Assembly: GCA_019163175.1 (NCBI GenBank)
Contig: JAFLKN010000029.1
Span: forward strand, 1-64,000
Source: Prolixibacteraceae bacterium
GTDB taxonomy: Bacteria; Bacteroidota; Bacteroidia; Bacteroidales; Prolixibacteraceae
Reading direction: 5' to 3'
Length of the DNA stretch: 64,000 nt
Part shown: positions 1 to 64,000 of the stretch, one piece after another
Numbering within the stretch: position 1 is the stretch's first letter
How the letters are laid out: each line of letters starts with the position of its first letter
The notes under the pieces: generated by a model
What the model was told of the DNA's origin: nothing
Database searches by the model: none
The model's input: only the letters and a program-made list of their open reading frames with translations
Position numbers and translations under genes: made by a program

Positions 1-814
1 ACCGGCGGTCGAAGATTGATTCGTTTGAATCGTCACCTTCTTCGATGAAGAGGTAACGGTAACTATCGGCTCCTTTGGCTGAGTAAAGGCCATATTTTCC
101 GCTTGTCATTACATCGTTGGCTGCCGAAATTGCCTTATCAAGCATTGAGTTTGCATCACCGATGTTATGAAATTTACGGAAAGTTCCTTCAAACAATGAA
201 ACTCGGGCTTTTAGTGCCTGTGCAGCGCCTTTTGTGACGCGGCCAGTTGTAACAGTGCCTTTAAGTCCGAGGTTGGCAATTGCTGCTTCGAGATCGGCAA
301 TAATAAAATCGGCTGTTGCTTCGCGAGTGGCCCGTGGGGCTTTCAGATCGGCATCTTCAGGAGTTATCACATCTTTAATGAGTGGAACACCTCCAAAAAG
401 ACGATACATCTTGTAATAGTAATATGCCCTGAAAAATCTAGCTTCGCCAACCGATTGTTTGATTTTGTCGCCCAAAGTGGAAGCAGTGGCTTGTTCAATG
501 ATTTTATTTGCGGCCCTGATCTGTCGGTATGATTTATCCCATACATCAGAGTTATCAGGAACAACTTGCGAACCATTGCTGATTGCGCTGGGTTCCCATC
601 CGAAAGCGATATCTGACCAGGTATCTTCGTAACCGGGTCCATCAAGGTTAATGTAAAAAGAGTTTGTTGCCAGTTCAAAGTCGTTAGCAGTGATCCAGAA
701 TGTGGCATCAGATATTTCAGCCTTTGGAGATAAATCCAAATCTTTAGAACAACTAGCACCTAATAACGAGATGCCAACTGCAAGTATTGCTATTTTATAA
801 TTACTGAATTTCAT
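1..814 (-). CDS. SusD/RagB-family outer-membrane glycan-binding lipoprotein (3' part missing)
   Basis: Outer-membrane lipoprotein that captures oligosaccharides and sits as a lid on its SusC transporter. Reading the minus strand from the ATG at 812-814 gives an uninterrupted frame to the window edge, about 271 residues, so the C-terminal half or so is outside. The N-terminus is a lipoprotein signal ending in lipobox LGASC. It is followed by typical SusD-start features: an early FW motif, a YRQIRAANKIIEQ helix, and GEARFFRAYYYYKMYRLFGG, the TPR-like segment conserved in the family. It lies 17 bases behind SusC, the usual susC-susD order. Family assignment is firm; the ligand cannot be read from the sequence. 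Confidence 0.93.
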   Translation of the reverse strand, partial: MKFSNYKIAILAVGISLLGASCSKDLDLSPKAEISDATFWITANDFELATNSFYINLDGPGYEDTWSDIAFGWEPSAISNGSQVVPDNSDVWDKSYRQIRAANKIIEQATASTLGDKIKQSVGEARFFRAYYYYKMYRLFGGVPLIKDVITPEDADLKAPRATREATADFIIADLEAAIANLGLKGTVTTGRVTKGAAQALKARVSLFEGTFRKFHNIGDANSMLDKAISAANDVMTSGKYGLYSAKGADSYRYLFIEEGDDSNESIFDRR

Positions 815-831
815 AGTTGTAGATTTTTGAA

Positions 832-3800
832 TTAAAATTTAACATCAATCCCAAAAGAGTAGGCTCTGAAGAAAGGATATGAATTAAATGACTGACCTTC
901 TTCCGGATCGTAGTTTCCATCCCAATCTCCATTCGTAAATTCGAATAAATCCTGTCCGCTAAAATAAACCCGAACATTATCGACTGAAACTTTTTGGGCA
1001 AGTGATTTTGGAATGGTGTACCCAATCTGAAGGTTTTTCAAACGCATATAGGCTGTATTTTCAATCATAGTGCTCGATTCTCTATAATTGTAGCGTTTTA
1101 CGTTGTCTGAATGCGAGATTCTTGGGTATTGTGCATCTGGTCGGTCTTTTGACCAGGTTTTTTCATAAAAATAATCAAATGGCTGGAACCAGGGCCAGTA
1201 AAATGGAGTTGCGAAATCACCGGTACGAATAACCATTTTCTTGCCGGTTCCCTGCCACAACATGCTAAAATCGAAGTTTTTGAATTTTGCTTCAGCAGTA
1301 ATACCATAGTTATATTTTGGATTTGCAGAACCTAAATAAACAGCATCTCCATTAAAACCTTTCGTTGGGTCGCCATAAGTAGTGATGGCTCCATCGCCAT
1401 CAACATCTTTGTACATGATGTCACCAATTCCCAAACCTTTTTGTCCGTTTGGTGCAGTTGTTGGCACAATACCCTTTCCGGCATATTTGCTGTAATTATC
1501 AAGATCTTGCTGTGTTTTGATAATACCAACCGATTGAAATCCAAAGTATGAATTGATTGGGTAGCCTTCACGAAATGTATTTAAACCAAGAGAGAAGTTG
1601 TCCTGACCTTTTAAGTCGGTGAGTTCATTATCGTTATAACTAACTACAAAGCCTAATTTGTAGCTAAAATCACCAAGTTTTTTGCCCCAGTTCAGGTTTA
1701 AATCCCAACCTTTGGTGGTTAGTTCTCCTGAATTGGTTGTAGGTGCAGTGGCTCCTAATGTTGAAGGATAAACTACGTCAACCAACATATTGGTGTTCTT
1801 TTTCTGATAAACATCAAAAGAACCATTCAATCTGGAATTTAAAAGGCCAAAGTCAATACCAATGTTCATATTGGTAATGGTTTCCCATGTGCGATTTGGC
1901 GAAGCCATGCCTTTCATACTGGCTCCTGCAACAGGATTGTTACTTGTTCCCATTGGATATTTTCCACCAATGTTGATAAGCTGAATGTAATCGTACATTC
2001 CCAACGCACCGATATCCTGGTTTCCGGTTTGCCCCCATGAACTTCTAATCTTTAGCATGTCAAGAATGTTCTGTCCTTTCATAAACGATTCTTCCGATAT
2101 CTTCCAAGCCAGAGAAATACCAGGATATGCCTTACTCCAGCGGTTTTCAGGAGAAAACTTCGAACTTCCGTCCAACCTGATTGTTGCATCGGCATAGTAT
2201 TTTCCGTTGAACGAATAGCTTAAACGACCGAAGTATGAACTAAGTGACCAGTCTTCAATTCGCCAATTTATGCCACGGCTTGAAGCATAAAGCATAGTAG
2301 GATTAGCTAAACTTAACGGGTAGATTTCGTTATTGGCAAAGCCTTGACCTTCCATAACTTTGCGTTTAAAGTCATATTCTTCATGAGAAGCCCCTGCCAT
2401 AGCACTAAAAGAGTGTCCTCCAATTATCTTGGCATAGTTTAAATAGGCTGTCAGGTTTTTATACCAGTCGCGATCATCAACATAACTTGCCATATTTGGT
2501 GAGCGGCGAGTAGTATTAATATTATTATCCCAGTTGTAAGTTTGGAAAGTACGCCAGAATCCTTCTGAATCTTTGTTTCCTACATTGATCCCACCCTGTG
2601 TAGTTAATGTCAAACCTTCAAACAATATCCAATCGAGTTTGGTATTTGCCCTGAATTTACGGTTAGCAGTTTTATTGCTTCCACTTTCGGCAAGCCATTG
2701 AGCCGGGTTTGCATATCCCTGATATTCATAAAAATTACCCTTTGGATTATATACAGGCAAGTAAGTCCACGATTGGCATACCGCGCCTAAAGCCACTTCG
2801 GTCTCTGCCGGTTCAATATAATCCTCGTGCTCATAGGCAACACGGGTATCAAGAGTAATATTCTCGCGAAGTTTTACTGTAAGGTTTGTTCTGAAATTAT
2901 AACGTTTCGAGTTGTTTTCACCGAAAGCGAAGACTCCGTTATTTGCCAGATAACCGCCCGAAACCATAAATTTGACCTGCTCGTTACCGCCATTGATGGC
3001 CACATTATGAGATTGAAGCATTGAGTTCTTGAAAATTACATCGGCCCAGTCGGTATGTCTGTAAAAGTTTGGATAATCTTCAAGGTACAACATACGGCCT
3101 GGACCAACGCCTGGGTCGCTATTCAGCATTTTTGTAAAGTCATCGGCGGTATATTTGGGAGCATCACCATCATTTACACGGCCCTCATCGAACATTTTTG
3201 CCATGTGATATGGAGAAGCCATATTTTTAGTATAGCTTGGTGTTTTCACCGCCACATTTCCTGAATAGGTGATCTGTGTTTTTCCTTTTACCCCCGACTT
3301 AGTGGTAATCAAAATAACACCATCAGCAGAACGTGCACCATAAATTGCTGCAGAAGCATCCTTTAGTACCGAAATATTTTCGATATCGTTGGGGTTCAGA
3401 GTACCCATATCTCCGGCAATTCCATCAATAAGAACCAGAGGTTTGTTCCCATTCATCGAAGAGAAACCACGAATCTGGAACTGGTAATCTTCCTGCCCCG
3501 GACGACCGCTGGTGCGGGTAACTGTTACACCGGGAATAACACCTTGAATGGCGTTGAGCGTATTGGTAACCGGACGCGACTCAAGAACTTCGCCACTCGT
3601 TGTAGAAATAGAACCGGTAAGAGCGCCTTTAGCTTTTGTACCGTAACCAATAGCAACTACTTCTTCAATCCCAATGGCATCTTCAACAAGGGTTACATTG
3701 ATTGTTGTTTTGTTTTCAACAGCAATCTCCTGCGATTTCATACCCACAAACGAAAACTGCAAGGTTGCATCTTCAGAGACTTTTGTGATAACATATTTCC

Positions 3801-4317
3801 CTTCAGAATCAGTAATAACGCCAGTTGTTGTGCCTTTTACAACAACCGATACACCTGGCAACACGGCACCCGAACTGTCAGTAACCTTTCCGGAAACAGA
3901 TTTTTGCTGTTGGTTCGTCAGCCCTGAAATACCTTCCAGATTAGTTAAAATTATCTGCCGGTTGACAACGGAGTAATTAATATCCGTTCCCTTCAGCAAC
4001 TCGTCAAGGATCACTGAAATCGTCTGGTCTTTTGAATTAATGTTCACTTTTTGATCCACATTGATTAGATCTCTATTGTACAGAAAGAAAAACTCAGACT
4101 TGTCCTCGATCGTCTTTAATACATCTTCCAGTTTTTGATTTTGCTGATTTAATGTAAGTCGAGTCTGTTGTGAGTAAGAATCAACAGCCATTACCTGCAA
4201 CAGGCTGAGGAAAAAACAGAATAAAGTAAATCGTACCATCCTGAAAATTTTTTTTAAGGCAGAACCTTCCCTTGCGGAAAAGGTTATCGATGCCCTTGGT
4301 TCTCGAAATTTTTCCAT
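832..4317 (-). CDS. SusC/RagA TonB-dependent outer-membrane transporter with N-terminal STN domain
   Basis: Imports oligosaccharides across the outer membrane using TonB energy. I start it at the ATG at 4317 (MEKFREP...); an in-frame ATG 36 bases upstream only adds a short tail. Order seen: hydrophobic signal segment (about residues 30-50), STN/secretin-TonB short domain (about 55-130, with LEDVLKTIEDKSEFFFLYN), carboxypeptidase-D-like domain (VSGKVTDSSGAVLPGVSVVV), TonB-dependent plug (VLIDGIAGDMGTLNPNDIE, then ISVLKDASAAIYGARSADGV), and a beta-barrel ending in aromatic F. The STN domain marks transporters that signal through a FecR anti-sigma factor; FecR and ECF sigma genes lie directly upstream. 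About 1161 residues, normal for the family. Confidence 0.97.
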   Translation of the reverse strand: MEKFREPRASITFSAREGSALKKIFRMVRFTLFCFFLSLLQVMAVDSYSQQTRLTLNQQNQKLEDVLKTIEDKSEFFFLYNRDLINVDQKVNINSKDQTISVILDELLKGTDINYSVVNRQIILTNLEGISGLTNQQQKSVSGKVTDSSGAVLPGVSVVVKGTTTGVITDSEGKYVITKVSEDATLQFSFVGMKSQEIAVENKTTINVTLVEDAIGIEEVVAIGYGTKAKGALTGSISTTSGEVLESRPVTNTLNAIQGVIPGVTVTRTSGRPGQEDYQFQIRGFSSMNGNKPLVLIDGIAGDMGTLNPNDIENISVLKDASAAIYGARSADGVILITTKSGVKGKTQITYSGNVAVKTPSYTKNMASPYHMAKMFDEGRVNDGDAPKYTADDFTKMLNSDPGVGPGRMLYLEDYPNFYRHTDWADVIFKNSMLQSHNVAINGGNEQVKFMVSGGYLANNGVFAFGENNSKRYNFRTNLTVKLRENITLDTRVAYEHEDYIEPAETEVALGAVCQSWTYLPVYNPKGNFYEYQGYANPAQWLAESGSNKTANRKFRANTKLDWILFEGLTLTTQGGINVGNKDSEGFWRTFQTYNWDNNINTTRRSPNMASYVDDRDWYKNLTAYLNYAKIIGGHSFSAMAGASHEEYDFKRKVMEGQGFANNEIYPLSLANPTMLYASSRGINWRIEDWSLSSYFGRLSYSFNGKYYADATIRLDGSSKFSPENRWSKAYPGISLAWKISEESFMKGQNILDMLKIRSSWGQTGNQDIGALGMYDYIQLINIGGKYPMGTSNNPVAGASMKGMASPNRTWETITNMNIGIDFGLLNSRLNGSFDVYQKKNTNMLVDVVYPSTLGATAPTTNSGELTTKGWDLNLNWGKKLGDFSYKLGFVVSYNDNELTDLKGQDNFSLGLNTFREGYPINSYFGFQSVGIIKTQQDLDNYSKYAGKGIVPTTAPNGQKGLGIGDIMYKDVDGDGAITTYGDPTKGFNGDAVYLGSANPKYNYGITAEAKFKNFDFSMLWQGTGKKMVIRTGDFATPFYWPWFQPFDYFYEKTWSKDRPDAQYPRISHSDNVKRYNYRESSTMIENTAYMRLKNLQIGYTIPKSLAQKVSVDNVRVYFSGQDLFEFTNGDWDGNYDPEEGQSFNSYPFFRAYSFGIDVKF

Positions 4318-4410
4318 AAATTCACGTTTTGTTAGAGTAATTAAATAATTCACTGTATTTGCTCTGCAAACCTTCAGGAAAGTGCCGCAAACACTTTCCT
4401 GTTTTGCATT

Positions 4411-5433
4411 TTATTGTTTACGTTTTATTATTACCTGTTTCTTTTTTAGTATCCCATTGGAATCCTCCACCCTGTTTTCAATACAATAAACTATCGGAGT
4501 TGTCATAGCTATAAACCTTAAAACTTCGTCCAGCGTTTCATCCTGAAAAGTAGCCTTAAACCTAAAGTTTCTCAACTCTTCATCCTGAATTACAATTTCG
4601 GCGCTGTACCACCGTTCAAGTTTTTTGATGGCCTGAGAAAAAGGTTCATTATCAATTACAAGGTACCCACTGGTCCAAGCTGAATACACACCTGGATCAA
4701 CGTTAGTCGATTTAAGCGATCGGGTATGCTGGTTATAGGATATTTTTTCGCCTGGATTGAGGGTATGACTAAAAGTGGATAGTGTACCATTTACTTCAAC
4801 TTTACCTTCTTTTAAAACAACTTCAGAAACAGCATCGTCGGCATAGGACGACACATTAAATTTCGTTCCCAAAACCTTTATATCCATAGTTTTCACCCCA
4901 ACAGTAAAATCGGACTCGTCAATATGCCTGACATCAAAAAAAGCTTCGCCAATGAGTTCAACTTTACGATTCGCGCTAAACTCTGCCGGATATTTAAGTT
5001 TTGATCCACTATTCAACCAACCTGAAGTACTATCTGGAAGCATAAACTCGATTCGGGCACCTTCTGGCACACTAATTTCGAGCCATGTTTGTGCAATTGT
5101 TTGGTTGGGCTTGTTGATAAAATAGAAAGCTGCAGTGATTGCAATTAGAGGTATTAAAACAGCTGCCACCTGCCGGTAATAGTGCCAGATATTTCTTTTT
5201 CGATCGTGCCGTTTTTCTTCAAGCAAAATTTGATATTGAATTTTTTCGAAAATTGGGTGAAGTGACTTTGTATTTGAGGCTGCTTCGAATTCTTTAAACT
5301 GATTAAATAACTGCTCCTCTGTTTTAGAGTCGTTTGAAACATTCGTAAACCAATGCTTTACCTTTAAATATTCATTGTAAGAATATTTCCCACCTGAAAA
5401 ATCGAGTAATGTTTTAAAATTGAAGCTCTCCAT
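4411..5433 (-). CDS. FecR-family anti-sigma factor
   Basis: Inner-membrane regulator that holds the neighbouring ECF sigma factor and releases it when the STN domain of a loaded SusC contacts its periplasmic part. Seen: cytoplasmic N-terminal region of about 85 residues, one membrane helix at about 88-106 (AVLIPLIAITAAFYFI), the FecR domain at about 118-215 with VPEGARIEF, WLNSGSKLKYP and VELIGEAFFDV, and a C-terminal DUF4974-like region at about 255-335 with EPFSQAIKKLERWY. At 340 residues it has the usual length. It lies between the ECF sigma gene (165 bases upstream) and SusC, the standard Bacteroidota trans-envelope signalling order. Confidence 0.95.
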   Translation of the reverse strand: MESFNFKTLLDFSGGKYSYNEYLKVKHWFTNVSNDSKTEEQLFNQFKEFEAASNTKSLHPIFEKIQYQILLEEKRHDRKRNIWHYYRQVAAVLIPLIAITAAFYFINKPNQTIAQTWLEISVPEGARIEFMLPDSTSGWLNSGSKLKYPAEFSANRKVELIGEAFFDVRHIDESDFTVGVKTMDIKVLGTKFNVSSYADDAVSEVVLKEGKVEVNGTLSTFSHTLNPGEKISYNQHTRSLKSTNVDPGVYSAWTSGYLVIDNEPFSQAIKKLERWYSAEIVIQDEELRNFRFKATFQDETLDEVLRFIAMTTPIVYCIENRVEDSNGILKKKQVIIKRKQ

Positions 5434-5597
5434 TGATATAATTACAAATCAAAAAAATCAAATTCTGTTGTTATATCCTGAATGGATGAATATCCCCAGT
5501 GAAAAATCAAAAAAAAAATCATTTTAATTTTTGAGAGACAGAAATAGCAGGATACTTTGATTGTGAAGCACCGACTGAAACGGATAATTGATCCTGA

Positions 5598-6176
5598 TTA
5601 GCGAATAAAGAGATGAAAAAATATCATGCCCTGAATCTGAAGTTTTTCGAACTCATTTTTTAGAAAACGCATAGCTTCAGTAATATGGTATTCAACAGTT
5701 TTAGTTGTAATACTTAACTCCACTGAAATCTCTTTAAGCGATTTCTCTTCAATTTTCTTTCTAATAAAAACTTCCCTTCGTTTTTCCGGCATTTGTCTGA
5801 TCAATTCCTCCAGCTTATCGAGCATAAACTGATAATTAGAATTGTCATCAAAATCAGGTTTAAAAGCCGATGACTCAAATAAAATATCGTGCTTGACCTC
5901 GTTTAACCGAGATTGTTGATTGAAATATTTACGGACAGAGTTTAAAGTAATGGTAAATAAGTATGCCTGAAATGAAGTCTCTGTTTTAATTTCATTCCGG
6001 TTGTTCCAGATTTTAATAAAAACTTCCTGTACAATATCCTCTGCAACTTCTTCTGACTTTAAATAGCTTAAAGAGAAGTGAAACAATTGTTTGCTATATC
6101 GTTCAAATATTTTTTCAAAAGCGGAATGATCCCCTTTTTTAAATTCCTTTATTGTTTTGGAGTCTATGGGTATCAT
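5598..6176 (-). CDS. ECF-type RNA polymerase sigma-70 factor
   Basis: Extracytoplasmic-function sigma factor expected to switch on the susCD genes downstream. Region 2 is visible at about residues 8-65 (GDHSAFEKIFERYSKQLFHF, then SEEVAEDIVQEVFIKIW). Region 4 is at about 128-178 (RQMPEKRREVFIRKK, then LKEISVELSITTKTVEYHI), a helix-turn-helix that reads the -35 element. At 192 residues it is a normal RpoE-like, Bacteroides family-1 sigma factor without region 1 or 3. Its cognate anti-sigma gene follows. The partner promoter cannot be identified by eye. Confidence 0.95.
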   Translation of the reverse strand: MIPIDSKTIKEFKKGDHSAFEKIFERYSKQLFHFSLSYLKSEEVAEDIVQEVFIKIWNNRNEIKTETSFQAYLFTITLNSVRKYFNQQSRLNEVKHDILFESSAFKPDFDDNSNYQFMLDKLEELIRQMPEKRREVFIRKKIEEKSLKEISVELSITTKTVEYHITEAMRFLKNEFEKLQIQGMIFFHLFIR

Positions 6177-6315
6177 TGATTTTTGAAAAAGTATATGCTG
6201 AGTTATATTAATCCAACAAATCTAAAAAATCTTTAGAAACATAAATGTATTCCTTCAAAATCTTTGAATTCATGCATCAAAATCAACTATCAGAACGCAA
6301 AATTCTATCTTCAGG

Positions 6316-7248
6316 TTATTTTAAAAGCTTTTTCGCTTCCTTGTTCAGAAACTCCACACATTGCACGAGTTCTTCGTGCTGTTTACTGCCCCAGCTTTCG
6401 TATTCAAGCGTGAGTACACCTTTAAATTCCTGACGTTTTAGTTCGTCCAGGAGTATTGAAGCATCAAGAATCCCTTTACCCAGCGGCACATCCTGCATTT
6501 GTAAGTTTAAATCTTTAAAATGAACTGAATTAATGTACCCATCTACTTTCTTTAAACAATCCAGTGAGTTAAGACCCGAACGATACCAATGCCCCACATC
6601 GGTACACATGCCAATTTGTGGAGAATAGGGTTTTACCACATTCAATGCAAACGCCGGATCCCAAAATTTGTAGGTATCATTGTTTGATTTCTTCGGATGG
6701 TTATGAACAGCAATTTTTAGTTTATACTCCTTGCAAAGTTTTACAGTTATTGCCATTGCTTCCTTATTGTCGGGATCGGGCTCTGTGGTAATTGTTTCAA
6801 TCCCCAGTTCTTTCGCCCAGGCAAAAAGCTTACGGAGATTTGCTTCGTCTTTTGGAAAAGGATCAACCCAAATGGCAATTGCAGTAATTCCTGTTTCCTT
6901 CAGCTTTGCTTTTACCTTTTCAAGGCAAGCCTGATCCATATCCGGGCCACTTTTTTGAGGTATGTCTTTTGATACCGTTTGGTACGACAGCATTTCTACA
7001 TAATGCACCCCAAGGCTTTGGATACTGTCGAGCGCATCGAAAAAAGTGTGTTGGTTGTACGTCCAACATTGGATGGCGACTTTCCATCCCAGTTTCGACA
7101 TTACTTTTTCGTCAACACCTTTGTAGGATGCATTTTGCGCATATGTATTTCGTTGCGAAATATTAAAAACAAGAAAAACTGCCAGTAACGTTAGTTTGAA
7201 ACGCCCCTTAAACAGGCTTAAATCGGATACTTTGGTTAGTGATGTCAT
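6316..7248 (-). CDS. Exported sugar phosphate isomerase/epimerase-like TIM barrel (AP endonuclease 2 family), copy 1
   Basis: TIM-barrel protein of the xylose-isomerase-like AP_endonuc_2 superfamily. A cleavable signal is visible in the first 40 residues (LTLLAVFLVFNIS, then YAQ), so it should act in the periplasm although most named relatives are cytoplasmic. Likely metal ligands sit in the expected strand ends: IAVHNHP, CTDVGHW, VHFKD and LEYESWG. It is the last of three consecutive paralogue-like genes with gaps of 9-16 bases, so they are probably co-transcribed. Exported relatives in gut Bacteroides take part in 3-keto-glycoside cleavage or epimerisation; whether this one does is inference, and no Gfo/Idh/MocA dehydrogenase partner lies in the window. 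Confidence 0.85.
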   Translation of the reverse strand: MTSLTKVSDLSLFKGRFKLTLLAVFLVFNISQRNTYAQNASYKGVDEKVMSKLGWKVAIQCWTYNQHTFFDALDSIQSLGVHYVEMLSYQTVSKDIPQKSGPDMDQACLEKVKAKLKETGITAIAIWVDPFPKDEANLRKLFAWAKELGIETITTEPDPDNKEAMAITVKLCKEYKLKIAVHNHPKKSNNDTYKFWDPAFALNVVKPYSPQIGMCTDVGHWYRSGLNSLDCLKKVDGYINSVHFKDLNLQMQDVPLGKGILDASILLDELKRQEFKGVLTLEYESWGSKQHEELVQCVEFLNKEAKKLLK

Positions 7249-7260
7249 GATAGATTGATT

Positions 7261-8217
7261 TTAGTTGTTAGAAATGATATTGTTAATGAATTCGATTGCT
7301 TTTTTGTTTGCAGCATCAGGTGTATATTTATTGCCTTCATATTCGATATCAACAAAACCCTTGTAACCATCTTTCACCATCGCTTTTACACATTCAGTAA
7401 AATTGATATCGCCCTCGCCAATGAGCTCGTTGGTGAAATCGCGCCCGGTTGAACCGTCGGTATTTGTTTTATTGTGCCAGCGCCCGTCTTTAAAATGAAC
7501 ATGCACAATATGTTCGCGGCAGGCGTTGTAAAAAGCAAGGGGGTCTTCGCCCATAGAATAAACATTTCCGGCATCAAACACCAATTTTATGCCGGGCACT
7601 TCGCGGACAACCCTTAGCATTTCGGCCGATGTTGAAAGTGGACTGTGCTGGATGCTTTCGATGGTCAATGTTAACCCGGCAGCATTTGTTAGTACAATGG
7701 CCTCCTGCAAGCCATGAATCCAGTTAACTCGGCACTCTTCTGCTGTCATTCCCGAATTTCCGGGCGTATGAATCATTACTTTATCGGTACCTAAGCGCTT
7801 GGCTATTTCAATGGCCTTTTTAACTTCTTCAATCCCGGCCTCCCTCTCGGCCTTGGTAGGTTTATTCAATGGTGGAAAGAACGTGTAGCACACTACTTTT
7901 TGGCCATGATCTGCCAATACTTTTCTGATATTCTCCGGTTCTAATGGCGAAAACGTATGCGACACAATATCCACCCCTTCAATGCCAAGCTCCTGCCCTA
8001 CTTTGCACATTTTCTCCAGATCGAAATTGCCATCCTTTTTCCAATCCTGCCGGGCAAAAGTATAGGTCATCAGTGCAAATTTCATCTTATTTACTTGTGG
8101 CGAACCGATGTTTTGCTGTTGCGAATATCCTTCAGGCGCAAAAATGGTTGTGAAAATAACAGCCACAAAAAGGGTTAAAAAGCGACGACTGTAATTATAA
8201 TTTGTTGTTCTCATCAT
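7261..8217 (-). CDS. Exported sugar phosphate isomerase/epimerase-like TIM barrel, copy 2
   Basis: Second member of the AP_endonuc_2 trio. An N-terminal signal segment (FLTLFVAVIFTTIFAPEGYS) predicts export. Metal-site motifs are LTIESIQHS, VFDAGNVY, VHVHFKDGRW and VDIEYEG, so all four barrel-edge acidic or histidine ligands are present. The sequence is clearly different from copy 1 and copy 3, so the three are not recent duplicates and may act on different intermediates. It starts 9 bases downstream of copy 3 and ends 12 bases before copy 1. The substrate is unknown. Confidence 0.85.
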   Translation of the reverse strand: MMRTTNYNYSRRFLTLFVAVIFTTIFAPEGYSQQQNIGSPQVNKMKFALMTYTFARQDWKKDGNFDLEKMCKVGQELGIEGVDIVSHTFSPLEPENIRKVLADHGQKVVCYTFFPPLNKPTKAEREAGIEEVKKAIEIAKRLGTDKVMIHTPGNSGMTAEECRVNWIHGLQEAIVLTNAAGLTLTIESIQHSPLSTSAEMLRVVREVPGIKLVFDAGNVYSMGEDPLAFYNACREHIVHVHFKDGRWHNKTNTDGSTGRDFTNELIGEGDINFTECVKAMVKDGYKGFVDIEYEGNKYTPDAANKKAIEFINNIISNN

Positions 8218-8226
8218 TTACGATTT

Positions 8227-9183
8227 TTAATAAAACTGTACTCCTGATTCTTTGCCAATTGATTTCAAAGTTATGGCTGCCTTATCGTACTCCTCGCTGG
8301 TGTTCATGTGTTCCATCATTAAGGGAATGTCTTTCAGTTTGCTCAAACACGTCAGGTAGGTTTTAAAATCGATGATACCTGTTCCGAGCGTTACATCATC
8401 GAAATGAATTGTGTAGGCATCGCGGAGTTTAATGTCCTTGGCATGGCAATTTTTGATATACGGCCCCAGTTTTTCGAAACATTCTTTAATTAAAGCGCTG
8501 TTGTTATAGTATTTTGAAGGGGAATTGATCATGTTCACCGGATCGAGGTTAACGGCCAGGGCTTTTCTGTCGATGGCTTTAATCAGGTCTAAGTAGGATT
8601 CCACCGAATCGGGGTAGCTCCAGGGCAGGGATTCCAGCGCGAAGAATGTCCTTGTCGGTTTGATTTCATCGATAATTTCCCTGGTAACTTGCACGATCAT
8701 ATCGAAGGTTTCTTTCTTCAGGTTATCGGGATGAGGCCCCACAATAGAATTGCCGCGTGAACCGGTAACATTTACACAGCAACTGGCGCCAATGAGTTCG
8801 GCAAGCGCCAGCGAATCTTTGCATTTTTTTATCGCATTTTTCCTTGCTTCCTCGTCGCTGCTTATTGGGTTGCTCCAGGCTCCTACTTCAGCAATAATGA
8901 TGTTTGCTTCTTTTGCCGCTTTTGCAAACGATTTAATGGTTTGCTCATCGGCACCCACCGAAACAGGACAAAGGGCAGCGCTGTATCCTTTGGCTTTTAC
9001 GGCTTTTGCCCACTCGTTGGGGTCTTTAAAATCTCCCCAAACAGGTCCACCTAGGCGTGTAAGGTTGCTAATGCCGGGAGCAAAAGCGCCTAAACCCATC
9101 GCACTTCCAGCAAGCATTGCGGCTGAACCTGTCAGGCTTAGTTTTGTGAACTGACGACGTGAAATTGTTGTTGTTTTTCTCAT
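8227..9183 (-). CDS. Tat-exported sugar phosphate isomerase/epimerase-like TIM barrel, copy 3
   Basis: Third AP_endonuc_2-type barrel. The open frame reaches back to 9312, but that would overlap the end of the upstream gene (stop at 9200). I choose the ATG at 9183, which leaves a twin-arginine signal (SRRQFTKLSLTGSAAMLAG) at the very N-terminus. Tat export implies folding, probably with bound metal, before crossing the membrane. Visible site motifs: FFALESLPW, LAVNLDPVNM, NCHAKDIKLR and LMMEHMNTS. With this start the length is 318 residues, matching copies 1 and 2. Probably co-transcribed with the GH95-like gene 16 bases upstream. Confidence 0.87.
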   Translation of the reverse strand: MRKTTTISRRQFTKLSLTGSAAMLAGSAMGLGAFAPGISNLTRLGGPVWGDFKDPNEWAKAVKAKGYSAALCPVSVGADEQTIKSFAKAAKEANIIIAEVGAWSNPISSDEEARKNAIKKCKDSLALAELIGASCCVNVTGSRGNSIVGPHPDNLKKETFDMIVQVTREIIDEIKPTRTFFALESLPWSYPDSVESYLDLIKAIDRKALAVNLDPVNMINSPSKYYNNSALIKECFEKLGPYIKNCHAKDIKLRDAYTIHFDDVTLGTGIIDFKTYLTCLSKLKDIPLMMEHMNTSEEYDKAAITLKSIGKESGVQFY

Positions 9184-9199
9184 AAATAATTTTGCTTCA

Positions 9200-11755
9200 C
9201 TATTTCTGCACTGACAAGCTAAACTTCTGCCCGGCTTTTGCCTGAAATACAATGCACTCGCCATTGCTTTTATCCATGTTGGTTTTGATCGGTTTTTTAC
9301 CGACCGATTCAATAACAGTGACCGACCGACCTGGCCATGGATTCATGATTTGGCAAACATTGTCGTTCCTTGCTTCCACATTCAAGAAATACACTTCCTT
9401 TTCGTTTTTAGCCGCCGAAACCAGAAAAGCCCCTTTTGCCTGAAAATTTTTGAAAGCCACAACTTTATCCTTTTCAACAGCCGGGAAAAGATGTATTCTT
9501 CCGCTGCGGCTGTTTAAAAGCGTTTCAGCATTAAAGTCGCTCCAAAAAGCTTCACCTTTTGACTGTCCCAAAAGTGTTAATGTTTGCCCGGTTGTTCCGG
9601 CATTGTGTAATTTTTTGGAGGTGCGGAGCATCATTTCAATTTGCTCTTTTGGCGAATCCAGGGTAATATCGTCGGAAAGTAAAACCGGATATTGGGCTGC
9701 TTCGCCAAAATGGTCGGCTTCGTAGTGAATTGGTTCTACGCCTTCGATGGCGCAATACATGGGGCCTTCAGCACTTTTCCAAATTGGGTATGGAGCCAGA
9801 TTACCGGCAACTTCGCGCCATTGACTTCGCAAATCTTTATCAACATTTAGAATTTCGGATGCTTCAGCAGCTTTGTTCAACGCCCATTTAAACATGCACA
9901 AGGAGCTGATTACATCTTTATTCTTTGCAAGGCCGCCGTACCATCCCCATTTCTCCGGGTCCATTGATGGTGTGATGTGATAAAAACCATCCCCGCCTTT
10001 TTTTGCATAGGCCGCATAAAAAATGGCCATTTCTTTCAGGAGCGGGTAACAATCGTTTCGTAAAACATTGATATCTCCGCCGTAATCCCATTCATCCCAT
10101 GCCGGTCGGATAATCTGGGCCATCGTTTCGAGGCAAAACTCCAGGGTGATGGTGGTATGCAGAATTTTATCAGGTTTTACAGGTGGCTGGTAGCCGTGCA
10201 AGATGGCCATTCCGGGCATACCAAACATGTCGCGGGCATTGTTTTTCGCGCCTTCCATCCAGTGCTGCACCAACTGTTTCCACATTTGCTGATGGTCGGG
10301 CCAATTGCGCACAAAGTGCATGGTGGTGAATACTTCGTTGTAGCAGGGCGAACTGCTCCAGGCCTGCGCATCGCGCTCTGGATGCACATATTCGGCGGCA
10401 CACTCGTATTTGGTCATGTCGGTGTGGGTGCCACCTCCGTGGTGGTCGGCATAGCTGTTGTAAATACTTAAAATATCTTCGGTACATTTCGTTCCGTTCG
10501 AGCCAAAGAATACACGTCCGTTCTCGCGTTTGTCGTAAAAAGCATTCCACCAATTCGTATTTTCCCGAAGAATGCCATCAAAACCATCTTTCTCAGCTTT
10601 GGCCAGTCGTTCTTTTGCCAGTTTCATTAAATTGTCGCCATCCATCGATGTTACAATGGTAACCAGAGCTTCAAATTCTCCTTTTTTAGGCGAAAAATTG
10701 ATGGTTGAAGCTGCACCTGTTGCTTTGGCAATTCGCTTGTCGGGAGGTGGCGTTCCCAATCCCGGTATTCCTTCCAGAACCGTTACTTCTCCCGGCGTAT
10801 TCAGCACACCCATCAGGATATATTCAAAACCATTGGGAAAAGTTTTTTCTGCCGGAAATTTCTGCCGTATCCAGAAATATTTCCCATCTGTTCCGCTGGT
10901 GGGCGGATCCATCGGGAAATTAAAAGCACTGTCGGCAGCAGTTCCTTTTTTGATGTACTTAGTCCCCTCCTGGTTCATGTAATCTTCGTGGGCAGTATCT
11001 TTGTGACGGTACAACCGCAGCCAAATCGGTTTATTAATTCCTGAAAGCTGACCTTTAATTGCATACATATTACTGGTCATTCCAAGTACGTATTGCAGTT
11101 TTGCACTTGTGCCCTGATTCTTAAGTTCAAGCTCTGTAAGGCCATTGGCGCAACATTGTTTTATTTCTGGCAATTGTGCTCCTTCCAATTGGTCAATTCC
11201 TACAATAATCTGCCCGACAGGTTTCAAACAGGGCATCGCATATTCGTGGGGTGTACGATAGGGATCGTAGTATCCGCCATCTTTCAGCAGATAGCCATAA
11301 AACCAGGGCCGTTGACCATCATTTCCCCTGCCCACAAATCCTTTATTTGCAGGTGAATTCACGCCCTCAACTATCTCCTGCAAAGTTGGAGCTACCAGTC
11401 CGCGGGGATTGATTCGCCTGTCCCACACATTATTTTTGGTGAGACTGATCGTAATCTGCTCCGGAGGGCCCCAAAGTGTGGTGCGCATCTTCAGGTTGTT
11501 GATGGTCACTGCTTTTCCATCGCGTGGATAACACTTTCGGTTGGGCAGCGAATTGTCGGGAGCTAAAGTACTTCTAAGAAAAACTGATTTAGCGGCTTCT
11601 TTCAATGGGATTTCACGTTCCCAGGGAAGTTTTTGTGCATTTACAGTATTGGATGTGTTTACAAAAAGAAAACAGAAAATTGAAAAGACAAGAATTAAAC
11701 TTCTCCCAAACATTTGGCATCTGTAAAATTTCATATTCAGATTTATTTCCTTCAT
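9200..11755 (-). CDS. Large exported six-hairpin (alpha/alpha barrel) glycosidase-like protein, GH95-like
   Basis: Secreted protein of about 850 residues with a signal peptide (SLILVFSIFCFLFVNTSN, then VNAQ). The initiator is either the ATG at 11755 or the one at 11734. The C-terminal two-thirds resembles alpha/alpha-toroid glycosidases of the GH95/GH65 type: helices rich in Trp (NTNWWNAFYD, RNWPDHQQMWKQLVQHW) and, near residues 565-600, NDCYPLLKEMAIFYAAYA followed by DGFYHITPSMDPEKWGW. That arrangement is like the YP.LKEAA.F...DG....PS.SPE signature of GH95 alpha-L-fucosidases/galactosidases. I cannot assign a GH number with certainty. It sits at the head of the three-isomerase cluster. Confidence 0.7.
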   Translation of the reverse strand: MKEINLNMKFYRCQMFGRSLILVFSIFCFLFVNTSNTVNAQKLPWEREIPLKEAAKSVFLRSTLAPDNSLPNRKCYPRDGKAVTINNLKMRTTLWGPPEQITISLTKNNVWDRRINPRGLVAPTLQEIVEGVNSPANKGFVGRGNDGQRPWFYGYLLKDGGYYDPYRTPHEYAMPCLKPVGQIIVGIDQLEGAQLPEIKQCCANGLTELELKNQGTSAKLQYVLGMTSNMYAIKGQLSGINKPIWLRLYRHKDTAHEDYMNQEGTKYIKKGTAADSAFNFPMDPPTSGTDGKYFWIRQKFPAEKTFPNGFEYILMGVLNTPGEVTVLEGIPGLGTPPPDKRIAKATGAASTINFSPKKGEFEALVTIVTSMDGDNLMKLAKERLAKAEKDGFDGILRENTNWWNAFYDKRENGRVFFGSNGTKCTEDILSIYNSYADHHGGGTHTDMTKYECAAEYVHPERDAQAWSSSPCYNEVFTTMHFVRNWPDHQQMWKQLVQHWMEGAKNNARDMFGMPGMAILHGYQPPVKPDKILHTTITLEFCLETMAQIIRPAWDEWDYGGDINVLRNDCYPLLKEMAIFYAAYAKKGGDGFYHITPSMDPEKWGWYGGLAKNKDVISSLCMFKWALNKAAEASEILNVDKDLRSQWREVAGNLAPYPIWKSAEGPMYCAIEGVEPIHYEADHFGEAAQYPVLLSDDITLDSPKEQIEMMLRTSKKLHNAGTTGQTLTLLGQSKGEAFWSDFNAETLLNSRSGRIHLFPAVEKDKVVAFKNFQAKGAFLVSAAKNEKEVYFLNVEARNDNVCQIMNPWPGRSVTVIESVGKKPIKTNMDKSNGECIVFQAKAGQKFSLSVQK

Positions 11756-11798
11756 CGGTTTTTAACGTGTTTTAATTAAGCAGCAATTGTGCTCATTT

Positions 11799-13082
11799 TC
11801 ATTTTAATGCTCTTATCAACTTATCAGTCAACAGTTCTCTTTTTATTGGCGCCGATTTAATGATATCAGTAAGACGCTGGTGCCATTCCACATCACGCCA
11901 CATGCCCGCGAATTGCGGCCCACAAAAGTTGCTGGTAGCAATGGCAATCCATTGACCGGTCGAAGCAGCAGTTATGGTACCCAATTCGCACAACTCTTTC
12001 ACCCAATCCCACTTCAACAATGGCCAGTCTTTGTAATCCACTATTCCCCAACATTCGGTGGTAATAAGCGGGAGATTTGCCTTCGCGGCATGTGTAGCCG
12101 TAAGCTTTATTTTATCGGTCAGGAGCTTCTTCCAGTATTCTGTTTTTTCCGAATAAATCCCCTCGTATTCGGCAGCGAGGTTTTTATAGGCCTGGTTCGA
12201 AAATAATCCATCGAAGTCAACAGGCCTTCCGGCAGCTTTGCTGCGCTCTTTTACTTCGCGGTAAAATTCGCCGCCGTTTTCTTTTACCATCCAAATGTGG
12301 TGTTCGGCAAAATCGAAGAACGACAAATCGCGTTCGGAGTATTTCTCCACATCAAGGTTGTCGAACGAATAGTTAAACAGAATTTGCGGATACTGCCTGC
12401 GTACCAGCTCAATGGCTGTTTTCATCCATTTCATCGAAGCTTCGGTATGCCAGTAGCCCCAGGTAAGATTTGGCGGGTCGTTTTTAAAGTACGGCGCCCA
12501 AAGGTCTCCCGGCCATTCGTTGCAAAGGTCAACATAAAGCAGGTAGTCGAGCAGCCCGTCTTTTTCAATGGATTGAAGGGTTTTTATCCAGATTTCGGCA
12601 TGTTTTTCGGCCGAGGTAATCTTCATCCTGGTATTGTCGGCATCTTTTCTGTACCACGACGAAAGGCCAACTTTGATATCGTATTCCGCGCATTTGGCAA
12701 TGAACCTGTTCAGGTTTGGCTGAACCTTTACTTTGATGATATCGGGACTTCCCCAGTTTTGTATGCTCCAAACTTCGTGAAGTGTCCATTCCTTTTCAGG
12801 ATTTTCGGCCACCAGATGCGGATAGGCTTCGATGCGCACCGCGTTGTAGCCACGTTCTTTCAGACCGCCAAGCGCTTCGTCCCAATCTTCGTAACCGGCG
12901 CCTGACCAGCGGCGTTCAAGCCACGAAAAATCCCACATGGTGATGGCGCGGGGCGCTCCTTTCGCGTTATTTTTTGCTTTCTTTTTTTCTGAAGCCATTA
13001 CTTCGTTTGTTCCGTAAGCATTCAGCACCAAGCCTGAAGTTGCAGCAATGGCCGTATTTTTAATAAATATTCTTCTTTCCAT
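11799..13082 (-). CDS. Tat-exported cellulase-like TIM-barrel glycoside hydrolase, copy A
   Basis: Clan GH-A-type barrel resembling the sugar-binding 'cellulase-like' family. The N-terminus RRIFIKNTAIAATSGLVL looks like a twin-arginine signal. Candidate catalytic residues are Glu189 in LYVDLCNEWPGD (acid/base position, after strand 4) and Glu343 in LITTECWGIVDY (nucleophile position, after strand 7). The first strand carries ITMWDFSWLERRW, which the next gene shares exactly. It is about half identical by eye to the neighbouring 416-residue protein, so the two arose by tandem duplication. Hydrolase activity is inferred from motifs only. Confidence 0.8.
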   Translation of the reverse strand: MERRIFIKNTAIAATSGLVLNAYGTNEVMASEKKKAKNNAKGAPRAITMWDFSWLERRWSGAGYEDWDEALGGLKERGYNAVRIEAYPHLVAENPEKEWTLHEVWSIQNWGSPDIIKVKVQPNLNRFIAKCAEYDIKVGLSSWYRKDADNTRMKITSAEKHAEIWIKTLQSIEKDGLLDYLLYVDLCNEWPGDLWAPYFKNDPPNLTWGYWHTEASMKWMKTAIELVRRQYPQILFNYSFDNLDVEKYSERDLSFFDFAEHHIWMVKENGGEFYREVKERSKAAGRPVDFDGLFSNQAYKNLAAEYEGIYSEKTEYWKKLLTDKIKLTATHAAKANLPLITTECWGIVDYKDWPLLKWDWVKELCELGTITAASTGQWIAIATSNFCGPQFAGMWRDVEWHQRLTDIIKSAPIKRELLTDKLIRALK

Positions 13083-13090
13083 ACTTTCAG

Positions 13091-14341
13091 TTATATAAGG
13101 CGTTTACAAATATTCTTCCCAATCAATTCAGGCTGAATAGCTGATGATTTTATTAAATCGGTCAATTTCCGGTGATAGTCAATATCGCGCCACATACCCA
13201 CGAACTGCGGGCCGGCAAAATTACTCGTTGCGATGGCAATCCATTGACCGGTTTCTGCGGCAGCTTTTACGCCCACAGCGCACATTTCTTTCACGATTTC
13301 CCAATTCAGACCGGGCCAATCTTTAAAGTCAACTATTCCCCAACATTCAGTAGTGATTAACGGTTGGTTTGCTTTTTTGGCTGCTCCGGCAATTACGGTA
13401 ATTTCGTCGCGCAAAAGTTTATGCCAGTATTCCTTTTTTTCCAGATAAACACGTTCGCTGTTTTTCACCAGGTTTTTATACCCAACTGGCGAAAAACGTT
13501 CGTAGTTGTAACCAACGGCTTTCGAATATTCGTTGTCGTTGAGTTGCGCAATCCAGCAATGATGCTCAATCAGGTTAAAAAACGACAAATCTTTTTCACC
13601 ATAAAGAGCAGGTTGGCCTCCGGTAAACGAATAACACAGCGGCAATTCAGGATAGGCTGCCCGAACCAATTCAACCGATTCTTTCATGAATTTCATCGAC
13701 TTATCGGTTTGCCAATAGCCCAAGGTTTGTTCAGGAGGGTCGTTGGTAAAGAACGGGCACCAAATATCGCCTGGCCATTCGTTGCATAAATCAACGTATA
13801 AAATGGCATCGAACAGGTTGGCATCGCCAATGGTTTTCAGGGTTTTAATCCATATTTCAGCCATTTTTGCCGCCGAATCAATTTTCATCAAAGTCATATC
13901 AACGTCGCGGCGAAACCAGGTTGAAAGTCCAACTTTAATATCGCGGTCTCGGCATTTGGCAATAAACTGGTTTAGTAGCGGCTGAACCTGTACCTGAATC
14001 ACATCAGGGCTTCCCCAATCCTGAACGTTCCAAACCTCATTGAGTGTCCAGGTTTTCCAAGGATTTTCGGATACCAGTTGCGGAAAGGCATCAATACGCA
14101 CAGCATTGTACCCTCTTTCTGTGAGTTCGTCGAGAGCTTTGTCCCAATCTTCATAACCGGCACCGGGCCAGCGGCGTTCGAGCCACGAAAAGTCCCACAT
14201 TGTAATGGCCCGGGGCGCTATTTTATTCTTTTTTGTAGCTGCCACCAAAGGTGTTGCGCTATTCGACGCAATCAGTGTATTTCCGATAGCTCCCAGTGCT
14301 GAAACAGCAGCTATGTTTTTTACAAAATTTCTTCGTTCCAT
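13091..14341 (-). CDS. Tat-exported cellulase-like TIM-barrel glycoside hydrolase, copy B
   Basis: Paralogue of the downstream gene, separated by 8 bases. The same landmarks are present: an RRNFVKNIAAVSALGAIGN twin-arginine start, ITMWDFSWLERRWPGAGYED, YVDLCNEWPGD with the putative acid/base Glu, and LITTECWGIVDFKDWPGLNW with the putative nucleophile Glu. Divergence is concentrated in loops between strands 5 and 7, for example CYSFTGGQPALYG here against FNYSFDNLDVEKY in copy A. That would be consistent with different subsite preference. At 416 residues it is complete. Confidence 0.8.
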   Translation of the reverse strand: MERRNFVKNIAAVSALGAIGNTLIASNSATPLVAATKKNKIAPRAITMWDFSWLERRWPGAGYEDWDKALDELTERGYNAVRIDAFPQLVSENPWKTWTLNEVWNVQDWGSPDVIQVQVQPLLNQFIAKCRDRDIKVGLSTWFRRDVDMTLMKIDSAAKMAEIWIKTLKTIGDANLFDAILYVDLCNEWPGDIWCPFFTNDPPEQTLGYWQTDKSMKFMKESVELVRAAYPELPLCYSFTGGQPALYGEKDLSFFNLIEHHCWIAQLNDNEYSKAVGYNYERFSPVGYKNLVKNSERVYLEKKEYWHKLLRDEITVIAGAAKKANQPLITTECWGIVDFKDWPGLNWEIVKEMCAVGVKAAAETGQWIAIATSNFAGPQFVGMWRDIDYHRKLTDLIKSSAIQPELIGKNICKRLI

Positions 14342-14359
14342 ATGTATTATCGTTTAGTT

Positions 14360-15991
14360 TTAAAGGTTGTGAATAGAAAATACAGCAGTTCTTGATTGTT
14401 GGCTGTTACTTATTTTCAGGCAATAAATTCCATTTGGCAAGGAAAGATTCAAGCGTTGTTTCTGCTCAAATGAAACCTTATGCATCTGTACCAATCTTCC
14501 GGACATATCGAAGATTTCAATTTGATTATACTGAAATTCATTCGACTCAATGAACAGTTCTTTTTTAGCCGGATTTGGATATATCTTGATTTCTCGGGAG
14601 TTTTTTTCTTCAACAAATGTGCTGACAGTGTTTTCAATAATTATTTTCATTGTCATGGATTTTTCGCTACCATATTGATTTGTTGAGCTAATACTTATTT
14701 TATATTCACCGGCAAACTTTGGAGTACCTTTTAGGTGATAGGCCAACCCGGAACGTAAAAATTCGGGTGCATTACTGCTAATTCCTGACGGAAGTTCAGA
14801 GATTGTAGTATTGAAATTTGTAATACCATTCTGTCCGGAATTGGTAACTAAAATATCGAAATTGAATGGTTCGCCTGTTTTTCCATAGGCAATGGTATCG
14901 CTAAATAATACAGGGGTAAGTCCGTTGATACTTTCGTTTTTGCTTCGGCACAATCTCGCCTGTTTATAATAAAACGGTTGATTCAAGGTGGCAGCGGCAT
15001 ACCACAATCCTTTAGTAACAGATTTATAATCAGTGGCCTTATCGGCTGTTCCAGGATGGGTTTGCTGATAGTAAAAATTTGGTCCGCTTCGTGTATTGTA
15101 GGTGCAATCGGTAATACCATCATTTCTGATGCGCAAGGCTAACCATTGAGCCGATTTTTGCATTTTTGAATAACAATCGTCAGCCGGGTTTTTAAAATGA
15201 ATGAGTATTCTCATCATTCCCCAAAGTGCAGTTCCCTGATATCCGGTATCATACCCGTCATGTTCCATAAATATTCCATCTCTTGAACGGTAATTATGGT
15301 CATTTTTAAATACATTATCAACCCATGCTTTCCCATGTTTCAGATACTTGTCTAATTTATTTTGGGGTGTTGTTTTTAAAATATCATTAAGAATAATATA
15401 AGCAAACAAATACGCGCCGGCATTAATCAAACTTCTGTTGGGGCTTTCATAATCGCCGTGTCCCGCATGAACCGTATCGCGATTGAGCATGAGCGCATCC
15501 AGTTCTTTTTCAATTTTCGGCAGGAGCGGCAAAATACTTTCTTTATATGTTTCCCAATACGGACTTTGGTATAAAACAACTATTGCATGGCTCGACCACG
15601 ATAACCAAAAAAGTGAGGAACCTCCCGGAAAAGTACCATTAGAGTTCTGATATTTATAAGTGGTTTCTATTACACCAACTCCTTCGCGAACCCAGTCCGG
15701 GGTGTCCGAAAAAATTCCGGCGCACAACGCATCCATACCTCCCCGCTGATTATCGGCATTTACAAAATATCCGGCTTTTGCATTACTTCCTACCAAACCC
15801 GGGCCTGTTGGAAACGAGGTTCCGCCATAAACTGTAGAGTCTATTATTCCTTCAGGTACAATACTTTTTATCAATTGATATTCGTTTGAGTTGGTTCGGG
15901 TCCAGTCTTGTGACTGTGAAAATCCTTGGATAGAAAAACACAACAGTAAAAATACAATCTCCAGGTATGTAGTTTTCACAAGACGGTTCAT
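14360..15991 (-). CDS. Secreted alpha/alpha-toroid-like protein with Ig-like domain and T9SS type A sorting domain
   Basis: Extracellular or surface protein. It has a signal peptide (TTYLEIVFLLLCFSIQGFS), then about 330 residues of helical repeats with Trp/Gly-rich turns (LFWLSWSSHAIVVLYQSPYW, YDTGYQGTALWGMMRI) that look like an alpha/alpha toroid of the kind used by polysaccharide lyases and unsaturated-glycuronyl hydrolases. A putative Ig-like module follows (about residues 355-450, with SGISSNAPEFLRSGL). The last 75 residues are a type A T9SS sorting domain: IYPNPAKKELFIES, FDMSGRLV and LPNGIYCLKI. I do not recognise a specific family for the catalytic part. No active-site residue is proposed. 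Confidence 0.75.
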   Translation of the reverse strand: MNRLVKTTYLEIVFLLLCFSIQGFSQSQDWTRTNSNEYQLIKSIVPEGIIDSTVYGGTSFPTGPGLVGSNAKAGYFVNADNQRGGMDALCAGIFSDTPDWVREGVGVIETTYKYQNSNGTFPGGSSLFWLSWSSHAIVVLYQSPYWETYKESILPLLPKIEKELDALMLNRDTVHAGHGDYESPNRSLINAGAYLFAYIILNDILKTTPQNKLDKYLKHGKAWVDNVFKNDHNYRSRDGIFMEHDGYDTGYQGTALWGMMRILIHFKNPADDCYSKMQKSAQWLALRIRNDGITDCTYNTRSGPNFYYQQTHPGTADKATDYKSVTKGLWYAAATLNQPFYYKQARLCRSKNESINGLTPVLFSDTIAYGKTGEPFNFDILVTNSGQNGITNFNTTISELPSGISSNAPEFLRSGLAYHLKGTPKFAGEYKISISSTNQYGSEKSMTMKIIIENTVSTFVEEKNSREIKIYPNPAKKELFIESNEFQYNQIEIFDMSGRLVQMHKVSFEQKQRLNLSLPNGIYCLKISNSQQSRTAVFSIHNL

Positions 15992-16107
15992 AATAGTCGT
16001 TTAGTTTACAGTTTTAAAAAGCAGGATATATTTTCCGAAGTTTATTCCCATATTGACGAGTAGACGAATCATATTATACCTCAAATTAACCGGACACTAG
16101 TGATTAT

Positions 16108-17469
16108 CTATTTAAAGTCAGGCGTAACCAAAAAATAATCAATTTTCACATTAGGATTTTTATGACAGGTAAACCTTATTTTGTTGTCGCCGGCTTTCAG
16201 CGGAATGGTTCCAAGGTCAATTTCTTCCCAACCATTTGTTTTTTTAATGGGCAACCCACTCCAGCCAGCTAGCATAAATGGTCCCACAAGAATATCGGCA
16301 GGAAAATCGGCTTCAGCCGAAAGCCGGATTTTCAGATTGGCATTCATATCTTTTGCCACCTGAACCAGCACTTCGACGTAATCCTGCCTGATGTCGAACC
16401 CGGTTACATAACCTTTGCCTGAAAAGCCAGGTATCGAGGTTTCGACCTGTGTTCCAACCAGTTTTCCTCCTGCGGGCACACCATTTTCGGCTTCAAGATG
16501 GATGATGCTTTTGCCTGTTTTCCCACCTGTAATGCCAAGCGGATTTGGAACGATGGGTTTTATGGTTCCATCCGGATTATAAAACATAAAATCGGCCATC
16601 AGGCTGCGTTGCTCACTTTTGCCTTCAGAAACAATCATGCTGTGGTGAAAAGCCAGCCATTGCCCTTTGAATTTCACGATTGAACCGTGGTTGGTTCCGG
16701 CCTGTCCTTCGAAATAAGGAATGTAATTTCCTTTGTAAGTAAAAGGGCCAAGTGGTTTGTCGGCCACGGCATAGTACATTTGTTCGGGCCATTTATTGCC
16801 GGGCAGCGCCGGGTACGAGAGGTAGTATTTCCCGTTGTATTTATGCACCCACGGACCTTCGAATACTTCGAAAAGTTCTTTGGTGAGATTACGCTTTGTT
16901 TCAGGTTTTATCGAAAGCAAATCGTCGTTCAGCTCGGCAGCAGAGCAAGCACCGCCTGCTCCCCAATAAAGGTAGGCACGGTTGTCGTCGTCAACGTACA
17001 CACAAGGGTCTTGTCCCCATTCAACGCCTTTGATAAAGCCAATGTTTTTAAAAGGCCCCTGCGGAACATCGCTCACCGCCACACCCGTGCGAAACATGCC
17101 GGTTTTGGTTTCGTGCATGCAAAAAATAAGGTAATATTTTCCATGACGGTTTACGGCATCAATCGCCCATGCATAATCGGTGGCCCATTCTACATCGTCA
17201 ACCGATAAAACCCGGCCATGATCGGTCCAGTTTACCAAATCTTTGGTCGAAAACACATGGTAATCGAACATCGTGGCGTGGTGATTGGTTCCGGGCACAT
17301 CGTGCGATGTATAAAGCCACAGCGTGGTCGTGTCGTTTTTCCATACGTGTGCCGATGGGTCGGCAGCGTAAATGTATTTATTGAATGGGTTTTGAGCGGC
17401 TAATTTACTTGCAAGCATTAAAAACAGACAAGCTGTATAGAGAAATGTAGAAATATTGATTCGTTTCAT
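16108..17469 (-). CDS. GH43-family glycosidase with C-terminal CBM6-like module
   Basis: Five-bladed beta-propeller glycosidase, typically an alpha-L-arabinofuranosidase or beta-xylosidase. A signal peptide ends at about residue 26 (KLAAQ). All three catalytic acids are in place: Asp37 in YAADPSAH (base), Asp154 in GQDPCVYVDDD (pKa modulator) and Glu204 in VFEGPWVHKYNGKYYLSYP (acid). From about residue 320 a beta-sandwich with LEAENGVPAGG and an aromatic-rich end matches a CBM6-type carbohydrate-binding module. At 453 residues it is a common GH43-CBM6 size. It is likely to debranch the polysaccharide handled by the GH44-like enzyme. Confidence 0.9.
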   Translation of the reverse strand: MKRINISTFLYTACLFLMLASKLAAQNPFNKYIYAADPSAHVWKNDTTTLWLYTSHDVPGTNHHATMFDYHVFSTKDLVNWTDHGRVLSVDDVEWATDYAWAIDAVNRHGKYYLIFCMHETKTGMFRTGVAVSDVPQGPFKNIGFIKGVEWGQDPCVYVDDDNRAYLYWGAGGACSAAELNDDLLSIKPETKRNLTKELFEVFEGPWVHKYNGKYYLSYPALPGNKWPEQMYYAVADKPLGPFTYKGNYIPYFEGQAGTNHGSIVKFKGQWLAFHHSMIVSEGKSEQRSLMADFMFYNPDGTIKPIVPNPLGITGGKTGKSIIHLEAENGVPAGGKLVGTQVETSIPGFSGKGYVTGFDIRQDYVEVLVQVAKDMNANLKIRLSAEADFPADILVGPFMLAGWSGLPIKKTNGWEEIDLGTIPLKAGDNKIRFTCHKNPNVKIDYFLVTPDFK

Positions 17470-17508
17470 TTGGTAATGTTTTTATTGGTTTTCTATTTTT
17501 TGTTTGAT

Positions 17509-19188
17509 TTATGCCCAGTTAAAAGTTACTGTTTTGCCATTCAGTTTCCACTTTGCGGGGAAGGCGTTTTCCATCCAGTCGAGCGGTTCGCCAACGGGTA
17601 ATTCCTGCGATGCCATTGCAAAACATTCTTTGATAAATGCTTTTTGTTCAGGTCCGGTTGCCTCGGGTTGTGCCGAAATAAAAAGCGGTGTTCCGCTTTT
17701 GGCCACCAATTCCATCCACTGTTTGTTTTTCTCCCACGGAACTTTGGGTGTCAGTCCAACACAATCGCCATCGGCAGCGTAAAAAGTACCCTGATGTGCG
17801 CTGCGGAAAGCCAAAGTATTGACACCCATTTTGCGGGTCCTGTCCCATTCATGGCCGCTGGTATCGTCGCCAATGCGGTTCAGTTCGAACATTCCGGCCG
17901 ATAAATGGCTAATGGTATTGCAACCAATAATGTAGGTTTCATCTGCTGCTTCGCGAATGGTTTTATATAGCCCAAGTATGATTTCGGCATTGGTAAGCGA
18001 GTTGTCGTTCATCTTCCAGCCCGCTTCGGTCATGCGTTTATCGGCAATCATCTCGAAGCCCCATTTACCTAAAATATCGAAGGTGGTAAAATCTACCTTC
18101 ACCATTTCGTAACTCCATTCATTGTAAAGCCTGAAATAGTTGCCCACCCGTTCAAGGTTTTCAGGAATGGTGGGGTCGAGAATAGGCTGACGCGAACTAT
18201 CGCGACCTTTTATTGAAGGCAACAGCAAATTTGCCGGGTCTTTGAGGCTTGCACACAAGGGTCGGGTCCAGATACCGGGACGCATCCCAATGGTACGGAT
18301 TTTTTCAGCCAGTTTTTCCATATCGCCAAAATTGCTGTCAGGGGTACTCATGTTATCTCCAAAACAACAATCGTTGGGTGAATTGTCAGGGTTTTGAAAC
18401 CATCCGGCATCAATAACCGAAAATGGTCTGTTTTTCAAACCTTCGGCCATCGGCGCCATCATTTCGGTGTGTTCAATAATCAGTTTTTCTGAATTATTTC
18501 CATAGCTGAAATACCAGTCGTTGATGCCGTAAACGGGTTGTTTGGGCATTCGTGGTTTGTCGCACATTTTTTTCAGGAATTCCTTTAAAGCTGCAAAAGG
18601 CGAATTTTTATCCGACTTATAAACTACAATTTCGGCAGCTTTCAGGGTTCGGGAGCCCAACATCACGCCATTTCCTCCTGAACGGGTATCGAGCGTTAAC
18701 GAAAGGCTGTTTTCGGTTACCTGCCACGAACAAAAGGAATTGACACCGGTTTTTACCCCAAAGCCGTTGATTTCGTTTTTGGGAGTGATTTCCATGAAAT
18801 ACCACGGGAAGAATTCAGTTGTGTTAGGTTTATGCCACGAAACATCGCCATAAGTGCGCTCCCAGTGGTCGTTTAACATGGTAGAAGAAAGTTTTGAACC
18901 CGTATTCCAGACCAAAGTAATTTGTGACAAGGCCGTTTTTGGCGCATCAACCAATACTTCAATTGTATTTTTCCTGTTTACCAGCGAAACGGAAATATTT
19001 TCTGCGCCCCATTTCCCGGCTCCACTTTTCAGCAATGAAACTTCATTACCGGCTAACCAGGCGGTAACTTTATCAGGAAAGCTTAAAATATCGCTACTTT
19101 TTTCTGAATCAGTTGCAAAAAGAGATTTGCCAATCAGCACCGAACCCAACGCCAATCCTGATGTCTGTAAAAAATGTCTTCTTTTCAT
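17509..19188 (-). CDS. Clan GH-D (GH27/GH36-like) alpha-galactosidase-type hydrolase
   Basis: Exported enzyme; the start MKRRHFLQTSGLALGSVLIG is a twin-arginine-like signal. A beta-sandwich domain (about 30-200) precedes a TIM barrel (about 215-530). Clan GH-D landmarks: INDWYFSYG at the first strand, FSVIDAGW, GIWTRPL, EMVKVDFTTFD with nucleophile Asp366, and ELNRIGDDTSG with acid/base Asp441 or Asp442. The missing CXXGXXR/GH27 disulfide pattern favours GH36-like over GH27. Substrate class is alpha-galactosides by family; the exact linkage is not visible. It ends 39 bases before the GH43 gene. Confidence 0.8.
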   Translation of the reverse strand: MKRRHFLQTSGLALGSVLIGKSLFATDSEKSSDILSFPDKVTAWLAGNEVSLLKSGAGKWGAENISVSLVNRKNTIEVLVDAPKTALSQITLVWNTGSKLSSTMLNDHWERTYGDVSWHKPNTTEFFPWYFMEITPKNEINGFGVKTGVNSFCSWQVTENSLSLTLDTRSGGNGVMLGSRTLKAAEIVVYKSDKNSPFAALKEFLKKMCDKPRMPKQPVYGINDWYFSYGNNSEKLIIEHTEMMAPMAEGLKNRPFSVIDAGWFQNPDNSPNDCCFGDNMSTPDSNFGDMEKLAEKIRTIGMRPGIWTRPLCASLKDPANLLLPSIKGRDSSRQPILDPTIPENLERVGNYFRLYNEWSYEMVKVDFTTFDILGKWGFEMIADKRMTEAGWKMNDNSLTNAEIILGLYKTIREAADETYIIGCNTISHLSAGMFELNRIGDDTSGHEWDRTRKMGVNTLAFRSAHQGTFYAADGDCVGLTPKVPWEKNKQWMELVAKSGTPLFISAQPEATGPEQKAFIKECFAMASQELPVGEPLDWMENAFPAKWKLNGKTVTFNWA

Positions 19189-19258
19189 TCGAAATATGTT
19201 TATTGAATTTAGGTTGACTTGAATTTTAAGTAATTAGAACTATTTATTGTCGTGTTTT

Positions 19259-19350
19259 TACCCCAAACCCCTGAAGGGGCTTTTGGTCTGCAAGTATCTG
19301 AAATAATGGTTGATGCAGAAAGTCCCCTTTAGGGGATTTAGGGGTATATT
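19259..19350. repeat. Pair of inverted REP-like palindromes
   Basis: Two copies of one element face each other across about 35 bases. The left copy reads ACCCCAAACCCCTGAAGGGG. The right copy, on the opposite strand, reads ACCCCTAAATCCCCTAAAGG followed by GG. Each copy is a lead ACCCC(T)AAA followed by a CCCCT..AGGGG palindrome. The same design recurs four more times before 26.5 kb. It lies in the 201-base gap between the GH44-like and GH-D genes, where it could form a large cruciform or attenuating hairpin in the mRNA. Confidence 0.8.
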
Positions 19351-19389
19351 GCAAAATGAAATACGACATTTAATCATTTTTTGTACTTA

Positions 19390-21333
19390 CTATTTCGTTA
19401 GCAGCAATTTGTTAATTTGTGTTTGATTTTCGGTTTCCATCCGAATAAAATATAAACCCGCATCGGCTTTAACCTGACTGGTTTTAAACCGGCCTTTGGC
19501 ATCTCCATTATAAAGTGATTGAATGACCTGCCCTGAAGTATTTATTAAATCAACCTTTACTTTATCAGCATAATCTGTTGAAATAGACAGACTACTACCT
19601 GATGGAAGCGGATTTGGATAAATCTGAAAATTTTGGTTTTGGTTGAGCTTTGATAACCCGGTTACTGTTTCATCGTATTTTCCTTTTAAAACCAGAGTTG
19701 TGATCGACAATGGAGCTAAGGAAACCGACAACATAGTTCCTGTTTTTGTAATTGTAGATTGTTTCAGAGCGTTGCTTGTATGTGACACAAAAGTTTCGGT
19801 TTTTGGCAAGTTTTTCAGTGTTAACGCATTAATCGGTTCATCATTCAGCCTGAAATTTGTAAACTTCACTGTGGTATTTTTCGCCGTGGTGGTCGACCTG
19901 TTGATTAGCTGAATAACCAGTGAATCGGAAGTACTATTTCTACTTGAATAGGCATTTACAAACTCTTCCTGGCTGGAAGGTGATTGAACACAAATTGATT
20001 TGTTGTAACGGGCAAACTGGTGCAAAGCCTCCCACATGCCCACATTCCAGCTCCAGGGAGTATAAAGTTCTGCACCGTTTTTCATGAATTCGCCCATCAC
20101 CGAAGCATAAAAAAGTGCCTGAACATTCGGATTTTTTGGTTCAATTCCGGTTTCAGTCACTCCAACGCCAATATTGTGGTTCGGGCCAAAATATTTGGTT
20201 AACCATGCACGACTACGTTCCAGTATGTACTCTTTTTTAATGCTTGTATCCCAACCGCCATTGGCCATTGAAGCGCCATTTGCTTCAGGAAAATTGTAAT
20301 TTTTATCGAAGTAAACCCTGTGCATCTGAAGCACTTGAGTAGAATCTTTTGAACCTGGATAAAAATGAATATCCAGCACATCGAGCAGCCGAACACCACT
20401 TGCCTTTTGTTCTTCGGCAATCCGTTTGATAAAATATTCGAGCCAGATTTTTGGTGTGTGTGTACCCCATGAAGCCCACCAGAACCACTCGTTGCAGGCT
20501 GATGGTCCGACAAGTTTAATATTGGGATTTATTGCACGTGCAAGTTTGGCAGCCTTTATGTAGTTTTCAACATATTGAGCAGCGGTTCGGGCAGGTTTAA
20601 TATCGTTATGGGTGCCGCTCCAAATCTCCGGTTCATTGTCCATGCACCAATATTGAACCTGTTCTTTTTTCATGCCAATTCCTTTTGCACCAATCCAATG
20701 GTCAAGAATACCAACAGTTGAATCAGCGGGCCAGTCCATCAGGTACAAATCGGTATTTCCTTCTTTCAGCGCTTTTTTTGCGCCGGGAGTCAAATCAGGT
20801 TCGCCACCGCCGGTCAGATTTTGGTCAGAAGAAATTGGAGGCCATGCCTTTTGACCTGTTTTGATATAAAGACCCCAAACATCGTAATTGTAAGCAGTAC
20901 TTTTTGTTGCTTTACCCGAAAGTTGAAATCCCCACATTCCCTGGATTTCAGGCGCTTTTTCCTGAAGAGTTTTGGCTGCATAATCCCAGTCTTCTGTAAA
21001 ACACATATTGAACCAATCGGGTGCGCTCGACATTTTCAACCTCCAGTTGTACTTTGTACCGTTATTACCGTGGTATTCGCGCAAAATTTTAACACCCGAA
21101 TCTTTAATTCTGGTCCAGTCGGCAGTGGTTAATGGTTTTGATTTGTCGTAGCTAAGCGTGTTGTTCCGGCCATAAATAAAAGGTGATATGGGTTTATTGT
21201 TTGCCTTAACATCAACGGTTATGGTTACGTCATTTTGCGAAAAAACAGAGAAATGAGACAGTAATAAAAAACATAAACCCAAAACAAATTTTTCAGGGAA
21301 CTTTATAAAGGAATAGTTGGTCATTTTTTTCAT
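19390..21333 (-). CDS. GH44-like endo-beta-glucanase/xyloglucanase with T9SS sorting domain
   Basis: Secreted endo-acting glycanase. A signal peptide runs to about residue 33 (SHFSVFSQ). The GH44 start motif KPISPFIYGRNNTLSYD is followed by REYHGNNGTKYNWR. Catalytic residues are Glu234 in YWCMDNEPEIWSGTHND (acid/base) and Glu395 in VGVTETGIEP (nucleophile), with DIHFYPG between them. A small all-beta domain follows the barrel as in GH44 enzymes. The last 80 residues are a T9SS type A sorting domain (IYPNPLPSGSSLSIS, LINTSGQV, GLYFIRMETE). This is probably the surface enzyme that makes the first cut in the backbone. The GH44 assignment rests on motif reading. Confidence 0.8.
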   Translation of the reverse strand: MKKMTNYSFIKFPEKFVLGLCFLLLSHFSVFSQNDVTITVDVKANNKPISPFIYGRNNTLSYDKSKPLTTADWTRIKDSGVKILREYHGNNGTKYNWRLKMSSAPDWFNMCFTEDWDYAAKTLQEKAPEIQGMWGFQLSGKATKSTAYNYDVWGLYIKTGQKAWPPISSDQNLTGGGEPDLTPGAKKALKEGNTDLYLMDWPADSTVGILDHWIGAKGIGMKKEQVQYWCMDNEPEIWSGTHNDIKPARTAAQYVENYIKAAKLARAINPNIKLVGPSACNEWFWWASWGTHTPKIWLEYFIKRIAEEQKASGVRLLDVLDIHFYPGSKDSTQVLQMHRVYFDKNYNFPEANGASMANGGWDTSIKKEYILERSRAWLTKYFGPNHNIGVGVTETGIEPKNPNVQALFYASVMGEFMKNGAELYTPWSWNVGMWEALHQFARYNKSICVQSPSSQEEFVNAYSSRNSTSDSLVIQLINRSTTTAKNTTVKFTNFRLNDEPINALTLKNLPKTETFVSHTSNALKQSTITKTGTMLSVSLAPLSITTLVLKGKYDETVTGLSKLNQNQNFQIYPNPLPSGSSLSISTDYADKVKVDLINTSGQVIQSLYNGDAKGRFKTSQVKADAGLYFIRMETENQTQINKLLLTK

Positions 21334-21350
21334 TATTCAGAATGATTTTT

Positions 21351-22130
21351 TTATGGTACAAAATTTTCCCAAACCGATTTTACCAGTTGGGGTTGCGGCA
21401 CAAAAAGGAATTTCTCCGGATTTTCTTCAAACTGTTCGTAAATCGATTTTCCGGGTTCGATGCCCAAATGGGTGTATATTTCAGGACTTTTCTGAACCAG
21501 TTCACATTTTTCGTAATTCGGGTTTTTCTGCCATTCAATTTCTCCTAGAGGAGATATCACCGGAAACCAGGCCAGTCCTTTGTGGGCGCGGACTCCATCG
21601 TATTCAAAACCATATTTTCGGTCGCACCAGGCGCCAAAAGTAAGCGGTTGTTCCACATCGGCGCTGATGGTGGCATGTGCCCAATAAGGCGGAACAATCA
21701 CCACCTCGCCAGGACCGGCAACCACTGCAAAACAACGCCCTGGGTTATCTTCAGCAGTTTCCTGCATGTAAATAATGGCTTTGCCGCTCCAGATTTCGTA
21801 CACTTCAGGAGTTGACCAGCCCGAAAGCGGCGAGACTTTGTGAATATGCCCCTGACTGCGAACAGGTTCATCGCCCAATTTTCCGGCAGCATAGGTTACA
21901 GTTCCGTACAACAAATGCAACTTTTCGAGCAAAGGGATATGTTCTTTTTTACCGACATCCATAGCTATGGAATACACAGGGTCGGGCCCATCGCATTCGG
22001 GATTTCGCAGGCTTTTTCGAATCGAATCGAGTGTGCGGTTTTCAACTTCAGGCCCAAAAACATTCGAGCCGTATTTAAAACCCATTGGTTGCGTAGTGGG
22101 TTGGATATCAAATCCGGGATAAAATTTCAT
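21351..22130 (-). CDS. Cupin-type glucose-6-phosphate isomerase, copy 1 (archaeal-type PGI family)
   Basis: Interconverts glucose-6-phosphate and fructose-6-phosphate by family. The cupin metal site is visible as RSQGHIHKVS with Glu in PEVYEIWSG and a later His in PPYWAHATI, the H-x-H...E...H arrangement of cupin PGI. About 259 residues; relatives are 190-260. A GTG 24 bases upstream lies inside a hairpin, so the ATG at 22130 is the better start. A second cupin PGI is encoded at 26483-27052 in the same operon. The cytoplasmic location fits its neighbours, a sugar kinase and a mannose-6-phosphate isomerase-like gene. Confidence 0.85.
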   Translation of the reverse strand: MKFYPGFDIQPTTQPMGFKYGSNVFGPEVENRTLDSIRKSLRNPECDGPDPVYSIAMDVGKKEHIPLLEKLHLLYGTVTYAAGKLGDEPVRSQGHIHKVSPLSGWSTPEVYEIWSGKAIIYMQETAEDNPGRCFAVVAGPGEVVIVPPYWAHATISADVEQPLTFGAWCDRKYGFEYDGVRAHKGLAWFPVISPLGEIEWQKNPNYEKCELVQKSPEIYTHLGIEPGKSIYEQFEENPEKFLFVPQPQLVKSVWENFVP

Positions 22131-22146
22131 CACTTTATTATATTTT

Positions 22147-22166
22147 AGACGCACAGCAGTGCGTCT
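22147..22166. repeat. Perfect 8-bp stem palindrome (GACGCAC type)
   Basis: AGACGCAC-AGCA-GTGCGTCT forms a perfect stem with a tetraloop in the 44-base gap between the mannose-6-phosphate isomerase-like gene and PGI copy 1. It resembles the GAGACGCAC...GTGCGTCTC repeats scattered through many bacterial genomes. No T-tract follows in the transcription direction, so a mobile palindromic repeat or mRNA-processing hairpin is likelier than a terminator. Confidence 0.6.
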
Positions 22167-22174
22167 CTACATTT

Positions 22175-23983
22175 TTAAAACCTCACATATCCTTTCATGG
22201 TGCCGCATTTTTGGCCTTCACCTGCTCCGTATGGGCGAATGGTGTATGCACCAACCTTCGCCGGAACAATAAACACTTCGGCATAATGCACCACAAATGG
22301 CTCAAAAGCATTGGTCGGACTTTCAACAATCACTTCATCGCCTTCTACCAGACAAATCACATCGACACCTCCATTGGTATGGTGCTCCACTTTTTTGGTG
22401 AACCAATGCCGGCGGGTTTCAATAAACTCTCGTTCGTGCAAACCGGTGCGTTCTTCCACCCAGCCATCGCCTTCGGCCACTTTTTCAATGCAGTTCACCA
22501 GATTTTTGCGTGTCCATTCGGTTGTCCGGTTCCATTGAATATTCTTTTTACCGTGCTCAATATTTATCGGACGCGGTTTGCCATCCATACCCAATCGACC
22601 CCAATCCCATAATTTAAACGTAAAAATATAAGGTGTGGCGCTGATTTCGAGCACCATACTGCTTCTTCCCGAACAGTGAATGGTTCCGGCCGGAATCAAC
22701 ACATGGTCATGCTTTTTCATGGGCCAGGTTTGCACATGCTTTTCGGCTTCAAAAGGCTTGCCTCCGGCCTGTGCTTCTTCCAAATCGGCCAGCATTTCAT
22801 CAGGATTTACCCCTTCTTTTAAACCCAGATACACAATGGCGTCGTCTTCCACATACATCATGTAATAACTCTCGTCCTGGGTGTAATGCAGCCCAAATTT
22901 TTCCTGAATATATTCCGTCAACGGATGAACCTGAAGACTCAAATGGCCGCCTTCCATTGTATCGAGGTAGTCGAACCGAATGGGGAATTCGTCGCCAAAA
23001 CGCCCGTGAACCGGGTCTCCCATCAGTTCGCGCGGATGCCTGAAAACTAAATCGATGGAAGGAATTTCAATTACATCGTCGCCAAACTTCAGCAGCAAGC
23101 TGTTTTCTTCGGGAACTGCGTTGAAACACCATGCATAATTGGGAGCCGATTCATCGAGATTGCAGACCTCTTTCATCCACTGGCCACCCCAGGGTCCGGG
23201 GTCGAAAAACGGCACCACACTAAACGGACGGTTGGTTGCAATTTCAAGACCTTCCAATATGGCTTTGCCTTCAACCAGCTTAGGCTGACCAATTTTGTTG
23301 GTATCGAGCAGGAAATCCCATTTGTCGAACAATGTTTTTTTCAGGCGGTCGCACACACGCCAGTCCACGAAAAATCCCTGTTTGTAAAGCAGCATCCAGT
23401 CGGCTGTATCGCGGTTTTTCACACCCAAATTGTCGACTAAATGTTGGCGCATACGGAGTTGGATTTCCCAACGGGCCATGTCGGCATAAATAAGAAGAGA
23501 ACTCCAAGCCTCCCCTAAATCCCCTCCGAAGGAGGGGCCTTGAGGACACAGCAATGAAGCGCCGTATCCATAAATGATGATAATTCCTTCTTTTGTTTCT
23601 GAAATTTCGTTTTGAATGTTTTTTACTTTTTCTGAATCGAAAAAGGCATCCATAGTCAACCGGGTCATGAAGCCGAAAATACGGTCGTTGGTCACATCCT
23701 GAAACACCAGCTTTTTAATTTCCTCTTCGGGCATCATATAATCTGAAGCTTCGATGAATCGCGTGTACTTCAATCCACTTTTCAGGTTCGAAATCAATTC
23801 TTCATGAATTACTCCCTGATAGGTTTCAATTACCACTAACTTATTATTTCCTGAAAGCGCTGAAATTGAATTATTCAGGCGTTCGCAAATTGCTTCCCAG
23901 CCGTTTTCAACTTTGTACAAATCGTTTTTTACTTCCACTACCGGAAGGTTTGTAAACTTCGATGGTTTGTTTAAATATTTCAT
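22175..23983 (-). CDS. Class I mannose-6-phosphate isomerase-like protein with N-terminal kinase-like domain
   Basis: The C-terminal half (from about residue 250, counting from the ATG at 23983) is a cupin mannose-6-phosphate isomerase domain. It carries zinc-site motifs GGHLSLQVHP (about 345-354), DESYYMMY and LIPAGTIHCSG (about 430-439). The N-terminal 240 residues resemble a nucleotide-kinase-like fold (KLVVIETYQG, YADMARWEIQLR) but I see no intact P-loop. An in-frame ATG 24 bases upstream is less likely. Odd feature: residues about 146-162 (CPQGPSFGGDLGEAWSS) are encoded by a REP-like palindrome and look inserted between GYGASLL and LLIYADMARW. It probably feeds mannose-6-phosphate to fructose-6-phosphate next to the ROK kinase. 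Confidence 0.82.
   Translation of the reverse strand: MKYLNKPSKFTNLPVVEVKNDLYKVENGWEAICERLNNSISALSGNNKLVVIETYQGVIHEELISNLKSGLKYTRFIEASDYMMPEEEIKKLVFQDVTNDRIFGFMTRLTMDAFFDSEKVKNIQNEISETKEGIIIIYGYGASLLCPQGPSFGGDLGEAWSSLLIYADMARWEIQLRMRQHLVDNLGVKNRDTADWMLLYKQGFFVDWRVCDRLKKTLFDKWDFLLDTNKIGQPKLVEGKAILEGLEIATNRPFSVVPFFDPGPWGGQWMKEVCNLDESAPNYAWCFNAVPEENSLLLKFGDDVIEIPSIDLVFRHPRELMGDPVHGRFGDEFPIRFDYLDTMEGGHLSLQVHPLTEYIQEKFGLHYTQDESYYMMYVEDDAIVYLGLKEGVNPDEMLADLEEAQAGGKPFEAEKHVQTWPMKKHDHVLIPAGTIHCSGRSSMVLEISATPYIFTFKLWDWGRLGMDGKPRPINIEHGKKNIQWNRTTEWTRKNLVNCIEKVAEGDGWVEERTGLHEREFIETRRHWFTKKVEHHTNGGVDVICLVEGDEVIVESPTNAFEPFVVHYAEVFIVPAKVGAYTIRPYGAGEGQKCGTMKGYVRF
23506..23542. repeat. REP-like palindrome inside the mannose-6-phosphate isomerase-like gene
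   Basis: Lead AAGCCTCCCCTAAAT followed by the palindrome CCCCTCC-GAA-GGAGGGG (23521-23537). The same element occurs in intergenic positions at 23988 and 26391 and inside the next gene at 24970. Here it is translated on the minus strand and keeps the frame open, contributing residues around PSFGGDLGEA. Confidence 0.8.
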
Positions 23984-23987
23984 TATA

Positions 23988-24016
23988 AGCCCCTCCAACC
24001 TCCCCAAAGGGGAGGC
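23988..24016. repeat. REP-like palindrome, intergenic copy
   Basis: AAGCCCCTCCAACC lead followed by CCTCCCC-AAA-GGGGAGG (23999-24015). It fills most of the 46-base gap between the ROK kinase stop and the start of the mannose-6-phosphate isomerase-like gene, so the transcript should carry a strong hairpin just ahead of that start codon. Confidence 0.8.
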
Positions 24017-24029
24017 TATTTTTCATTGT

Positions 24030-25031
24030 TTATTTTAATAAAGATTTTCTCACCAGATAGTCAGCGCCAACTAAGGCTGCGGAGTCTGGAAACTTTGCTT
24101 CTACCAGTTTTACTTTTCCCCAGGGAGTCCAGGCCAGTTGGTTCACTTTTTCCTGAAGCGCGGGCAGAATAACCGCAGAACTCTTCATGATTCCGCCACT
24201 CAGAATAATCATTTCCGGGTCAAAGGCATGAATCATGGTAATGATTCCGGCAGCCCAGGCAGAAAGGCAATGCTCCAGCACTTCTTTGGCGACTTTATCA
24301 TTATTTCCGGCATGATGGAAAAGTGCCCTAAAATCAAGAACATCTTCACCTTTAATGGCACTTTCAGTAAATTCAGGATGCTCTTTCAGTAGCGATGGCA
24401 AACGCCAGGTTGAGGCTTCGGCTTCCACACAGCCCACATTTCCGCAGGTACAATCTGTCCCTTTGTGGTTCACTACGAAGTGTCCGCCAAGATTTCCGGC
24501 CTGAAAATGTTTTCCAATCAGTAACTCGCCTCCAATCAAAACGGCAGAACCAATTCCGGTACCCAAAGTAACGGCAACCAGTTCCGTACAACCCTGCCCT
24601 GCCCCGTGTTGCCACTCGCCCAGCAAAGCCATCCGCGCATCGTTCATGGCGTACAAAGGCCAGTTCCACTTTTCACGTGCCCAGCCAACCAAATCGGTGT
24701 CGGGACCGTCGTCGTACTTTTGGTTGGTCGATAAAATGCGGTTGACAGCCGAGTCAACCAGTCCGGCAAACGAAAAACCGATGCCAAGCACAGCTTCGTT
24801 TTCAACCTGATTGGCCAGCATAAATAAGTCTATTTCTGATTCAAGTGCTGGCAATTGAGCTTTTAGCCCCGAAGCCGATTGAGCCGGAATTTCTTTCCGG
24901 TCAATGAGTTCACCATTTTGGAGCAAGCCAATTTTGATAAAGGTTCCGCCTAGGTCGATGGCAACAGAAAAGCCTCCCCCGACCCCTCCAAACGGAGGGG
25001 AGAAAGTACCGGTATGCTTTGTTTTTCTCAT
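24030..25031 (-). CDS. ROK-family sugar kinase (glucokinase/mannokinase-like) with repeat-derived N-terminus
   Basis: ATP-dependent hexose kinase. Phosphate-binding strand VAIDLGGTFIKIGLL, LGTGIGSAVLIGGEL, GNLGGHFVVNHKG and the ROK zinc motif CTCGNVGCVEAEAS are all present; the catalytic Asp is in YAMNDARMALLGEW. The normal ROK protein starts within a few residues of the VAIDLGGT strand. Here it is preceded by about 20 residues (MRKTKHTGTFSPPFGGVGGG) encoded by a REP-like palindrome. I see no alternative ATG, GTG or TTG between the palindrome and VAIDLGG, so the repeat is translated. It lies between the MFS porter (23 bases) and the isomerase-like gene, fitting uptake followed by phosphorylation. 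Confidence 0.9.
   Translation of the reverse strand: MRKTKHTGTFSPPFGGVGGGFSVAIDLGGTFIKIGLLQNGELIDRKEIPAQSASGLKAQLPALESEIDLFMLANQVENEAVLGIGFSFAGLVDSAVNRILSTNQKYDDGPDTDLVGWAREKWNWPLYAMNDARMALLGEWQHGAGQGCTELVAVTLGTGIGSAVLIGGELLIGKHFQAGNLGGHFVVNHKGTDCTCGNVGCVEAEASTWRLPSLLKEHPEFTESAIKGEDVLDFRALFHHAGNNDKVAKEVLEHCLSAWAAGIITMIHAFDPEMIILSGGIMKSSAVILPALQEKVNQLAWTPWGKVKLVEAKFPDSAALVGADYLVRKSLLK
24970..25006. repeat. REP-like palindrome inside the 5' end of the ROK kinase gene
   Basis: AAGCCTCCCCCGA lead followed by CCCCTCC-AAAC-GGAGGGG (24983-25000). On the coding strand it specifies the proline/glycine run PPFGGVGGG just before the first beta-strand of the kinase. Same family as the copies at 19259, 23506, 23988 and 26391. 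Confidence 0.8.
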
Positions 25032-25054
25032 TTCTTTTTCCTCTTTCCTATATT

Positions 25055-26377
25055 CTATTTTGCAAACTCTTTTTCCAGTTCCTCCAGGGTTTTCCCCTTA
25101 GTTTCAGGAACATAATTCAGTACATAAACCAAATTGGCCAGGCAAATCAGTGCGAAAATCAGGAACGTAATTCCACCGCTTAATTTTTCGAGCATAACCG
25201 GAAAAGCTATGCTTACAACGGTGCAGGCAATCCAAAGTGACACAATGGCAATCGACATTCCTTTGCTGCGCAAGCGGTTGGGGAATAATTCGGTGGCCAC
25301 AACCCAAAGAGCCGGGCCCAGTGAGGCGGCAAAAAAGGCAATGTAACCGAGAATAAATACCAGCACTAAAACTCCTGAAGTTTGATTGGTAAAATACAAA
25401 GCCGACAATCCGGCAAGCATCAACGTCATACCGGTTGAACCGATTACAATTAGTAATTTACGTCCAAAACGGTCGATTAAAACCATTGCCACCAAGGTAA
25501 AAACCAGGTTTGTGCCGCCAATTAAAATGGTTTGCAACAAGGCCGAGTCGTTGCTCTGACCCACATTGGCAAAAATTTTCGGCGCGTAATACATGATGGT
25601 GTTGATTCCGGTAATTTGCTGAAAAACGGACAATATAATCCCGATAAACAACAGTGGTTTTATTTTGGGCGCCAGCAAATCACTGAAAGTTGATTCCTCC
25701 TGATTTTTCAGGGTTTCTTCAATTTCTTTCAATTCAGAAGCTGCAAATTCTTTTCCCGAAGTTTTTACCAACACATTGAATGCATCGTTGTTTCGGCCAC
25801 GGGCAACCAGCCAACGCGGACTTTCCGGAACCAAAAACAGGCTGAAAAACAGCAAAACAGCAGGAGCTGCCATCACCAGCAGCATCCAGCGCCAGTTGTT
25901 TTCGCCTGTGTCAACCAGCAAATAATTGCTAAAAAAAGCCACTAAAATACCGATGACAATGGCCAGTTGGTTAAGTGAAACCAATGTTCCGCGATATTTG
26001 GCCGGTGCAAGTTCGGCAATGTACATGGGAGAAAGAATGGATGCTACACCAACAGCAATGCCTCCCAAAACACGTGCGGAAATAAAGAAAACCAGCGAAT
26101 GAGCAGATGCGCTTCCCACAGCCGAAATAAAAAACAGCAGCGCTGCCGCCATCAGTACTTTTTTACGGCCGTAATGGTCGCCAGCCTTTCCGGCCAGAAA
26201 TACTCCCGCGATGCACCCAAACAGCAAACTGCTGACTGTCCAGCCCAAACCTGCCTCTGACAGGCCGAAATATGGCTGAATAAAATTGATGGTTCCGGAG
26301 ATCACCGCAGTGTCGAAACCGAACAAAAGCCCGCCTAAAGCGGCAACTACTGAAATTAAAACGACGTATCCTTTCAT
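25055..26377 (-). CDS. MFS sugar porter (proton-coupled hexose/pentose transporter)
   Basis: Inner-membrane major-facilitator protein of the sugar porter family with 12 predicted membrane segments. Signatures: LGGLLFGFDTAVISGTI at helix 1, DHYGRKKVLM in loop 2-3, VPESPRWLVARGR after helix 6, GINTIMYYAPKIF at helix 7, DRFGRKLL in loop 8-9 and PETKGKTLEELE at the C-terminus. It is closest in pattern to XylE/GLUT-type proton symporters. At 440 residues it is complete. Together with the ROK kinase and the isomerase genes it forms a cytoplasmic uptake module for monosaccharides released by the exported hydrolases. Confidence 0.95.
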   Translation of the reverse strand: MKGYVVLISVVAALGGLLFGFDTAVISGTINFIQPYFGLSEAGLGWTVSSLLFGCIAGVFLAGKAGDHYGRKKVLMAAALLFFISAVGSASAHSLVFFISARVLGGIAVGVASILSPMYIAELAPAKYRGTLVSLNQLAIVIGILVAFFSNYLLVDTGENNWRWMLLVMAAPAVLLFFSLFLVPESPRWLVARGRNNDAFNVLVKTSGKEFAASELKEIEETLKNQEESTFSDLLAPKIKPLLFIGIILSVFQQITGINTIMYYAPKIFANVGQSNDSALLQTILIGGTNLVFTLVAMVLIDRFGRKLLIVIGSTGMTLMLAGLSALYFTNQTSGVLVLVFILGYIAFFAASLGPALWVVATELFPNRLRSKGMSIAIVSLWIACTVVSIAFPVMLEKLSGGITFLIFALICLANLVYVLNYVPETKGKTLEELEKEFAK

Positions 26378-26390
26378 TGTTTATAATTTT

Positions 26391-26428
26391 AAACCCCCTC
26401 CAAACCTCCCCCGAAAGAGGAGGCTTAA
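26391..26428. repeat. REP-like palindrome, intergenic copy
   Basis: AAACCCCCTCCAAACC lead followed by an imperfect CCTCCCCCGAAAGAGGAGG palindrome and a short AAGG tail. It lies in the 105-base gap between PGI copy 2 and the MFS gene. Orientation matches the copies at 23506, 23988 and 24970. Confidence 0.75.
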
Positions 26429-26482
26429 AAAAAGGAGAATTCAACAATATCTTATTCTCAAAGAATCACAGTTTGCTTTAGT

Positions 26483-27052
26483 TTAAATCAGTTTAGGTAA
26501 GCCATCTACTTCAACCAACCTTGCAGAGAAACCATTTACGGCAATTTCTTCGTAATCGTGACCTGCATCTGATGGCCAGCATGCACCAACAATTAGTTTT
26601 TCGTTGCCGGTATTGGCCAGCCTGTGAGCAATTTCGCCGCCAATGTAATGCAGGCTTCCGGGGTAAACTTCTTCGGCCCAGGTATTCCATTCGCGATCCA
26701 TCAGAATAAGCATACCTTTTCCCTGCACGCCCCAGTAAAATTCGGCACGGTCGGATTGTGCATGAAAATGCCCTTTGGTCATGAAATATTCGTTGCCCAC
26801 TTTCCCCGGATAAATGGTTGATGCCCCGAAAAACAATCCGCCCGGAGTTCCTTCAGCCACAGGCAACCAAGCTTGTACAGTGTAAGCCAGTTGTTCCTGA
26901 TCCATTTCGGAATAAGCTTTCTCATCCCCAAAAATTCCGGGAATGTCTTTCAGTTTTCGTGTTTGATTGATAACTGGTTCGCCTGACATTTCGTAATTGA
27001 CAAGATTAAGTGTTACCGATGATTTGGTTAAACTTAGATGATTGATTTTCAT
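26483..27052 (-). CDS. Cupin-type glucose-6-phosphate isomerase, copy 2
   Basis: Single-domain cupin PGI of 189 residues, the size of the archaeal-type enzyme. The metal site is FMTKGHFHAQSDRAEFYWG with the later His in YIGGEIAHRLAN, giving H-x-H...E...H. IYPGKVGNEYFMTKGH is the family hallmark, and GACWPSDAGHDYE lies near the C-terminus. It differs substantially from copy 1, so the pair is not a recent duplication. It directly follows the GntR regulator (7-base gap) and heads the uptake module. Confidence 0.9.
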   Translation of the reverse strand: MKINHLSLTKSSVTLNLVNYEMSGEPVINQTRKLKDIPGIFGDEKAYSEMDQEQLAYTVQAWLPVAEGTPGGLFFGASTIYPGKVGNEYFMTKGHFHAQSDRAEFYWGVQGKGMLILMDREWNTWAEEVYPGSLHYIGGEIAHRLANTGNEKLIVGACWPSDAGHDYEEIAVNGFSARLVEVDGLPKLI

Positions 27053-27059
27053 ATTTTTG

Positions 27060-28073
27060 TTAAAATGAGTTTCGTAAATTCAATACAAAAGGATTGTCGA
27101 TTTTTAATTTTTGATGGTTCAGAATCATTTCTGCCATAGATTTTCCCATTTGGGCAAAGTCGGTTGAGATGGTTGTTATTCCTGATGCAACAATGCCTTT
27201 TAGCGGTGTTTCATTGTAAGAAACAATACCCATATCTTTGCCTAACTTCATGCTATTTTGGATTGAATAGCGAACCAAAAACTCAAGGTCGCGGTCATCA
27301 ACCACCACAAATGCATCGCCATTCCTGATTTCAAAAGATTTGATATCGCTCACAATTTCGAACGCGATTGGATGCTGCCTGCAGAAATCGCGAAAACCTA
27401 CAGCGATATCTTTAAAGTGTAACTTCTGATGACGAATGACCAGTACCAATCTTGTGTATTTACTTACGAGCTGTCCGTTCTTTTTCAGAATACGGTAAAT
27501 ATCACGCTCAAAATCCTGACATACATGCGGATACACTTCTTTGTACTGTTTCCTGCTCTGGTCGAGAATAAAAACTTTACCTGAAGGAAGTTTAGCCAGA
27601 ATTGACGGAACGTCAGGATTATCGATGGGCATAATTACATATTCCGAATAATCGCCCGCAGCTCCTTCGATGATTGTCTGAAACATCTTCAGGTTATTGT
27701 GATGAAAGAAAATTTGCTCGCTGCCGTCTTTGTGCAACGCTTCTTTAAATGAATCGTATAGTTCTTCCTTGTAAGCGGTCAGGCGGTCGAAAACAAGCAA
27801 TACCCTGTGCTTGAAATCGGTATTCTCGTTTTGAATAAAATAGCCTTTCCCAACCTGCGATGTAATGATTCCTTTTGATTTGAGTTCATTGTAAGCCATC
27901 AAAACCGTGTCCTGCGACAACCCGTATTGCTGGCAAAACATGTTCAAGGAAGGGATTTTATCTCCCTTTTTCAGGTCTCCTACTTTAATTTTCTGTTGAA
28001 TGGCATCGATAATCTGTCGGTACTTCGGGACCGATAAATTGTCTTCAAACTGAATATCAATGTATTTTCGCAT
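27060..28073 (-). CDS. GntR-family transcriptional regulator with LacI-type sugar-binding domain
   Basis: Likely controls the adjoining sugar operon. The N-terminal winged helix (about residues 1-75) shows LSVPKYRQIIDAIQQKIKVG, KGDKIPSLNMFCQQYGLS and GIITSQVGKGYFI, the GntR signature. Residues about 90-337 form a periplasmic-binding-protein-like fold (VLLVFDRLTAYKEELYDSF, YVIMPIDNPDVPSILAKL, GIVASGITTISTDFAQMG). This GntR-plus-LacI-like layout is common in Bacteroidota (AraR-type). It is the first gene of the minus-strand series and has no gene close upstream, so it probably reads from its own promoter. Confidence 0.92.
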   Translation of the reverse strand: MRKYIDIQFEDNLSVPKYRQIIDAIQQKIKVGDLKKGDKIPSLNMFCQQYGLSQDTVLMAYNELKSKGIITSQVGKGYFIQNENTDFKHRVLLVFDRLTAYKEELYDSFKEALHKDGSEQIFFHHNNLKMFQTIIEGAAGDYSEYVIMPIDNPDVPSILAKLPSGKVFILDQSRKQYKEVYPHVCQDFERDIYRILKKNGQLVSKYTRLVLVIRHQKLHFKDIAVGFRDFCRQHPIAFEIVSDIKSFEIRNGDAFVVVDDRDLEFLVRYSIQNSMKLGKDMGIVSYNETPLKGIVASGITTISTDFAQMGKSMAEMILNHQKLKIDNPFVLNLRNSF

Positions 28074-28421
28074 AGCTTAACCTCTAGGTAGTACTATGCA
28101 AGTTTAGTAAATATATAAATACACAATATCAGCTATTTAAAATATTCTGAAATATTTTTATTTAAATAATCAAAAGTCATATTTAAAGGATTTGTACTAT
28201 GTGAATTATATTTCTCATTACAAAACTAACCCAATCCGTTACACCTTTTTCTATATTTACAGGGTGTAATTCATATTGATACAATTTTGCTTCTAAATAT
28301 TGTTTGGTTGCAAACCTAAATTAGGCACCAATTCGGGAGTAGTTATTTTGAAACTGATGAACTCCAGAATTGCCACCTCAGAGATTCACCATTTTTGCAT
28401 TTATATGCATTTCTCAAAAAT
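28074..28421. other. Non-coding gap between GntR gene and tmRNA terminator
   Basis: AT-rich 348 bases with no credible gene. The octamer GTACTATG occurs twice (28091-28098 and 28194-28201). The first lies within the self-complementary TAGTACTA and is close to the GntR start, so the two could be regulator sites. A short dyad TTACACC...GGTGTAA spans 28239-28269. Nothing else is recognised. Confidence 0.4.
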
Positions 28422-28457
28422 AAAAAATCCTGCAAAGATTAATTTACAGGATTTTTT
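28422..28457 (-). terminator. Rho-independent terminator of ssrA
   Basis: AAAAAATCCTGCAAA pairs with TTTACAGGATTTTTT across a GATTAA loop: 15 bp with one wobble. On the minus strand the stem ends in a T-tract. It starts 13 bases beyond the tmRNA 3' end. Confidence 0.85.
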
Positions 28458-28469
28458 AATTCTTAAAAG

Positions 28470-28865
28470 TGGAGCTGGCGGGAGTCGAACCCGCGTCCAA
28501 ACGAGGAAGCAATATGCTTTCTACATGTTTATCCCCAGACTTAATTTTCGAATAAAAGCTGGATCAGGGCCACCGACTTTTACCTTATCTTCTGAATTTT
28601 GCGAAAGTTCCGAAGCATCACTTCCGCTATCCCCGATTTATTTGCACCGCCTGATCGGGCCGCTTCAGGGAAGTAGCACCCGGGCGATGTCTCGTTCCAG
28701 TATCTAATACCGGAATAAAGTGTAATCTACTTGAAGTGGATTACGCAGCAAGAGCGTAGTTATTTTCGCCAATTGAATTGTGAACGCCGAGTTTAACGGG
28801 CTGTGCGATCAAGGCCCTACATGCTTACATACCTCTTCTACCCGCTGTCAAAACCAGTCAGCCCC
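28470..28865 (-). ncRNA. ssrA: Transfer-messenger RNA (tmRNA)
   Basis: Rescues stalled ribosomes and tags the unfinished protein for proteolysis. On the minus strand the 5' end GGGGCTGACTGGTTTTGACA and the 3' end GGGTTCGACTCCCGCCAGCT followed by CCA form the tRNA-like acceptor and T-arm. The T-loop GTTCGACTC and an acceptor pairing GGGGCTG with CAGCTCC are clear. CCA beyond the discriminator is not encoded. The internal reading frame gives GENNYALAA and a TAA stop. About 396 bases, a one-piece bacterial tmRNA; the tag is of the Bacteroidales type. Confidence 0.95.
28741..28770 (-). other. tmRNA tag-peptide frame
   Basis: GGC GAA AAT AAC TAC GCT CTT GCT GCG TAA on the minus strand encodes GENNYALAA-stop. 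The C-terminal ALAA is the ClpXP-type degradation signal. Confidence 0.9.
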
Positions 28866-28879
28866 GGTATTAAGGACTG

Positions 28880-28887
28880 CAAAAATA
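28880..28887 (-). promoter_or_regulatory. Probable -7 box of the ssrA promoter
   Basis: TATTTTTG on the minus strand matches the Bacteroidota -7 consensus TAnnTTTG and ends 14 bases before the mature tmRNA 5' end. No convincing TTTG was found at the -33 distance, so confidence is moderate. Confidence 0.45.
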
Positions 28888-28948
28888 CAACTTTTCCTAC
28901 CAATTCCGGTGTACTGCCTATATTATTTAGGTTTTAGTTTAAACATCA

Positions 28949-29011
28949 AATTATTTAGGCTAAAGCCGAGATTTGTCTGTTTCTCATTTCTCCCAGACCT
29001 AAAGGTCTGGG
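28949..29011. repeat. REP-like doublet (GGCTAAAGCC / CCCAGACCTAAAGGTCTGGG)
   Basis: A short palindrome GGCTAAAGCC (28958-28967) is followed about 24 bases later by CCCAGACC-TAAA-GGTCTGGG (28992-29011) with the tail GCTATTC. Both use a CTAAAG/CCTAAAGG loop, the style of repeats scattered through environmental Bacteroidota genomes. It is different from the CCCCTCC family in the sugar locus. It lies between ssrA and the stop of the PNGase gene and may also help end transcription there. Confidence 0.6.
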
Positions 29012-29097
29012 CTATTCATAACCCATGAATCGATAATTCCGTTTTATTTTAGGCAGGGAGCAGGTCTGCTAACTGTTACTATAAACCGAACACGTTG

Positions 29098-30840
29098 TTA
29101 TTCATACTCTCCTATTAACACGCCCGAAACATTCCATGCACTAAAACTACCTCCTTCGTTTTTTCCTAAAGGAATAGCAACCTTAATCTGGTGTTTTCCG
29201 GGCGACAATTCCGAAACAGGACAGTAATAAGGATTGGTGGCAGTTCCCGGACACCAGCCAGAGCGACTGTAATCGCTCGAAGTTACTCCGTTCCAGAAAT
29301 TGCCTGATGCCGGATTGTATTTGCGGAATGTGGCACAATCACTACGCCAGGGGGTAAATTGAAACAGAACTTTATTATCGAGCAACACAGTGTTCATTTT
29401 CTGGTTGAATTCGTCTCCCCCACCCCAACCACCATGTCCGGTGGTGATATAGCGCATCTGAATATTTTTCAAGCCGGCGGGTACCTCAAAATTTACTTTC
29501 AGGGAGTCGTTTCCGAACATGGTTCCGTATTCTTGACCCGACATTTCCATCACGTTAAGGGTATTGAAAAGTGGTGAAATCCAGTATTTTTTCGATGGTT
29601 TATCTGATAGTTCCATGCTTCCGGGATAATACTTTAATTTCAGACTTACCCGGTGTCCGCCTTTGTCGTAATTGCCGATGAAAACACCAATCCAGCGTTC
29701 ACCCTGAAGGACTGGCAAAAGTTCGGTAACATCTTGCTTGTACAGTGTTGAGTCTTCCCATTGCTGCCCGCAAACGCTTACTTTATCATTGAATTGTCCG
29801 ATTCCAAACGAAGTAAAAAAACGCATAATTTCAACAAGTGGCGAAAAGCTTTCAGTTGCTAAAACGCCCTGATACGATTTTCCGTTTCGGGCCTGAAATA
29901 CAGGCATCGTTTTGGCTCCATTACGCAAACCTTCTAAAAATGACTGTTCTTTATCGAGGGGAATCATAAAAACAGAACCTGTTCGGTCGTAAGCATCGCC
30001 ATTCGAATGTTGGTAGAGTTCAACAAAAAGTTGAGTGTCATCTGGAGCAACTGGTAATTTTACTTTTTTCAGGATAACTGTTCCGGCGGAATATTTAAAA
30101 GTCTTTTCCGAATCAGTAGCTGTCGGATTATTAATTTCATTTCCAAAACTGATCTGTTCATTGTTAAAAACAGAGACAGTTGTGATCAGATTTTCAGTAA
30201 TCCGGTGTTTGTACAAAGGCAATTCAAGGCTTTCACCCATTTCGGCCGGAAGAATGGGCTCTGATTCTTTTTGCTTTAAAAATTTGATAGCAGTGGCAAC
30301 AATTTCGTAATTGCCATTGCGAACAACTTTCAGCACAAGGCCATCTGGAATTCCGTATGCCATAGATGGAGTACCTTTTACTCCCAATTCGGTGGTATAC
30401 CAAATGTCGATGGAATTTGAACGAAGCGAAGTTTTAAGATGCTTGCAGGTATAACCAAGAATAACAGCGGTTTCACTGGCTTCGGTCAAAACGGGGTATT
30501 CTGAAAATACCATAGGCGTATTAATCATTTTTCCGTCAGAAAATCGGGCAACCTGGAAGGTTTTTTTCAGAATATAATCGATATAACTGGTCTCTTTGGC
30601 AACGGTTGGCAACAATTTGCGACCATCACTTTCTACCCACGACTTCGATGACAAATTAGAACACAGCACTTGATTTTTAGGTCCATCAGGACGCGATTTT
30701 CCGTTAACAATGGTTTGATAAGTTACCTGAATTTCGTCAGCTTGTTTTTTTATATTAGAGAAAGCAACTGAGGTTATTCCTAAAAAAACAAGAAACAGAG
30801 AAATAACTTTCCGGAAAGATATATGCAAGGATAATTTCAT
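29098..30840 (-). CDS. PNGase F-like peptide N-glycosidase with GLPGLI N-terminal domain
   Basis: Predicted to remove N-glycans from glycoproteins by cleaving the GlcNAc-Asn amide. A signal segment (KVISLFLVFLGITSVAFS) is followed by a GLPGLI-family region (about 30-200, with ILGYTCKHLKT and SIDIWYTTELG). The two eight-stranded PNGase F domains occupy about 230-580: DAYDRTGSVFMIP contains the Asp equivalent to the PNGase F catalytic Asp, TGHGGWGGGDEFNQKMNTVL contains the likely catalytic Glu, and WRSDCATFRKYNPASGN and SRSGWCPG are family hallmarks. The middle acid of the classic triad is not obvious (FIGNYDKGGHRVSL). It is followed by a REP-like doublet and preceded by SusD, suggesting a glycoprotein-foraging locus. 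Confidence 0.85.
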   Translation of the reverse strand: MKLSLHISFRKVISLFLVFLGITSVAFSNIKKQADEIQVTYQTIVNGKSRPDGPKNQVLCSNLSSKSWVESDGRKLLPTVAKETSYIDYILKKTFQVARFSDGKMINTPMVFSEYPVLTEASETAVILGYTCKHLKTSLRSNSIDIWYTTELGVKGTPSMAYGIPDGLVLKVVRNGNYEIVATAIKFLKQKESEPILPAEMGESLELPLYKHRITENLITTVSVFNNEQISFGNEINNPTATDSEKTFKYSAGTVILKKVKLPVAPDDTQLFVELYQHSNGDAYDRTGSVFMIPLDKEQSFLEGLRNGAKTMPVFQARNGKSYQGVLATESFSPLVEIMRFFTSFGIGQFNDKVSVCGQQWEDSTLYKQDVTELLPVLQGERWIGVFIGNYDKGGHRVSLKLKYYPGSMELSDKPSKKYWISPLFNTLNVMEMSGQEYGTMFGNDSLKVNFEVPAGLKNIQMRYITTGHGGWGGGDEFNQKMNTVLLDNKVLFQFTPWRSDCATFRKYNPASGNFWNGVTSSDYSRSGWCPGTATNPYYCPVSELSPGKHQIKVAIPLGKNEGGSFSAWNVSGVLIGEYE

Positions 30841-30904
30841 AAAATATACAGTTTGAAAGAAATGAAGATATGAAGCAAAGTAGCCAAAAGAGATGAGTTA
30901 AACA

Positions 30905-30935
30905 AAAAGAGACTGCTAAATAAGCAGTCTCTTTT
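30905..30935 (-). terminator. Rho-independent terminator downstream of the second susD
   Basis: AAAAGAGACTGCT pairs perfectly with AGCAGTCTCTTTT around the loop TAAAT-type pentamer (13-bp stem). On the minus strand the stem ends in a T-run. It lies 36 bases after the susD stop and 65 bases before the PNGase start, so the PNGase gene may need its own promoter or read-through. Confidence 0.8.
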
Positions 30936-30970
30936 CAATTTTAAGCTTTATTTTTTGTTACTGCAAAATA

Positions 30971-32551
30971 CTATTTTACATCCCAGAAAACCTTGTTTGT
31001 AATTTTGTCTTTTGCACTCACTGTTGCGTAATTGTCCTTGTTATAAGTCTTTTCACTATCAGGATACTGCCAGCGATAAGGTGGCTGTTTCTGAGCATCC
31101 GACTGGTCAACTTCAAAGCTGAAAGTAGGAAAATCAAGACGTCTAACTTCTGACCAGTTTTCCAAAGGTTGAACCACGCTAAAATGAATCCATTTTTGAG
31201 CAGCGATCAATTTCAGTTTGGCATCTTTAGTAGTTGCCTTGCTCCAGCTAATCTGATCTTTTGCAATGTAGTCAGCAATTTCAGCATCAGTAGCAGGTGT
31301 AACTGTGCCCGATTCGTTGTTGTTACTTACAGAGCGAAGCAAGTAGTAGTATTTAACCGAATTTGCAATACCAGCTTCGTAAGCTTCTTTAGCTTTGGTA
31401 TCGTTACTTGCATTCAAATAAGCTTCAGCAACAAGGAAGTTAACTTCAGGAGTATTGATGAGAACACCTGGGAAGAATTGGTTACGGCTTAAAGTCGACC
31501 AATTGTAGCGCGATACTTTGTTGGTAAGAATAAATTCATTCTGTGCAGATGAATTCATCATTGGGTCGATACCAAAGTACTCCGTTCCGGCAGCGGTTCC
31601 AGGTTGGAACATAACTTTAAGACGTGGGTCAGTGTTGGCCTTCATGTGATCGATCATAACTTTACCAGCGAAATTACCATCCCAATCTTCCAAACCAGTC
31701 CTGAAGTTTTTAGAATGAATTGGACTAGTCAAGTCATGCACATTGATCTGAATATTTTCGCTGTTTGCAGTCAAAATCGGATAGCTTGTTGGATTGCCCA
31801 AAATAGCATTGATTTCGGAAGTTGCTCTTGTCTGGAATGCTGAAGCACCAGAAACGCGGGTAAGCAAACGAAGGCGTAAGGAGTTACAATATTTCTTCCA
31901 TTTTGCCAAATCACCCTTATTTACAAAATCGGCTGTTTTGAATCCGGTTAAGATACCAGCAGACACATTAATGCTATTTAATTCATCCGAAAAAGCTTTC
32001 AGATCGTCGAGCATTTTTGTATAAACAGCATCAGCATTATCATACTTTGGCAGCGAAATTTTATAATCACCACCGTTTTCACTCATCTTTCCAGCTTCAG
32101 TGAAAGGAATGTCTCCGTGCAAGTCAACCACTTTCTGAGTATGATCGTAAAGATAAATGGTAGCAGCAATCACATAAATCCGTTTCAAAGTTTTTTCAGC
32201 TTCAGGCAATTCTTTGAAAACATTTTCGAATTCGCGGTATTGGGCTAAAAAATTGTAATAGTTACCCCATCTGTCGTTTACAGCTCCTGAACCAGGTACA
32301 TACTGTGCAGTTGCATTTACCCAGCCAACTGATTGTGTCCAGCGGTTGCTTGTAATACGATGAACTACAAAATAGTTCCAATAATCAGGCATAACATAGC
32401 CTAGGTTCGATTGTAGAAAACCTGTAAATTGTTTTTCTACCATGGTGACCGATATCTTTGAAGGATCGGCGTAGCTCTTTTCAAATTCGGTTTTTTCGCA
32501 AGATGCCAAAACCATCAGGGCTGAAATTAAAACCAGAATAATTTTCTTCAT
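30971..32551 (-). CDS. SusD/RagB-family outer-membrane lipoprotein (SusD-like 2 type)
   Basis: Surface glycan- or peptide-binding partner of the SusC encoded upstream. The ATG at 32551 gives a clean lipoprotein signal (MKKIILVLISALMVLASC); an upstream in-frame ATG at 32584 would overlap the SusC stop. Features: WTQSVGWVNATAQYVPGSG, the TPR-like helix YVIAATIYLYDHTQKVVDLHGDIPF, EVNFLVAEAYLNAS and, near the C-terminus, NWSEVRRLDFPTF, all typical of the shorter SusD-like 2 subfamily. At 526 residues it is complete. Downstream lies a strong terminator and then the PNGase gene. Confidence 0.93.
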   Translation of the reverse strand: MKKIILVLISALMVLASCEKTEFEKSYADPSKISVTMVEKQFTGFLQSNLGYVMPDYWNYFVVHRITSNRWTQSVGWVNATAQYVPGSGAVNDRWGNYYNFLAQYREFENVFKELPEAEKTLKRIYVIAATIYLYDHTQKVVDLHGDIPFTEAGKMSENGGDYKISLPKYDNADAVYTKMLDDLKAFSDELNSINVSAGILTGFKTADFVNKGDLAKWKKYCNSLRLRLLTRVSGASAFQTRATSEINAILGNPTSYPILTANSENIQINVHDLTSPIHSKNFRTGLEDWDGNFAGKVMIDHMKANTDPRLKVMFQPGTAAGTEYFGIDPMMNSSAQNEFILTNKVSRYNWSTLSRNQFFPGVLINTPEVNFLVAEAYLNASNDTKAKEAYEAGIANSVKYYYLLRSVSNNNESGTVTPATDAEIADYIAKDQISWSKATTKDAKLKLIAAQKWIHFSVVQPLENWSEVRRLDFPTFSFEVDQSDAQKQPPYRWQYPDSEKTYNKDNYATVSAKDKITNKVFWDVK

Positions 32552-32583
32552 GTTAATATCTTTTAATGTTTTAAACATGTTCA

Positions 32584-35500
32584 CTAAAAACTAAATCTTA
32601 ATGAAGCACCGAATGTACGTGTAGCCGGGTTGGTACCTGCATTATTAACTGTCTGGAACCATCTTGAACCTGCAGTGGTTTGCTCAGGGTCAATATCTTT
32701 AAGTGTCCGATAGATAAAGAATAAGTTACGTCCGAATGCCGAAACCTGCAGATTTTTCAATCCCATTTTCTGAACTAAACTTTTTGGAAGGTTATACATC
32801 AAAGACAGCTCTCTCATTTTCACGTAGCTATTTTCTTTAATGAACAATTCATAACGGGTATTTGGGCTATATTGTGGTCCACCCCAGTTGTAAACATTGA
32901 AGTAGTATTCCTGAGAAGAAGCAATGTAGTCGTTCTTTGTACCATCGGCTTTTACACCTTCCAAGATACGACCATCATGATAGACAAATTCTCCGCTAGG
33001 ACCAGCCGTTCCACTGGTTAAATGGCGAACTTTGGCAGCATCAATATAATAAGCCAAACCACCGCTTTCAGCATCACGTTTATCCAAAGATTCTTCCAAC
33101 AAACCACGGCTGATCATCCAGTTTACGGCAGTTGGCATAACATGGCCACCATAACGGAAATCAACAACAGCTTCCATTGTAAAGTTTTTGTACGTAACAT
33201 TATTAATTAAACCACCGGTTACTTTGGGCATAGCGTTACCAACTTTTACCCATTTATTGGCATCTACTTTATAAAGTCCGTTTGGATCTACAACCAAACC
33301 ACCATTAGCGTGCTGAAGAACTGGGTGTGAATAGAAATCACCCATAGGCTGACCTACAACTGATCTTAACTGAGCAGCTGAACCATCATAATCGGCATGT
33401 AGCAATTCAGTAGCGCCATCAGTCAACTTTTCAACTGTATTTTTGTAGTTGGCGAGGTTCAAACTAACATTCCAGCTAAGATCTTTTGTATCAATAACTT
33501 TTCCTTTCAACATAAGCTCAATACCTGAGTTTCTTAATGTCCCAATGTTAGTTAGAACAGAAGTTGCTCCTGAACTTGCAGGTGTAGTAAGTGGCAAAAT
33601 CTGGTCAACGATTTGAGCATTGAAATAAGAAAGATCAATACCAAAACGGTTTTTAAAGAACATAGTCTCAACACCGAATTCATATTCATGTTTTTCTTCC
33701 GGTCTGATTGCATCATTTCCAAAAGATGTAGGTATTGTTGTATAAAGGACTGGTTGTCCGCCAACTGCCTGAACGCCCAAAGTGTTTTGGTTATAGGCAA
33801 TATTCGCTCTGTATAAATCAGGATAGTTACCTACAACACCCCATGATGCGCGAAGTTTAGCGTACTCTACATACGATGGCAAAGTAAAAGCTTCGCTCAA
33901 AAGTAAACTGGCGTTAACTGATGGATAAACGAATGCATTGTTATCGGGATGCATGGTTGAAGTTCTGTCCCGGCGGATAGTTCCTTCAAGGAATGCATAA
34001 CCTTTATAATCAAAGTTCAAGGTTCCAAGAAAAGCATCTTTTACCAAGTTTGAACGCGAAGATCCGCTATTTGCAGTATTTACAGAAGCAGCTATATCAA
34101 ACAAATTTTCAGTGCTCAAACCGTCTCTAGTACTACGACTTAAAGTTTGTTTAATTTCTTTAGTTGCGGTATAACCTCCTAATACGCTAACACTCAAGTC
34201 ATCATTAACTTTTTTGGTATAGGTAGCCATCACATCACCATAAAGAATGCTGTAGAGACCTGAAGACATAGAGAATCCTCCTGAATTACCAAAAGCAAGC
34301 GGAATGGTATTTGGATTTCTTTGTTCAGTTTTTTCTGAAGTAAAATCGGTAGCTATCCTTGCTCTAATTTTAAAATCTTCAGTCACCTGCCAGCTATTGG
34401 TTAAGTTACCCATAACACGGTTACTGGTTTCATCCAATTGCACGCGATATGTATTCCATAAAAAGTCGAAAATATCGCCTCTAAAGCCTGAGAATTTGAT
34501 GTTTTCGTTCGGAGTCAAACTCTGGTTTGTACCAGTTACATGTCGGTAGCCTAAACTTGTCTGATAAACAGGAAGATACCATGCAGCATTGTCAAAACGG
34601 GTCATCATACCACCAAAGTTGTTCCACAAACGGTCAACGCTATATGGACGATTGTGTGTATTTTGATTGATATAATTCACAACCAAATCAACAGTATACT
34701 TTTTTCCCAATTTAAATTTGGAATTCAGGTTGACAATATTTCTGTCATTTTCCGCATTTGGACTAACAGCAGTATTGTCTTGACGAGTAAGAGAAAGTCT
34801 GGTATTTGAATTTTCAGTACCAATTGACATAGCTACTGTAGTATTTGAATTGACAGCCGCCTGAAACAATGCGGAGTAGCTGTCCTTTTGTGCTGACCAA
34901 GGTCTGATTTGACCATCCCAACCCATTACTTGAGTAGTTCCATCAAAAGCAGGACCGAAGTTAAGGTTAGTAGCAACATGGCCTCTTGTTTCTTTTGTTC
35001 CGTCGCCATTTTTATCATACCATAACCAACCGGCGGCATCCTGTCCGGCATTGGCAATAAATGTTGGATATCCAGGTCCGTACTTGTTTTGGTAACGTGG
35101 AAGATAAGCCACGTTATCAACCGAGTAGTTGGAAACAACATCTACACTAAATCCTTTTGTTCCTTTTCCGCTTTTGGTGGTGATGAGAACAACACCGTTA
35201 ACAGCTTCTGAACCATAAAGAGCAGCAGCGGAAGCACCTTTCAAGATTGAAAGACTTTCAATATCTTCCGGGTTCAAATCAATCAAACCGTTACCACGTA
35301 AACGTTGGTCACCCCAATAGTCGTTGTTGTTTACCTCACCGTCGCGGATAGGCATACCATCAACAACGATCAATGGTTGACTCCTACCTGTAATAGAGTT
35401 TACACCACGGATGTTAATATTTACAGCACTGGTTGCACCACCAGGAGCAGCTGAAATTCGAACGCCGGGAGCCTTACCATAAAGAGATGAAGCAAAGTTT

Positions 35501-35907
35501 GTTGAAGCAACCTTGTTCAATTCAACTGCTTGAATTGTACTCATGGCATACCCCAAAGCTTTTCTTTCTTTGGTAATGTTCATAGCTGTAACAACAACCT
35601 CGTTAAGACCAATGTCTTCAGAAGTCATTTTCACATTAATCGAAGTACGATTATTCACAGCTTCATTAACAGTACTCATTCCAATGAATGAAAAAACAAG
35701 AGTAGATTTTCCTGAGGCGACTTTAATTGAAAATTTACCCTGAGCATCGGTAATAGTACCGTTAGTTGTTCCTTTTTCTGATATAGTTACACCTGGTAAC
35801 CCTATACCATCAGAATCGGAAGTCACGGTTCCCGATACCGAAAATTGTGCAAAGGCACTCCCTATGAGCGCCATACACATTACGGTCAACAATAAAACCT
35901 TTCGCAT
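32584..35907 (-). CDS. SusC/RagA TonB-linked outer-membrane transporter (no STN domain)
   Basis: Signal peptide (VLLLTVMCMALIGSAFAQ), carboxypeptidase-D-like domain (VSGTVTSDSDGIGLPGVTIS), plug with LIVVDGMPIRDGEVNNNDYW and IESLSILKGASAAALYGSEA, and a C-terminal 22-strand barrel ending in SLRFSF. Unlike the SusC at 832-4317 it lacks an STN domain, so it is not built for FecR signalling; control more likely comes from the ROK repressor upstream. At 1107 residues it is complete. It overlaps or abuts the SusD gene and forms the transport pair for the PNGase locus. Confidence 0.96.
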   Translation of the reverse strand: MRKVLLLTVMCMALIGSAFAQFSVSGTVTSDSDGIGLPGVTISEKGTTNGTITDAQGKFSIKVASGKSTLVFSFIGMSTVNEAVNNRTSINVKMTSEDIGLNEVVVTAMNITKERKALGYAMSTIQAVELNKVASTNFASSLYGKAPGVRISAAPGGATSAVNINIRGVNSITGRSQPLIVVDGMPIRDGEVNNNDYWGDQRLRGNGLIDLNPEDIESLSILKGASAAALYGSEAVNGVVLITTKSGKGTKGFSVDVVSNYSVDNVAYLPRYQNKYGPGYPTFIANAGQDAAGWLWYDKNGDGTKETRGHVATNLNFGPAFDGTTQVMGWDGQIRPWSAQKDSYSALFQAAVNSNTTVAMSIGTENSNTRLSLTRQDNTAVSPNAENDRNIVNLNSKFKLGKKYTVDLVVNYINQNTHNRPYSVDRLWNNFGGMMTRFDNAAWYLPVYQTSLGYRHVTGTNQSLTPNENIKFSGFRGDIFDFLWNTYRVQLDETSNRVMGNLTNSWQVTEDFKIRARIATDFTSEKTEQRNPNTIPLAFGNSGGFSMSSGLYSILYGDVMATYTKKVNDDLSVSVLGGYTATKEIKQTLSRSTRDGLSTENLFDIAASVNTANSGSSRSNLVKDAFLGTLNFDYKGYAFLEGTIRRDRTSTMHPDNNAFVYPSVNASLLLSEAFTLPSYVEYAKLRASWGVVGNYPDLYRANIAYNQNTLGVQAVGGQPVLYTTIPTSFGNDAIRPEEKHEYEFGVETMFFKNRFGIDLSYFNAQIVDQILPLTTPASSGATSVLTNIGTLRNSGIELMLKGKVIDTKDLSWNVSLNLANYKNTVEKLTDGATELLHADYDGSAAQLRSVVGQPMGDFYSHPVLQHANGGLVVDPNGLYKVDANKWVKVGNAMPKVTGGLINNVTYKNFTMEAVVDFRYGGHVMPTAVNWMISRGLLEESLDKRDAESGGLAYYIDAAKVRHLTSGTAGPSGEFVYHDGRILEGVKADGTKNDYIASSQEYYFNVYNWGGPQYSPNTRYELFIKENSYVKMRELSLMYNLPKSLVQKMGLKNLQVSAFGRNLFFIYRTLKDIDPEQTTAGSRWFQTVNNAGTNPATRTFGASLRFSF

Positions 35908-35959
35908 AAGTTTTAATTTAAGTTTAATAAATAAAAAATAATCACTAAATAAATCTAGT

Positions 35960-37201
35960 TTATAAGTTAAATCCGGTAAAATTCATTTCTGTAAAAACTT
36001 TTTGGAAAACCATTTCGGAGGTGCCCAATAATGCAGACTGATCGCCCATATCGGAAACGATAATAGTTGTATTCCCAGAAATTTTTTCAAGACACAATCG
36101 GTTTAATGACTGCTGAATGGGAGATAAAACGTACTGTCGGGCCTTTGATAGTGGGCCGCTTAACAGGATGACCTCAGGATTGAGTAACTGAATGATATAA
36201 GACAATCCCTTTCCCATCCCTTTCCCAATTTCATTTAAAATAGAAATGCAAAACTCATCTCCCTGACGGGCTGAAATAATTACGTCTTCAGGCGTTATCT
36301 TCTCCGGACTATTTTTAAATTTGTTTATTAGGGAAGATATTTCGTTATTGTCAAAACCTTGTTTTACAAGCTTCATAATTGTATTTGAAGAAGCAATTGT
36401 TTCGAGACAACCACGTTTACCACAAATGCATAAATCACCATTTTCAATCATCGGAATATGTGAGAACTCGCCAGCAAACCCATTATTCCCACTATAAAGC
36501 TGTCCATTTACAAAAATCCCTAACCCAAGTCCCCAGCTCCAGTGAATAATAATAGCATCTTTATATTCCTTTGCAGCACCAAAGTGAAATTCTCCATAAG
36601 CATGCATACGGGCATCATTATCGATGTGCACCAACTTGCCAAAGCGATGTTTCAAATCACGGCTAATGCTTTGACGCTTTTTATCTTTTATAGTGTAGTT
36701 AATCCCCGATTTGGAGTCAACTAATCCTGGCATATCAACACCAAGGCCATAAATTTTTTCGTTTGGTATATGATTATCAACGATTAGCTTTTGTGCTGAT
36801 TCAAACAATTTATCAACCAAAAGTGGATCATCAATGTGTGTGTTAATTTCGATAATGGGTGTAACAAATTTATTGTAGCAGTCGAGAATAGCCATACTGG
36901 CGGAGTAACGCGCAAAATCGCATGATATGACATAAAATCCATCTTCAGGCAAACCGTACAGGGCAGGTTTACGCCCCCCACTCGATTCTCCAATTCCAAA
37001 ATTTTTCACATAACCCGATGAAACCAAATCGTTCATTAAGGCAATGCATGTAGGTAAGCTTATTCTTAACCATTTGCTAAGTTCTGGGGCTGATACATTC
37101 CCGTGCGTATGAAGCAAACCTAGAATTCGCTTTTTCTGCTTAATTTTATTCGATTCAGAAGCTGATCTGGATCTAGAATCTGTGTTTTCGGTTTGAATCA
37201 T
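35960..37201 (-). CDS. ROK-family transcriptional repressor (NagC/Mlc-like)
   Basis: The N-terminal winged helix at about residues 20-85 (IKQKKRILGLLHTHGNVSAP, LPTCIALMNDLVSSGYVKNF) is fused to a ROK sugar-binding domain. The ROK domain has the inducer site GFAGEFSHIPM and the zinc motif CICGKRGCLETIAS. ROK repressors of this layout bind N-acetylglucosamine-6-phosphate, glucose or xylose. Next to a PNGase and SusCD pair, an amino-sugar ligand is an attractive inference. It is 52 bases upstream of SusC on the same strand, and an AT-rich dyad lies just upstream of its own start. Confidence 0.92.
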   Translation of the reverse strand: MIQTENTDSRSRSASESNKIKQKKRILGLLHTHGNVSAPELSKWLRISLPTCIALMNDLVSSGYVKNFGIGESSGGRKPALYGLPEDGFYVISCDFARYSASMAILDCYNKFVTPIIEINTHIDDPLLVDKLFESAQKLIVDNHIPNEKIYGLGVDMPGLVDSKSGINYTIKDKKRQSISRDLKHRFGKLVHIDNDARMHAYGEFHFGAAKEYKDAIIIHWSWGLGLGIFVNGQLYSGNNGFAGEFSHIPMIENGDLCICGKRGCLETIASSNTIMKLVKQGFDNNEISSLINKFKNSPEKITPEDVIISARQGDEFCISILNEIGKGMGKGLSYIIQLLNPEVILLSGPLSKARQYVLSPIQQSLNRLCLEKISGNTTIIVSDMGDQSALLGTSEMVFQKVFTEMNFTGFNL

Positions 37202-37207
37202 TGTTTA

Positions 37208-37231
37208 GTTAATATTAAATACTAAATTAAC
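37208..37231. promoter_or_regulatory. Candidate operator upstream of the ROK repressor
   Basis: GTTAATAT...AAATTAAC forms an imperfect AT-rich dyad 7-30 bases upstream of the repressor start codon, the position and composition expected for NagC-type autoregulation. A second TTAACTAATTAA lies further upstream. Suggestive only. Confidence 0.3.
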
Positions 37232-37345
37232 GATATCAATATTTTTGGTAAAGTTATTAAATTTTTTTATTAAGTATCAATTAAAAATTAACTAATTAAA
37301 ATTCTTTATAACACATTTTAACATTAAAGGTTTAGATATTACAAA

Positions 37346-37395
37346 AAAATATAACCGGTAGGAATCCTTAAAAAGATTCCTACCGGTTATATTTT
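37346..37395 (-). terminator. Strong terminator of the hlyD-tolC transcript
   Basis: A perfect stem of about 21 bp (core ATAACCGGTAGGAATC with GATTCCTACCGGTTAT, loop CTTAAAAA) lies 18 bases beyond the TolC stop. The outer stem is A/T-rich and ends in a T-run on the minus strand. Confidence 0.9.
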
Positions 37396-37412
37396 CGGTA
37401 TCTGTATGAAAT

Positions 37413-38912
37413 TTATTTTGCGCCTAAAGGATTCACATAGCTGATTTTCTGATTATTATCAAAATCATAGAGTGTCAGAATACGAAGTCTGTAATAAGCC
37501 TCCCAATATGTTTGGAGGGATCGGATATAATCACGTTTAGCATTTTCGCGTTCCGAAAGCGCGATATTTAGGTCTGTTATTGTTATTTCTCCATTCTGGA
37601 ATTGCTTCAAGGCAATCTGGTAACCACTTTCTGAAACTTTATCGGCTTCCTTAGCAGTTATCAGCTGATCTTTCATCAATCCAAACTGTTCAACCTGAAC
37701 CACAACACTTCGCTCAAAATCTTCACGATCTTTATTTACATCGTAAAGAACCAAATCACGTTGCGATTCGGCAAGCTTTACCGATGAGGCCGATTGCCCC
37801 CAATCCAGAATCGGAATACTTAAAGCCAGTCTTAAAGTTTGTTGACGCTCGGGTTGCTCATAAACACCAGCAAACGACTGAGCACTGTTCGACAATCCAT
37901 AACTTCCCTGTAATGTAGCACTTAAACCATTACTGCGCTTGGCATTCAACAAATCGCGATCGGCTTCAATCAGTCTCCTTTTATATTCCGATCCTTCTTT
38001 TCGGTTCGCCCTAGCCTCTTCCAATGCTTTTTCAAGATTAATATCATACAAGGTTATATCGAGTGGCATTTGAAGTTCGATTTTCTGATCCTGAGAAAGC
38101 CCGATGTATGATTTTAATTCAAAATCAGCATTTTTTAAATCCATTTTAGCCTGACTCAGCGACTTTTGTGCATTCAAAACAGCCAATTGATTGCGTGCAA
38201 AATTATTCTCCGATATTTTTCCCAGCTCCTTTTTGGTCTGCGCAATCTTCAGATTGTTTGTACTGTTTTTCAGGTTGCTTTCTGCCAAATTGTAATTAGT
38301 CTGAACCATCAAATACCTGAAATATCTATAGACAGTATTTAGAGAAATCTCTTCAACTGTTTCAATGAAATTTTTCTGAGCCTCATCGTAAACTAAAGGC
38401 TCTGTTTTTTGCTGCCATTTCAACCAATTAATGGCAAAAATAGGTTGATAAAAACCAAATGAAAAAGGACTTCCGGAGAAATCAATCGTTTCTTTATTGT
38501 AATCCTGAAACCTGATTGCCGATGTAGAAGCATAAAGATAAGTTCCGGTAAGTGGAATTGATTGATTAAGCGCCAGCCTTGCCGAAGTCGATAAATTGGT
38601 AACCTGCTTAAATTCAAGACTTCCATCGGGCTGGGTAACACCAACAGTCGATTTATTAAAGTCAGGCAAAGTACCAGACAGCACCAGTTGCGGTCTGTTG
38701 CGTGTTTTAAAGTTCTTCCACCTCCAGTAATAATTCACATTACGGTTTTGTGCATATTTTATTGATGGAGACTCTTCGATAGCCAAAGAAACTACATCTT
38801 TAAGATCAAGGCTATATTGTAGTGTATCCTGGGCTTGGACATGCGTTACTGAAATCATCAAAAAACAGAAGATGATCGTGGACAAACTCAATATTCTAAC
38901 TATCCGTTTCAT
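37413..38912 (-). CDS. TolC-family outer-membrane efflux protein
   Basis: Outer-membrane channel for efflux or secretion. A signal peptide (ILSLSTIIFCFLMISVTHVQA) is followed by two OEP repeats of long alpha-helical segments (for example NNLKIAQTKKELGKISENNF in the first and YQIALKQFQNGEITITDLNI in the second). At 499 residues it is normal. It overlaps the upstream adaptor gene by 4 bases (ATGA-type coupling). No inner-membrane pump gene is adjacent, so the pump partner must be encoded elsewhere. Confidence 0.92.
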   Translation of the reverse strand: MKRIVRILSLSTIIFCFLMISVTHVQAQDTLQYSLDLKDVVSLAIEESPSIKYAQNRNVNYYWRWKNFKTRNRPQLVLSGTLPDFNKSTVGVTQPDGSLEFKQVTNLSTSARLALNQSIPLTGTYLYASTSAIRFQDYNKETIDFSGSPFSFGFYQPIFAINWLKWQQKTEPLVYDEAQKNFIETVEEISLNTVYRYFRYLMVQTNYNLAESNLKNSTNNLKIAQTKKELGKISENNFARNQLAVLNAQKSLSQAKMDLKNADFELKSYIGLSQDQKIELQMPLDITLYDINLEKALEEARANRKEGSEYKRRLIEADRDLLNAKRSNGLSATLQGSYGLSNSAQSFAGVYEQPERQQTLRLALSIPILDWGQSASSVKLAESQRDLVLYDVNKDREDFERSVVVQVEQFGLMKDQLITAKEADKVSESGYQIALKQFQNGEITITDLNIALSERENAKRDYIRSLQTYWEAYYRLRILTLYDFDNNQKISYVNPLGAK

Positions 38913-40135
38913 CTATTTACGTTTCTCAACTTTTTTTCTTTCACTGAAAAAGGTGAATCTGATAAGATTACCTTTTCACCTTCACTTAAACCCGAAATAA
39001 CTTCCTGATATTCAAAACCTTTAACTCCAAGCATAACTGTTCGGGGTATTACATTACCCGAATCAAGAACATAAATAGTCTGCTCCGAATTGGGTTTGAA
39101 ATCATTGTTGGCCGAAATGCGAATAACTTCATTTTTTACCGACTGCAAAACCTGCAGTTTAACGGTTTGATTAGGAATTAACTTCGAATTCTGACTATTT
39201 TCAAGGTGAACATTAAATTGTATTTTATTGTCCTCAACCGTTGGTGTAACATTCCCAATGGTTCCAGATAGCTTTTCATTTTCTGCAAAAATGAAGACCG
39301 GGTTTCCAGTTTTTACAAATTCAGAAAATTTCTCTTCTATTAATCCTTTTATTTTAAATGTGGTAAGATCAGACATGGTAATAAGCATTTTGTCGCCTCC
39401 TACTTTTTCACCTTCTTTTCCTGAAATAGAAAGAATAATACCGTCTGATGGGGCTTTAATATTCAATTTAGCATGCATATCCATTTTATCGGCTAACTGC
39501 TTTTGCTGAATTTCGATTTGTAGATTCAGCCCGTTTTCTTCTGTTTTCATCTGTTTCAAACGAATGGCATTTTTTTTCTGAACCACATCCAGATCCTTTT
39601 CAGCCAAAACCAGATTTTGCTTGGTTTCATCAATCTTAGCTGAAGAAATGCCACCCACACTCAACAGCTGTTCTTCATCAGCAAGCTGTGCTTTTATCGA
39701 TGCTATCCGAAGCTTTTTTACTTCAACATTGTAATCCAGATCAATACGAGCCATTTGGCCTTCAAGTCTGGATCTTTCCAGCGAATTGGATTTAACTTCC
39801 AGCTGATCAGAAATTTGCTCAATTTCGTCGCGGGTTGGTTTATCATCGAGTTCAATAATTACATCTCCCATTTTTACTCTACTTCCGGGTTCTTTATTAA
39901 TCTTCCGAATGATTGTATTAAGTGGATTCAATATAATTACTTCGTTTTCAGGCTCAACAACTCCAATGGCATCGATAGGAATATATACCTGACCACGATC
40001 GACAATCGAAATATTGTCTTTTTGAGTATCAACGGCAAAAAATGAAGGAATCCCGAATTTTCGGGAGAAAATGAGGAAAATTATTACGGCCGAGAATAGC
40101 AAAACCGCAATCAAGAGTCCTTTCTTGTTTCTCAT
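38909..40135 (-). CDS. HlyD/RND-type periplasmic adaptor protein
   Basis: Membrane-fusion protein linking an inner-membrane transporter to the TolC protein encoded downstream. One N-terminal membrane helix (LLIAVLLFSAVIIFLIF), a lipoyl/barrel-sandwich half motif (NTIIRKINKEPGSRVKMGDV), a long coiled-coil hairpin (about residues 95-215), the second lipoyl half (LNIKAPSDGIILSI) and beta-barrel/membrane-proximal domains ending in VISGLSEGEKVILSD. At 408 residues it resembles MacA/EmrA-like adaptors. The first gene of a two-gene operon. Confidence 0.92.
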   Translation of the reverse strand: MRNKKGLLIAVLLFSAVIIFLIFSRKFGIPSFFAVDTQKDNISIVDRGQVYIPIDAIGVVEPENEVIILNPLNTIIRKINKEPGSRVKMGDVIIELDDKPTRDEIEQISDQLEVKSNSLERSRLEGQMARIDLDYNVEVKKLRIASIKAQLADEEQLLSVGGISSAKIDETKQNLVLAEKDLDVVQKKNAIRLKQMKTEENGLNLQIEIQQKQLADKMDMHAKLNIKAPSDGIILSISGKEGEKVGGDKMLITMSDLTTFKIKGLIEEKFSEFVKTGNPVFIFAENEKLSGTIGNVTPTVEDNKIQFNVHLENSQNSKLIPNQTVKLQVLQSVKNEVIRISANNDFKPNSEQTIYVLDSGNVIPRTVMLGVKGFEYQEVISGLSEGEKVILSDSPFSVKEKKLRNVNR

Positions 40136-40190
40136 AGCTGATCTTGGTTGGTGTAGATTTAAATGACTTGAAAATCTTAGTTTTCAGGTG

Positions 40191-40223
40191 CAAAAGTAAG
40201 CTTTTATTGTATGTATTGTGAAA
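40191..40223 (-). promoter_or_regulatory. Promoter of the hlyD-tolC operon
   Basis: The minus strand carries TACTTTTG (40198-40191), an exact Bacteroidota -7 box, with TTTC at 40223-40220 in the -33 position (consensus TTTG) and a 21-base spacer. The hlyD start codon is 56 bases downstream. Confidence 0.55.
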
Positions 40224-40286
40224 TTTAATTTACAAAAACTTGTGGAATATTGACTCTGGGCATCTCTCAACAGAGAGAAACTGAAG

Positions 40287-40901
40287 CTACTTCACACGGA
40301 AATCAAACTTCTTTTGTCCCTCAAGATAACCCTCCAAACGATCGCCAACCAGCACCGGACCAACACCTGCAGGTGTTCCGGTATAAATCAGATCACCAAT
40401 TTTCAAGGTGAAATATTTTGAAACATGGGTTATAATATCATCAATTGGGAAAATCATTAACGATGAGTCTCCTTCCTGAACTGTATGCCCATTCTTATCG
40501 AGACGAAAGTGAATGGAATTTCGGTCTGGAAGCGCATCAATAGATACAAATTCGGAACAAATTACGGCGGAATGATCGAAAGCTTTTGATATCTCCCAAG
40601 GCAATCCTTTATCTTTCAATTTGTTTTGTACATCGCGGGCAGTAAAATCGATACCTAATCCTATTTCATCGTAATAACGGTGAGCAAACTTTTTTTCGAT
40701 ACTCTTCCCCAACCGGTTAATCCTGACAATTATCTCACACTCATAATGCAAGTCGTTTGACCATTCAGGAATGTAGAAAGGATCGTTGTTGCGAAGCAGT
40801 GCAGAATCTGGTTTCATAAACAATACCGGTTCTGTCGGAATTTCGTTATTTAATTCTTTGGCATGTGCCACGTAATTTCGTCCTACACAAATAATTTTCA
40901 T
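40287..40901 (-). CDS. Fumarylacetoacetate hydrolase-family protein
   Basis: Metal-dependent hydrolase/decarboxylase fold of the FAH C-terminal family (acylpyruvase-like). Start region MKIICVGRNYVAHAKELNNE and motifs PVLFMKPDSAL, LHYECEIIVRI (metal-binding Glu residues), GIDFTARDVQN, KAFDHSAVICSEF and GDLIYTGTPAGVGPV are all classic. At about 205 residues it has the small single-domain size (YcgM/FAHD1-like), which act as acylpyruvate hydrolases or oxaloacetate decarboxylases. An ATG two codons upstream (40907) is an equal alternative start. Confidence 0.92.
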   Translation of the reverse strand: MKIICVGRNYVAHAKELNNEIPTEPVLFMKPDSALLRNNDPFYIPEWSNDLHYECEIIVRINRLGKSIEKKFAHRYYDEIGLGIDFTARDVQNKLKDKGLPWEISKAFDHSAVICSEFVSIDALPDRNSIHFRLDKNGHTVQEGDSSLMIFPIDDIITHVSKYFTLKIGDLIYTGTPAGVGPVLVGDRLEGYLEGQKKFDFRVK

Positions 40902-40917
40902 ATGCATATATTTTGGT

Positions 40918-40945
40918 GAAGCGATGTTGAATGAAGTATCGCTTC
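40918..40945. repeat. Short hairpin between exonuclease and FAH genes
   Basis: GAAGCGAT and ATCGCTTC form a perfect 8-bp stem with a 12-base loop in the 46-base gap. There is no T-run on the minus-strand side, so it may be a processing hairpin more than a terminator. Confidence 0.4.
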
Positions 40946-40947
40946 TT

Positions 40948-41748
40948 TTATTTCATTCTCAGTTTAATTGAGGTCAAAACCTTTTTGGTATAGAGTGGGA
41001 ACTCACTGTTCAAAATCCAACCGTAATAACCCGGCTGTTCGCGCAAAACTTTTTCGACTGACAGACCTTTATTTTTACCGAAATTTATGATTTCAACCCC
41101 ATTTTCATCATAAACAATACGTCCAACAAAGTCAACATTGGTGTCGTAAGCCGAAAATTCGCTCAAAGCCTGAACATCATTTACAATTGGCCTGGAAGTT
41201 TTTCCGTGTCCGTCGTCATATTCCTCGTCTTTGTATACATCAAGCTGTGCTTTCAACACTTCGTATGTTGCTTTGGTATCGGCCATGGCGCTGTGCGCAT
41301 CTTCCAGTGGCTTCTGGCAGTAGAATTTATATGCTGCAGCCAGTGTGCGCTTTTCCATTTTATGAAATATAGCCTGAACATCAATGAATTTTCGCTTTTT
41401 CAAATCAATATCAACATCAGCACGCAAAAATTCTTCCGCCAATAGCGGAATATCGAACCGATTGGAATTGAAGCCGGCAAAATCGCAACCTTCTATAAAT
41501 TGAGCAATGGTTTTGGCCACTTCTTTAAATGTTGGCTTATCTTTTATATCCTCATCATAAATGCCATGAATCTTACTAACATGCTCCGGAATTGGCATTT
41601 CAGGGTTAATCCGGTATTGCTTTTCTTCTTCTCGTCCATCGGGATGAACTTTTATCAGCGCAATTTCCACAATGCGATCGGTGACTATATTCATTCCTGT
41701 GGTTTCGAGATCAAGAAATACGAGGGGATTTTTTAGATTTAAATTCAT
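40948..41748 (-). CDS. DnaQ-like 3'-5' exonuclease (DEDDh family)
   Basis: Exonuclease domain of the DNA polymerase III epsilon/RNase T superfamily. Motif I VFLDLETTGMNIVTDRIVEI (DxE), motif II FNSNRFDIPLLAEEF (Asp) and motif III DAHSAMADTKATYEVLKA (HxxxxD) complete the DEDDh set within the first 170 residues. The C-terminal part (VDFVGRIVYDENGVEIINFG, then QPGYYGWIL) is an extension common in Bacteroidota homologues. Stand-alone, so a repair or RNA-trimming role is as likely as proofreading. At 266 residues it is complete. Confidence 0.93.
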   Translation of the reverse strand: MNLNLKNPLVFLDLETTGMNIVTDRIVEIALIKVHPDGREEEKQYRINPEMPIPEHVSKIHGIYDEDIKDKPTFKEVAKTIAQFIEGCDFAGFNSNRFDIPLLAEEFLRADVDIDLKKRKFIDVQAIFHKMEKRTLAAAYKFYCQKPLEDAHSAMADTKATYEVLKAQLDVYKDEEYDDGHGKTSRPIVNDVQALSEFSAYDTNVDFVGRIVYDENGVEIINFGKNKGLSVEKVLREQPGYYGWILNSEFPLYTKKVLTSIKLRMK

Positions 41749-41781
41749 CTCAATTATTTAGAATTTATGATTGACAACTTT

Positions 41782-43494
41782 TTACTTCAATAGAATTGGT
41801 TTCCCGGGTGTAACTCCGTTATCATTAAAGGCATCCATTTGAAACCAATAAGTTTTGTTTTTATCCGGGCAATGAATAGTCAACCGGGTCTTTTTATATA
41901 CCTGATAGCTGTGATATAGTTTATCTTTATCAGTACCGTAACGGATATTATAACCTGTTGTATTCTCCTGTTTCTTCCACGACATTTTAATTATTTGCGG
42001 ATCGCGATAATCTCTTACGGCACGAAACTCATTAAGCTTTTTCGGTTTACGATCGGTTCCCAAACCAAAAATACGAAATCCGGAAATGGCGAAAGTACCC
42101 ACCGGCACATGGTAATTGATAATTTTTAAGTATTGGGCCTGAACAGGAGTTCTTAGTGCTTCGTACGGACTTGTTTCGTAAACAGTGTTGGCTGTTTTAT
42201 CACTTAACTTTTTCCAATTTTGTATATCGTTTGAATATTCAACCAAATACTGGTAAGCGTATAGGCTGTCACTACTCTTAATTTGCGTTTTGTTTTCAGC
42301 AAAATTCAGCTGAAAGGCATTAATCGTGCAAACTGAACCTAAATCAACAAGTAACCATTCACCCTTTTTGCCGCTTTGAGCACTCCAATAGGTACTCATA
42401 TCTTCATCGAAAGCCGAAGATATTGGGCATGATGATAAAATTGAAGAAGCTTGTGCTGTGATGTTATCAGAAATAAGTGCCCATTTGGAATCAAGTGCAT
42501 CAATCTCACTGAGTTTCTGATTTGGAACAATTATCGGGTAATCACTAAAATCAGTTTTAGCAAACAAATTTCCCTCATTGTCAAAACCGGCAGGAAAAAG
42601 GCCAAGTCTGGTTTGTGTCCTATTGCTTCCGGCAACTGTCATTGTTGCGATGTGCCACCAGTTACCAAATTTATCGGCAAACGTTGATCCATTACCGGCT
42701 CCGGTTACAAAACCTTCAGGTCGATATGAAAAAGGGTTATTCGCTGCAAATGTAAAGGGCCCCATCGGATTATCCGAAACATAAACCATATCGCCATAAA
42801 TATTCTGCTCGCTGCCTTGCTCAGCACATTGGTAATAGTATTTCCCGTTGTATTTATTCATCCATGAGCCCATAGCACCGGGATTGGTGGCTTTGGATGA
42901 ACTTTCTTTGAGTGTTTTCGAAGCTTTCTTCAATGGATTTACTTTACTGCAGACAACAGGAACTCCAATTGGATTGAATTGATTTTTTGCATCCAATTCG
43001 CGCGCCATAACGCCATCGTTATTTGAACATCCATAGTAGCAATATACCCTGCCATCTGTATCCGGGAATATGGTAAAATCGTTAATCATCGACAGCAAAA
43101 CAGAATTACTGCAATAAACTTCCCATATACCATTAACCGGATCACTGGAACGAAATATCGTATTGCTGTGCGATGTACAAAAATAGATCCAGTCGCCCAT
43201 CACAAATGCTGTTGGGGAATCATTTTCAAACGGCAGATTTATGGGAGAGATAAATTTCCAGGATAATAAATCGCCTGAAAACCAGTATCCTCCGGCATTG
43301 GACGCAAATAAAAAGTAATTTTCCTTGTAGAGCACTACGGTCGGAGCAGCAAGATCTAATCCGGCTGGAGAATCAGGATTAAATTCACTAGGTAAGCTTA
43401 GTGGATTGCAGTAAGTTTGGCCTTCAGCCGTTTTCGACTGAATACCAAGCATAAAGATTATAGCCAGTGTAATAAATATAAATTTTAACTTCAT
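41782..43494 (-). CDS. GH43-like beta-propeller protein with F5/8-type C domain; degenerate active-site motifs
   Basis: Secreted protein with a signal peptide (FIFITLAIIFMLGIQ). About residues 30-330 form a GH43/GH117-like five-bladed propeller (DLAAPTVVLYKENYFLFASN, FTIFPDTDGRVYCYYGCSNN, NKYNGKYYYQCAEQGSE, TGAGNGSTFADKFGNWWHIA). A discoidin/F5-8-C carbohydrate-binding domain (about 345-475) and a fibronectin III-like tail follow. In ordinary GH43 enzymes the general acid lies in EGP.......YYL. Here the equivalent stretch reads TNPGAMGSWMNKYNGKYYY with no Glu, and the first Asp is replaced in LAAPTVV. It may bind rather than cut glycans. No other carbohydrate gene is adjacent. Confidence 0.8.
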   Translation of the reverse strand: MKLKFIFITLAIIFMLGIQSKTAEGQTYCNPLSLPSEFNPDSPAGLDLAAPTVVLYKENYFLFASNAGGYWFSGDLLSWKFISPINLPFENDSPTAFVMGDWIYFCTSHSNTIFRSSDPVNGIWEVYCSNSVLLSMINDFTIFPDTDGRVYCYYGCSNNDGVMARELDAKNQFNPIGVPVVCSKVNPLKKASKTLKESSSKATNPGAMGSWMNKYNGKYYYQCAEQGSEQNIYGDMVYVSDNPMGPFTFAANNPFSYRPEGFVTGAGNGSTFADKFGNWWHIATMTVAGSNRTQTRLGLFPAGFDNEGNLFAKTDFSDYPIIVPNQKLSEIDALDSKWALISDNITAQASSILSSCPISSAFDEDMSTYWSAQSGKKGEWLLVDLGSVCTINAFQLNFAENKTQIKSSDSLYAYQYLVEYSNDIQNWKKLSDKTANTVYETSPYEALRTPVQAQYLKIINYHVPVGTFAISGFRIFGLGTDRKPKKLNEFRAVRDYRDPQIIKMSWKKQENTTGYNIRYGTDKDKLYHSYQVYKKTRLTIHCPDKNKTYWFQMDAFNDNGVTPGKPILLK

Positions 43495-43608
43495 CGTATA
43501 TCCTTCTGCATTAAACTATTCAATTTCTGGCAACTACAGCATTTTACCATTATATCCTGATGCAGTTAAACATCCAATATAAATCTAATATTACCGCTTT
43601 AAAATTAA

Positions 43609-43639
43609 AAAACCTAACAGATTTCCACTGTTAGGTTTT
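43609..43639 (-). terminator. Terminator of dnaN
   Basis: AAAACCTAACAG pairs perfectly with CTGTTAGGTTTT around ATTTCCA (12-bp stem), 24 bases beyond the dnaN stop, with a T-run on the minus strand. Confidence 0.85.
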
Positions 43640-43662
43640 CATATATTATTCCTTGTAATTTA

Positions 43663-44793
43663 TCATGCGTTTATCATCATTGGCATAAGAAGCATCAGTA
43701 CATTTTCTTCTTCATTGTCGTTTTCAGCAGGCAATAGCAAACCAGCACGTGTTGGATCCGAAAGTTCAACTTTCACATCTGTTGCTGAAAGATTCGATAA
43801 TATTTCCTGAAGGAAGGTTGATTTGAATCCAATTTCCATGTCTTCACCTTCGTACTGACAGTTCAAACGTTCAACAGCAGAGATTGAGAAATCAATATCC
43901 TGAGCAGAAACAACCAACTGGTTCTCTGTCAATTTCAAGCGAACCAAGTTGCTTGCCTGATTTGAGAACACAGAAACGCGACGAACTGTATTGTAAAATT
44001 CAACGCGATCAATAATCAGTTTATTGGGGTTGTTTTGTGGAATAACTGAGTTGTAACTTGGGTAATTCCCTTCAACCAAACGGCAAATCAGTTTAAAATT
44101 ACTTAAAGTGAAGAAAGCATTTTTATCGTCAAACTCCAATTTCACATCAAAATCTTCTTTTGGAAGCAAGCTTTTAAGCAATGCGGCCGGTTTCTTTGGA
44201 AGAATAAACGAAGCATCTTTTTCGGCTTTTGCATCAAACCGTTTATAGCGAACTAGTTTGTGAGCATCAGAAGCAACAAACTTCATATCGTCAGTGGTCA
44301 ATTCAATAAAAATACCATTCATAACCGGGCGAAGTTCATCATCGGCAGTTGCAAAAAGTGTTTTATTGATACCGCTGAGCAGTACATTGTGGTTAACGCT
44401 TATAGTTGAGGCAACGGCTTCGTTAAGCATAGGTTGCTGCGGAAAATCTTCACCATTCTGACCAACAATACTGAATTTACCATTCTGTGAGAAAATGTCA
44501 ATTGCAAAAGTTTCAGGGTCAATCTGGAAAGTAAGTGGCTGCTCCGGAAATTCTTTCAGCGTTTCATTCATCAGTTTGGCCGGAACTGCAATAGCGCCTG
44601 TTCCATTGGTATTATCGAGCTCAATACTGGTAATTAAAGTCGATTCGAGGTCGGAAGCAGTAATTGTCAACAGGTTTTCTTCCAGCAAAAACAAATAATT
44701 ATCCAGAATAGGAAGTGTATTTTTTGAATTGATTACTTTACTGATAGCAGAAAGGTGGCTTAGCAATTCGGTACTTGAAACAACAAATTTCAT
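43663..44793 (-). CDS. dnaN: DNA polymerase III beta subunit (sliding clamp)
   Basis: Ring-forming processivity clamp of the replicative polymerase. I start at the ATG at 44793 (MKFVVSSTELLSHLSAISKV), giving 376 residues, the family size; the longer frame to 44841 would run into the promoter region. Three clamp domains are visible: N-terminal LPILDNYLFLLEENLLTITA, central DDELRPVMNGIFIELTTDDM, and C-terminal IGFKSTFLQEILSNL with the hydrophobic end ENVLMLLMPMMINA in place of the usual PMRL tail. It stands alone with its own promoter and terminator, away from dnaA and recF. Confidence 0.97.
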   Translation of the reverse strand: MKFVVSSTELLSHLSAISKVINSKNTLPILDNYLFLLEENLLTITASDLESTLITSIELDNTNGTGAIAVPAKLMNETLKEFPEQPLTFQIDPETFAIDIFSQNGKFSIVGQNGEDFPQQPMLNEAVASTISVNHNVLLSGINKTLFATADDELRPVMNGIFIELTTDDMKFVASDAHKLVRYKRFDAKAEKDASFILPKKPAALLKSLLPKEDFDVKLEFDDKNAFFTLSNFKLICRLVEGNYPSYNSVIPQNNPNKLIIDRVEFYNTVRRVSVFSNQASNLVRLKLTENQLVVSAQDIDFSISAVERLNCQYEGEDMEIGFKSTFLQEILSNLSATDVKVELSDPTRAGLLLPAENDNEEENVLMLLMPMMINA

Positions 44794-44842
44794 TTGATAT
44801 TTTTTTAGAGTTTTACTTATTTGCCTTAAAATCACTTCCATC

Positions 44843-44874
44843 GAAAATTATCGGGAAGCACACGAATATACAAA
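44843..44874 (-). promoter_or_regulatory. Promoter of dnaN
   Basis: On the minus strand TTTG (44874-44871), a 20-base spacer, then TAATTTTC (44850-44843), one mismatch from the Bacteroidota TAnnTTTG -7 box. The start codon lies about 50 bases downstream. Confidence 0.5.
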
Positions 44875-44923
44875 CTTTGATATTTTTAACCTATTGATGA
44901 ACGATTATTTTATCCAAAAGTAA

Positions 44924-47332
44924 TCAGCATCTGTATTTACGTCGGCGAAGGTACACATAAACAGCTCCAAATACAGAAATTAATACCAAGGGCATCAATA
45001 CATTTATAAGTTGCCATTTTAGTTTTTCCTCCTTCATCTTAACTTTATCCAGAAGCCTCATTTTAAATGTTCGTGAACGCAATTCCATCAAACCTTCATC
45101 GTCGCACAAATAGTTAACTGCATTCAGCAGAAATGCTTTATTCCCAAAGGTCTGCTTCGAATAGCGATCATAGCCCAATTGACCAAATTCAGGTGTTCCG
45201 TTTGCAATCCGATACTGGTTTGCAATCAGGTTTCCATCAGAAAAAACAATCATTCTGGTTGGCTGACTTTCTTTTTTTACTTCTGAAGATTTAACACCAA
45301 ACGAATCGACCATCCGATTCTGAAAAACAGAAGGGAAAGTTCCTTCGAGCAAAACTCCAACAGCTTGTGATGGCTGCTTGAAAAGTCGCCGATCGGGCGG
45401 ATTGTTAGTAATTGCAAGACTAATTTCAAGCGGAGTTTGCGAAACAAGCGAGTAGTTCGAGGTTCCTAAAATAACTGTCTTTTTAAGCTGGTTATTTTTA
45501 CCAACTGTATCAATTGAACTTACAAATTCAGCTTTTAATCGGTTCAAATTCCGGCTGATCACATGATTTTGAGAAGGACCCAACAAGGGAGAATAATACC
45601 ATGGAGCAGGTGTAAATTTTGCAGGAGAACCATCGGGCGCTGTGTTTAAAGGAATCATCAAACAGTCGACATCCTGAACAAGATTGTAATTCAAACGAAT
45701 TCCGTACTTGAAAAGCAAGTCGTCCAAATTTAGATTTCGCGGAAAAGCCAGCGTTGTATAACCGGTACTTAAACTATCCAAACTGACTGCAACCGGATCA
45801 ACCAGCCACATCAAGCGGCCGCCGCTCATTAAATACTGATCGATATAGAACTTATCATTTTCAGAAAAAGCTGTAGTAGGATTAGCAACAATGAGGACTT
45901 TATATGGTGTATTTTTCGAGATCAACTGCGGGCCAGAAACTCGGCCAACCAAATATTTCTCTGACAAAGTCTCAATAAAATCATGGGTTTCATATTCATT
46001 CAATTCGCCATGACCCTCAAGAAAAGCCACGGTTTGCTTTTTATCATTCATCAATTCTGAAAATGCCGAAGTAAATTCATATTCCAGACTTTCAATTGAA
46101 TTGTTCAGGTTAACCTCATAATGAACAGGATTATTCTGAAGCAGATTTAAGCTAAGGTGCTTATCGCCATACTCGATCAATACTCCCGGAAAAACAAGTT
46201 GGGTAACGGTTCCCTTTGCAGTATTCTGATGAATATTTGTAGGCTGCAGACCTTTTGCAATCAGTTCTGAAAAGAGCTCATCACGTCGTTTCAAATCTGT
46301 TATTTCATAGGGATCAAAAATTGTAAGATTGATCAGTTGCGATGAATACGCATTGTAATCAGCAATTTTTTCAATAATCGACTTTTGGAATTTGCGAAAA
46401 CTCGCATTCAATTCGCCATCGAGATAAAGTGTAATATTCACAGGCTTCTCAAGTTTCTTTACCGTCTTTTTTGAAACCTCAGTAATTGAATAGCGTTGCT
46501 CGGCAGTTAAATCAAGTCGGAAAAACCATTGTCCGGAAAGTATAACAACAAGCAACAAAGTCAAAATTAGGACTGTTCCGTTTTTGATTTCATTTCTGAA
46601 GTTTATTCGGTGAAAATGAATGATCCGGCTTGTAAGAAAAAGAAAAATGAAGATGACCGAAAGGAAGTAAATCAAATCGCGCGAATCGACTACTCCACGA
46701 CTAATCGACTGATAATGTTCATTAATACCGAAACCAACAATTAATTTCTGAAGTGCAGATGGCATTTGCATGGAACCAACCAGGTCGAAACCCAGATAAG
46801 CCAAAAATGAAAGAAATAAGGCCAAAACAAATGAAGATACCGGATTGTCGGTTAAAGCTGAAGCCAGCACACCAATGGCCACATAAATGGCAGCCAAAAA
46901 GAACAGACCAATAAATGCGCCCCAGGTCCCGCCCGTATCAATACAACCAACCGGATTACCAAGTGCATAAACTGAATAAAAATATATCAACGTTGGTAAC
47001 AACGAAATGCTTACCAACAACAGACCTGCAAGATATTTGGCAAATACAATCTGAAAAACTGAAAGTGGTCGGGTAAGTAAAACTTCCATGGTTCCCATTC
47101 GCTTTTCTTCGGCAAACAAGCGCATGGTAATGGCCGGCACCAAAAACAGATATACCCATGGCGCCAGCGAAAACAATCCGTCGAGCGAGGCATAACCACC
47201 TTCCGGAATGTTGTAATTGCCAGGGAAAACCCAAAGAAATAAACTCGTTGTCAGCAGAAATACGAAAACAACTACATATCCTGTTAGCGATCCGAAAAAA
47301 CTTGCAATTTCCTTTTTTAACAAACTATACAT
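44924..47332 (-). CDS. GldF-GldG fusion: gliding/T9SS-associated ABC transporter permease plus auxiliary component
   Basis: The first about 240 residues are a GldF-type ABC-2 permease with six membrane helices (GYVVVFVFLLTTSLFLWVFP, PWVYLFLVPAITMRLFAEEK, GTMEVLLTRPLSVFQIVFAK). After one more helix (TVLILTLLLVVILSGQWFF) comes the GldG auxiliary domain: RLDLTAEQRYSITEVSKKTV, PVNITLYLDGELNASFRKFQ, VAFLEGHGELNEYETHDFIE, MSGGRLMWLVDPV and a C-terminal membrane helix. In Flavobacterium these are two proteins (about 240 and 560 residues); here they are one 802-residue chain with no stop between them. The GldA ATPase gene is not next to it. Probably membrane-anchored. Confidence 0.88.
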   Translation of the reverse strand: MYSLLKKEIASFFGSLTGYVVVFVFLLTTSLFLWVFPGNYNIPEGGYASLDGLFSLAPWVYLFLVPAITMRLFAEEKRMGTMEVLLTRPLSVFQIVFAKYLAGLLLVSISLLPTLIYFYSVYALGNPVGCIDTGGTWGAFIGLFFLAAIYVAIGVLASALTDNPVSSFVLALFLSFLAYLGFDLVGSMQMPSALQKLIVGFGINEHYQSISRGVVDSRDLIYFLSVIFIFLFLTSRIIHFHRINFRNEIKNGTVLILTLLLVVILSGQWFFRLDLTAEQRYSITEVSKKTVKKLEKPVNITLYLDGELNASFRKFQKSIIEKIADYNAYSSQLINLTIFDPYEITDLKRRDELFSELIAKGLQPTNIHQNTAKGTVTQLVFPGVLIEYGDKHLSLNLLQNNPVHYEVNLNNSIESLEYEFTSAFSELMNDKKQTVAFLEGHGELNEYETHDFIETLSEKYLVGRVSGPQLISKNTPYKVLIVANPTTAFSENDKFYIDQYLMSGGRLMWLVDPVAVSLDSLSTGYTTLAFPRNLNLDDLLFKYGIRLNYNLVQDVDCLMIPLNTAPDGSPAKFTPAPWYYSPLLGPSQNHVISRNLNRLKAEFVSSIDTVGKNNQLKKTVILGTSNYSLVSQTPLEISLAITNNPPDRRLFKQPSQAVGVLLEGTFPSVFQNRMVDSFGVKSSEVKKESQPTRMIVFSDGNLIANQYRIANGTPEFGQLGYDRYSKQTFGNKAFLLNAVNYLCDDEGLMELRSRTFKMRLLDKVKMKEEKLKWQLINVLMPLVLISVFGAVYVYLRRRKYRC

Positions 47333-47420
47333 ATATCACAAATCAGCTAGTTATCGTATTAAAAAGCAAAACACTGCTGGTTTTAACAGCAATAAAACGT
47401 ACGGAAAGCGCTTCTCGTAT

Positions 47421-48068
47421 TTATTCTGAACTAAAATCTAATATCTTACGAATATCCGTTCGGCACGATTCTGCTAACAAAGGATCATTTATTGCTTTAA
47501 TCAGCAAATCAGCATTATCTCGTTGCAAACGAAAAATCGAGAACACCTCACTTACTGCAAGACTATCCGTATTCCGGTCAATTAAAACAAGCTCATCACC
47601 TACCCTAACATTTCCAGACTGCAAAACCCTCACATAAATTCCGGGATAAGGCAACTGCCAAAAATCATCAACTACCTTTTGATCGCCAAATCTAACACCC
47701 AACTTAAAACAAGGCTGCCTGGGCTGGCTAACCTGAACCTCTGCATCACCAATTTTAAATCGATCGCCTATCCGGATTTCCGATTCGTTAAGGCCAGCTA
47801 CAGTCAGATTTTCGCCAAACATTCCCCATTGCCATAACTGAGAAGGATATTTATTTTTCCAGAACGAATAATGATCGGCGGAATACAAATAACATGCTTT
47901 ATCAACGCCTCCATGATAAAGACGATCAAGCACATGATCGTTCTCAACATCTTCAGTTCCAAGAAAAATGGGAGCTTCAACAGGATATTTATAAATCCCG
48001 GTCTGCACCTCTTGTCCGCGCCATTCAATGGTGGTCGGTTCAGCAATATTGGTTGAAACTATTTTCAT
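47421..48068 (-). CDS. MOSC domain-containing protein (YiiM-like)
   Basis: Sulfur-carrier fold related to the molybdenum cofactor sulfurase C-terminus. Features: EWRGQEVQTGIYKYPVEAPI, HGGVDKACYLYSADHYSFWK, MFGENLTVAGLNESEIRIGD, and VSQPRQPCFKLGVRF with the conserved Cys of MOSC proteins. At 215 residues it matches YiiM/YflK-type proteins, some of which take part in detoxifying N-hydroxylated bases. The genes on either side are unrelated. Confidence 0.92.
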   Translation of the reverse strand: MKIVSTNIAEPTTIEWRGQEVQTGIYKYPVEAPIFLGTEDVENDHVLDRLYHGGVDKACYLYSADHYSFWKNKYPSQLWQWGMFGENLTVAGLNESEIRIGDRFKIGDAEVQVSQPRQPCFKLGVRFGDQKVVDDFWQLPYPGIYVRVLQSGNVRVGDELVLIDRNTDSLAVSEVFSIFRLQRDNADLLIKAINDPLLAESCRTDIRKILDFSSE

Positions 48069-48124
48069 GATATCTAAATTTCAATTTGCGATCTATCCAT
48101 ATTCAAAGGACATATTTCACTAAA

Positions 48125-48325
48125 CTATTCTTCATCCAAAATTTCCTGAACCCGTCCAACTTCACCAGTTTCAAGCCTGACTTTTATTCCGTGGGGATGA
48201 TTTGGCGAATTTGTCAACAGGTTTTTCACGATACCTTCAGTCAACTCTCCGGTGCGCTGATGATGTTTCTGCACAATGTTAACAAGTAAACCAGGTTTTA
48301 CGTCAGATCGTTTTCTTCCATCCAT
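48125..48325 (-). CDS. YwbE-family small protein (DUF2196)
   Basis: A 66-residue protein from the ATG at 48325; the longer frame to 48400 adds a non-conserved hydrophobic stretch. The core SDVKPGLLVNIVQKHHQRTG ELTEG followed by VKNLLTNSPNHPHGIKVRLE is the YwbE signature, a small KOW-like beta-barrel that may bind RNA. The function of the family is not known. It stands alone between folE and the MOSC gene. Confidence 0.88.
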   Translation of the reverse strand: MDGRKRSDVKPGLLVNIVQKHHQRTGELTEGIVKNLLTNSPNHPHGIKVRLETGEVGRVQEILDEE

Positions 48326-48471
48326 AATAGTTTTCCTTTCTTTACGCAAATGAACGAAAAAATACGGATAGCTTAACTTGTAAAAAAGCAAAAAGCCCAT
48401 CTTCCGAAAGGCTTTTATACTTAATCTATGTCTTACAGCTTGTCCATTTTAGATTTAAAAACAAACATCTC

Positions 48472-49203
48472 CTATACATTTAGTGACAAATACTTTAGGA
48501 ACTCTTCTTTACGACGAGGATCTTTAAAAGCGCCTCCATATTCTGCGGTTATGGTCGAACTACCTTCGTCTTTGATTCCGCGTGATGAAACACACAAATG
48601 CCTTGCATCAATTACAATAGCAACATCTTCAGTTTTCAAAATACGTTTCAACTCATTTGCAATCTGTACGGTCAATCGTTCCTGAACCTGCGGGCGACGG
48701 GAGAAATAGTCAACCACCCTATTAATTTTTGACAGGCCAACAACTTGTCCGCTTGAAATATAAGCAACATGCGCTTTCCCAATAATGGGCAAGAAATGAT
48801 GTTCGCAGGTCGAATTCAAATTGATGTTCTTTTCAACCAACATCTCACCATACTTGAATTTGTTATCGAACACTGATATTTTCGGTTTATTCTCAGGATT
48901 CAAGCCTGAAAATATTTCTTTAACAAACATTTTAGCAACCCGATGCGGAGTGCCGTTTAAACTATCATCAGTTAAATCGAGCCCCAAAACATTCATAATG
49001 TCGCGAAATTTATCTTCGATCAAAACCATTTTCTGCTCATCGCTTAACAGAAATGCATCTTCTCTCATTGGAGTTTCCAACGATGTAGCCAGGTGATTAT
49101 CACCAATTAATTCGTGTCCGTTGTGATCATTATTTTGAGCCAAGTGTGTACCATTCAATCTTGGTCGTGCCGTATCTGCTTTTAAAAATCCGTTAACTTT
49201 CAT
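48472..49203 (-). CDS. folE: GTP cyclohydrolase I
   Basis: First enzyme of tetrahydrofolate/pterin synthesis, converting GTP to dihydroneopterin triphosphate. The zinc and active-site motif NSTCEHHFLPIIGKAHVAY, SGQVVGLSKINRVVDYFSRR, QERLTVQIANEL and IDARHLCVSSRGIKDEGSS are present. The enzyme domain covers about residues 60-243; the first 55 residues, rich in Asn and His, are an extension not conserved in other GTP cyclohydrolases. An unusually strong GGGGAGGAAAT purine stretch precedes the ATG at 49203. An inverted repeat lies further upstream. Confidence 0.96.
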   Translation of the reverse strand: MKVNGFLKADTARPRLNGTHLAQNNDHNGHELIGDNHLATSLETPMREDAFLLSDEQKMVLIEDKFRDIMNVLGLDLTDDSLNGTPHRVAKMFVKEIFSGLNPENKPKISVFDNKFKYGEMLVEKNINLNSTCEHHFLPIIGKAHVAYISSGQVVGLSKINRVVDYFSRRPQVQERLTVQIANELKRILKTEDVAIVIDARHLCVSSRGIKDEGSSTITAEYGGAFKDPRRKEEFLKYLSLNV

Positions 49204-49258
49204 TTTTATTTCCTCCCCAATTATTAAATTCTAATACTAAAACAGCACGAATCATCAC

Positions 49259-49341
49259 TTTGTTTAAGTGTTTTATATTTTTTGTAAACACTATTCAAAC
49301 TAAAACAACACAACAATTTGTTTTTAAAACACTTAAACAAA
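49259..49341. promoter_or_regulatory. Operator-like inverted-repeat cluster upstream of folE
   Basis: TTTGTTTAAGTGTTTTA (49259-49275) and its exact reverse complement (49325-49341) are separated by 49 bases. A third AAACACT lies between them (49286-49292, in GTAAACACTATTCAAAC). So the AGTGTTT/AAACACT heptamer occurs three times in 83 bases, 56-138 bases upstream of the folE start. This suggests binding sites for a dimeric regulator, or DNA looping. Confidence 0.5.
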
Positions 49342-49433
49342 TAAATTATTTCAATAAAATAAAAATATTTTCAATGAAAAGGCCAATTTATTCTTAATAA
49401 ACAGCATGGAAACAAATTAGTTCAGTAACAAAA

Positions 49434-49461
49434 AAGGGCTACCTGAAACAGATAACCCTTT
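49434..49461 (-). terminator. Possible terminator of the head-GIN gene
   Basis: AAGGGCTACCTG pairs with CAGATAACCCTT around AAA, with two A-C mismatches, followed by six T on the minus strand. It lies 31 bases beyond the stop of the 49492-50211 gene. Confidence 0.5.
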
Positions 49462-49491
49462 ACCACAAACTAAACCAAACTAAACTAACTT

Positions 49492-50211
49492 CTAATCATT
49501 AGAGACTAAACCAATTCCTTCTATCTTTTTATATACCTGAGGTTCACCTTTATACCGAATCTTACCAACCCCACTTATAGTTGCATTTAGCACATCGGTT
49601 GCATAAACACTGCCAGTTCCAACTCCTTCAATTTTAATATCTGTCTTTTTTGTCTTCAAATCAATAGCATCCAGATATCCGGCACCCGAAATCGAAACAT
49701 CCATCGCGTTGGCAATTCCATCGAACTCAAATTTAACTCCACCTTCACCAATTACCTTGATATTATTCGCTTTCAGGTTCATTTCAATACTTGCACCTCC
49801 CGATACATGCAGGTAAAAATCCTTCAGATCAACATATCCATGAGTTTCAAGGCTTATACCACCCTCAATAACCAGTTTTTCAAGATCTTTAAAAGTGATG
49901 TACAAAATCAATTCATCAAAATCGAAATGCTTCTTACTTATTTTCAGATTTAACGATTGTGCATCTGAGTGTACTTCAATGTATTTAAAATTATCCTCAT
50001 CGGTTTTAATTCGCAAACCCGACTGGGAACCTTGTTCCAAAATAACTTTATAGGCTCCTTCAAGATGAATTTTAGTAAATGGTTGTACCTGATAAGTGCG
50101 TGTGTCCGTATCATCCCAAGGTTGCTGAACCGGCATTACCTGAGCTGCAAAAAGTTTGGAAATCATCAATCCGAGTGCAAAAACTAAGCTGGTTATTCGA
50201 AGAAAATACAT
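49492..50211 (-). CDS. Head GIN domain-containing (DUF2807) putative auto-transporter adhesin-like protein
   Basis: Exported protein with a signal segment (SLVFALGLMISKLFAAQ) followed by a right-handed beta-helix-like DUF2807 domain: VQPFTKIHLEGAYKVILEQG, IYITFKDLEKLVIEGGISLE, and repeated GxGxxxxD-like rungs (VIGEGGVKFEFDGIANAMDV, SISGAGYLDAIDLKTK, IEGVGTGSVYATDVLNATIS). Proteins of this family are abundant in Bacteroidota, surface- or periplasm-located and of unknown function. At 239 residues it is complete. No ECF/anti-sigma genes are adjacent, though they often are for this family. Confidence 0.88.
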   Translation of the reverse strand: MYFLRITSLVFALGLMISKLFAAQVMPVQQPWDDTDTRTYQVQPFTKIHLEGAYKVILEQGSQSGLRIKTDEDNFKYIEVHSDAQSLNLKISKKHFDFDELILYITFKDLEKLVIEGGISLETHGYVDLKDFYLHVSGGASIEMNLKANNIKVIGEGGVKFEFDGIANAMDVSISGAGYLDAIDLKTKKTDIKIEGVGTGSVYATDVLNATISGVGKIRYKGEPQVYKKIEGIGLVSND

Positions 50212-50375
50212 ACGATCAGTTTTTTTAGATTAAATTCTGAATCAAAACTATTTAAACTGAACGCCAAAGTGCTGTTCTTTTCGATGAACTACGGATTTAT
50301 TTAGGCGAAATGAAAGAAAAACGGATTAATCTCTTTTGCACAAAGCAAGAGGCGAGGAATAAAAATGAAATTTGA

Positions 50376-50972
50376 TTACGGCTTTAGTATCAACTTCCGG
50401 AGATACAACAATAAATATAATGGCAATAAAGTTCCAACTAAAAGCATTACAATGTCGATAATCTGAAAAGTTTGCTGTTTGAAGATAATGTATCCGGTTA
50501 TTGCAGACACAACAAATAGCAATACAAACAAGAAGATAAAAACTATGAACTTGCGTGTTTTATTAAGCAAGATGCTGAGAGAAAACCAAATTAAACCAAC
50601 ACCAACCCCTAGAAATGTTTGATTAAGCTCGCCTTTGGCATAATTCAGAATACCATAAATTGCAGGCAGCAAAGCTAATAGATACAAAAACCGAAAGATA
50701 CTTCCGACCAATCGCTGAAGATGATACTCATTGTTAATTTCAGGAAATAAAGTAAAACCTGACGATTTAGTATTCTGATATTCAGGAGCAAGCAAGTCCT
50801 GATCCGAATTAATAAGTTTACGTTCGATGGCAATCTTAACTGCCGCATCAACTGCTGTTTCCTGATAATCCTTATGCTTCTTTAAGATTTCAATAATCTG
50901 AATGTCAGTATAAGTAGAGTACCTTTCATAAAGATTCATTTTTGCTGATGTTTCGTAGTCTGAATTATCCAT
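50376..50972 (-). CDS. Conserved hypothetical membrane protein with four predicted helices
   Basis: I do not recognise a named family. From the ATG at 50972 the protein has 198 residues. A soluble N-terminal part of about 100 residues contains a helical YSTYTDIQIIEILKKHKDYQ stretch, which resembles short 'rate of ageing/turnover' type motifs seen in Bacteroidota membrane proteins. Four membrane segments follow (FLYLLALLPAIYGILNYA, FLGVGVGLIWFSLSILL, FIVFIFLFVLLFVVSAITGY, DIVMLLVGTLLPLYLLLYL). No catalytic motif is visible. The gene upstream is divergent. Confidence 0.8.
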   Translation of the reverse strand: MDNSDYETSAKMNLYERYSTYTDIQIIEILKKHKDYQETAVDAAVKIAIERKLINSDQDLLAPEYQNTKSSGFTLFPEINNEYHLQRLVGSIFRFLYLLALLPAIYGILNYAKGELNQTFLGVGVGLIWFSLSILLNKTRKFIVFIFLFVLLFVVSAITGYIIFKQQTFQIIDIVMLLVGTLLPLYLLLYLRKLILKP

Positions 50973-51092
50973 GACTTTTTTTTTACAAAAATAGGTCTTT
51001 GAATTTATTAACAACGATTAAAATGAAGATAAAAGAAATAGATGTATTTTCGATCTTTCAATACCAGTATAAACAAGTAAAGTATTTTAATC

Positions 51093-52247
51093 ATGTATAA
51101 TTTTGAATATCAGAATCCGGTAAAGATTATTTTCGGAAAAGGTGAAATCAAAAAAGTTGGAGCAAATATTCCCGTCGGATCAAAAATTCTATTGACCTAT
51201 GGCGGTGGAAGTATCTTTAAAAATGGCGTTTACGATCAGGTAAAAGCTGCAATTCAGGGCTTTAAAGTCATTGAATTCGGAGGAATTGAACCCAATCCGC
51301 ACTACGAAACACTGATGAAAGCAGTTGAGATTGTTAAGAATGAAAATATTACATTTTTGCTTTCAGTGGGTGGTGGTTCGGTTCTGGATGGCACTAAATT
51401 TATTGCTGCAGCTGCCTGTTTCGATCAAGGTGATCCTTGGCTCATCCTTTCAAAACATGCACCAGTTAAAAATGCGCTGCCTATTGGTGCAGTTTTAACC
51501 TTGCCAGCCACCGGATCAGAAATGAATGGAAATTCAGTAGTTACGCGTGTTGAAACAAAAGAGAAACTGGCTTTTGGCTCAGAAAAAGTAATGCCCGTTT
51601 TCTCCATACTCGATCCTGAAGTAATTTTCTCACTGCCCGAAAAACAGGTTGCTAATGGTGTAGTTGATGCTTTTGTACATGTGATTGAGCAATATCTTAC
51701 GTTTCCGGTAAACTCGCCAATACAGGATCGTTTTGCAGAAAGCATCCTGAAAACGTTAATTGTGGAAGGCCCGAAAGTACTCGCGAACCGCACTGATTAC
51801 GAATCTGCCGCCAATTTTATGTGGAGCGCAACCATGGCACTAAACGGATTGATCGGAGTTGGTGTTCCTCAGGATTGGGCAACACACATGATTGGTCACG
51901 AACTTACGGCTTACCATGGCATTGACCATGCCCGGACCTTGGCTATCGTTTTACCCGGAATCATGCACATTAAACGAGAACAAAAGAAAGATAAAATAGT
52001 ACAATTAGGCGAACGTGTCTGGGGAATTACGGAAGGCTCGGTCGACGAGCGAATTGATCAAACCATTCAGAAAACTGTGGAGTTCTTCGAATCAGTTGGT
52101 ATTCCGACGCGATTGCCAGATTATAATGTATCAACAGAAACTATCGATACCATTTGTGAACGGTTCGAAAAGAGAGGCTTTAAAGTTGGTGAGAAAGCAG
52201 ATATCGGACCTGTCGAAATCCGTTTGATATTGGAGAACAGACTTTAG
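51093..52247 (+). CDS. Iron-containing alcohol dehydrogenase (YqhD/BDH-like)
   Basis: NAD(P)H-dependent aldehyde/ketone reductase. The N-terminal nucleotide-binding half has LLTYGGGSIFKNGVYDQV and FLLSVGGGSVLDGTKFIAAA (GGGS). The metal site uses Asp/His in NGVVDAFVHVIEQYLTFPVN and the two His of GHELTAYHGIDHARTLAIV. ATGSEMNGNSVVTR is the family motif. At 384 residues it matches butanol dehydrogenase/YqhD enzymes. The first plus-strand gene of the window, transcribed away from the membrane-protein gene and converging on recN. Confidence 0.95.
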   Translation: MYNFEYQNPVKIIFGKGEIKKVGANIPVGSKILLTYGGGSIFKNGVYDQVKAAIQGFKVIEFGGIEPNPHYETLMKAVEIVKNENITFLLSVGGGSVLDGTKFIAAAACFDQGDPWLILSKHAPVKNALPIGAVLTLPATGSEMNGNSVVTRVETKEKLAFGSEKVMPVFSILDPEVIFSLPEKQVANGVVDAFVHVIEQYLTFPVNSPIQDRFAESILKTLIVEGPKVLANRTDYESAANFMWSATMALNGLIGVGVPQDWATHMIGHELTAYHGIDHARTLAIVLPGIMHIKREQKKDKIVQLGERVWGITEGSVDERIDQTIQKTVEFFESVGIPTRLPDYNVSTETIDTICERFEKRGFKVGEKADIGPVEIRLILENRL

Positions 52248-52260
52248 TTTGCTTGTTATT

Positions 52261-52309
52261 TGGTGTCATTCCTGATCATTAAAATAATCCTTGATTAGGA
52301 ATGACGCCA
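52261..52309. terminator. Bidirectional terminator between the alcohol dehydrogenase and recN
   Basis: TGGTGTCATTCCTGATCA pairs with TGATTAGGAATGACGCCA over 18 positions, two of them G-T wobbles. It sits 13 bases past the dehydrogenase stop and 13 bases past the recN stop, serving both convergent genes. Confidence 0.75.
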
Positions 52310-52322
52310 AATGGTATAAAAC

Positions 52323-53975
52323 TTATTGCAATAATTCTTTAGCCGTTTCCATTGCGGTTGCCGAATAATTTTCACCACTAAGCATCTGTGCAATTTCTTC
52401 GATGCGTTCCTGATCGGTAAGCTTTTTGATTGAAGTAAAAGTTTGATTATCCTGGTCGAATTTATACACCTTGTAATGATGATTTCCTTTGGCTGCTATT
52501 TGTGGCAAATGAGTAATATTCAGAACCTGAACAGTTGAGGACATTTGCTCTAGAATCAAACCCATTTTTACGGCAACTTCGCCCGAAACACCGGTATCAA
52601 TTTCATCAAAAATGATTGTTGGCAAAGATCGGGCGTCAGTAATCAGCGTTTTTATGGCCAGCATCAGACGCGACATTTCACCACCCGATGCAATTTTACC
52701 GATTTCCTGCAATTCCTGATTTTTGTTGGCCGAAAACATAAAGTTCACTTCATCTAAACCGGTTGGTGAGAACTCTGTTAGTTCAACAAATCGGACTTGA
52801 AACGCGGCATTTGGTATTCCAACATTCCGTAGTACATCAATAACTTTATTGCCGATTGACGAAGCAACTGCCTTTCGCCGACCACTAATTTTGCCAGCCA
52901 AATCAGATAATATAGCTTTCTGATTCACGATTTCCTGTCGCAACGATTCAATTTCCTGATCATACGAACTGACAAGCTGAACTTTGGCCTGAAAATCAGA
53001 TTGAATTGCTAAAAGCTCGGCATTTGTGGCAACTCGATGTTTTTGCTGTAAAGAATAAATCAAATCAAGCCGTTGATTAATTTGCTCAATCTTTTCAGGG
53101 TCATTTGCAGTTCGGTCTTCAAGAACTGACGATTCTGTGGCAATATCTTTCAACTCGATATAAACCGATTCCAGCCGGTTGAAAATTTGTTCAGCTTCGG
53201 GTAAAACTGAACGAAGCTTTCCAACCGAATTCAGATTTTCTTTTAACCGGAACAAAACAGACAGTTCGTCTTCACTCAAATGCTGATAAACTTGTCCGAA
53301 AACCGACTTTATTTCCTCTGCATGAGTTAATTTTTCGAGCAAACCTTCCAATTCTGCCTGTTCATTTTCTGTCAACTTTGCATCATAGAGTTGCTTAAAC
53401 TGGAATTCATAATAATCCAGATCTTTTCTGGATTGTTCAGCAAGTTCAAGTAACTGGCTTAGCTTTTCCAAAAGGGAAATGTATCGTTTGTAACCTGATT
53501 TGTAGCCTGCAAGAATTTCAGAATTTCCGGCAACAAGATCGACTATCCGAAGTTGGTAACCCTTTTCATTCAAATCCAGATTTTGGTGCTGCGAATGAAT
53601 ATCAATCAGTTTCATACCCAAATCGTATAAAACCTTTACATTAACGGGGGTGTCGTTGATAAAAGCACGTGATTTTCCCTGAGGAGTAATTTCGCGTCGC
53701 AGGATAGACACATTTTCAAAATCCAGTTCATTTTCCTCAAAGAAGCCTTTTAGTCCGTAATTCTGAATATCAAAAATACCTTCGGCAGTACATTTAATCG
53801 ATTTGTCCCTTAACACCGAAGAATCTGCCCGTTGACCAATAATAAGGCCGATAGCACCGAGCAGAATTGACTTACCTGCCCCGGTTTCGCCGGTTAAAAT
53901 ATTTAAATCTCCACTGAAATCAATATTCAGTGAATCAATCAAGGCATAATTTTTTATTGAAAGTGATTTTAGCAC
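52323..53975 (-). CDS. recN: DNA repair protein RecN
   Basis: SMC-like ATPase acting in double-strand-break repair. Walker A ILTGETGAGKSILLGAIGLI near residue 30, a long central coiled coil (about 150-370), the ABC signature KIASGGEMSRLMLAIKTLIT and Walker B PTIIFDEIDTGVSGEVAVKM are all present, with the H-loop in VLNITHLPQIAAKGN. At 550 residues it is the usual size. It is the last gene of the bamD-rpoZ-coaBC-DUF4835-recN series, an order conserved in Bacteroidota. Confidence 0.97.
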   Translation of the reverse strand: MLKSLSIKNYALIDSLNIDFSGDLNILTGETGAGKSILLGAIGLIIGQRADSSVLRDKSIKCTAEGIFDIQNYGLKGFFEENELDFENVSILRREITPQGKSRAFINDTPVNVKVLYDLGMKLIDIHSQHQNLDLNEKGYQLRIVDLVAGNSEILAGYKSGYKRYISLLEKLSQLLELAEQSRKDLDYYEFQFKQLYDAKLTENEQAELEGLLEKLTHAEEIKSVFGQVYQHLSEDELSVLFRLKENLNSVGKLRSVLPEAEQIFNRLESVYIELKDIATESSVLEDRTANDPEKIEQINQRLDLIYSLQQKHRVATNAELLAIQSDFQAKVQLVSSYDQEIESLRQEIVNQKAILSDLAGKISGRRKAVASSIGNKVIDVLRNVGIPNAAFQVRFVELTEFSPTGLDEVNFMFSANKNQELQEIGKIASGGEMSRLMLAIKTLITDARSLPTIIFDEIDTGVSGEVAVKMGLILEQMSSTVQVLNITHLPQIAAKGNHHYKVYKFDQDNQTFTSIKKLTDQERIEEIAQMLSGENYSATAMETAKELLQ

Positions 53976-54059
53976 GGAAATTTGAACATTTAAATGAGCG
54001 ACCGAAGATAGAGAAACACATGATCTATCCGGTCATAAAGATAATTGTTTATTCAAATT

Positions 54060-54968
54060 TCAAAAACCTTCAGACTTGAGTATTTTTTCGTATTTGCTTC
54101 CATTCGAAGGATCGCATTCATTCAGAATGACAACCACCCTGTTTCGCTCGTCGGGAAACGATTTGGAAAAAATATTGACAAGCTCATCTGATTTGGCATC
54201 AAAAAATACCTGAAGAATATACAAGGACGGGCGAGTACGGAAAACTTTTTGAATCGATTTCAAGGATTCAGCAATCACTCCCCTACCTTCGGGCGCTTTA
54301 TCAGCCATCAAATCCAGTCCCTGACGATGATATTGGTATGTACAACTTCTGAATCCGGCATACGATTTATTTAAAATGTTTTCAACCAGCCAATACCGGT
54401 TACGTTCGCTTTCATAGGCTTTCCAGCCCTTCTCTCTGGCATTCTGTGAGTTGTTGACAATCGTCTGAGCTTTCTGAAAAAACTCCGTTCCACCTTCCGG
54501 AATAAATGAATCGTAATCCATACCTAAAACGATGTAAGCGTAAAAGGCTAAGATATTTGTCAGATTATCCTTATTCGAAGTTTCATTAAATTCCAGCGTT
54601 TGATATTCAACATACTTGGCATGAAAATCATTGTCCAAGATATTGAGCAAAACTGTTTCGTATGAAGAATTAAATACCGGACGACGCAATTGAACCTGAA
54701 TACTTCCTTTAAATTCGTCAGAAGAAATCTGCTGGTCAAGGTTGATAAAAAAGTTACATTCGATACGCTCATCCATAGAGTACTGATGATCCGTCCATTT
54801 GCGGTTATTCAAAAACTCATACAAATCAGACTGCATGGTTTCGAACATGGTGCGATTGGCTCCCTGAATCTTTTGAGCCGAAATACTGATATTACAACGC
54901 AATTCCTGAGCTAAGGTTGAACTTAAGCATAGGACAAAAACAATGAAAATCAACAAATATCGTTTCAT
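54060..54968 (-). CDS. DUF4835-family exported protein
   Basis: Conserved Bacteroidota protein of unknown function. A signal peptide (LLIFIVFVLCLSSTLAQ) is followed by the family start ELRCNISISAQKIQGANRTM, then LQTxDLYEFLNNRKWT-like text (here QSDLYEFLNNRKWTDHQYSM), LNILDNDFHAKYVEYQTLEF, and AFYAYIVLGMDYDSFIPEGG. The 302-residue length is normal. It always sits between coaBC and recN in this phylum, suggesting a link with envelope biogenesis, but no biochemical role is visible. Confidence 0.9.
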   Translation of the reverse strand: MKRYLLIFIVFVLCLSSTLAQELRCNISISAQKIQGANRTMFETMQSDLYEFLNNRKWTDHQYSMDERIECNFFINLDQQISSDEFKGSIQVQLRRPVFNSSYETVLLNILDNDFHAKYVEYQTLEFNETSNKDNLTNILAFYAYIVLGMDYDSFIPEGGTEFFQKAQTIVNNSQNAREKGWKAYESERNRYWLVENILNKSYAGFRSCTYQYHRQGLDLMADKAPEGRGVIAESLKSIQKVFRTRPSLYILQVFFDAKSDELVNIFSKSFPDERNRVVVILNECDPSNGSKYEKILKSEGF

Positions 54969-54983
54969 ATCAGCAATTTATTC

Positions 54984-56207
54984 TTATTTAATCCGACCTT
55001 CCTTTTTCTCCATTTCAGTTACAATCCGGTCAACAATATCAACAGCAACTTCAGCCTTTGATTTTAACTCAAAAAATGTCTGATTATTGCCTTTATCAAC
55101 TATTGTAATTTTATTGGTATCCACTCCAAAACCTGCACCCTTATCGTTCATCGAATTCAAAACGATGAAGTCGAGGTTCTTTTTGGTAAGTTTTGAAAAA
55201 GCATTCTCCAGTTCGTCATTGGTTTCGAGCGCAAATCCGACTAAAACCTGCTTGTCTTTCTTCAATTGCCCAAGAGTTCCGGCGATATCACTGGTAGGTT
55301 TGAGCTGAATAGTTAAATCATCCTTTCCTCGCTTCATTTTAGTTGTAGAATATGTTTCAGGAGTAAAATCTGACACTGCAGCACACATTACAGCACCATC
55401 AGTTTCAGGGAAAATACGCAAACATTCCTGTTTCATTTCTTCAGCCGACTCAACAGGGATAACAGTTATCGATGAGTTTGAATTCTTGATTTGTACCGGA
55501 CCCGAAACGATTGAAACCTTCGCCCCCAGTTCAGTAAGTGCATTGGCTATGGCATAGCCCATTTTGCCTGAAGAATAATTTCCGATAAAGCGAACGGGAT
55601 CAATTTTTTCGTAGGTAGGGCCGGCGGTTAACAAGAAGTGCTTATTCAGTAGTTTTTTTTTTTGATCGAAGAACCGGACAACTTCTTCCACAATATTTTC
55701 AGGTTCTTCCATCCGGCCTTTCCCAAACAGGCCACTGGCAAGTTCTCCTTCACCTGGTTCAACAATCAGATTTCCATATGAACGTAAAATTTCCAAATTC
55801 GCCTGATTTGCCGGATGCTGGAACATGTCGATATCCATTGCAGGCGCAACCATGACCTTACATTTAGCCGACAGATAAGTGGTAATAAGCAGATTGTCGC
55901 AAATACCATGAGCCATTTTACCTATAGTAGCAGCAGTGGCAGGTGCGATTAACAGCAGATCGGCCCACTGACCCATATCGACATGAGAATACCAGGTACC
56001 GTCGTTTGCCGAAAAAAAATCAGTAGCAACCGGCTTTCCGGAAAGTGCCGACATGGTGACCGGCGTAATAAATTCTTTGGCAGACGGGGTCATTACTACC
56101 TGAACCTCGGCCCCTTCTTTGATAAGGCCCCTTAAAAGATAAGCTGCCTTGTAGGCAGCTATACTTCCGGTAAGTCCGAGGACTATATGTTTTCCTGAGA
56201 GCCTCAT
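54984..56207 (-). CDS. coaBC: Bifunctional phosphopantothenoylcysteine decarboxylase / phosphopantothenate-cysteine ligase
   Basis: Two steps of coenzyme A synthesis. The CoaC flavoprotein half (1-190) has GLTGSIAAYKAAYLLRGL, the active-site His in WYSHVDMGQWAD, and PAMDIDMFQHPANQAN. The CoaB half (190-407) has TAGPTYEKIDPVRFIGNYSS, GKMGYAIANALTELGAKV, and the CTP/cysteine region VGFALETNDELENAFSKL, KKNLDFIVLNSMND. At 407 residues it is complete. It starts 11 bases after rpoZ in the conserved cluster. Confidence 0.97.
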   Translation of the reverse strand: MRLSGKHIVLGLTGSIAAYKAAYLLRGLIKEGAEVQVVMTPSAKEFITPVTMSALSGKPVATDFFSANDGTWYSHVDMGQWADLLLIAPATAATIGKMAHGICDNLLITTYLSAKCKVMVAPAMDIDMFQHPANQANLEILRSYGNLIVEPGEGELASGLFGKGRMEEPENIVEEVVRFFDQKKKLLNKHFLLTAGPTYEKIDPVRFIGNYSSGKMGYAIANALTELGAKVSIVSGPVQIKNSNSSITVIPVESAEEMKQECLRIFPETDGAVMCAAVSDFTPETYSTTKMKRGKDDLTIQLKPTSDIAGTLGQLKKDKQVLVGFALETNDELENAFSKLTKKNLDFIVLNSMNDKGAGFGVDTNKITIVDKGNNQTFFELKSKAEVAVDIVDRIVTEMEKKEGRIK

Positions 56208-56218
56208 AAAGGCTTATT

Positions 56219-56557
56219 TTACAATTCTTTGTTACGGTTTTCCTTAGCAGGATTACGGTGATAAATCTGATCGTTTACAAATTCTTCGTAAGCAATCAAT
56301 GTTGGTTTTGGAAGACGTTCGTAATATTTCGAAATTTCAATCTGTTCACGATTTTCGAATACTTCTTCCAGATTATCGGTGTACGATGCAAACTCTTGCA
56401 ATTTCTGGCTTAATTCTTCTTTCATTTCAGAAGCAATCTGATTTGAACGTTTTGCCAGTATCATTACAGTTTCATAGACATTGCCAGTACGGCTTTCCAA
56501 TTCTCTTAAATCTCTTGAAATTGTTGTAGATTCTGCTTTTGTTTTCTTAAAATCCAT
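56219..56557 (-). CDS. rpoZ: DNA-directed RNA polymerase omega subunit (Bacteroidota type)
   Basis: Small assembly subunit of RNA polymerase. Seen: SRDLRELESRTGNVYETVMI (the region around NVYETV replaces the alphaproteobacterial or gammaproteobacterial ARVTVED start), LAKRSNQIASEMKEELSQKL and a Bacteroidota-specific C-terminus PKPTLIAYEEFVNDQIYHRN. At 112 residues it is typical for the phylum, where the gene follows bamD and precedes coaBC exactly as here. Confidence 0.92.
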   Translation of the reverse strand: MDFKKTKAESTTISRDLRELESRTGNVYETVMILAKRSNQIASEMKEELSQKLQEFASYTDNLEEVFENREQIEISKYYERLPKPTLIAYEEFVNDQIYHRNPAKENRNKEL

Positions 56558-56562
56558 ATGTA

Positions 56563-57375
56563 TTAAATATTTGAATCCGGTTTATAATTTAACAACTTTG
56601 CAGTTGTTGCATAGTACTTTTCAACTTCCTTCCGGTATTTACTTTCCGGATATTCGTCGACAAAGGTATAATATTCATCCAAAGCAGAACTCAAACGCTC
56701 ACGCTTTTTTTCTTCAACACTTCTAACTGCTAACAAATATTTTGCTTTTAACAGCATGTACATCAATTCTTCGCGATATTTGGTATCCGGAAAATCTTTA
56801 AGCGAAGAGGATAAAGCAACAACTGCGGCCTTATAATTTTCCAAATCGAAATAAAGTTTACCACTTAAATAGGACTTGTAAACCAATTTATCGCGCAGTT
56901 CAATAATTAAGCGTGTACCTTCTTCAACCCGGGTTGATTTAGGATATAGATTAATAAATAATTGTAACGCATCAATAGCATTTTGGGTAACCAATTGATC
57001 GAGACGCGGACTTGGAGAATCAAGATAAAAACAGTATCCTACCATAAATTGAGATTCTTCGGCAAATTCACTTCGTGGAAACTCTTTAATCAGCGACTTA
57101 AAATAATGTCCGGCCATCATATAATCTTTCATTCCAAACTGACTCTTGGCAAAATAATAATATACCTTGTCGGCCCGGCTTGTACCCCTGACAATATTAA
57201 TAAGCTCTTTTAATAAGGTAGAAGATCTAACAAACTCACCACCTTCATAATATTCAAGTGCCTTTTTGTACTTGAATTCATAATCGGTGCTTTTTACGAT
57301 CTTATTGTAGTCACTGCACGAACTAAATAGCAGCACAAAAACGAATGCAATAGATGTGAAATTTCTCATTTTCAT
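56563..57375 (-). CDS. bamD: Outer-membrane protein assembly factor BamD
   Basis: TPR lipoprotein of the BAM complex that folds outer-membrane proteins. Lipobox LLFSSC with Cys about residue 20, then TPR repeats: YKKALEYYEGGEFVRSSTLL, VYYYFAKSQFGMKDYMMAGH, FAEESQFMVGYCFYLDSPSP, AIDALQLFINLYPKSTRVEE. The frame extends up to 57396, but a -7 promoter box at 57386-57393 lies inside that extension, so the real start is the ATG at 57375 or 57369. Operon leader of bamD-rpoZ-coaBC. Confidence 0.93.
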   Translation of the reverse strand: MKMRNFTSIAFVFVLLFSSCSDYNKIVKSTDYEFKYKKALEYYEGGEFVRSSTLLKELINIVRGTSRADKVYYYFAKSQFGMKDYMMAGHYFKSLIKEFPRSEFAEESQFMVGYCFYLDSPSPRLDQLVTQNAIDALQLFINLYPKSTRVEEGTRLIIELRDKLVYKSYLSGKLYFDLENYKAAVVALSSSLKDFPDTKYREELMYMLLKAKYLLAVRSVEEKKRERLSSALDEYYTFVDEYPESKYRKEVEKYYATTAKLLNYKPDSNI

Positions 57376-57385
57376 TAACATGGCG

Positions 57386-57393
57386 CAAATATA
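57386..57393 (-). promoter_or_regulatory. -7 box of the bamD operon promoter
   Basis: TATATTTG on the minus strand is an exact TAnnTTTG match. A TTTA at 57414-57411 is a weak -33 candidate with a 17-base spacer. The box is only about 11-17 bases from the probable start codons, so the leader would be very short. Confidence 0.5.
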
Positions 57394-57472
57394 CATTTTT
57401 ATCGGAATTTTAAAGGCCGAAAAATAGAATGAATTATCCAGAAAACCATCCTGTTTAGCTTAAATTAACAAA

Positions 57473-57503
57473 TTTGCACACTTCTTAAAAAAAATTACTT
57501 TTG
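57473..57503 (+). promoter_or_regulatory. Consensus Bacteroidota promoter of the alpha-oxoamine synthase gene
   Basis: TTTG at 57473-57476, a 19-base spacer, then TACTTTTG at 57496-57503: an exact match to TTTG-N19-TAnnTTTG. The GTG start of the gene is 27 bases beyond the -7 box. Confidence 0.8.
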
Positions 57504-57530
57504 CAATGCTAATTTAAAAACCAGATCAAA

Positions 57531-58778
57531 GTGGATATTTTTGAAAAACTGAGGAACAACATGGGAAGCCTGGGAAAATACATGAAACAGGCTCATGGGT
57601 ACTTTGCTTTCCCTAAACTGGAGGGCGAAATCGGCACCAAAATGAAATTCAGAGGTAAAGAAGTTTTAGTTTGGAGTCTTAATAATTATATCGGTTTGGC
57701 CAATCATCCTGAAGTAAGAGAAGCAGATGCACAGGCTGCTGCCGACTATGGAATGGCTTATCCAATGGGAGCCCGAATGATGTCGGGACAAACCAGCAAA
57801 CATGAAGAACTGGAGCAAAATCTAGCTGAATTTGTTGGAAAACAAGATGCTTTTTTATTGAATTTCGGTTATCAGGGAATGGTATCTATTATTGATGCCG
57901 TTTGCGGACGAAATGACGTAATTGTATACGATTCAGAGGCCCATGCCTGTATACTCGACGGTGTTCGTTTGCACATGGGTAAACGTTTTGTATATGCCCA
58001 CAACAATATGGACAGCCTCCGGAACATGCTGATTAAGGCCACCCGACTTGCTGAAAAACAAAAAGGTGGTATATTGGTAATTACTGAAGGTGTATTCGGA
58101 ATGGCTGGTGATCTAGGTAAACTGGATGAAGTCGCCAAATTTAAAGAGGAATTCGAATTCCGGTTATTGGTTGACGATGCGCATGGTTTTGGTACGATGG
58201 GAGCAACTGGCGCTGGAACTGCCGAGCATTTTGGAGTTTCTGACAAAGTTGATTTATTGTTCGGAACCTTTGCCAAGTCGATGGCTGGAATCGGAGCTTT
58301 TATTGCCTGCAACGAAGATATCTGCAATTATTTAAGATACAATATGCGTTCTCAGACCTTCGCCAAATCGTTACCAATGCCAATGGTAATAGGAGCTTTG
58401 AAACGTCTTGAATTGTTACGTACTAAACCTGAATTACGAGAAAAACTTTGGACCGTAGTTGCTGCATTGCAAAGTGGACTTAGAGCTGAGGGATTTGACC
58501 TGGGCGTTACCAACTCGTGTGTTACTCCAGTTTATTTTAACGGTGGTGTAGGTGAAGCTACCAGTGCTGTAATGGACCTACGCGAGAATTACAATGTCTT
58601 CTGTTCGGTGGTAGGTTATCCGGTAATTCCAAAAGGACAAATCATGCTTCGCTTAATTCCAACAGCTATGCATACTTTAGAAGATGTTGAATATACAATT
58701 AAAGCATTCTCTGAAATACGACAGAAACTCGAAGAAGGTAAATACAATACCTCTCAAATACCTACAATTTTAGAATAA
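57531..58778 (+). CDS. PLP-dependent alpha-oxoamine synthase family enzyme (serine palmitoyltransferase/KBL/AONS type)
   Basis: Condenses an amino acid with an acyl-CoA. Fold-type I landmarks: NNYIGLANHPEV, PMGARMMSGQTSKHEELEQN, SEAHACILDGVRLHMGK (PLP-stacking His), ITEGVFGMAGDLGKL, LLVDDAHGFGTMGATGAG (Asp pairing with pyridine N) and LLFGTFAKSMAGIGAFIAC with the Schiff-base Lys in TFAKS. At 415 residues from a GTG it is about the SPT size. Bacteroidota make sphingolipids and ceramide-like lipids, so serine palmitoyltransferase is possible, but KBL and 8-amino-7-oxononanoate synthase share these motifs and I cannot choose. Confidence 0.85.
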   Translation: MDIFEKLRNNMGSLGKYMKQAHGYFAFPKLEGEIGTKMKFRGKEVLVWSLNNYIGLANHPEVREADAQAAADYGMAYPMGARMMSGQTSKHEELEQNLAEFVGKQDAFLLNFGYQGMVSIIDAVCGRNDVIVYDSEAHACILDGVRLHMGKRFVYAHNNMDSLRNMLIKATRLAEKQKGGILVITEGVFGMAGDLGKLDEVAKFKEEFEFRLLVDDAHGFGTMGATGAGTAEHFGVSDKVDLLFGTFAKSMAGIGAFIACNEDICNYLRYNMRSQTFAKSLPMPMVIGALKRLELLRTKPELREKLWTVVAALQSGLRAEGFDLGVTNSCVTPVYFNGGVGEATSAVMDLRENYNVFCSVVGYPVIPKGQIMLRLIPTAMHTLEDVEYTIKAFSEIRQKLEEGKYNTSQIPTILE

Positions 58779-58800
58779 TAGAGCACGACTACAAATAGTA

Positions 58801-58828
58801 AAAAACCATTCCTTCGGGGATGGTTTTT
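58801..58828 (+). terminator. Terminator of the alpha-oxoamine synthase gene
   Basis: AAAAACCATTCC pairs with GGGATGGTTTTT (TTCG-type loop, one wobble), followed by CTTTTTAT. It lies 23 bases past the stop codon. Confidence 0.8.
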
Positions 58829-58853
58829 CTTTTTATCTTTAAACTCAAATTCA

Positions 58854-58926
58854 GCCTCTTTAGCTCAGTTGGTAGAGCAGCTCATTCGTAATGAGCAGGT
58901 CGGCGGTTCGAGTCCGCCAAAAGGCT
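58854..58926 (+). tRNA. tRNA-Thr (anticodon CGT)
   Basis: 73 bases fold as a cloverleaf: acceptor GCCTCTT with AAAAGGC (one C-A mismatch), D-arm GCTCAGTTGGTAGAGC, anticodon stem GCTCA/TGAGC with loop TTCGTAA giving anticodon CGT (Thr, ACG codon), and T-arm GGCGG-TTCGAGT-CCGCC. CCA is not encoded. Confidence 0.93.
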
Positions 58927-58941
58927 CGTATAAATTACATG

Positions 58942-58986
58942 AAATGAAAGACCTCTGAAATTAAGTATTTCATAGGTCTTTCATTT
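58942..58986 (+). terminator. Terminator downstream of the tRNA
   Basis: AAATGAAAGACCT pairs perfectly with AGGTCTTTCATTT (13 bp), with an inner TGAAAT/ATTTCA stem, followed by TTAC. It starts 16 bases after the tRNA. Confidence 0.75.
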
Positions 58987-59804
58987 TTACTCCATTTCTT
59001 GCTACATTAATTTGTCTCAATTCCCCGGCAACAAATAAGAACCTAAAGTCACACTCAAGTCCAGCTCCTGATTCCTAAAAATTCGCACCAATTTAATCCA
59101 TAAAAAACAGTTAAATCGGAATGAACAAAAATAAATAATTGGCGTTTGCTTAAATAAAGACAGATTAATCTTTAATTATATATCAAATTGACACCAATAA
59201 TTCAAATTAGCAGTCAAAATGATTAAGGTAGACTGGAGCAAAAACTGCACTTAGTTATTGAAGGCTTTAGATTTGGATCAGTAAAAAGAAAGTGAATCTA
59301 GTATAGAAGATAATAGTCATAGCAGTAAAGCTCACATCAGAAACCAAATCTTTAACTCTGTTGGTGAATTAATTGGAGGTCTTATTGCCGGAAAATTGCC
59401 GAGTACTGAATTAAGAGTAGAAACTACGCAAGAAGAAAAGGCTGATATGAATTGCCTCTGCGAACAAAACTGGACAGCAAAATAAGTTACAAAATAAAGC
59501 CATTTGTGCATAAAATTCAGAGTAGGCACAATGATCAACAAATTAACGAGAAGATAAATTGTTAAAATTCTGTTAATTGATGAAAATAAAAGAGTTTTTT
59601 GTCTTTTATTATATGTATATTTATTCTGAATAAAGTTGTTGCATTTTTATTTGTTGAATTCTAAAAAAACATATTAAAAATAAAATAATTATAAACCCTA
59701 ACATTCTCTACCAACCTGAATAAATGACGAAACAATTCATCAATTCAGGATTAAACAACGATTTGAATTAAACTGTAGTTCTCATTCAATTAAATGGATT
59801 AACG
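58987..59804. other. Intergenic stretch without an intact gene
   Basis: 818 AT-rich bases between the tRNA terminator and the protease gene. A stop-bounded fragment on the plus strand (59285-59485) may be a gene remnant. I could not find a well-formed TTTG-N19-TAnnTTTG promoter, although one is expected for the protease gene. Position next to a tRNA gene is typical of integration scars, but no repeat of the tRNA 3' end was seen. Confidence 0.5.
59285..59485 (+). pseudogene. Possible decayed gene fragment
   Basis: An open frame of 66 codons begins right after a stop at 59282 and has no usable start codon before its end at TAA 59483-59485. The translation (containing IRNQIFNSVGELIGGLIAGK, then LPSTELRVETT) has ordinary amino-acid composition. 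Upstream, in another frame, LVIEGFRFGSVKRK reads up to a stop at about 59290, which would fit a frameshifted remnant. No family recognised. Confidence 0.3.
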
Positions 59805-62800
59805 ATGAAAAAGGGAAATTTTTATCACAAATTTTACAATTTACTGATTGCAAGTTGTATCTCACTGTTCGTATTTTTTAGCATTTCCACAGCAAAAGCT
59901 CAGAATAATTGCGAAATAAGCAAAAGCCATGGCAAAGGTTATACAACCAGCATAAAGTCAGTAACCAGTATTGGGAACAACAGATATACTATTGTATTAA
60001 ATGTCAAGCACAACGGGTGCGAGGACGAAGATGACAAATCAATGTCCAGGTACTCAGTCGAAGCTTTACCAGGGACTTATTCGAATGTAATTGTGAATGT
60101 CATTTCAGGGAATTTGAATTATAAGAATATCGAACTCGGACCAACTCTTGCAGGAGATTCTTTTACCGGATTTAGAATAACCGGTACCGCAGGTTTTGGA
60201 AATGAGAAACCTGGTGAGTTTAATATCTCTTATACTCTTTCTGGAGGACTTCAGAATCAACGGACACAGGTAAAAGTTGGCAACTATTTTTTAAAGGTAT
60301 ATTTTAAGATTGCCGATTTCCAAAATGTTCTTAACTGCCAGACTCCAACATCAATATTTCCTTATTATACTCCACCTGTAGGAGGTAAATTGGTATCAAT
60401 TATAGGTCCGGAATTGACTTCACTCTATAATTACTATGCCGCCGGAGGAACCTATCAGACCAATGACATTTTCCAGATTTTCGGATCGGATGTACTCATT
60501 GAAATTAAAGTTTTGGACGGAATGTATGCTTCATTGCTCAGCCTGCTGACAACCACCTATGGTTTGTACGATGTGGTGCCTGATGCAAATGGAATTATTA
60601 TAACCGGAAAAATACCAATACTTAAACTACTGTCGCTTAACACCCTTACAACCTATATCAAGTTTGTAAGGCCTGTTTATCCGGCCATTCCAACCAGTGG
60701 AATCGTGACAAGTCTGGGCGATATTGCCATGCATTCTGATTTTGCCCGTAATGGGTTTAATTTACAGGGAGAAGGAGTAAAAGTTGGCGTTATTTCAGAT
60801 AGCTTTAATACTCTAAGTGGCAATCCGGCTCAGGATGATGTATCGAAGGGAGATCTCCCGGGAGCAGGAAATCCGGTTAATCCAAATCCTGTTGATGTAG
60901 TCCTTGAATATCCGTTCGGCACCAGAACTGACGAAGGAAGAGCTATGTTGCAGATTATACATGATATTGCACCCAAAGCCAAACTGGCTTTCCGGACGGG
61001 GTTTATTAATGCTCCTGATTTTGCAAAAGGCATAAATGATTTAAAAGAAGCCGGATGCGACATTATAGTTGACGATATCACTTACATTACCCAACCATTT
61101 TTGACCGATGGAATTATTGCTCAGGCAGTAAATAAAGTAAAAACGCAGGGCGTAACTTACTTTTCGGCAGCCGGAAATTATGGAAACAAATCCTATCAAA
61201 ATACTTTCAATGCAGGAACAACACCTGCTGGCATCCCGGGAGTAGCGCATAATTTTGCCGGCAGCACCGGAAACGACATATATCAGAGTGTATCATTGGC
61301 TGAAGGGAATTATACAATTGTACTGCAATGGAACGATGGTTCCGGCTCAGAGCAAACTAACACCGATTTGGATATTTACCTGACCAATAACAATGGGACT
61401 ACATTATTTGGGTTCAACAGAGGCAACATTGGTACCCAGCCAATTGAAGTACTTCCGTTTACAGTTGCAAGTGGAGGAGCCCAAACAAATATCATGATCA
61501 CTAAGCCAACTGGTGGAAATAATGTATACTTCAAATATGTTGTTTTCCGTGGCAATCTTACTTTTGATGAATATGGACAGGGTAGTTCAACTCTTGTAGG
61601 ACAATCGAACTCAGAGGGAGCCATTGCGGTTGGAGCTGTACTTTACAGCAACACTCCGGCTTTTGGTGTTAATCCTCCAACAATTGCTTCGTTCTCTTCA
61701 ATTGGCGGAACTCCAGTCAATGGAGTTGTCAGGAATAAACCCGAAATTTCAGCCCCCAACGGCGGTAACACAACTGTCAACCTTGGCGGTACAAATATTG
61801 ATGGAGACCAATTCCCGAATTTCTTTGGCACTTCAGCTGCTGCTCCACATGCAGCCGCGGTGGCAGCGCTGCTATCAGAAGCCCGGTCAAAATTTTACAA
61901 TTCAGATATTTCGCCTGATGAAGTAAAAGGATTATTGCAAAATACAGCAATCGACATGAATACTCCCGGATTTGATCTTGTCTCAGGTTCAGGATTGATT
62001 CAGGCCGACGCGGCATTACTTACACTTGCCAATCCCTTGCCACATGTAAATACCCTGACATACGATACCACATTAACTCCCGGTTTAGTGCCCATAGACG
62101 TTACTCTTTCAGGAAATTACCTGACTGGTCAATCGCTGATCTATTTTAATGGTTCTCCATTGAATACAAAAACAACACTTGTTGGGGACACTATACTCAA
62201 GGCAACAATTCCTCAATTCACAGATTTGTTTCCTGTAATTCAGGCCTATAATCCACCGCTACCGCAAACAAATGGCTCTGATGGTGGTTTATCGAATCCA
62301 ATGTACTTTTCGACCAAGAAGAAAATTTTAATTCAGATTGATGACAAGAGCAAAAAATTTGGCGAAGTTATTCCAGAATTTACCGCAACTTATACTCTTG
62401 AAAGTATTGATGGTAGTGTTCCTTTAGTGTCAGCTGGCTTGACAGAAGCTGAACTTGGAAGGATTAAAAATATAGCGTTTGAGACTGCAGCTAATGCATT
62501 AAGTAATGTTGGTCTGTGGAAAATTGATCCATCATCATCAGATCCGTTGAATCCATTTAGCGGAGTTACTGCCACAGATTTACTTGACTTATCCTTGCTT
62601 AACCGATTCGATTTTGTTTTTAAAAGTGGATTCCTTACGATTGAAAAAATGGCTCTGCTTGTTAGGCCAAAAGACAAGGTGATTACCTATGGTCAGGAAA
62701 TTGCAGGCATTGAATTTGATTACATATTTAATGATGGAAGCTTAAATCCAGAGAATCTGGTAACAATTAGTCCTGAAGACAATACCGCAATTTTAGCACA

Positions 62801-64000
62801 ACTTCAGCAAACACATGCCACCGCCTTAGTAAATGCCACTGCTTTGGTAAATGCTTCAGCTTTAGTGAACGAACTGGGCCAGCCATTGCTTGATGCAACG
62901 GCCCTGGTAAATAAGAGCTTCATGATTAGTGAAGCCACAGCCCTGGTAAATGCTCTGGCATTAGTAAATGGAACACTTATCGATCCTAAAGCATTGCTAG
63001 ACGCCACTGCTTTGGTAAATGCCACTGCCCTGGTAAATGGAACAGTTCTGGTGAATGGAACAGCGTTGGTGAATGGAACAGCGCTTGTAAATACATATGA
63101 CGCTTCAGGCAATCTTGTTAATTCGACTGCTCTGGTTAATTCAACCGCCTTGGTTAACTCGACTGCTTTGGTTAATTCCGGAACCATCAATTCAAACAGC
63201 AACAGTGAAGCCATTTTAATACTTGGGAAGGATGATATTTCTATCCTTGATGGTACCATTCCGGGAAATATTATATTGCGATCGGTAAATTTGGTGACCG
63301 GAAAAACAGTAGGCCAGCATCTGATAATTCCAGGAACACTTCTTTCCAATAATTTCAAGATAAGCTATGGCCTAGGTAAACTGACGGTAACACCTGCAAT
63401 GGCAGAAGTTACATTTATTCAGGAAGACTTGAATAAAAACTACAGTGGAATTGCAGTAAAACCTAACGTAATAACAAATCCGGAAGGTTTGCTGATTGGG
63501 TTAACATTTAATGGCACCCCTGCAACTCCTGTTAATGTAGGAACTTATCAAGCAATTGCCACTGTAAAAGATCCAAACTATATTGGAAGCAGTACTGCAA
63601 CTTTCAACATTAAGGCTGCAACAGCAAAAGTTACAGCAGATGATAAGGTGATAAATGCATGTAGTTCTCTCCCACCTCTTGCTGCAACTTTTAGTGGCTT
63701 TGTTAACGGAGAAACCCAACAGGTGGTTACTTCCCTTACGTTTAACCTGAATCCGTTATATGCCGGGAAGGCTGGTGTTTATCAGATTACTCCTCTTGCA
63801 AGTGCCGCAAATTATTTATTCACACCGGTTCAAGGAACTCTTTATGTGAATCCATTCGGATCTTCGGCCAAAAATATTAAAACAAGTCTGGTATGTGTGC
63901 AGCCAATTACACAAGATCCCAACGGATATACTTACATCGCAAATTTCAAATATGAGAATCCAAATTCCACACCTGTATATGTTGCCATCGGTCCTGAGAA
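59805..64000 (+). CDS. Very large secreted S8/S53-like serine protease with MBG domains and hexapeptide array (3' end outside window)
   Basis: Starts at the ATG at 59805, runs 1398 codons without a stop, and leaves the window. Signal peptide about 1-32 (LFVFFSISTAKAQ). The protease domain (about 320-740) has GVKVGVISDSFN with Asp332, TDEGRAMLQIIHDIAP with Glu377 where subtilisin has His, TYFSAAGNYGN (oxyanion Asn) and FFGTSAAAPHAAAVAALLSE with Ser677: the sedolisin-like Glu-Asp-Ser pattern. An IPT-like beta domain follows, then MBG-type modules (IDDKSKKFGEVIPEFTATYT; VRPKDKVITYGQEI; NKNYSGIAVKPNVI; VTADDKVINACSS). A TALVNx array lies at about residues 1004-1125. A T9SS sorting domain is expected at the unseen C-terminus. 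Confidence 0.85.
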   Translation, partial: MKKGNFYHKFYNLLIASCISLFVFFSISTAKAQNNCEISKSHGKGYTTSIKSVTSIGNNRYTIVLNVKHNGCEDEDDKSMSRYSVEALPGTYSNVIVNVISGNLNYKNIELGPTLAGDSFTGFRITGTAGFGNEKPGEFNISYTLSGGLQNQRTQVKVGNYFLKVYFKIADFQNVLNCQTPTSIFPYYTPPVGGKLVSIIGPELTSLYNYYAAGGTYQTNDIFQIFGSDVLIEIKVLDGMYASLLSLLTTTYGLYDVVPDANGIIITGKIPILKLLSLNTLTTYIKFVRPVYPAIPTSGIVTSLGDIAMHSDFARNGFNLQGEGVKVGVISDSFNTLSGNPAQDDVSKGDLPGAGNPVNPNPVDVVLEYPFGTRTDEGRAMLQIIHDIAPKAKLAFRTGFINAPDFAKGINDLKEAGCDIIVDDITYITQPFLTDGIIAQAVNKVKTQGVTYFSAAGNYGNKSYQNTFNAGTTPAGIPGVAHNFAGSTGNDIYQSVSLAEGNYTIVLQWNDGSGSEQTNTDLDIYLTNNNGTTLFGFNRGNIGTQPIEVLPFTVASGGAQTNIMITKPTGGNNVYFKYVVFRGNLTFDEYGQGSSTLVGQSNSEGAIAVGAVLYSNTPAFGVNPPTIASFSSIGGTPVNGVVRNKPEISAPNGGNTTVNLGGTNIDGDQFPNFFGTSAAAPHAAAVAALLSEARSKFYNSDISPDEVKGLLQNTAIDMNTPGFDLVSGSGLIQADAALLTLANPLPHVNTLTYDTTLTPGLVPIDVTLSGNYLTGQSLIYFNGSPLNTKTTLVGDTILKATIPQFTDLFPVIQAYNPPLPQTNGSDGGLSNPMYFSTKKKILIQIDDKSKKFGEVIPEFTATYTLESIDGSVPLVSAGLTEAELGRIKNIAFETAANALSNVGLWKIDPSSSDPLNPFSGVTATDLLDLSLLNRFDFVFKSGFLTIEKMALLVRPKDKVITYGQEIAGIEFDYIFNDGSLNPENLVTISPEDNTAILAQLQQTHATALVNATALVNASALVNELGQPLLDATALVNKSFMISEATALVNALALVNGTLIDPKALLDATALVNATALVNGTVLVNGTALVNGTALVNTYDASGNLVNSTALVNSTALVNSTALVNSGTINSNSNSEAILILGKDDISILDGTIPGNIILRSVNLVTGKTVGQHLIIPGTLLSNNFKISYGLGKLTVTPAMAEVTFIQEDLNKNYSGIAVKPNVITNPEGLLIGLTFNGTPATPVNVGTYQAIATVKDPNYIGSSTATFNIKAATAKVTADDKVINACSSLPPLAATFSGFVNGETQQVVTSLTFNLNPLYAGKAGVYQITPLASAANYLFTPVQGTLYVNPFGSSAKNIKTSLVCVQPITQDPNGYTYIANFKYENPNSTPVYVAIGPE
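62815..63180 (+). repeat. Tandem 18-base repeat encoding hexapeptides (TALVNx)
   Basis: About 13 clear copies and several degenerate ones of a unit like GCCACTGCTTTGGTAAAT code for [AGS]TALVN. Runs of two or three copies alternate with short spacers (ELGQPLLD, KSFMISE, TYDASGNLVN). The last three units (STALVN) and the GTALVN run are nearly identical at the DNA level, indicating recent slippage or unequal exchange. The pattern suggests a short beta-solenoid or a variable-length stalk. Confidence 0.85.

Follow-up and report, generated by a model that had tools for sequence, protein, structure and literature searches.

Homing endonuclease genes reside in the introns and inteins of conserved host genes. 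Protein-coding palindromes, such as the Rickettsia palindromic elements (RPEs), raise the question of how they move and why they lie in frame. As described in the accessible part of PMC10969869, RPEs are palindromes of ~150 bp that are found in frame in unrelated genes and add a short peptide to their products. The GTAG/CGTC REPs covered in the accessible part of PMC3733652 are 20-40 bp palindromes located inside ORFs of several species, including those for tRNA synthetases; in recB, two species have an intragenic REP at roughly the same position. For Flavobacterium, the RepRanger paper lists genomes in which REP calls run into the thousands (accessible part of PMC12306157).

Here we analyze a stretch of 64,000 nucleotides from a Prolixibacteraceae bacterium (the window; assembly GCA_019163175.1, contig JAFLKN010000029.1, positions 1 to 64,000), which contains a palindromic element in the frame of a mannose-6-phosphate-isomerase-like gene, and compare this element with its copies in the genome and the genus and with the ends of units that encode a DUF559 domain.

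The element and its host gene

The host gene (22175-23983, minus strand) encodes a protein of 602 aa, counted from the ATG, which matches PDB entry 1qwr over residues 250-475 (phmmer, E 2.5e-8). The same structure is the top Foldseek match, and no Pfam match is found for this protein at E 0.001. A repeat within the open frame of this gene had been noticed in a sequence-only reading of the window and is confirmed here as an in-frame palindromic element of 34 nt at 23506-23539 on the minus strand (49.5 bits, with an E-value that is biased because this copy was used in building the model). The element consists of the hairpin CCCCTCC-TTC-GGAGGGG, followed by the spacer ATTTA and by GGGGAGGCTT, a G-rich half arm ending in GGCTT. 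Within the window, its core GGGGATTTAGGGG is confined to this position and to the inverted pair at 19260-19345 that is discussed below. The earlier reading took 17 residues to be inserted, namely residues 146-162 (CPQGPSFGGDLGEAWSS; 23498-23548, minus strand). The repeat-encoded stretch is indeed in open frame, but in the alignment C146-P147 and the next residue are assigned to the host, so that the net gain amounts to 12 residues here; it is 8-12 residues in the remaining carriers, with 15 in L009. The AlphaFold model has a mean pLDDT of 90, with residues 150-154 below 50, and the insert is predicted to be a low-confidence loop between the helix 142-145 and the strand 161-168.

Copies of the repeat had also been placed between genes nearby. 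This holds for two weaker relatives with permuted arms, both on the minus strand, one separating the isomerase-like host gene from the ROK kinase gene (23987-24017, 17.3 bits) and one upstream of a sugar-transporter-like gene at 25055-26377 (26391-26424, 19.9 bits), but not for the second copy of the element proper (24970-25002, minus strand; found by pattern and model), which lies within the ROK kinase gene (24030-25031), in frame with its N-terminal coding part. There it encodes SPPFGGVGGGF ahead of SVAIDLGG, and the ROK domain starts at residue 23 (Pfam). Elsewhere in the window, we observe a tmRNA gene (28467-28865, minus strand; Rfam RF00023), a tRNA gene (58854-58926) and an array of diverged 18-bp units (GCCACTGCTTTGGTAAAT-like; 62817-63193) that possibly encodes a repeat protein.

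Presence of the insert among homologues and its history

The search for isomerase homologues covered 140 genomes of the family, from which the 30 best-matching homologues with loci, each of full length, were aligned. The insert is present in 12 of these, with an open reading frame in each, whereas the other 18 are colinear and lack it, the nearest being L013 with 88% identity. A second set, mostly from Bacteroidota and made up of the 80 top-ranking stretches out of 592 or more, includes 10 homologues with the insert, of which 9 apparently repeat genomes of the first set and one (L122) is new, and 70 without it. Colinear homologues without the additional residues, which the sequence-only reading proposed to look for, thus exist; the pattern that it named as contrary, the same residues in distant genera without the palindrome, is not found among the best 80 of the at least 592 stretches. 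Judged from these alignments, an in-frame insertion into the isomerase-like gene is well supported. No DUF559 domain is found at the isomerase site in the aligned homologues of either set (30 and 80).

The element of L018 is diverged, including the stem, and the element of L009 contains an additional short palindrome. A further short palindrome in some element copies (L009 and L240, with the peptides ELVPNNRE and ESLSRNFGRV) represents a nested insertion.

A gene tree built without the insert columns requires 4 changes of insert state, at least 3 of them by starred branches. The 9 carriers from the genus form one clade (98/97), and the position of L008 is unresolved in the tree. In the two outlying carriers, L015 and L018, ~60-90 bp of the upstream flank are closer to the carriers than to their sisters, and L018 shows a sharp switch near -90 when compared with its sister L024. 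The permutation p values range from 0.0004 to 0.06 across six sister choices, with top segments that are often far longer than the 60-90 bp flank. Because of the carrier-like flank, local recombination is preferred over an independent insertion of the element at one codon in these two genomes; re-insertion at the same codon as an explanation of their patchy placement is disfavored by the flank and by the sharp switch. From sequence, then, it looks as if the insert reached L015 and L018 by homologous recombination of the neighboring DNA. The element probably entered the isomerase gene in an ancestor of most of the sampled carriers.

Copies of the element in the genome and the genus

In the 5.92-Mb assembly (74 contigs), 9 sites match the split pattern CCTCCCC..CCCCTCC..GGAGGGG exactly, compared to none for the reversed-pattern control. 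In the count inside and outside genes that the sequence-only reading suggested, all 9 strict copies fall within open frames, whose lengths range from 139 to 927 codons, although two of them (L033 and L037) are probably leaders. With up to 2 mismatches, CCCCTCCNNNGGAGGGG is found at 14 sites of the genome compared to 3 in the control. A looser test restricted to the window is weak (3 matches vs a mean of 0.68 in shuffles, with as many in 6 shuffles). A covariance model detects at least 16 copies in this genome at E 0.001 and, at the same threshold, copies in 22 of the 23 genomes of the genus, with 0 to 79 per genome; these counts are lower bounds, as scoring covered 150 of the 301-787 candidates in each genome. 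Elements are more numerous in genomes that carry the isomerase insert than in the remaining genomes of the genus (p 0.001).

When the 17 copies that this genome has at E up to 0.004 are read by hand, 3 fall inside coding regions and 2 in N-terminal coding parts, 4 change C-termini, and leaders and intergenic regions hold 4 each. The internal copies are in genes that we take to encode the isomerase, ValS and a DNA methylase, and the N-terminal ones in genes for what we recognize as an alkyltransferase-like protein and for the ROK kinase. The altered C-termini presumably belong to TrpG, a radical-SAM protein, a sugar-phosphate isomerase and an efflux pump; most of these names reflect our own recognition, with the identities of ROK and ValS resting on Pfam or PDB matches. 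In G019, 30 of the 57 copies were looked at. The element in AlaS of this genome apparently takes the place of a native loop of about equal length, with a net difference of ~2 residues from the cytoplasmic AlaRS 4xem, and was therefore not taken as a clear insertion.

DUF559 cassettes in tRNA synthetase genes and elsewhere

The DUF559 family (PF04480), which we take to be a Vsr-like nuclease domain of the PD-(D/E)XK type, is represented in 14 of the 23 genomes of the genus by 28 matches, all above the Pfam cut-off and 2 of them in this genome; membership in this family concerns the cassettes described below and not the insert in the window. In 8 related genomes the match is located within ValS, one of these genes (G005) being interrupted near an ambiguous stretch. 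For example, in ValS of G019 (L311) the DUF559 domain spans 234-340 and is nested inside tRNA-synt_1 (Pfam). DUF559 is similarly nested in IleS of G016 and G002 (Pfam), and a third IleS case (L287 in G017) is at a contig end.

The ValS site is empty in L314, L321 and L258, contains a solo element in L319 and L320, and contains an element-DUF559-element composite in L311-L313 and L315-L318; in the genome under study, ValS contains two element stretches. All inserts at this site are multiples of three in length, and the frame is kept in the 7 composites that were read. Given that the frame runs through the DUF559 insert, the host protein should keep it as a translated domain. The L313 genome is a single contig, 99% complete, in which further ValS matches, besides its own two gene pieces, have at most 48% identity; with no closer second ValS, the working ValS of this genome presumably contains the cassette. 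For five ValS cassettes, dN (0.08-0.13) is far below dS (0.75-2.6), which indicates that the DUF559 domain is kept as a protein under purifying selection. In different genomes, two cassettes sharing 53-63% identity are present at one and the same ValS site. In the tree, the cassettes of ValS and IleS group together (99/98), as do, in a separate clade, the units at permease gene ends (100/99). Self-splicing carriers of DUF559 were considered and rejected, with no intein-type Pfam domain in the 4 DUF559-bearing hosts scanned and no Rfam intron at the gathering threshold in 8 sources.

Several other arrangements are observed around these genes. The valS 3' end is copied again ~1.5-3 kb downstream in 5/5 genomes examined (L311, L312, L313, L314 and L320), and the gene sets between the two 3' ends, which presumably include an AAA ATPase with a small protein, sce7726-like genes and others, differ from genome to genome. 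This pattern suggests that the end of valS is a hot spot at which small islands, perhaps related to defense, integrate. Standalone DUF559 units (L283, L296, L299 and L301; the protein of L283 has 142 aa) directly follow the stop codon of MacB-like permease genes; beyond the unit there is a second permease 3' end, which by eye differs little from the first in L283 and L299 and has diverged in L296 and L301. Finally, a DUF559 domain is contained in the type ISP restriction enzyme genes L328 (Pfam) and L329, the latter having, by eye, at least 5 repeat-derived stretches in one frame.

Palindromic ends of DUF559 units and candidate movers

The R1 model of the element was built from no DUF559-flanking copy. 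With L308, L309 and L310 left out of the flank counts and the tree, the 28 DUF559 matches correspond to 25 loci. By a hand count, half arms point outward on both sides of DUF559 in 12 of these, and one rightly oriented side is present in 4 more loci, among them L290, in which both matches are on one strand and one is wrongly oriented. The stronger matches face inward in L304 and L305, and L289 and L307 have one wrongly oriented match each. Where both sides match, there are 12 outward pairs vs 3 loci arranged otherwise. Irrespective of family, GC-rich hairpins are present in 38/50 DUF559 flanks compared to 9/193 windows further out, 1/16 flanks of Y1 transposase genes and 4/399 window tiles, and on both sides in 14/25 DUF559 loci; these values are from a relaxed hairpin rule, adopted after a stricter one had given 27/50 DUF559 flanks vs 8/193. 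Both DUF559 genes of this genome are flanked by palindromes, L283 by ends of the style described here and L284 by a different long palindrome. The palindrome family around DUF559 in L284, L297, L302 and L306 is, by eye, a different one, of the style GACTCACCCC...GGGGTGAGTC.

The inverted pair of ends in the window (19260-19345, no strand assigned; identified with the model and by comparison with L283) consists of ends only, 36 bp apart. They are identical to the ends of the L283 DUF559 unit at 23/23 bases on the left and 26/27 on the right, and the pair reads as a putative internally deleted derivative of a DUF559 unit.

These observations bear on the question of which enzyme, if any, moves the element. 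That it is a REP moved by a RAYT-type (Y1) transposase, a mover suggested for REPs in other settings, with the DUF559 cassettes as unrelated passengers, would fit a small palindrome in multiple copies, some of which form inverted pairs like REP doublets, in a genome with 8 Y1_Tnp matches, and CGTC-type REPs have been reported in Bacteroidetes (accessible part of PMC3733652). We nevertheless consider this mover improbable, given that the consensus carries neither a GTAG nor a CGTC tag, that the scarcity of GC-rich hairpins next to Y1 genes is opposite to their abundance next to DUF559, and that no convincing element is detected in the flanks, searched to at most 1.5 kb, of the 8 Y1_Tnp genes in this genome (best match 10.9 bits, E 0.16).

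A less distant rival holds that the element is a selfish palindrome of the RPE kind which moves by other means, the DUF559 cassettes merely tending to land in palindromes or tolerated loops. The 12 vs 3 predominance of outward pairs and the near-identity of the 19260-19345 pair with the ends of a DUF559 unit speak against it; in its favor, intragenic REPs and RPEs are documented, in tRNA synthetases as well (accessible part of PMC3733652), orientation at DUF559 is not uniform (12 outward pairs in 25 loci and 3 loci matched otherwise on both sides), and element-bearing genomes without a DUF559 match exist, namely G006 with 39 elements, G018 with 45, G022 with 51 (76% complete) and G011 with 16. 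On balance we regard this rival as unlikely, albeit deserving of attention. Across genomes, the number of elements is weakly correlated with the number of DUF559 matches (rank correlation 0.39, p 0.07).

Conservation of the element sequence

In 10 carriers of the isomerase insert, there are 0 synonymous differences at the 6 evaluable insert codons, compared to a mean of 0.41 at 492 other codons of the same genes, and no six-codon window is equally low (0/486); this count omits L009, with its extra residues, and L018, with its degraded element. The amino-acid changes in the insert fall mostly within the loop and spacer. The right-hand element of ValS is identical across 30 bases (10 codons) in 6 genomes in which the host codons differ at 0.38, and DUF559 codons, compared in 5 genomes (4 of them common to the set for this element), differ at 0.38 as well. 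The ValS set consists of the 6 genes with the exact peptide, so that amino-acid identity is there by selection of the set; it omits genes with the other cassette and L313, in which by eye the changes are in the loop and spacer only.

Frozen synonymous sites combined with amino-acid changes in the loop and spacer suggest that constraint or homogenization acts on the DNA or RNA of the element rather than on the peptide, with counts that cover few codons. A host function of the insert, for instance as a new loop of the protein or as a translation-pausing hairpin in the mRNA, would account for the preserved frame in all 12 isomerase carriers, and the freeze could in principle reflect selection at the RNA level. 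We find such a function very improbable: the changes in the counted insert codons are amino-acid ones and none is synonymous, unlike the outcome of selection on a protein, the same repeats occur in unrelated proteins, and the insert is predicted to be poorly ordered.

Proposed explanation

In the account that we propose, the 34-nt repeat is mobile and forms a hairpin; it inserted in frame into the isomerase gene and may persist by adding a short Gly/Pro/Ser/Glu-rich stretch to a loop, both loop and disorder being predicted. Elements of this type make up the ends of the cassettes that lie in frame in ValS and IleS of related species and code for a DUF559 nuclease-like domain. The nuclease might cut at or near such ends, or at empty sites, and repair would copy the unit, in a homing-like process without splicing. 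Solo copies could be relatives that lack autonomy and depend on this machinery for their movement, or remnants after loss of the nuclease.

This account as a whole, a mobile in-frame element with DUF559-linked mobilization, appears moderately probable to us; mobilization by DUF559 is the part that we infer. Its more specific form, in which non-splicing in-frame units with DUF559 and inverted palindromic ends home into ValS and IleS and are translated there, with solo palindromes as their non-autonomous ends, is tentative, with chances somewhat short of even. The four element-bearing genomes without DUF559, three of which are element-rich, count against DUF559 as the mover. The link to DUF559 is likewise weakened by the non-uniform orientation, the other palindrome family at 4 loci and the lack of DUF559 at the isomerase site in the aligned homologues. 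Also to be counted against the account are the few codons over which the freeze extends, the diverged element of L018, the interrupted ValS of G005 and the apparent recombination into L015 and L018.

Comparison with known systems

The likeness to the Rickettsia palindromic elements that the sequence-only reading suggested applies to the way of working but not to membership. Both are palindromes inserted in frame in unrelated genes and coding for a short added peptide, and for the isomerase element the in-frame insertion is evident from colinear insert-free homologues. The differences are in length and taxon, ~150 bp in Rickettsia (accessible part of PMC10969869) and 34 nt in Bacteroidota. Furthermore, the accounts of RPEs, in the accessible parts of PMC10969869 and PMC3733652, make no mention of a nuclease cassette, in contrast to the DUF559 cassettes described here.

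The 20-40 bp range of REPs does fit the 34-nt element, with at least 16 copies in this genome and lower bounds of 0-79 per genome in the genus. The element differs from REPs in its consensus, which ends in GGCTT and carries no GTAG/CGTC tag, and in its surroundings, as none of the 8 Y1_Tnp loci of this genome has an element below E 0.16 and the pairs bracket DUF559 instead. MITEs and REP doublets resemble it in that short, ends-only inverted pairs are related to a longer coding unit, but the parent unit here would encode a DUF559 nuclease and not a DDE or Y1 transposase. With homing genes, the cassettes share the location of a putative nuclease gene in a conserved host gene and the presence of empty and occupied alleles at one ValS site; they differ in that no intein domain or Rfam intron was found and the frame runs through the insert. 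No report of a bracketed in-frame DUF559 cassette was found in the literature searched, most subscription journals being outside its scope.

In annotation, it should be kept in mind that a short stretch rich in Pro and Gly in a Bacteroidota protein may stem from repeat DNA that is translated, and that a nuclease domain can be nested in a tRNA synthetase. A single site in an essential gene at which the element is absent, solo or paired around a nuclease in several species of one genus makes mobility and target choice directly testable. Since in-frame palindromes are known as RPEs and intragenic REPs, the insert in the window is a variant of a known phenomenon, to which non-splicing DUF559 units, if the proposed account is true, would add a candidate mover of in-gene palindromes.
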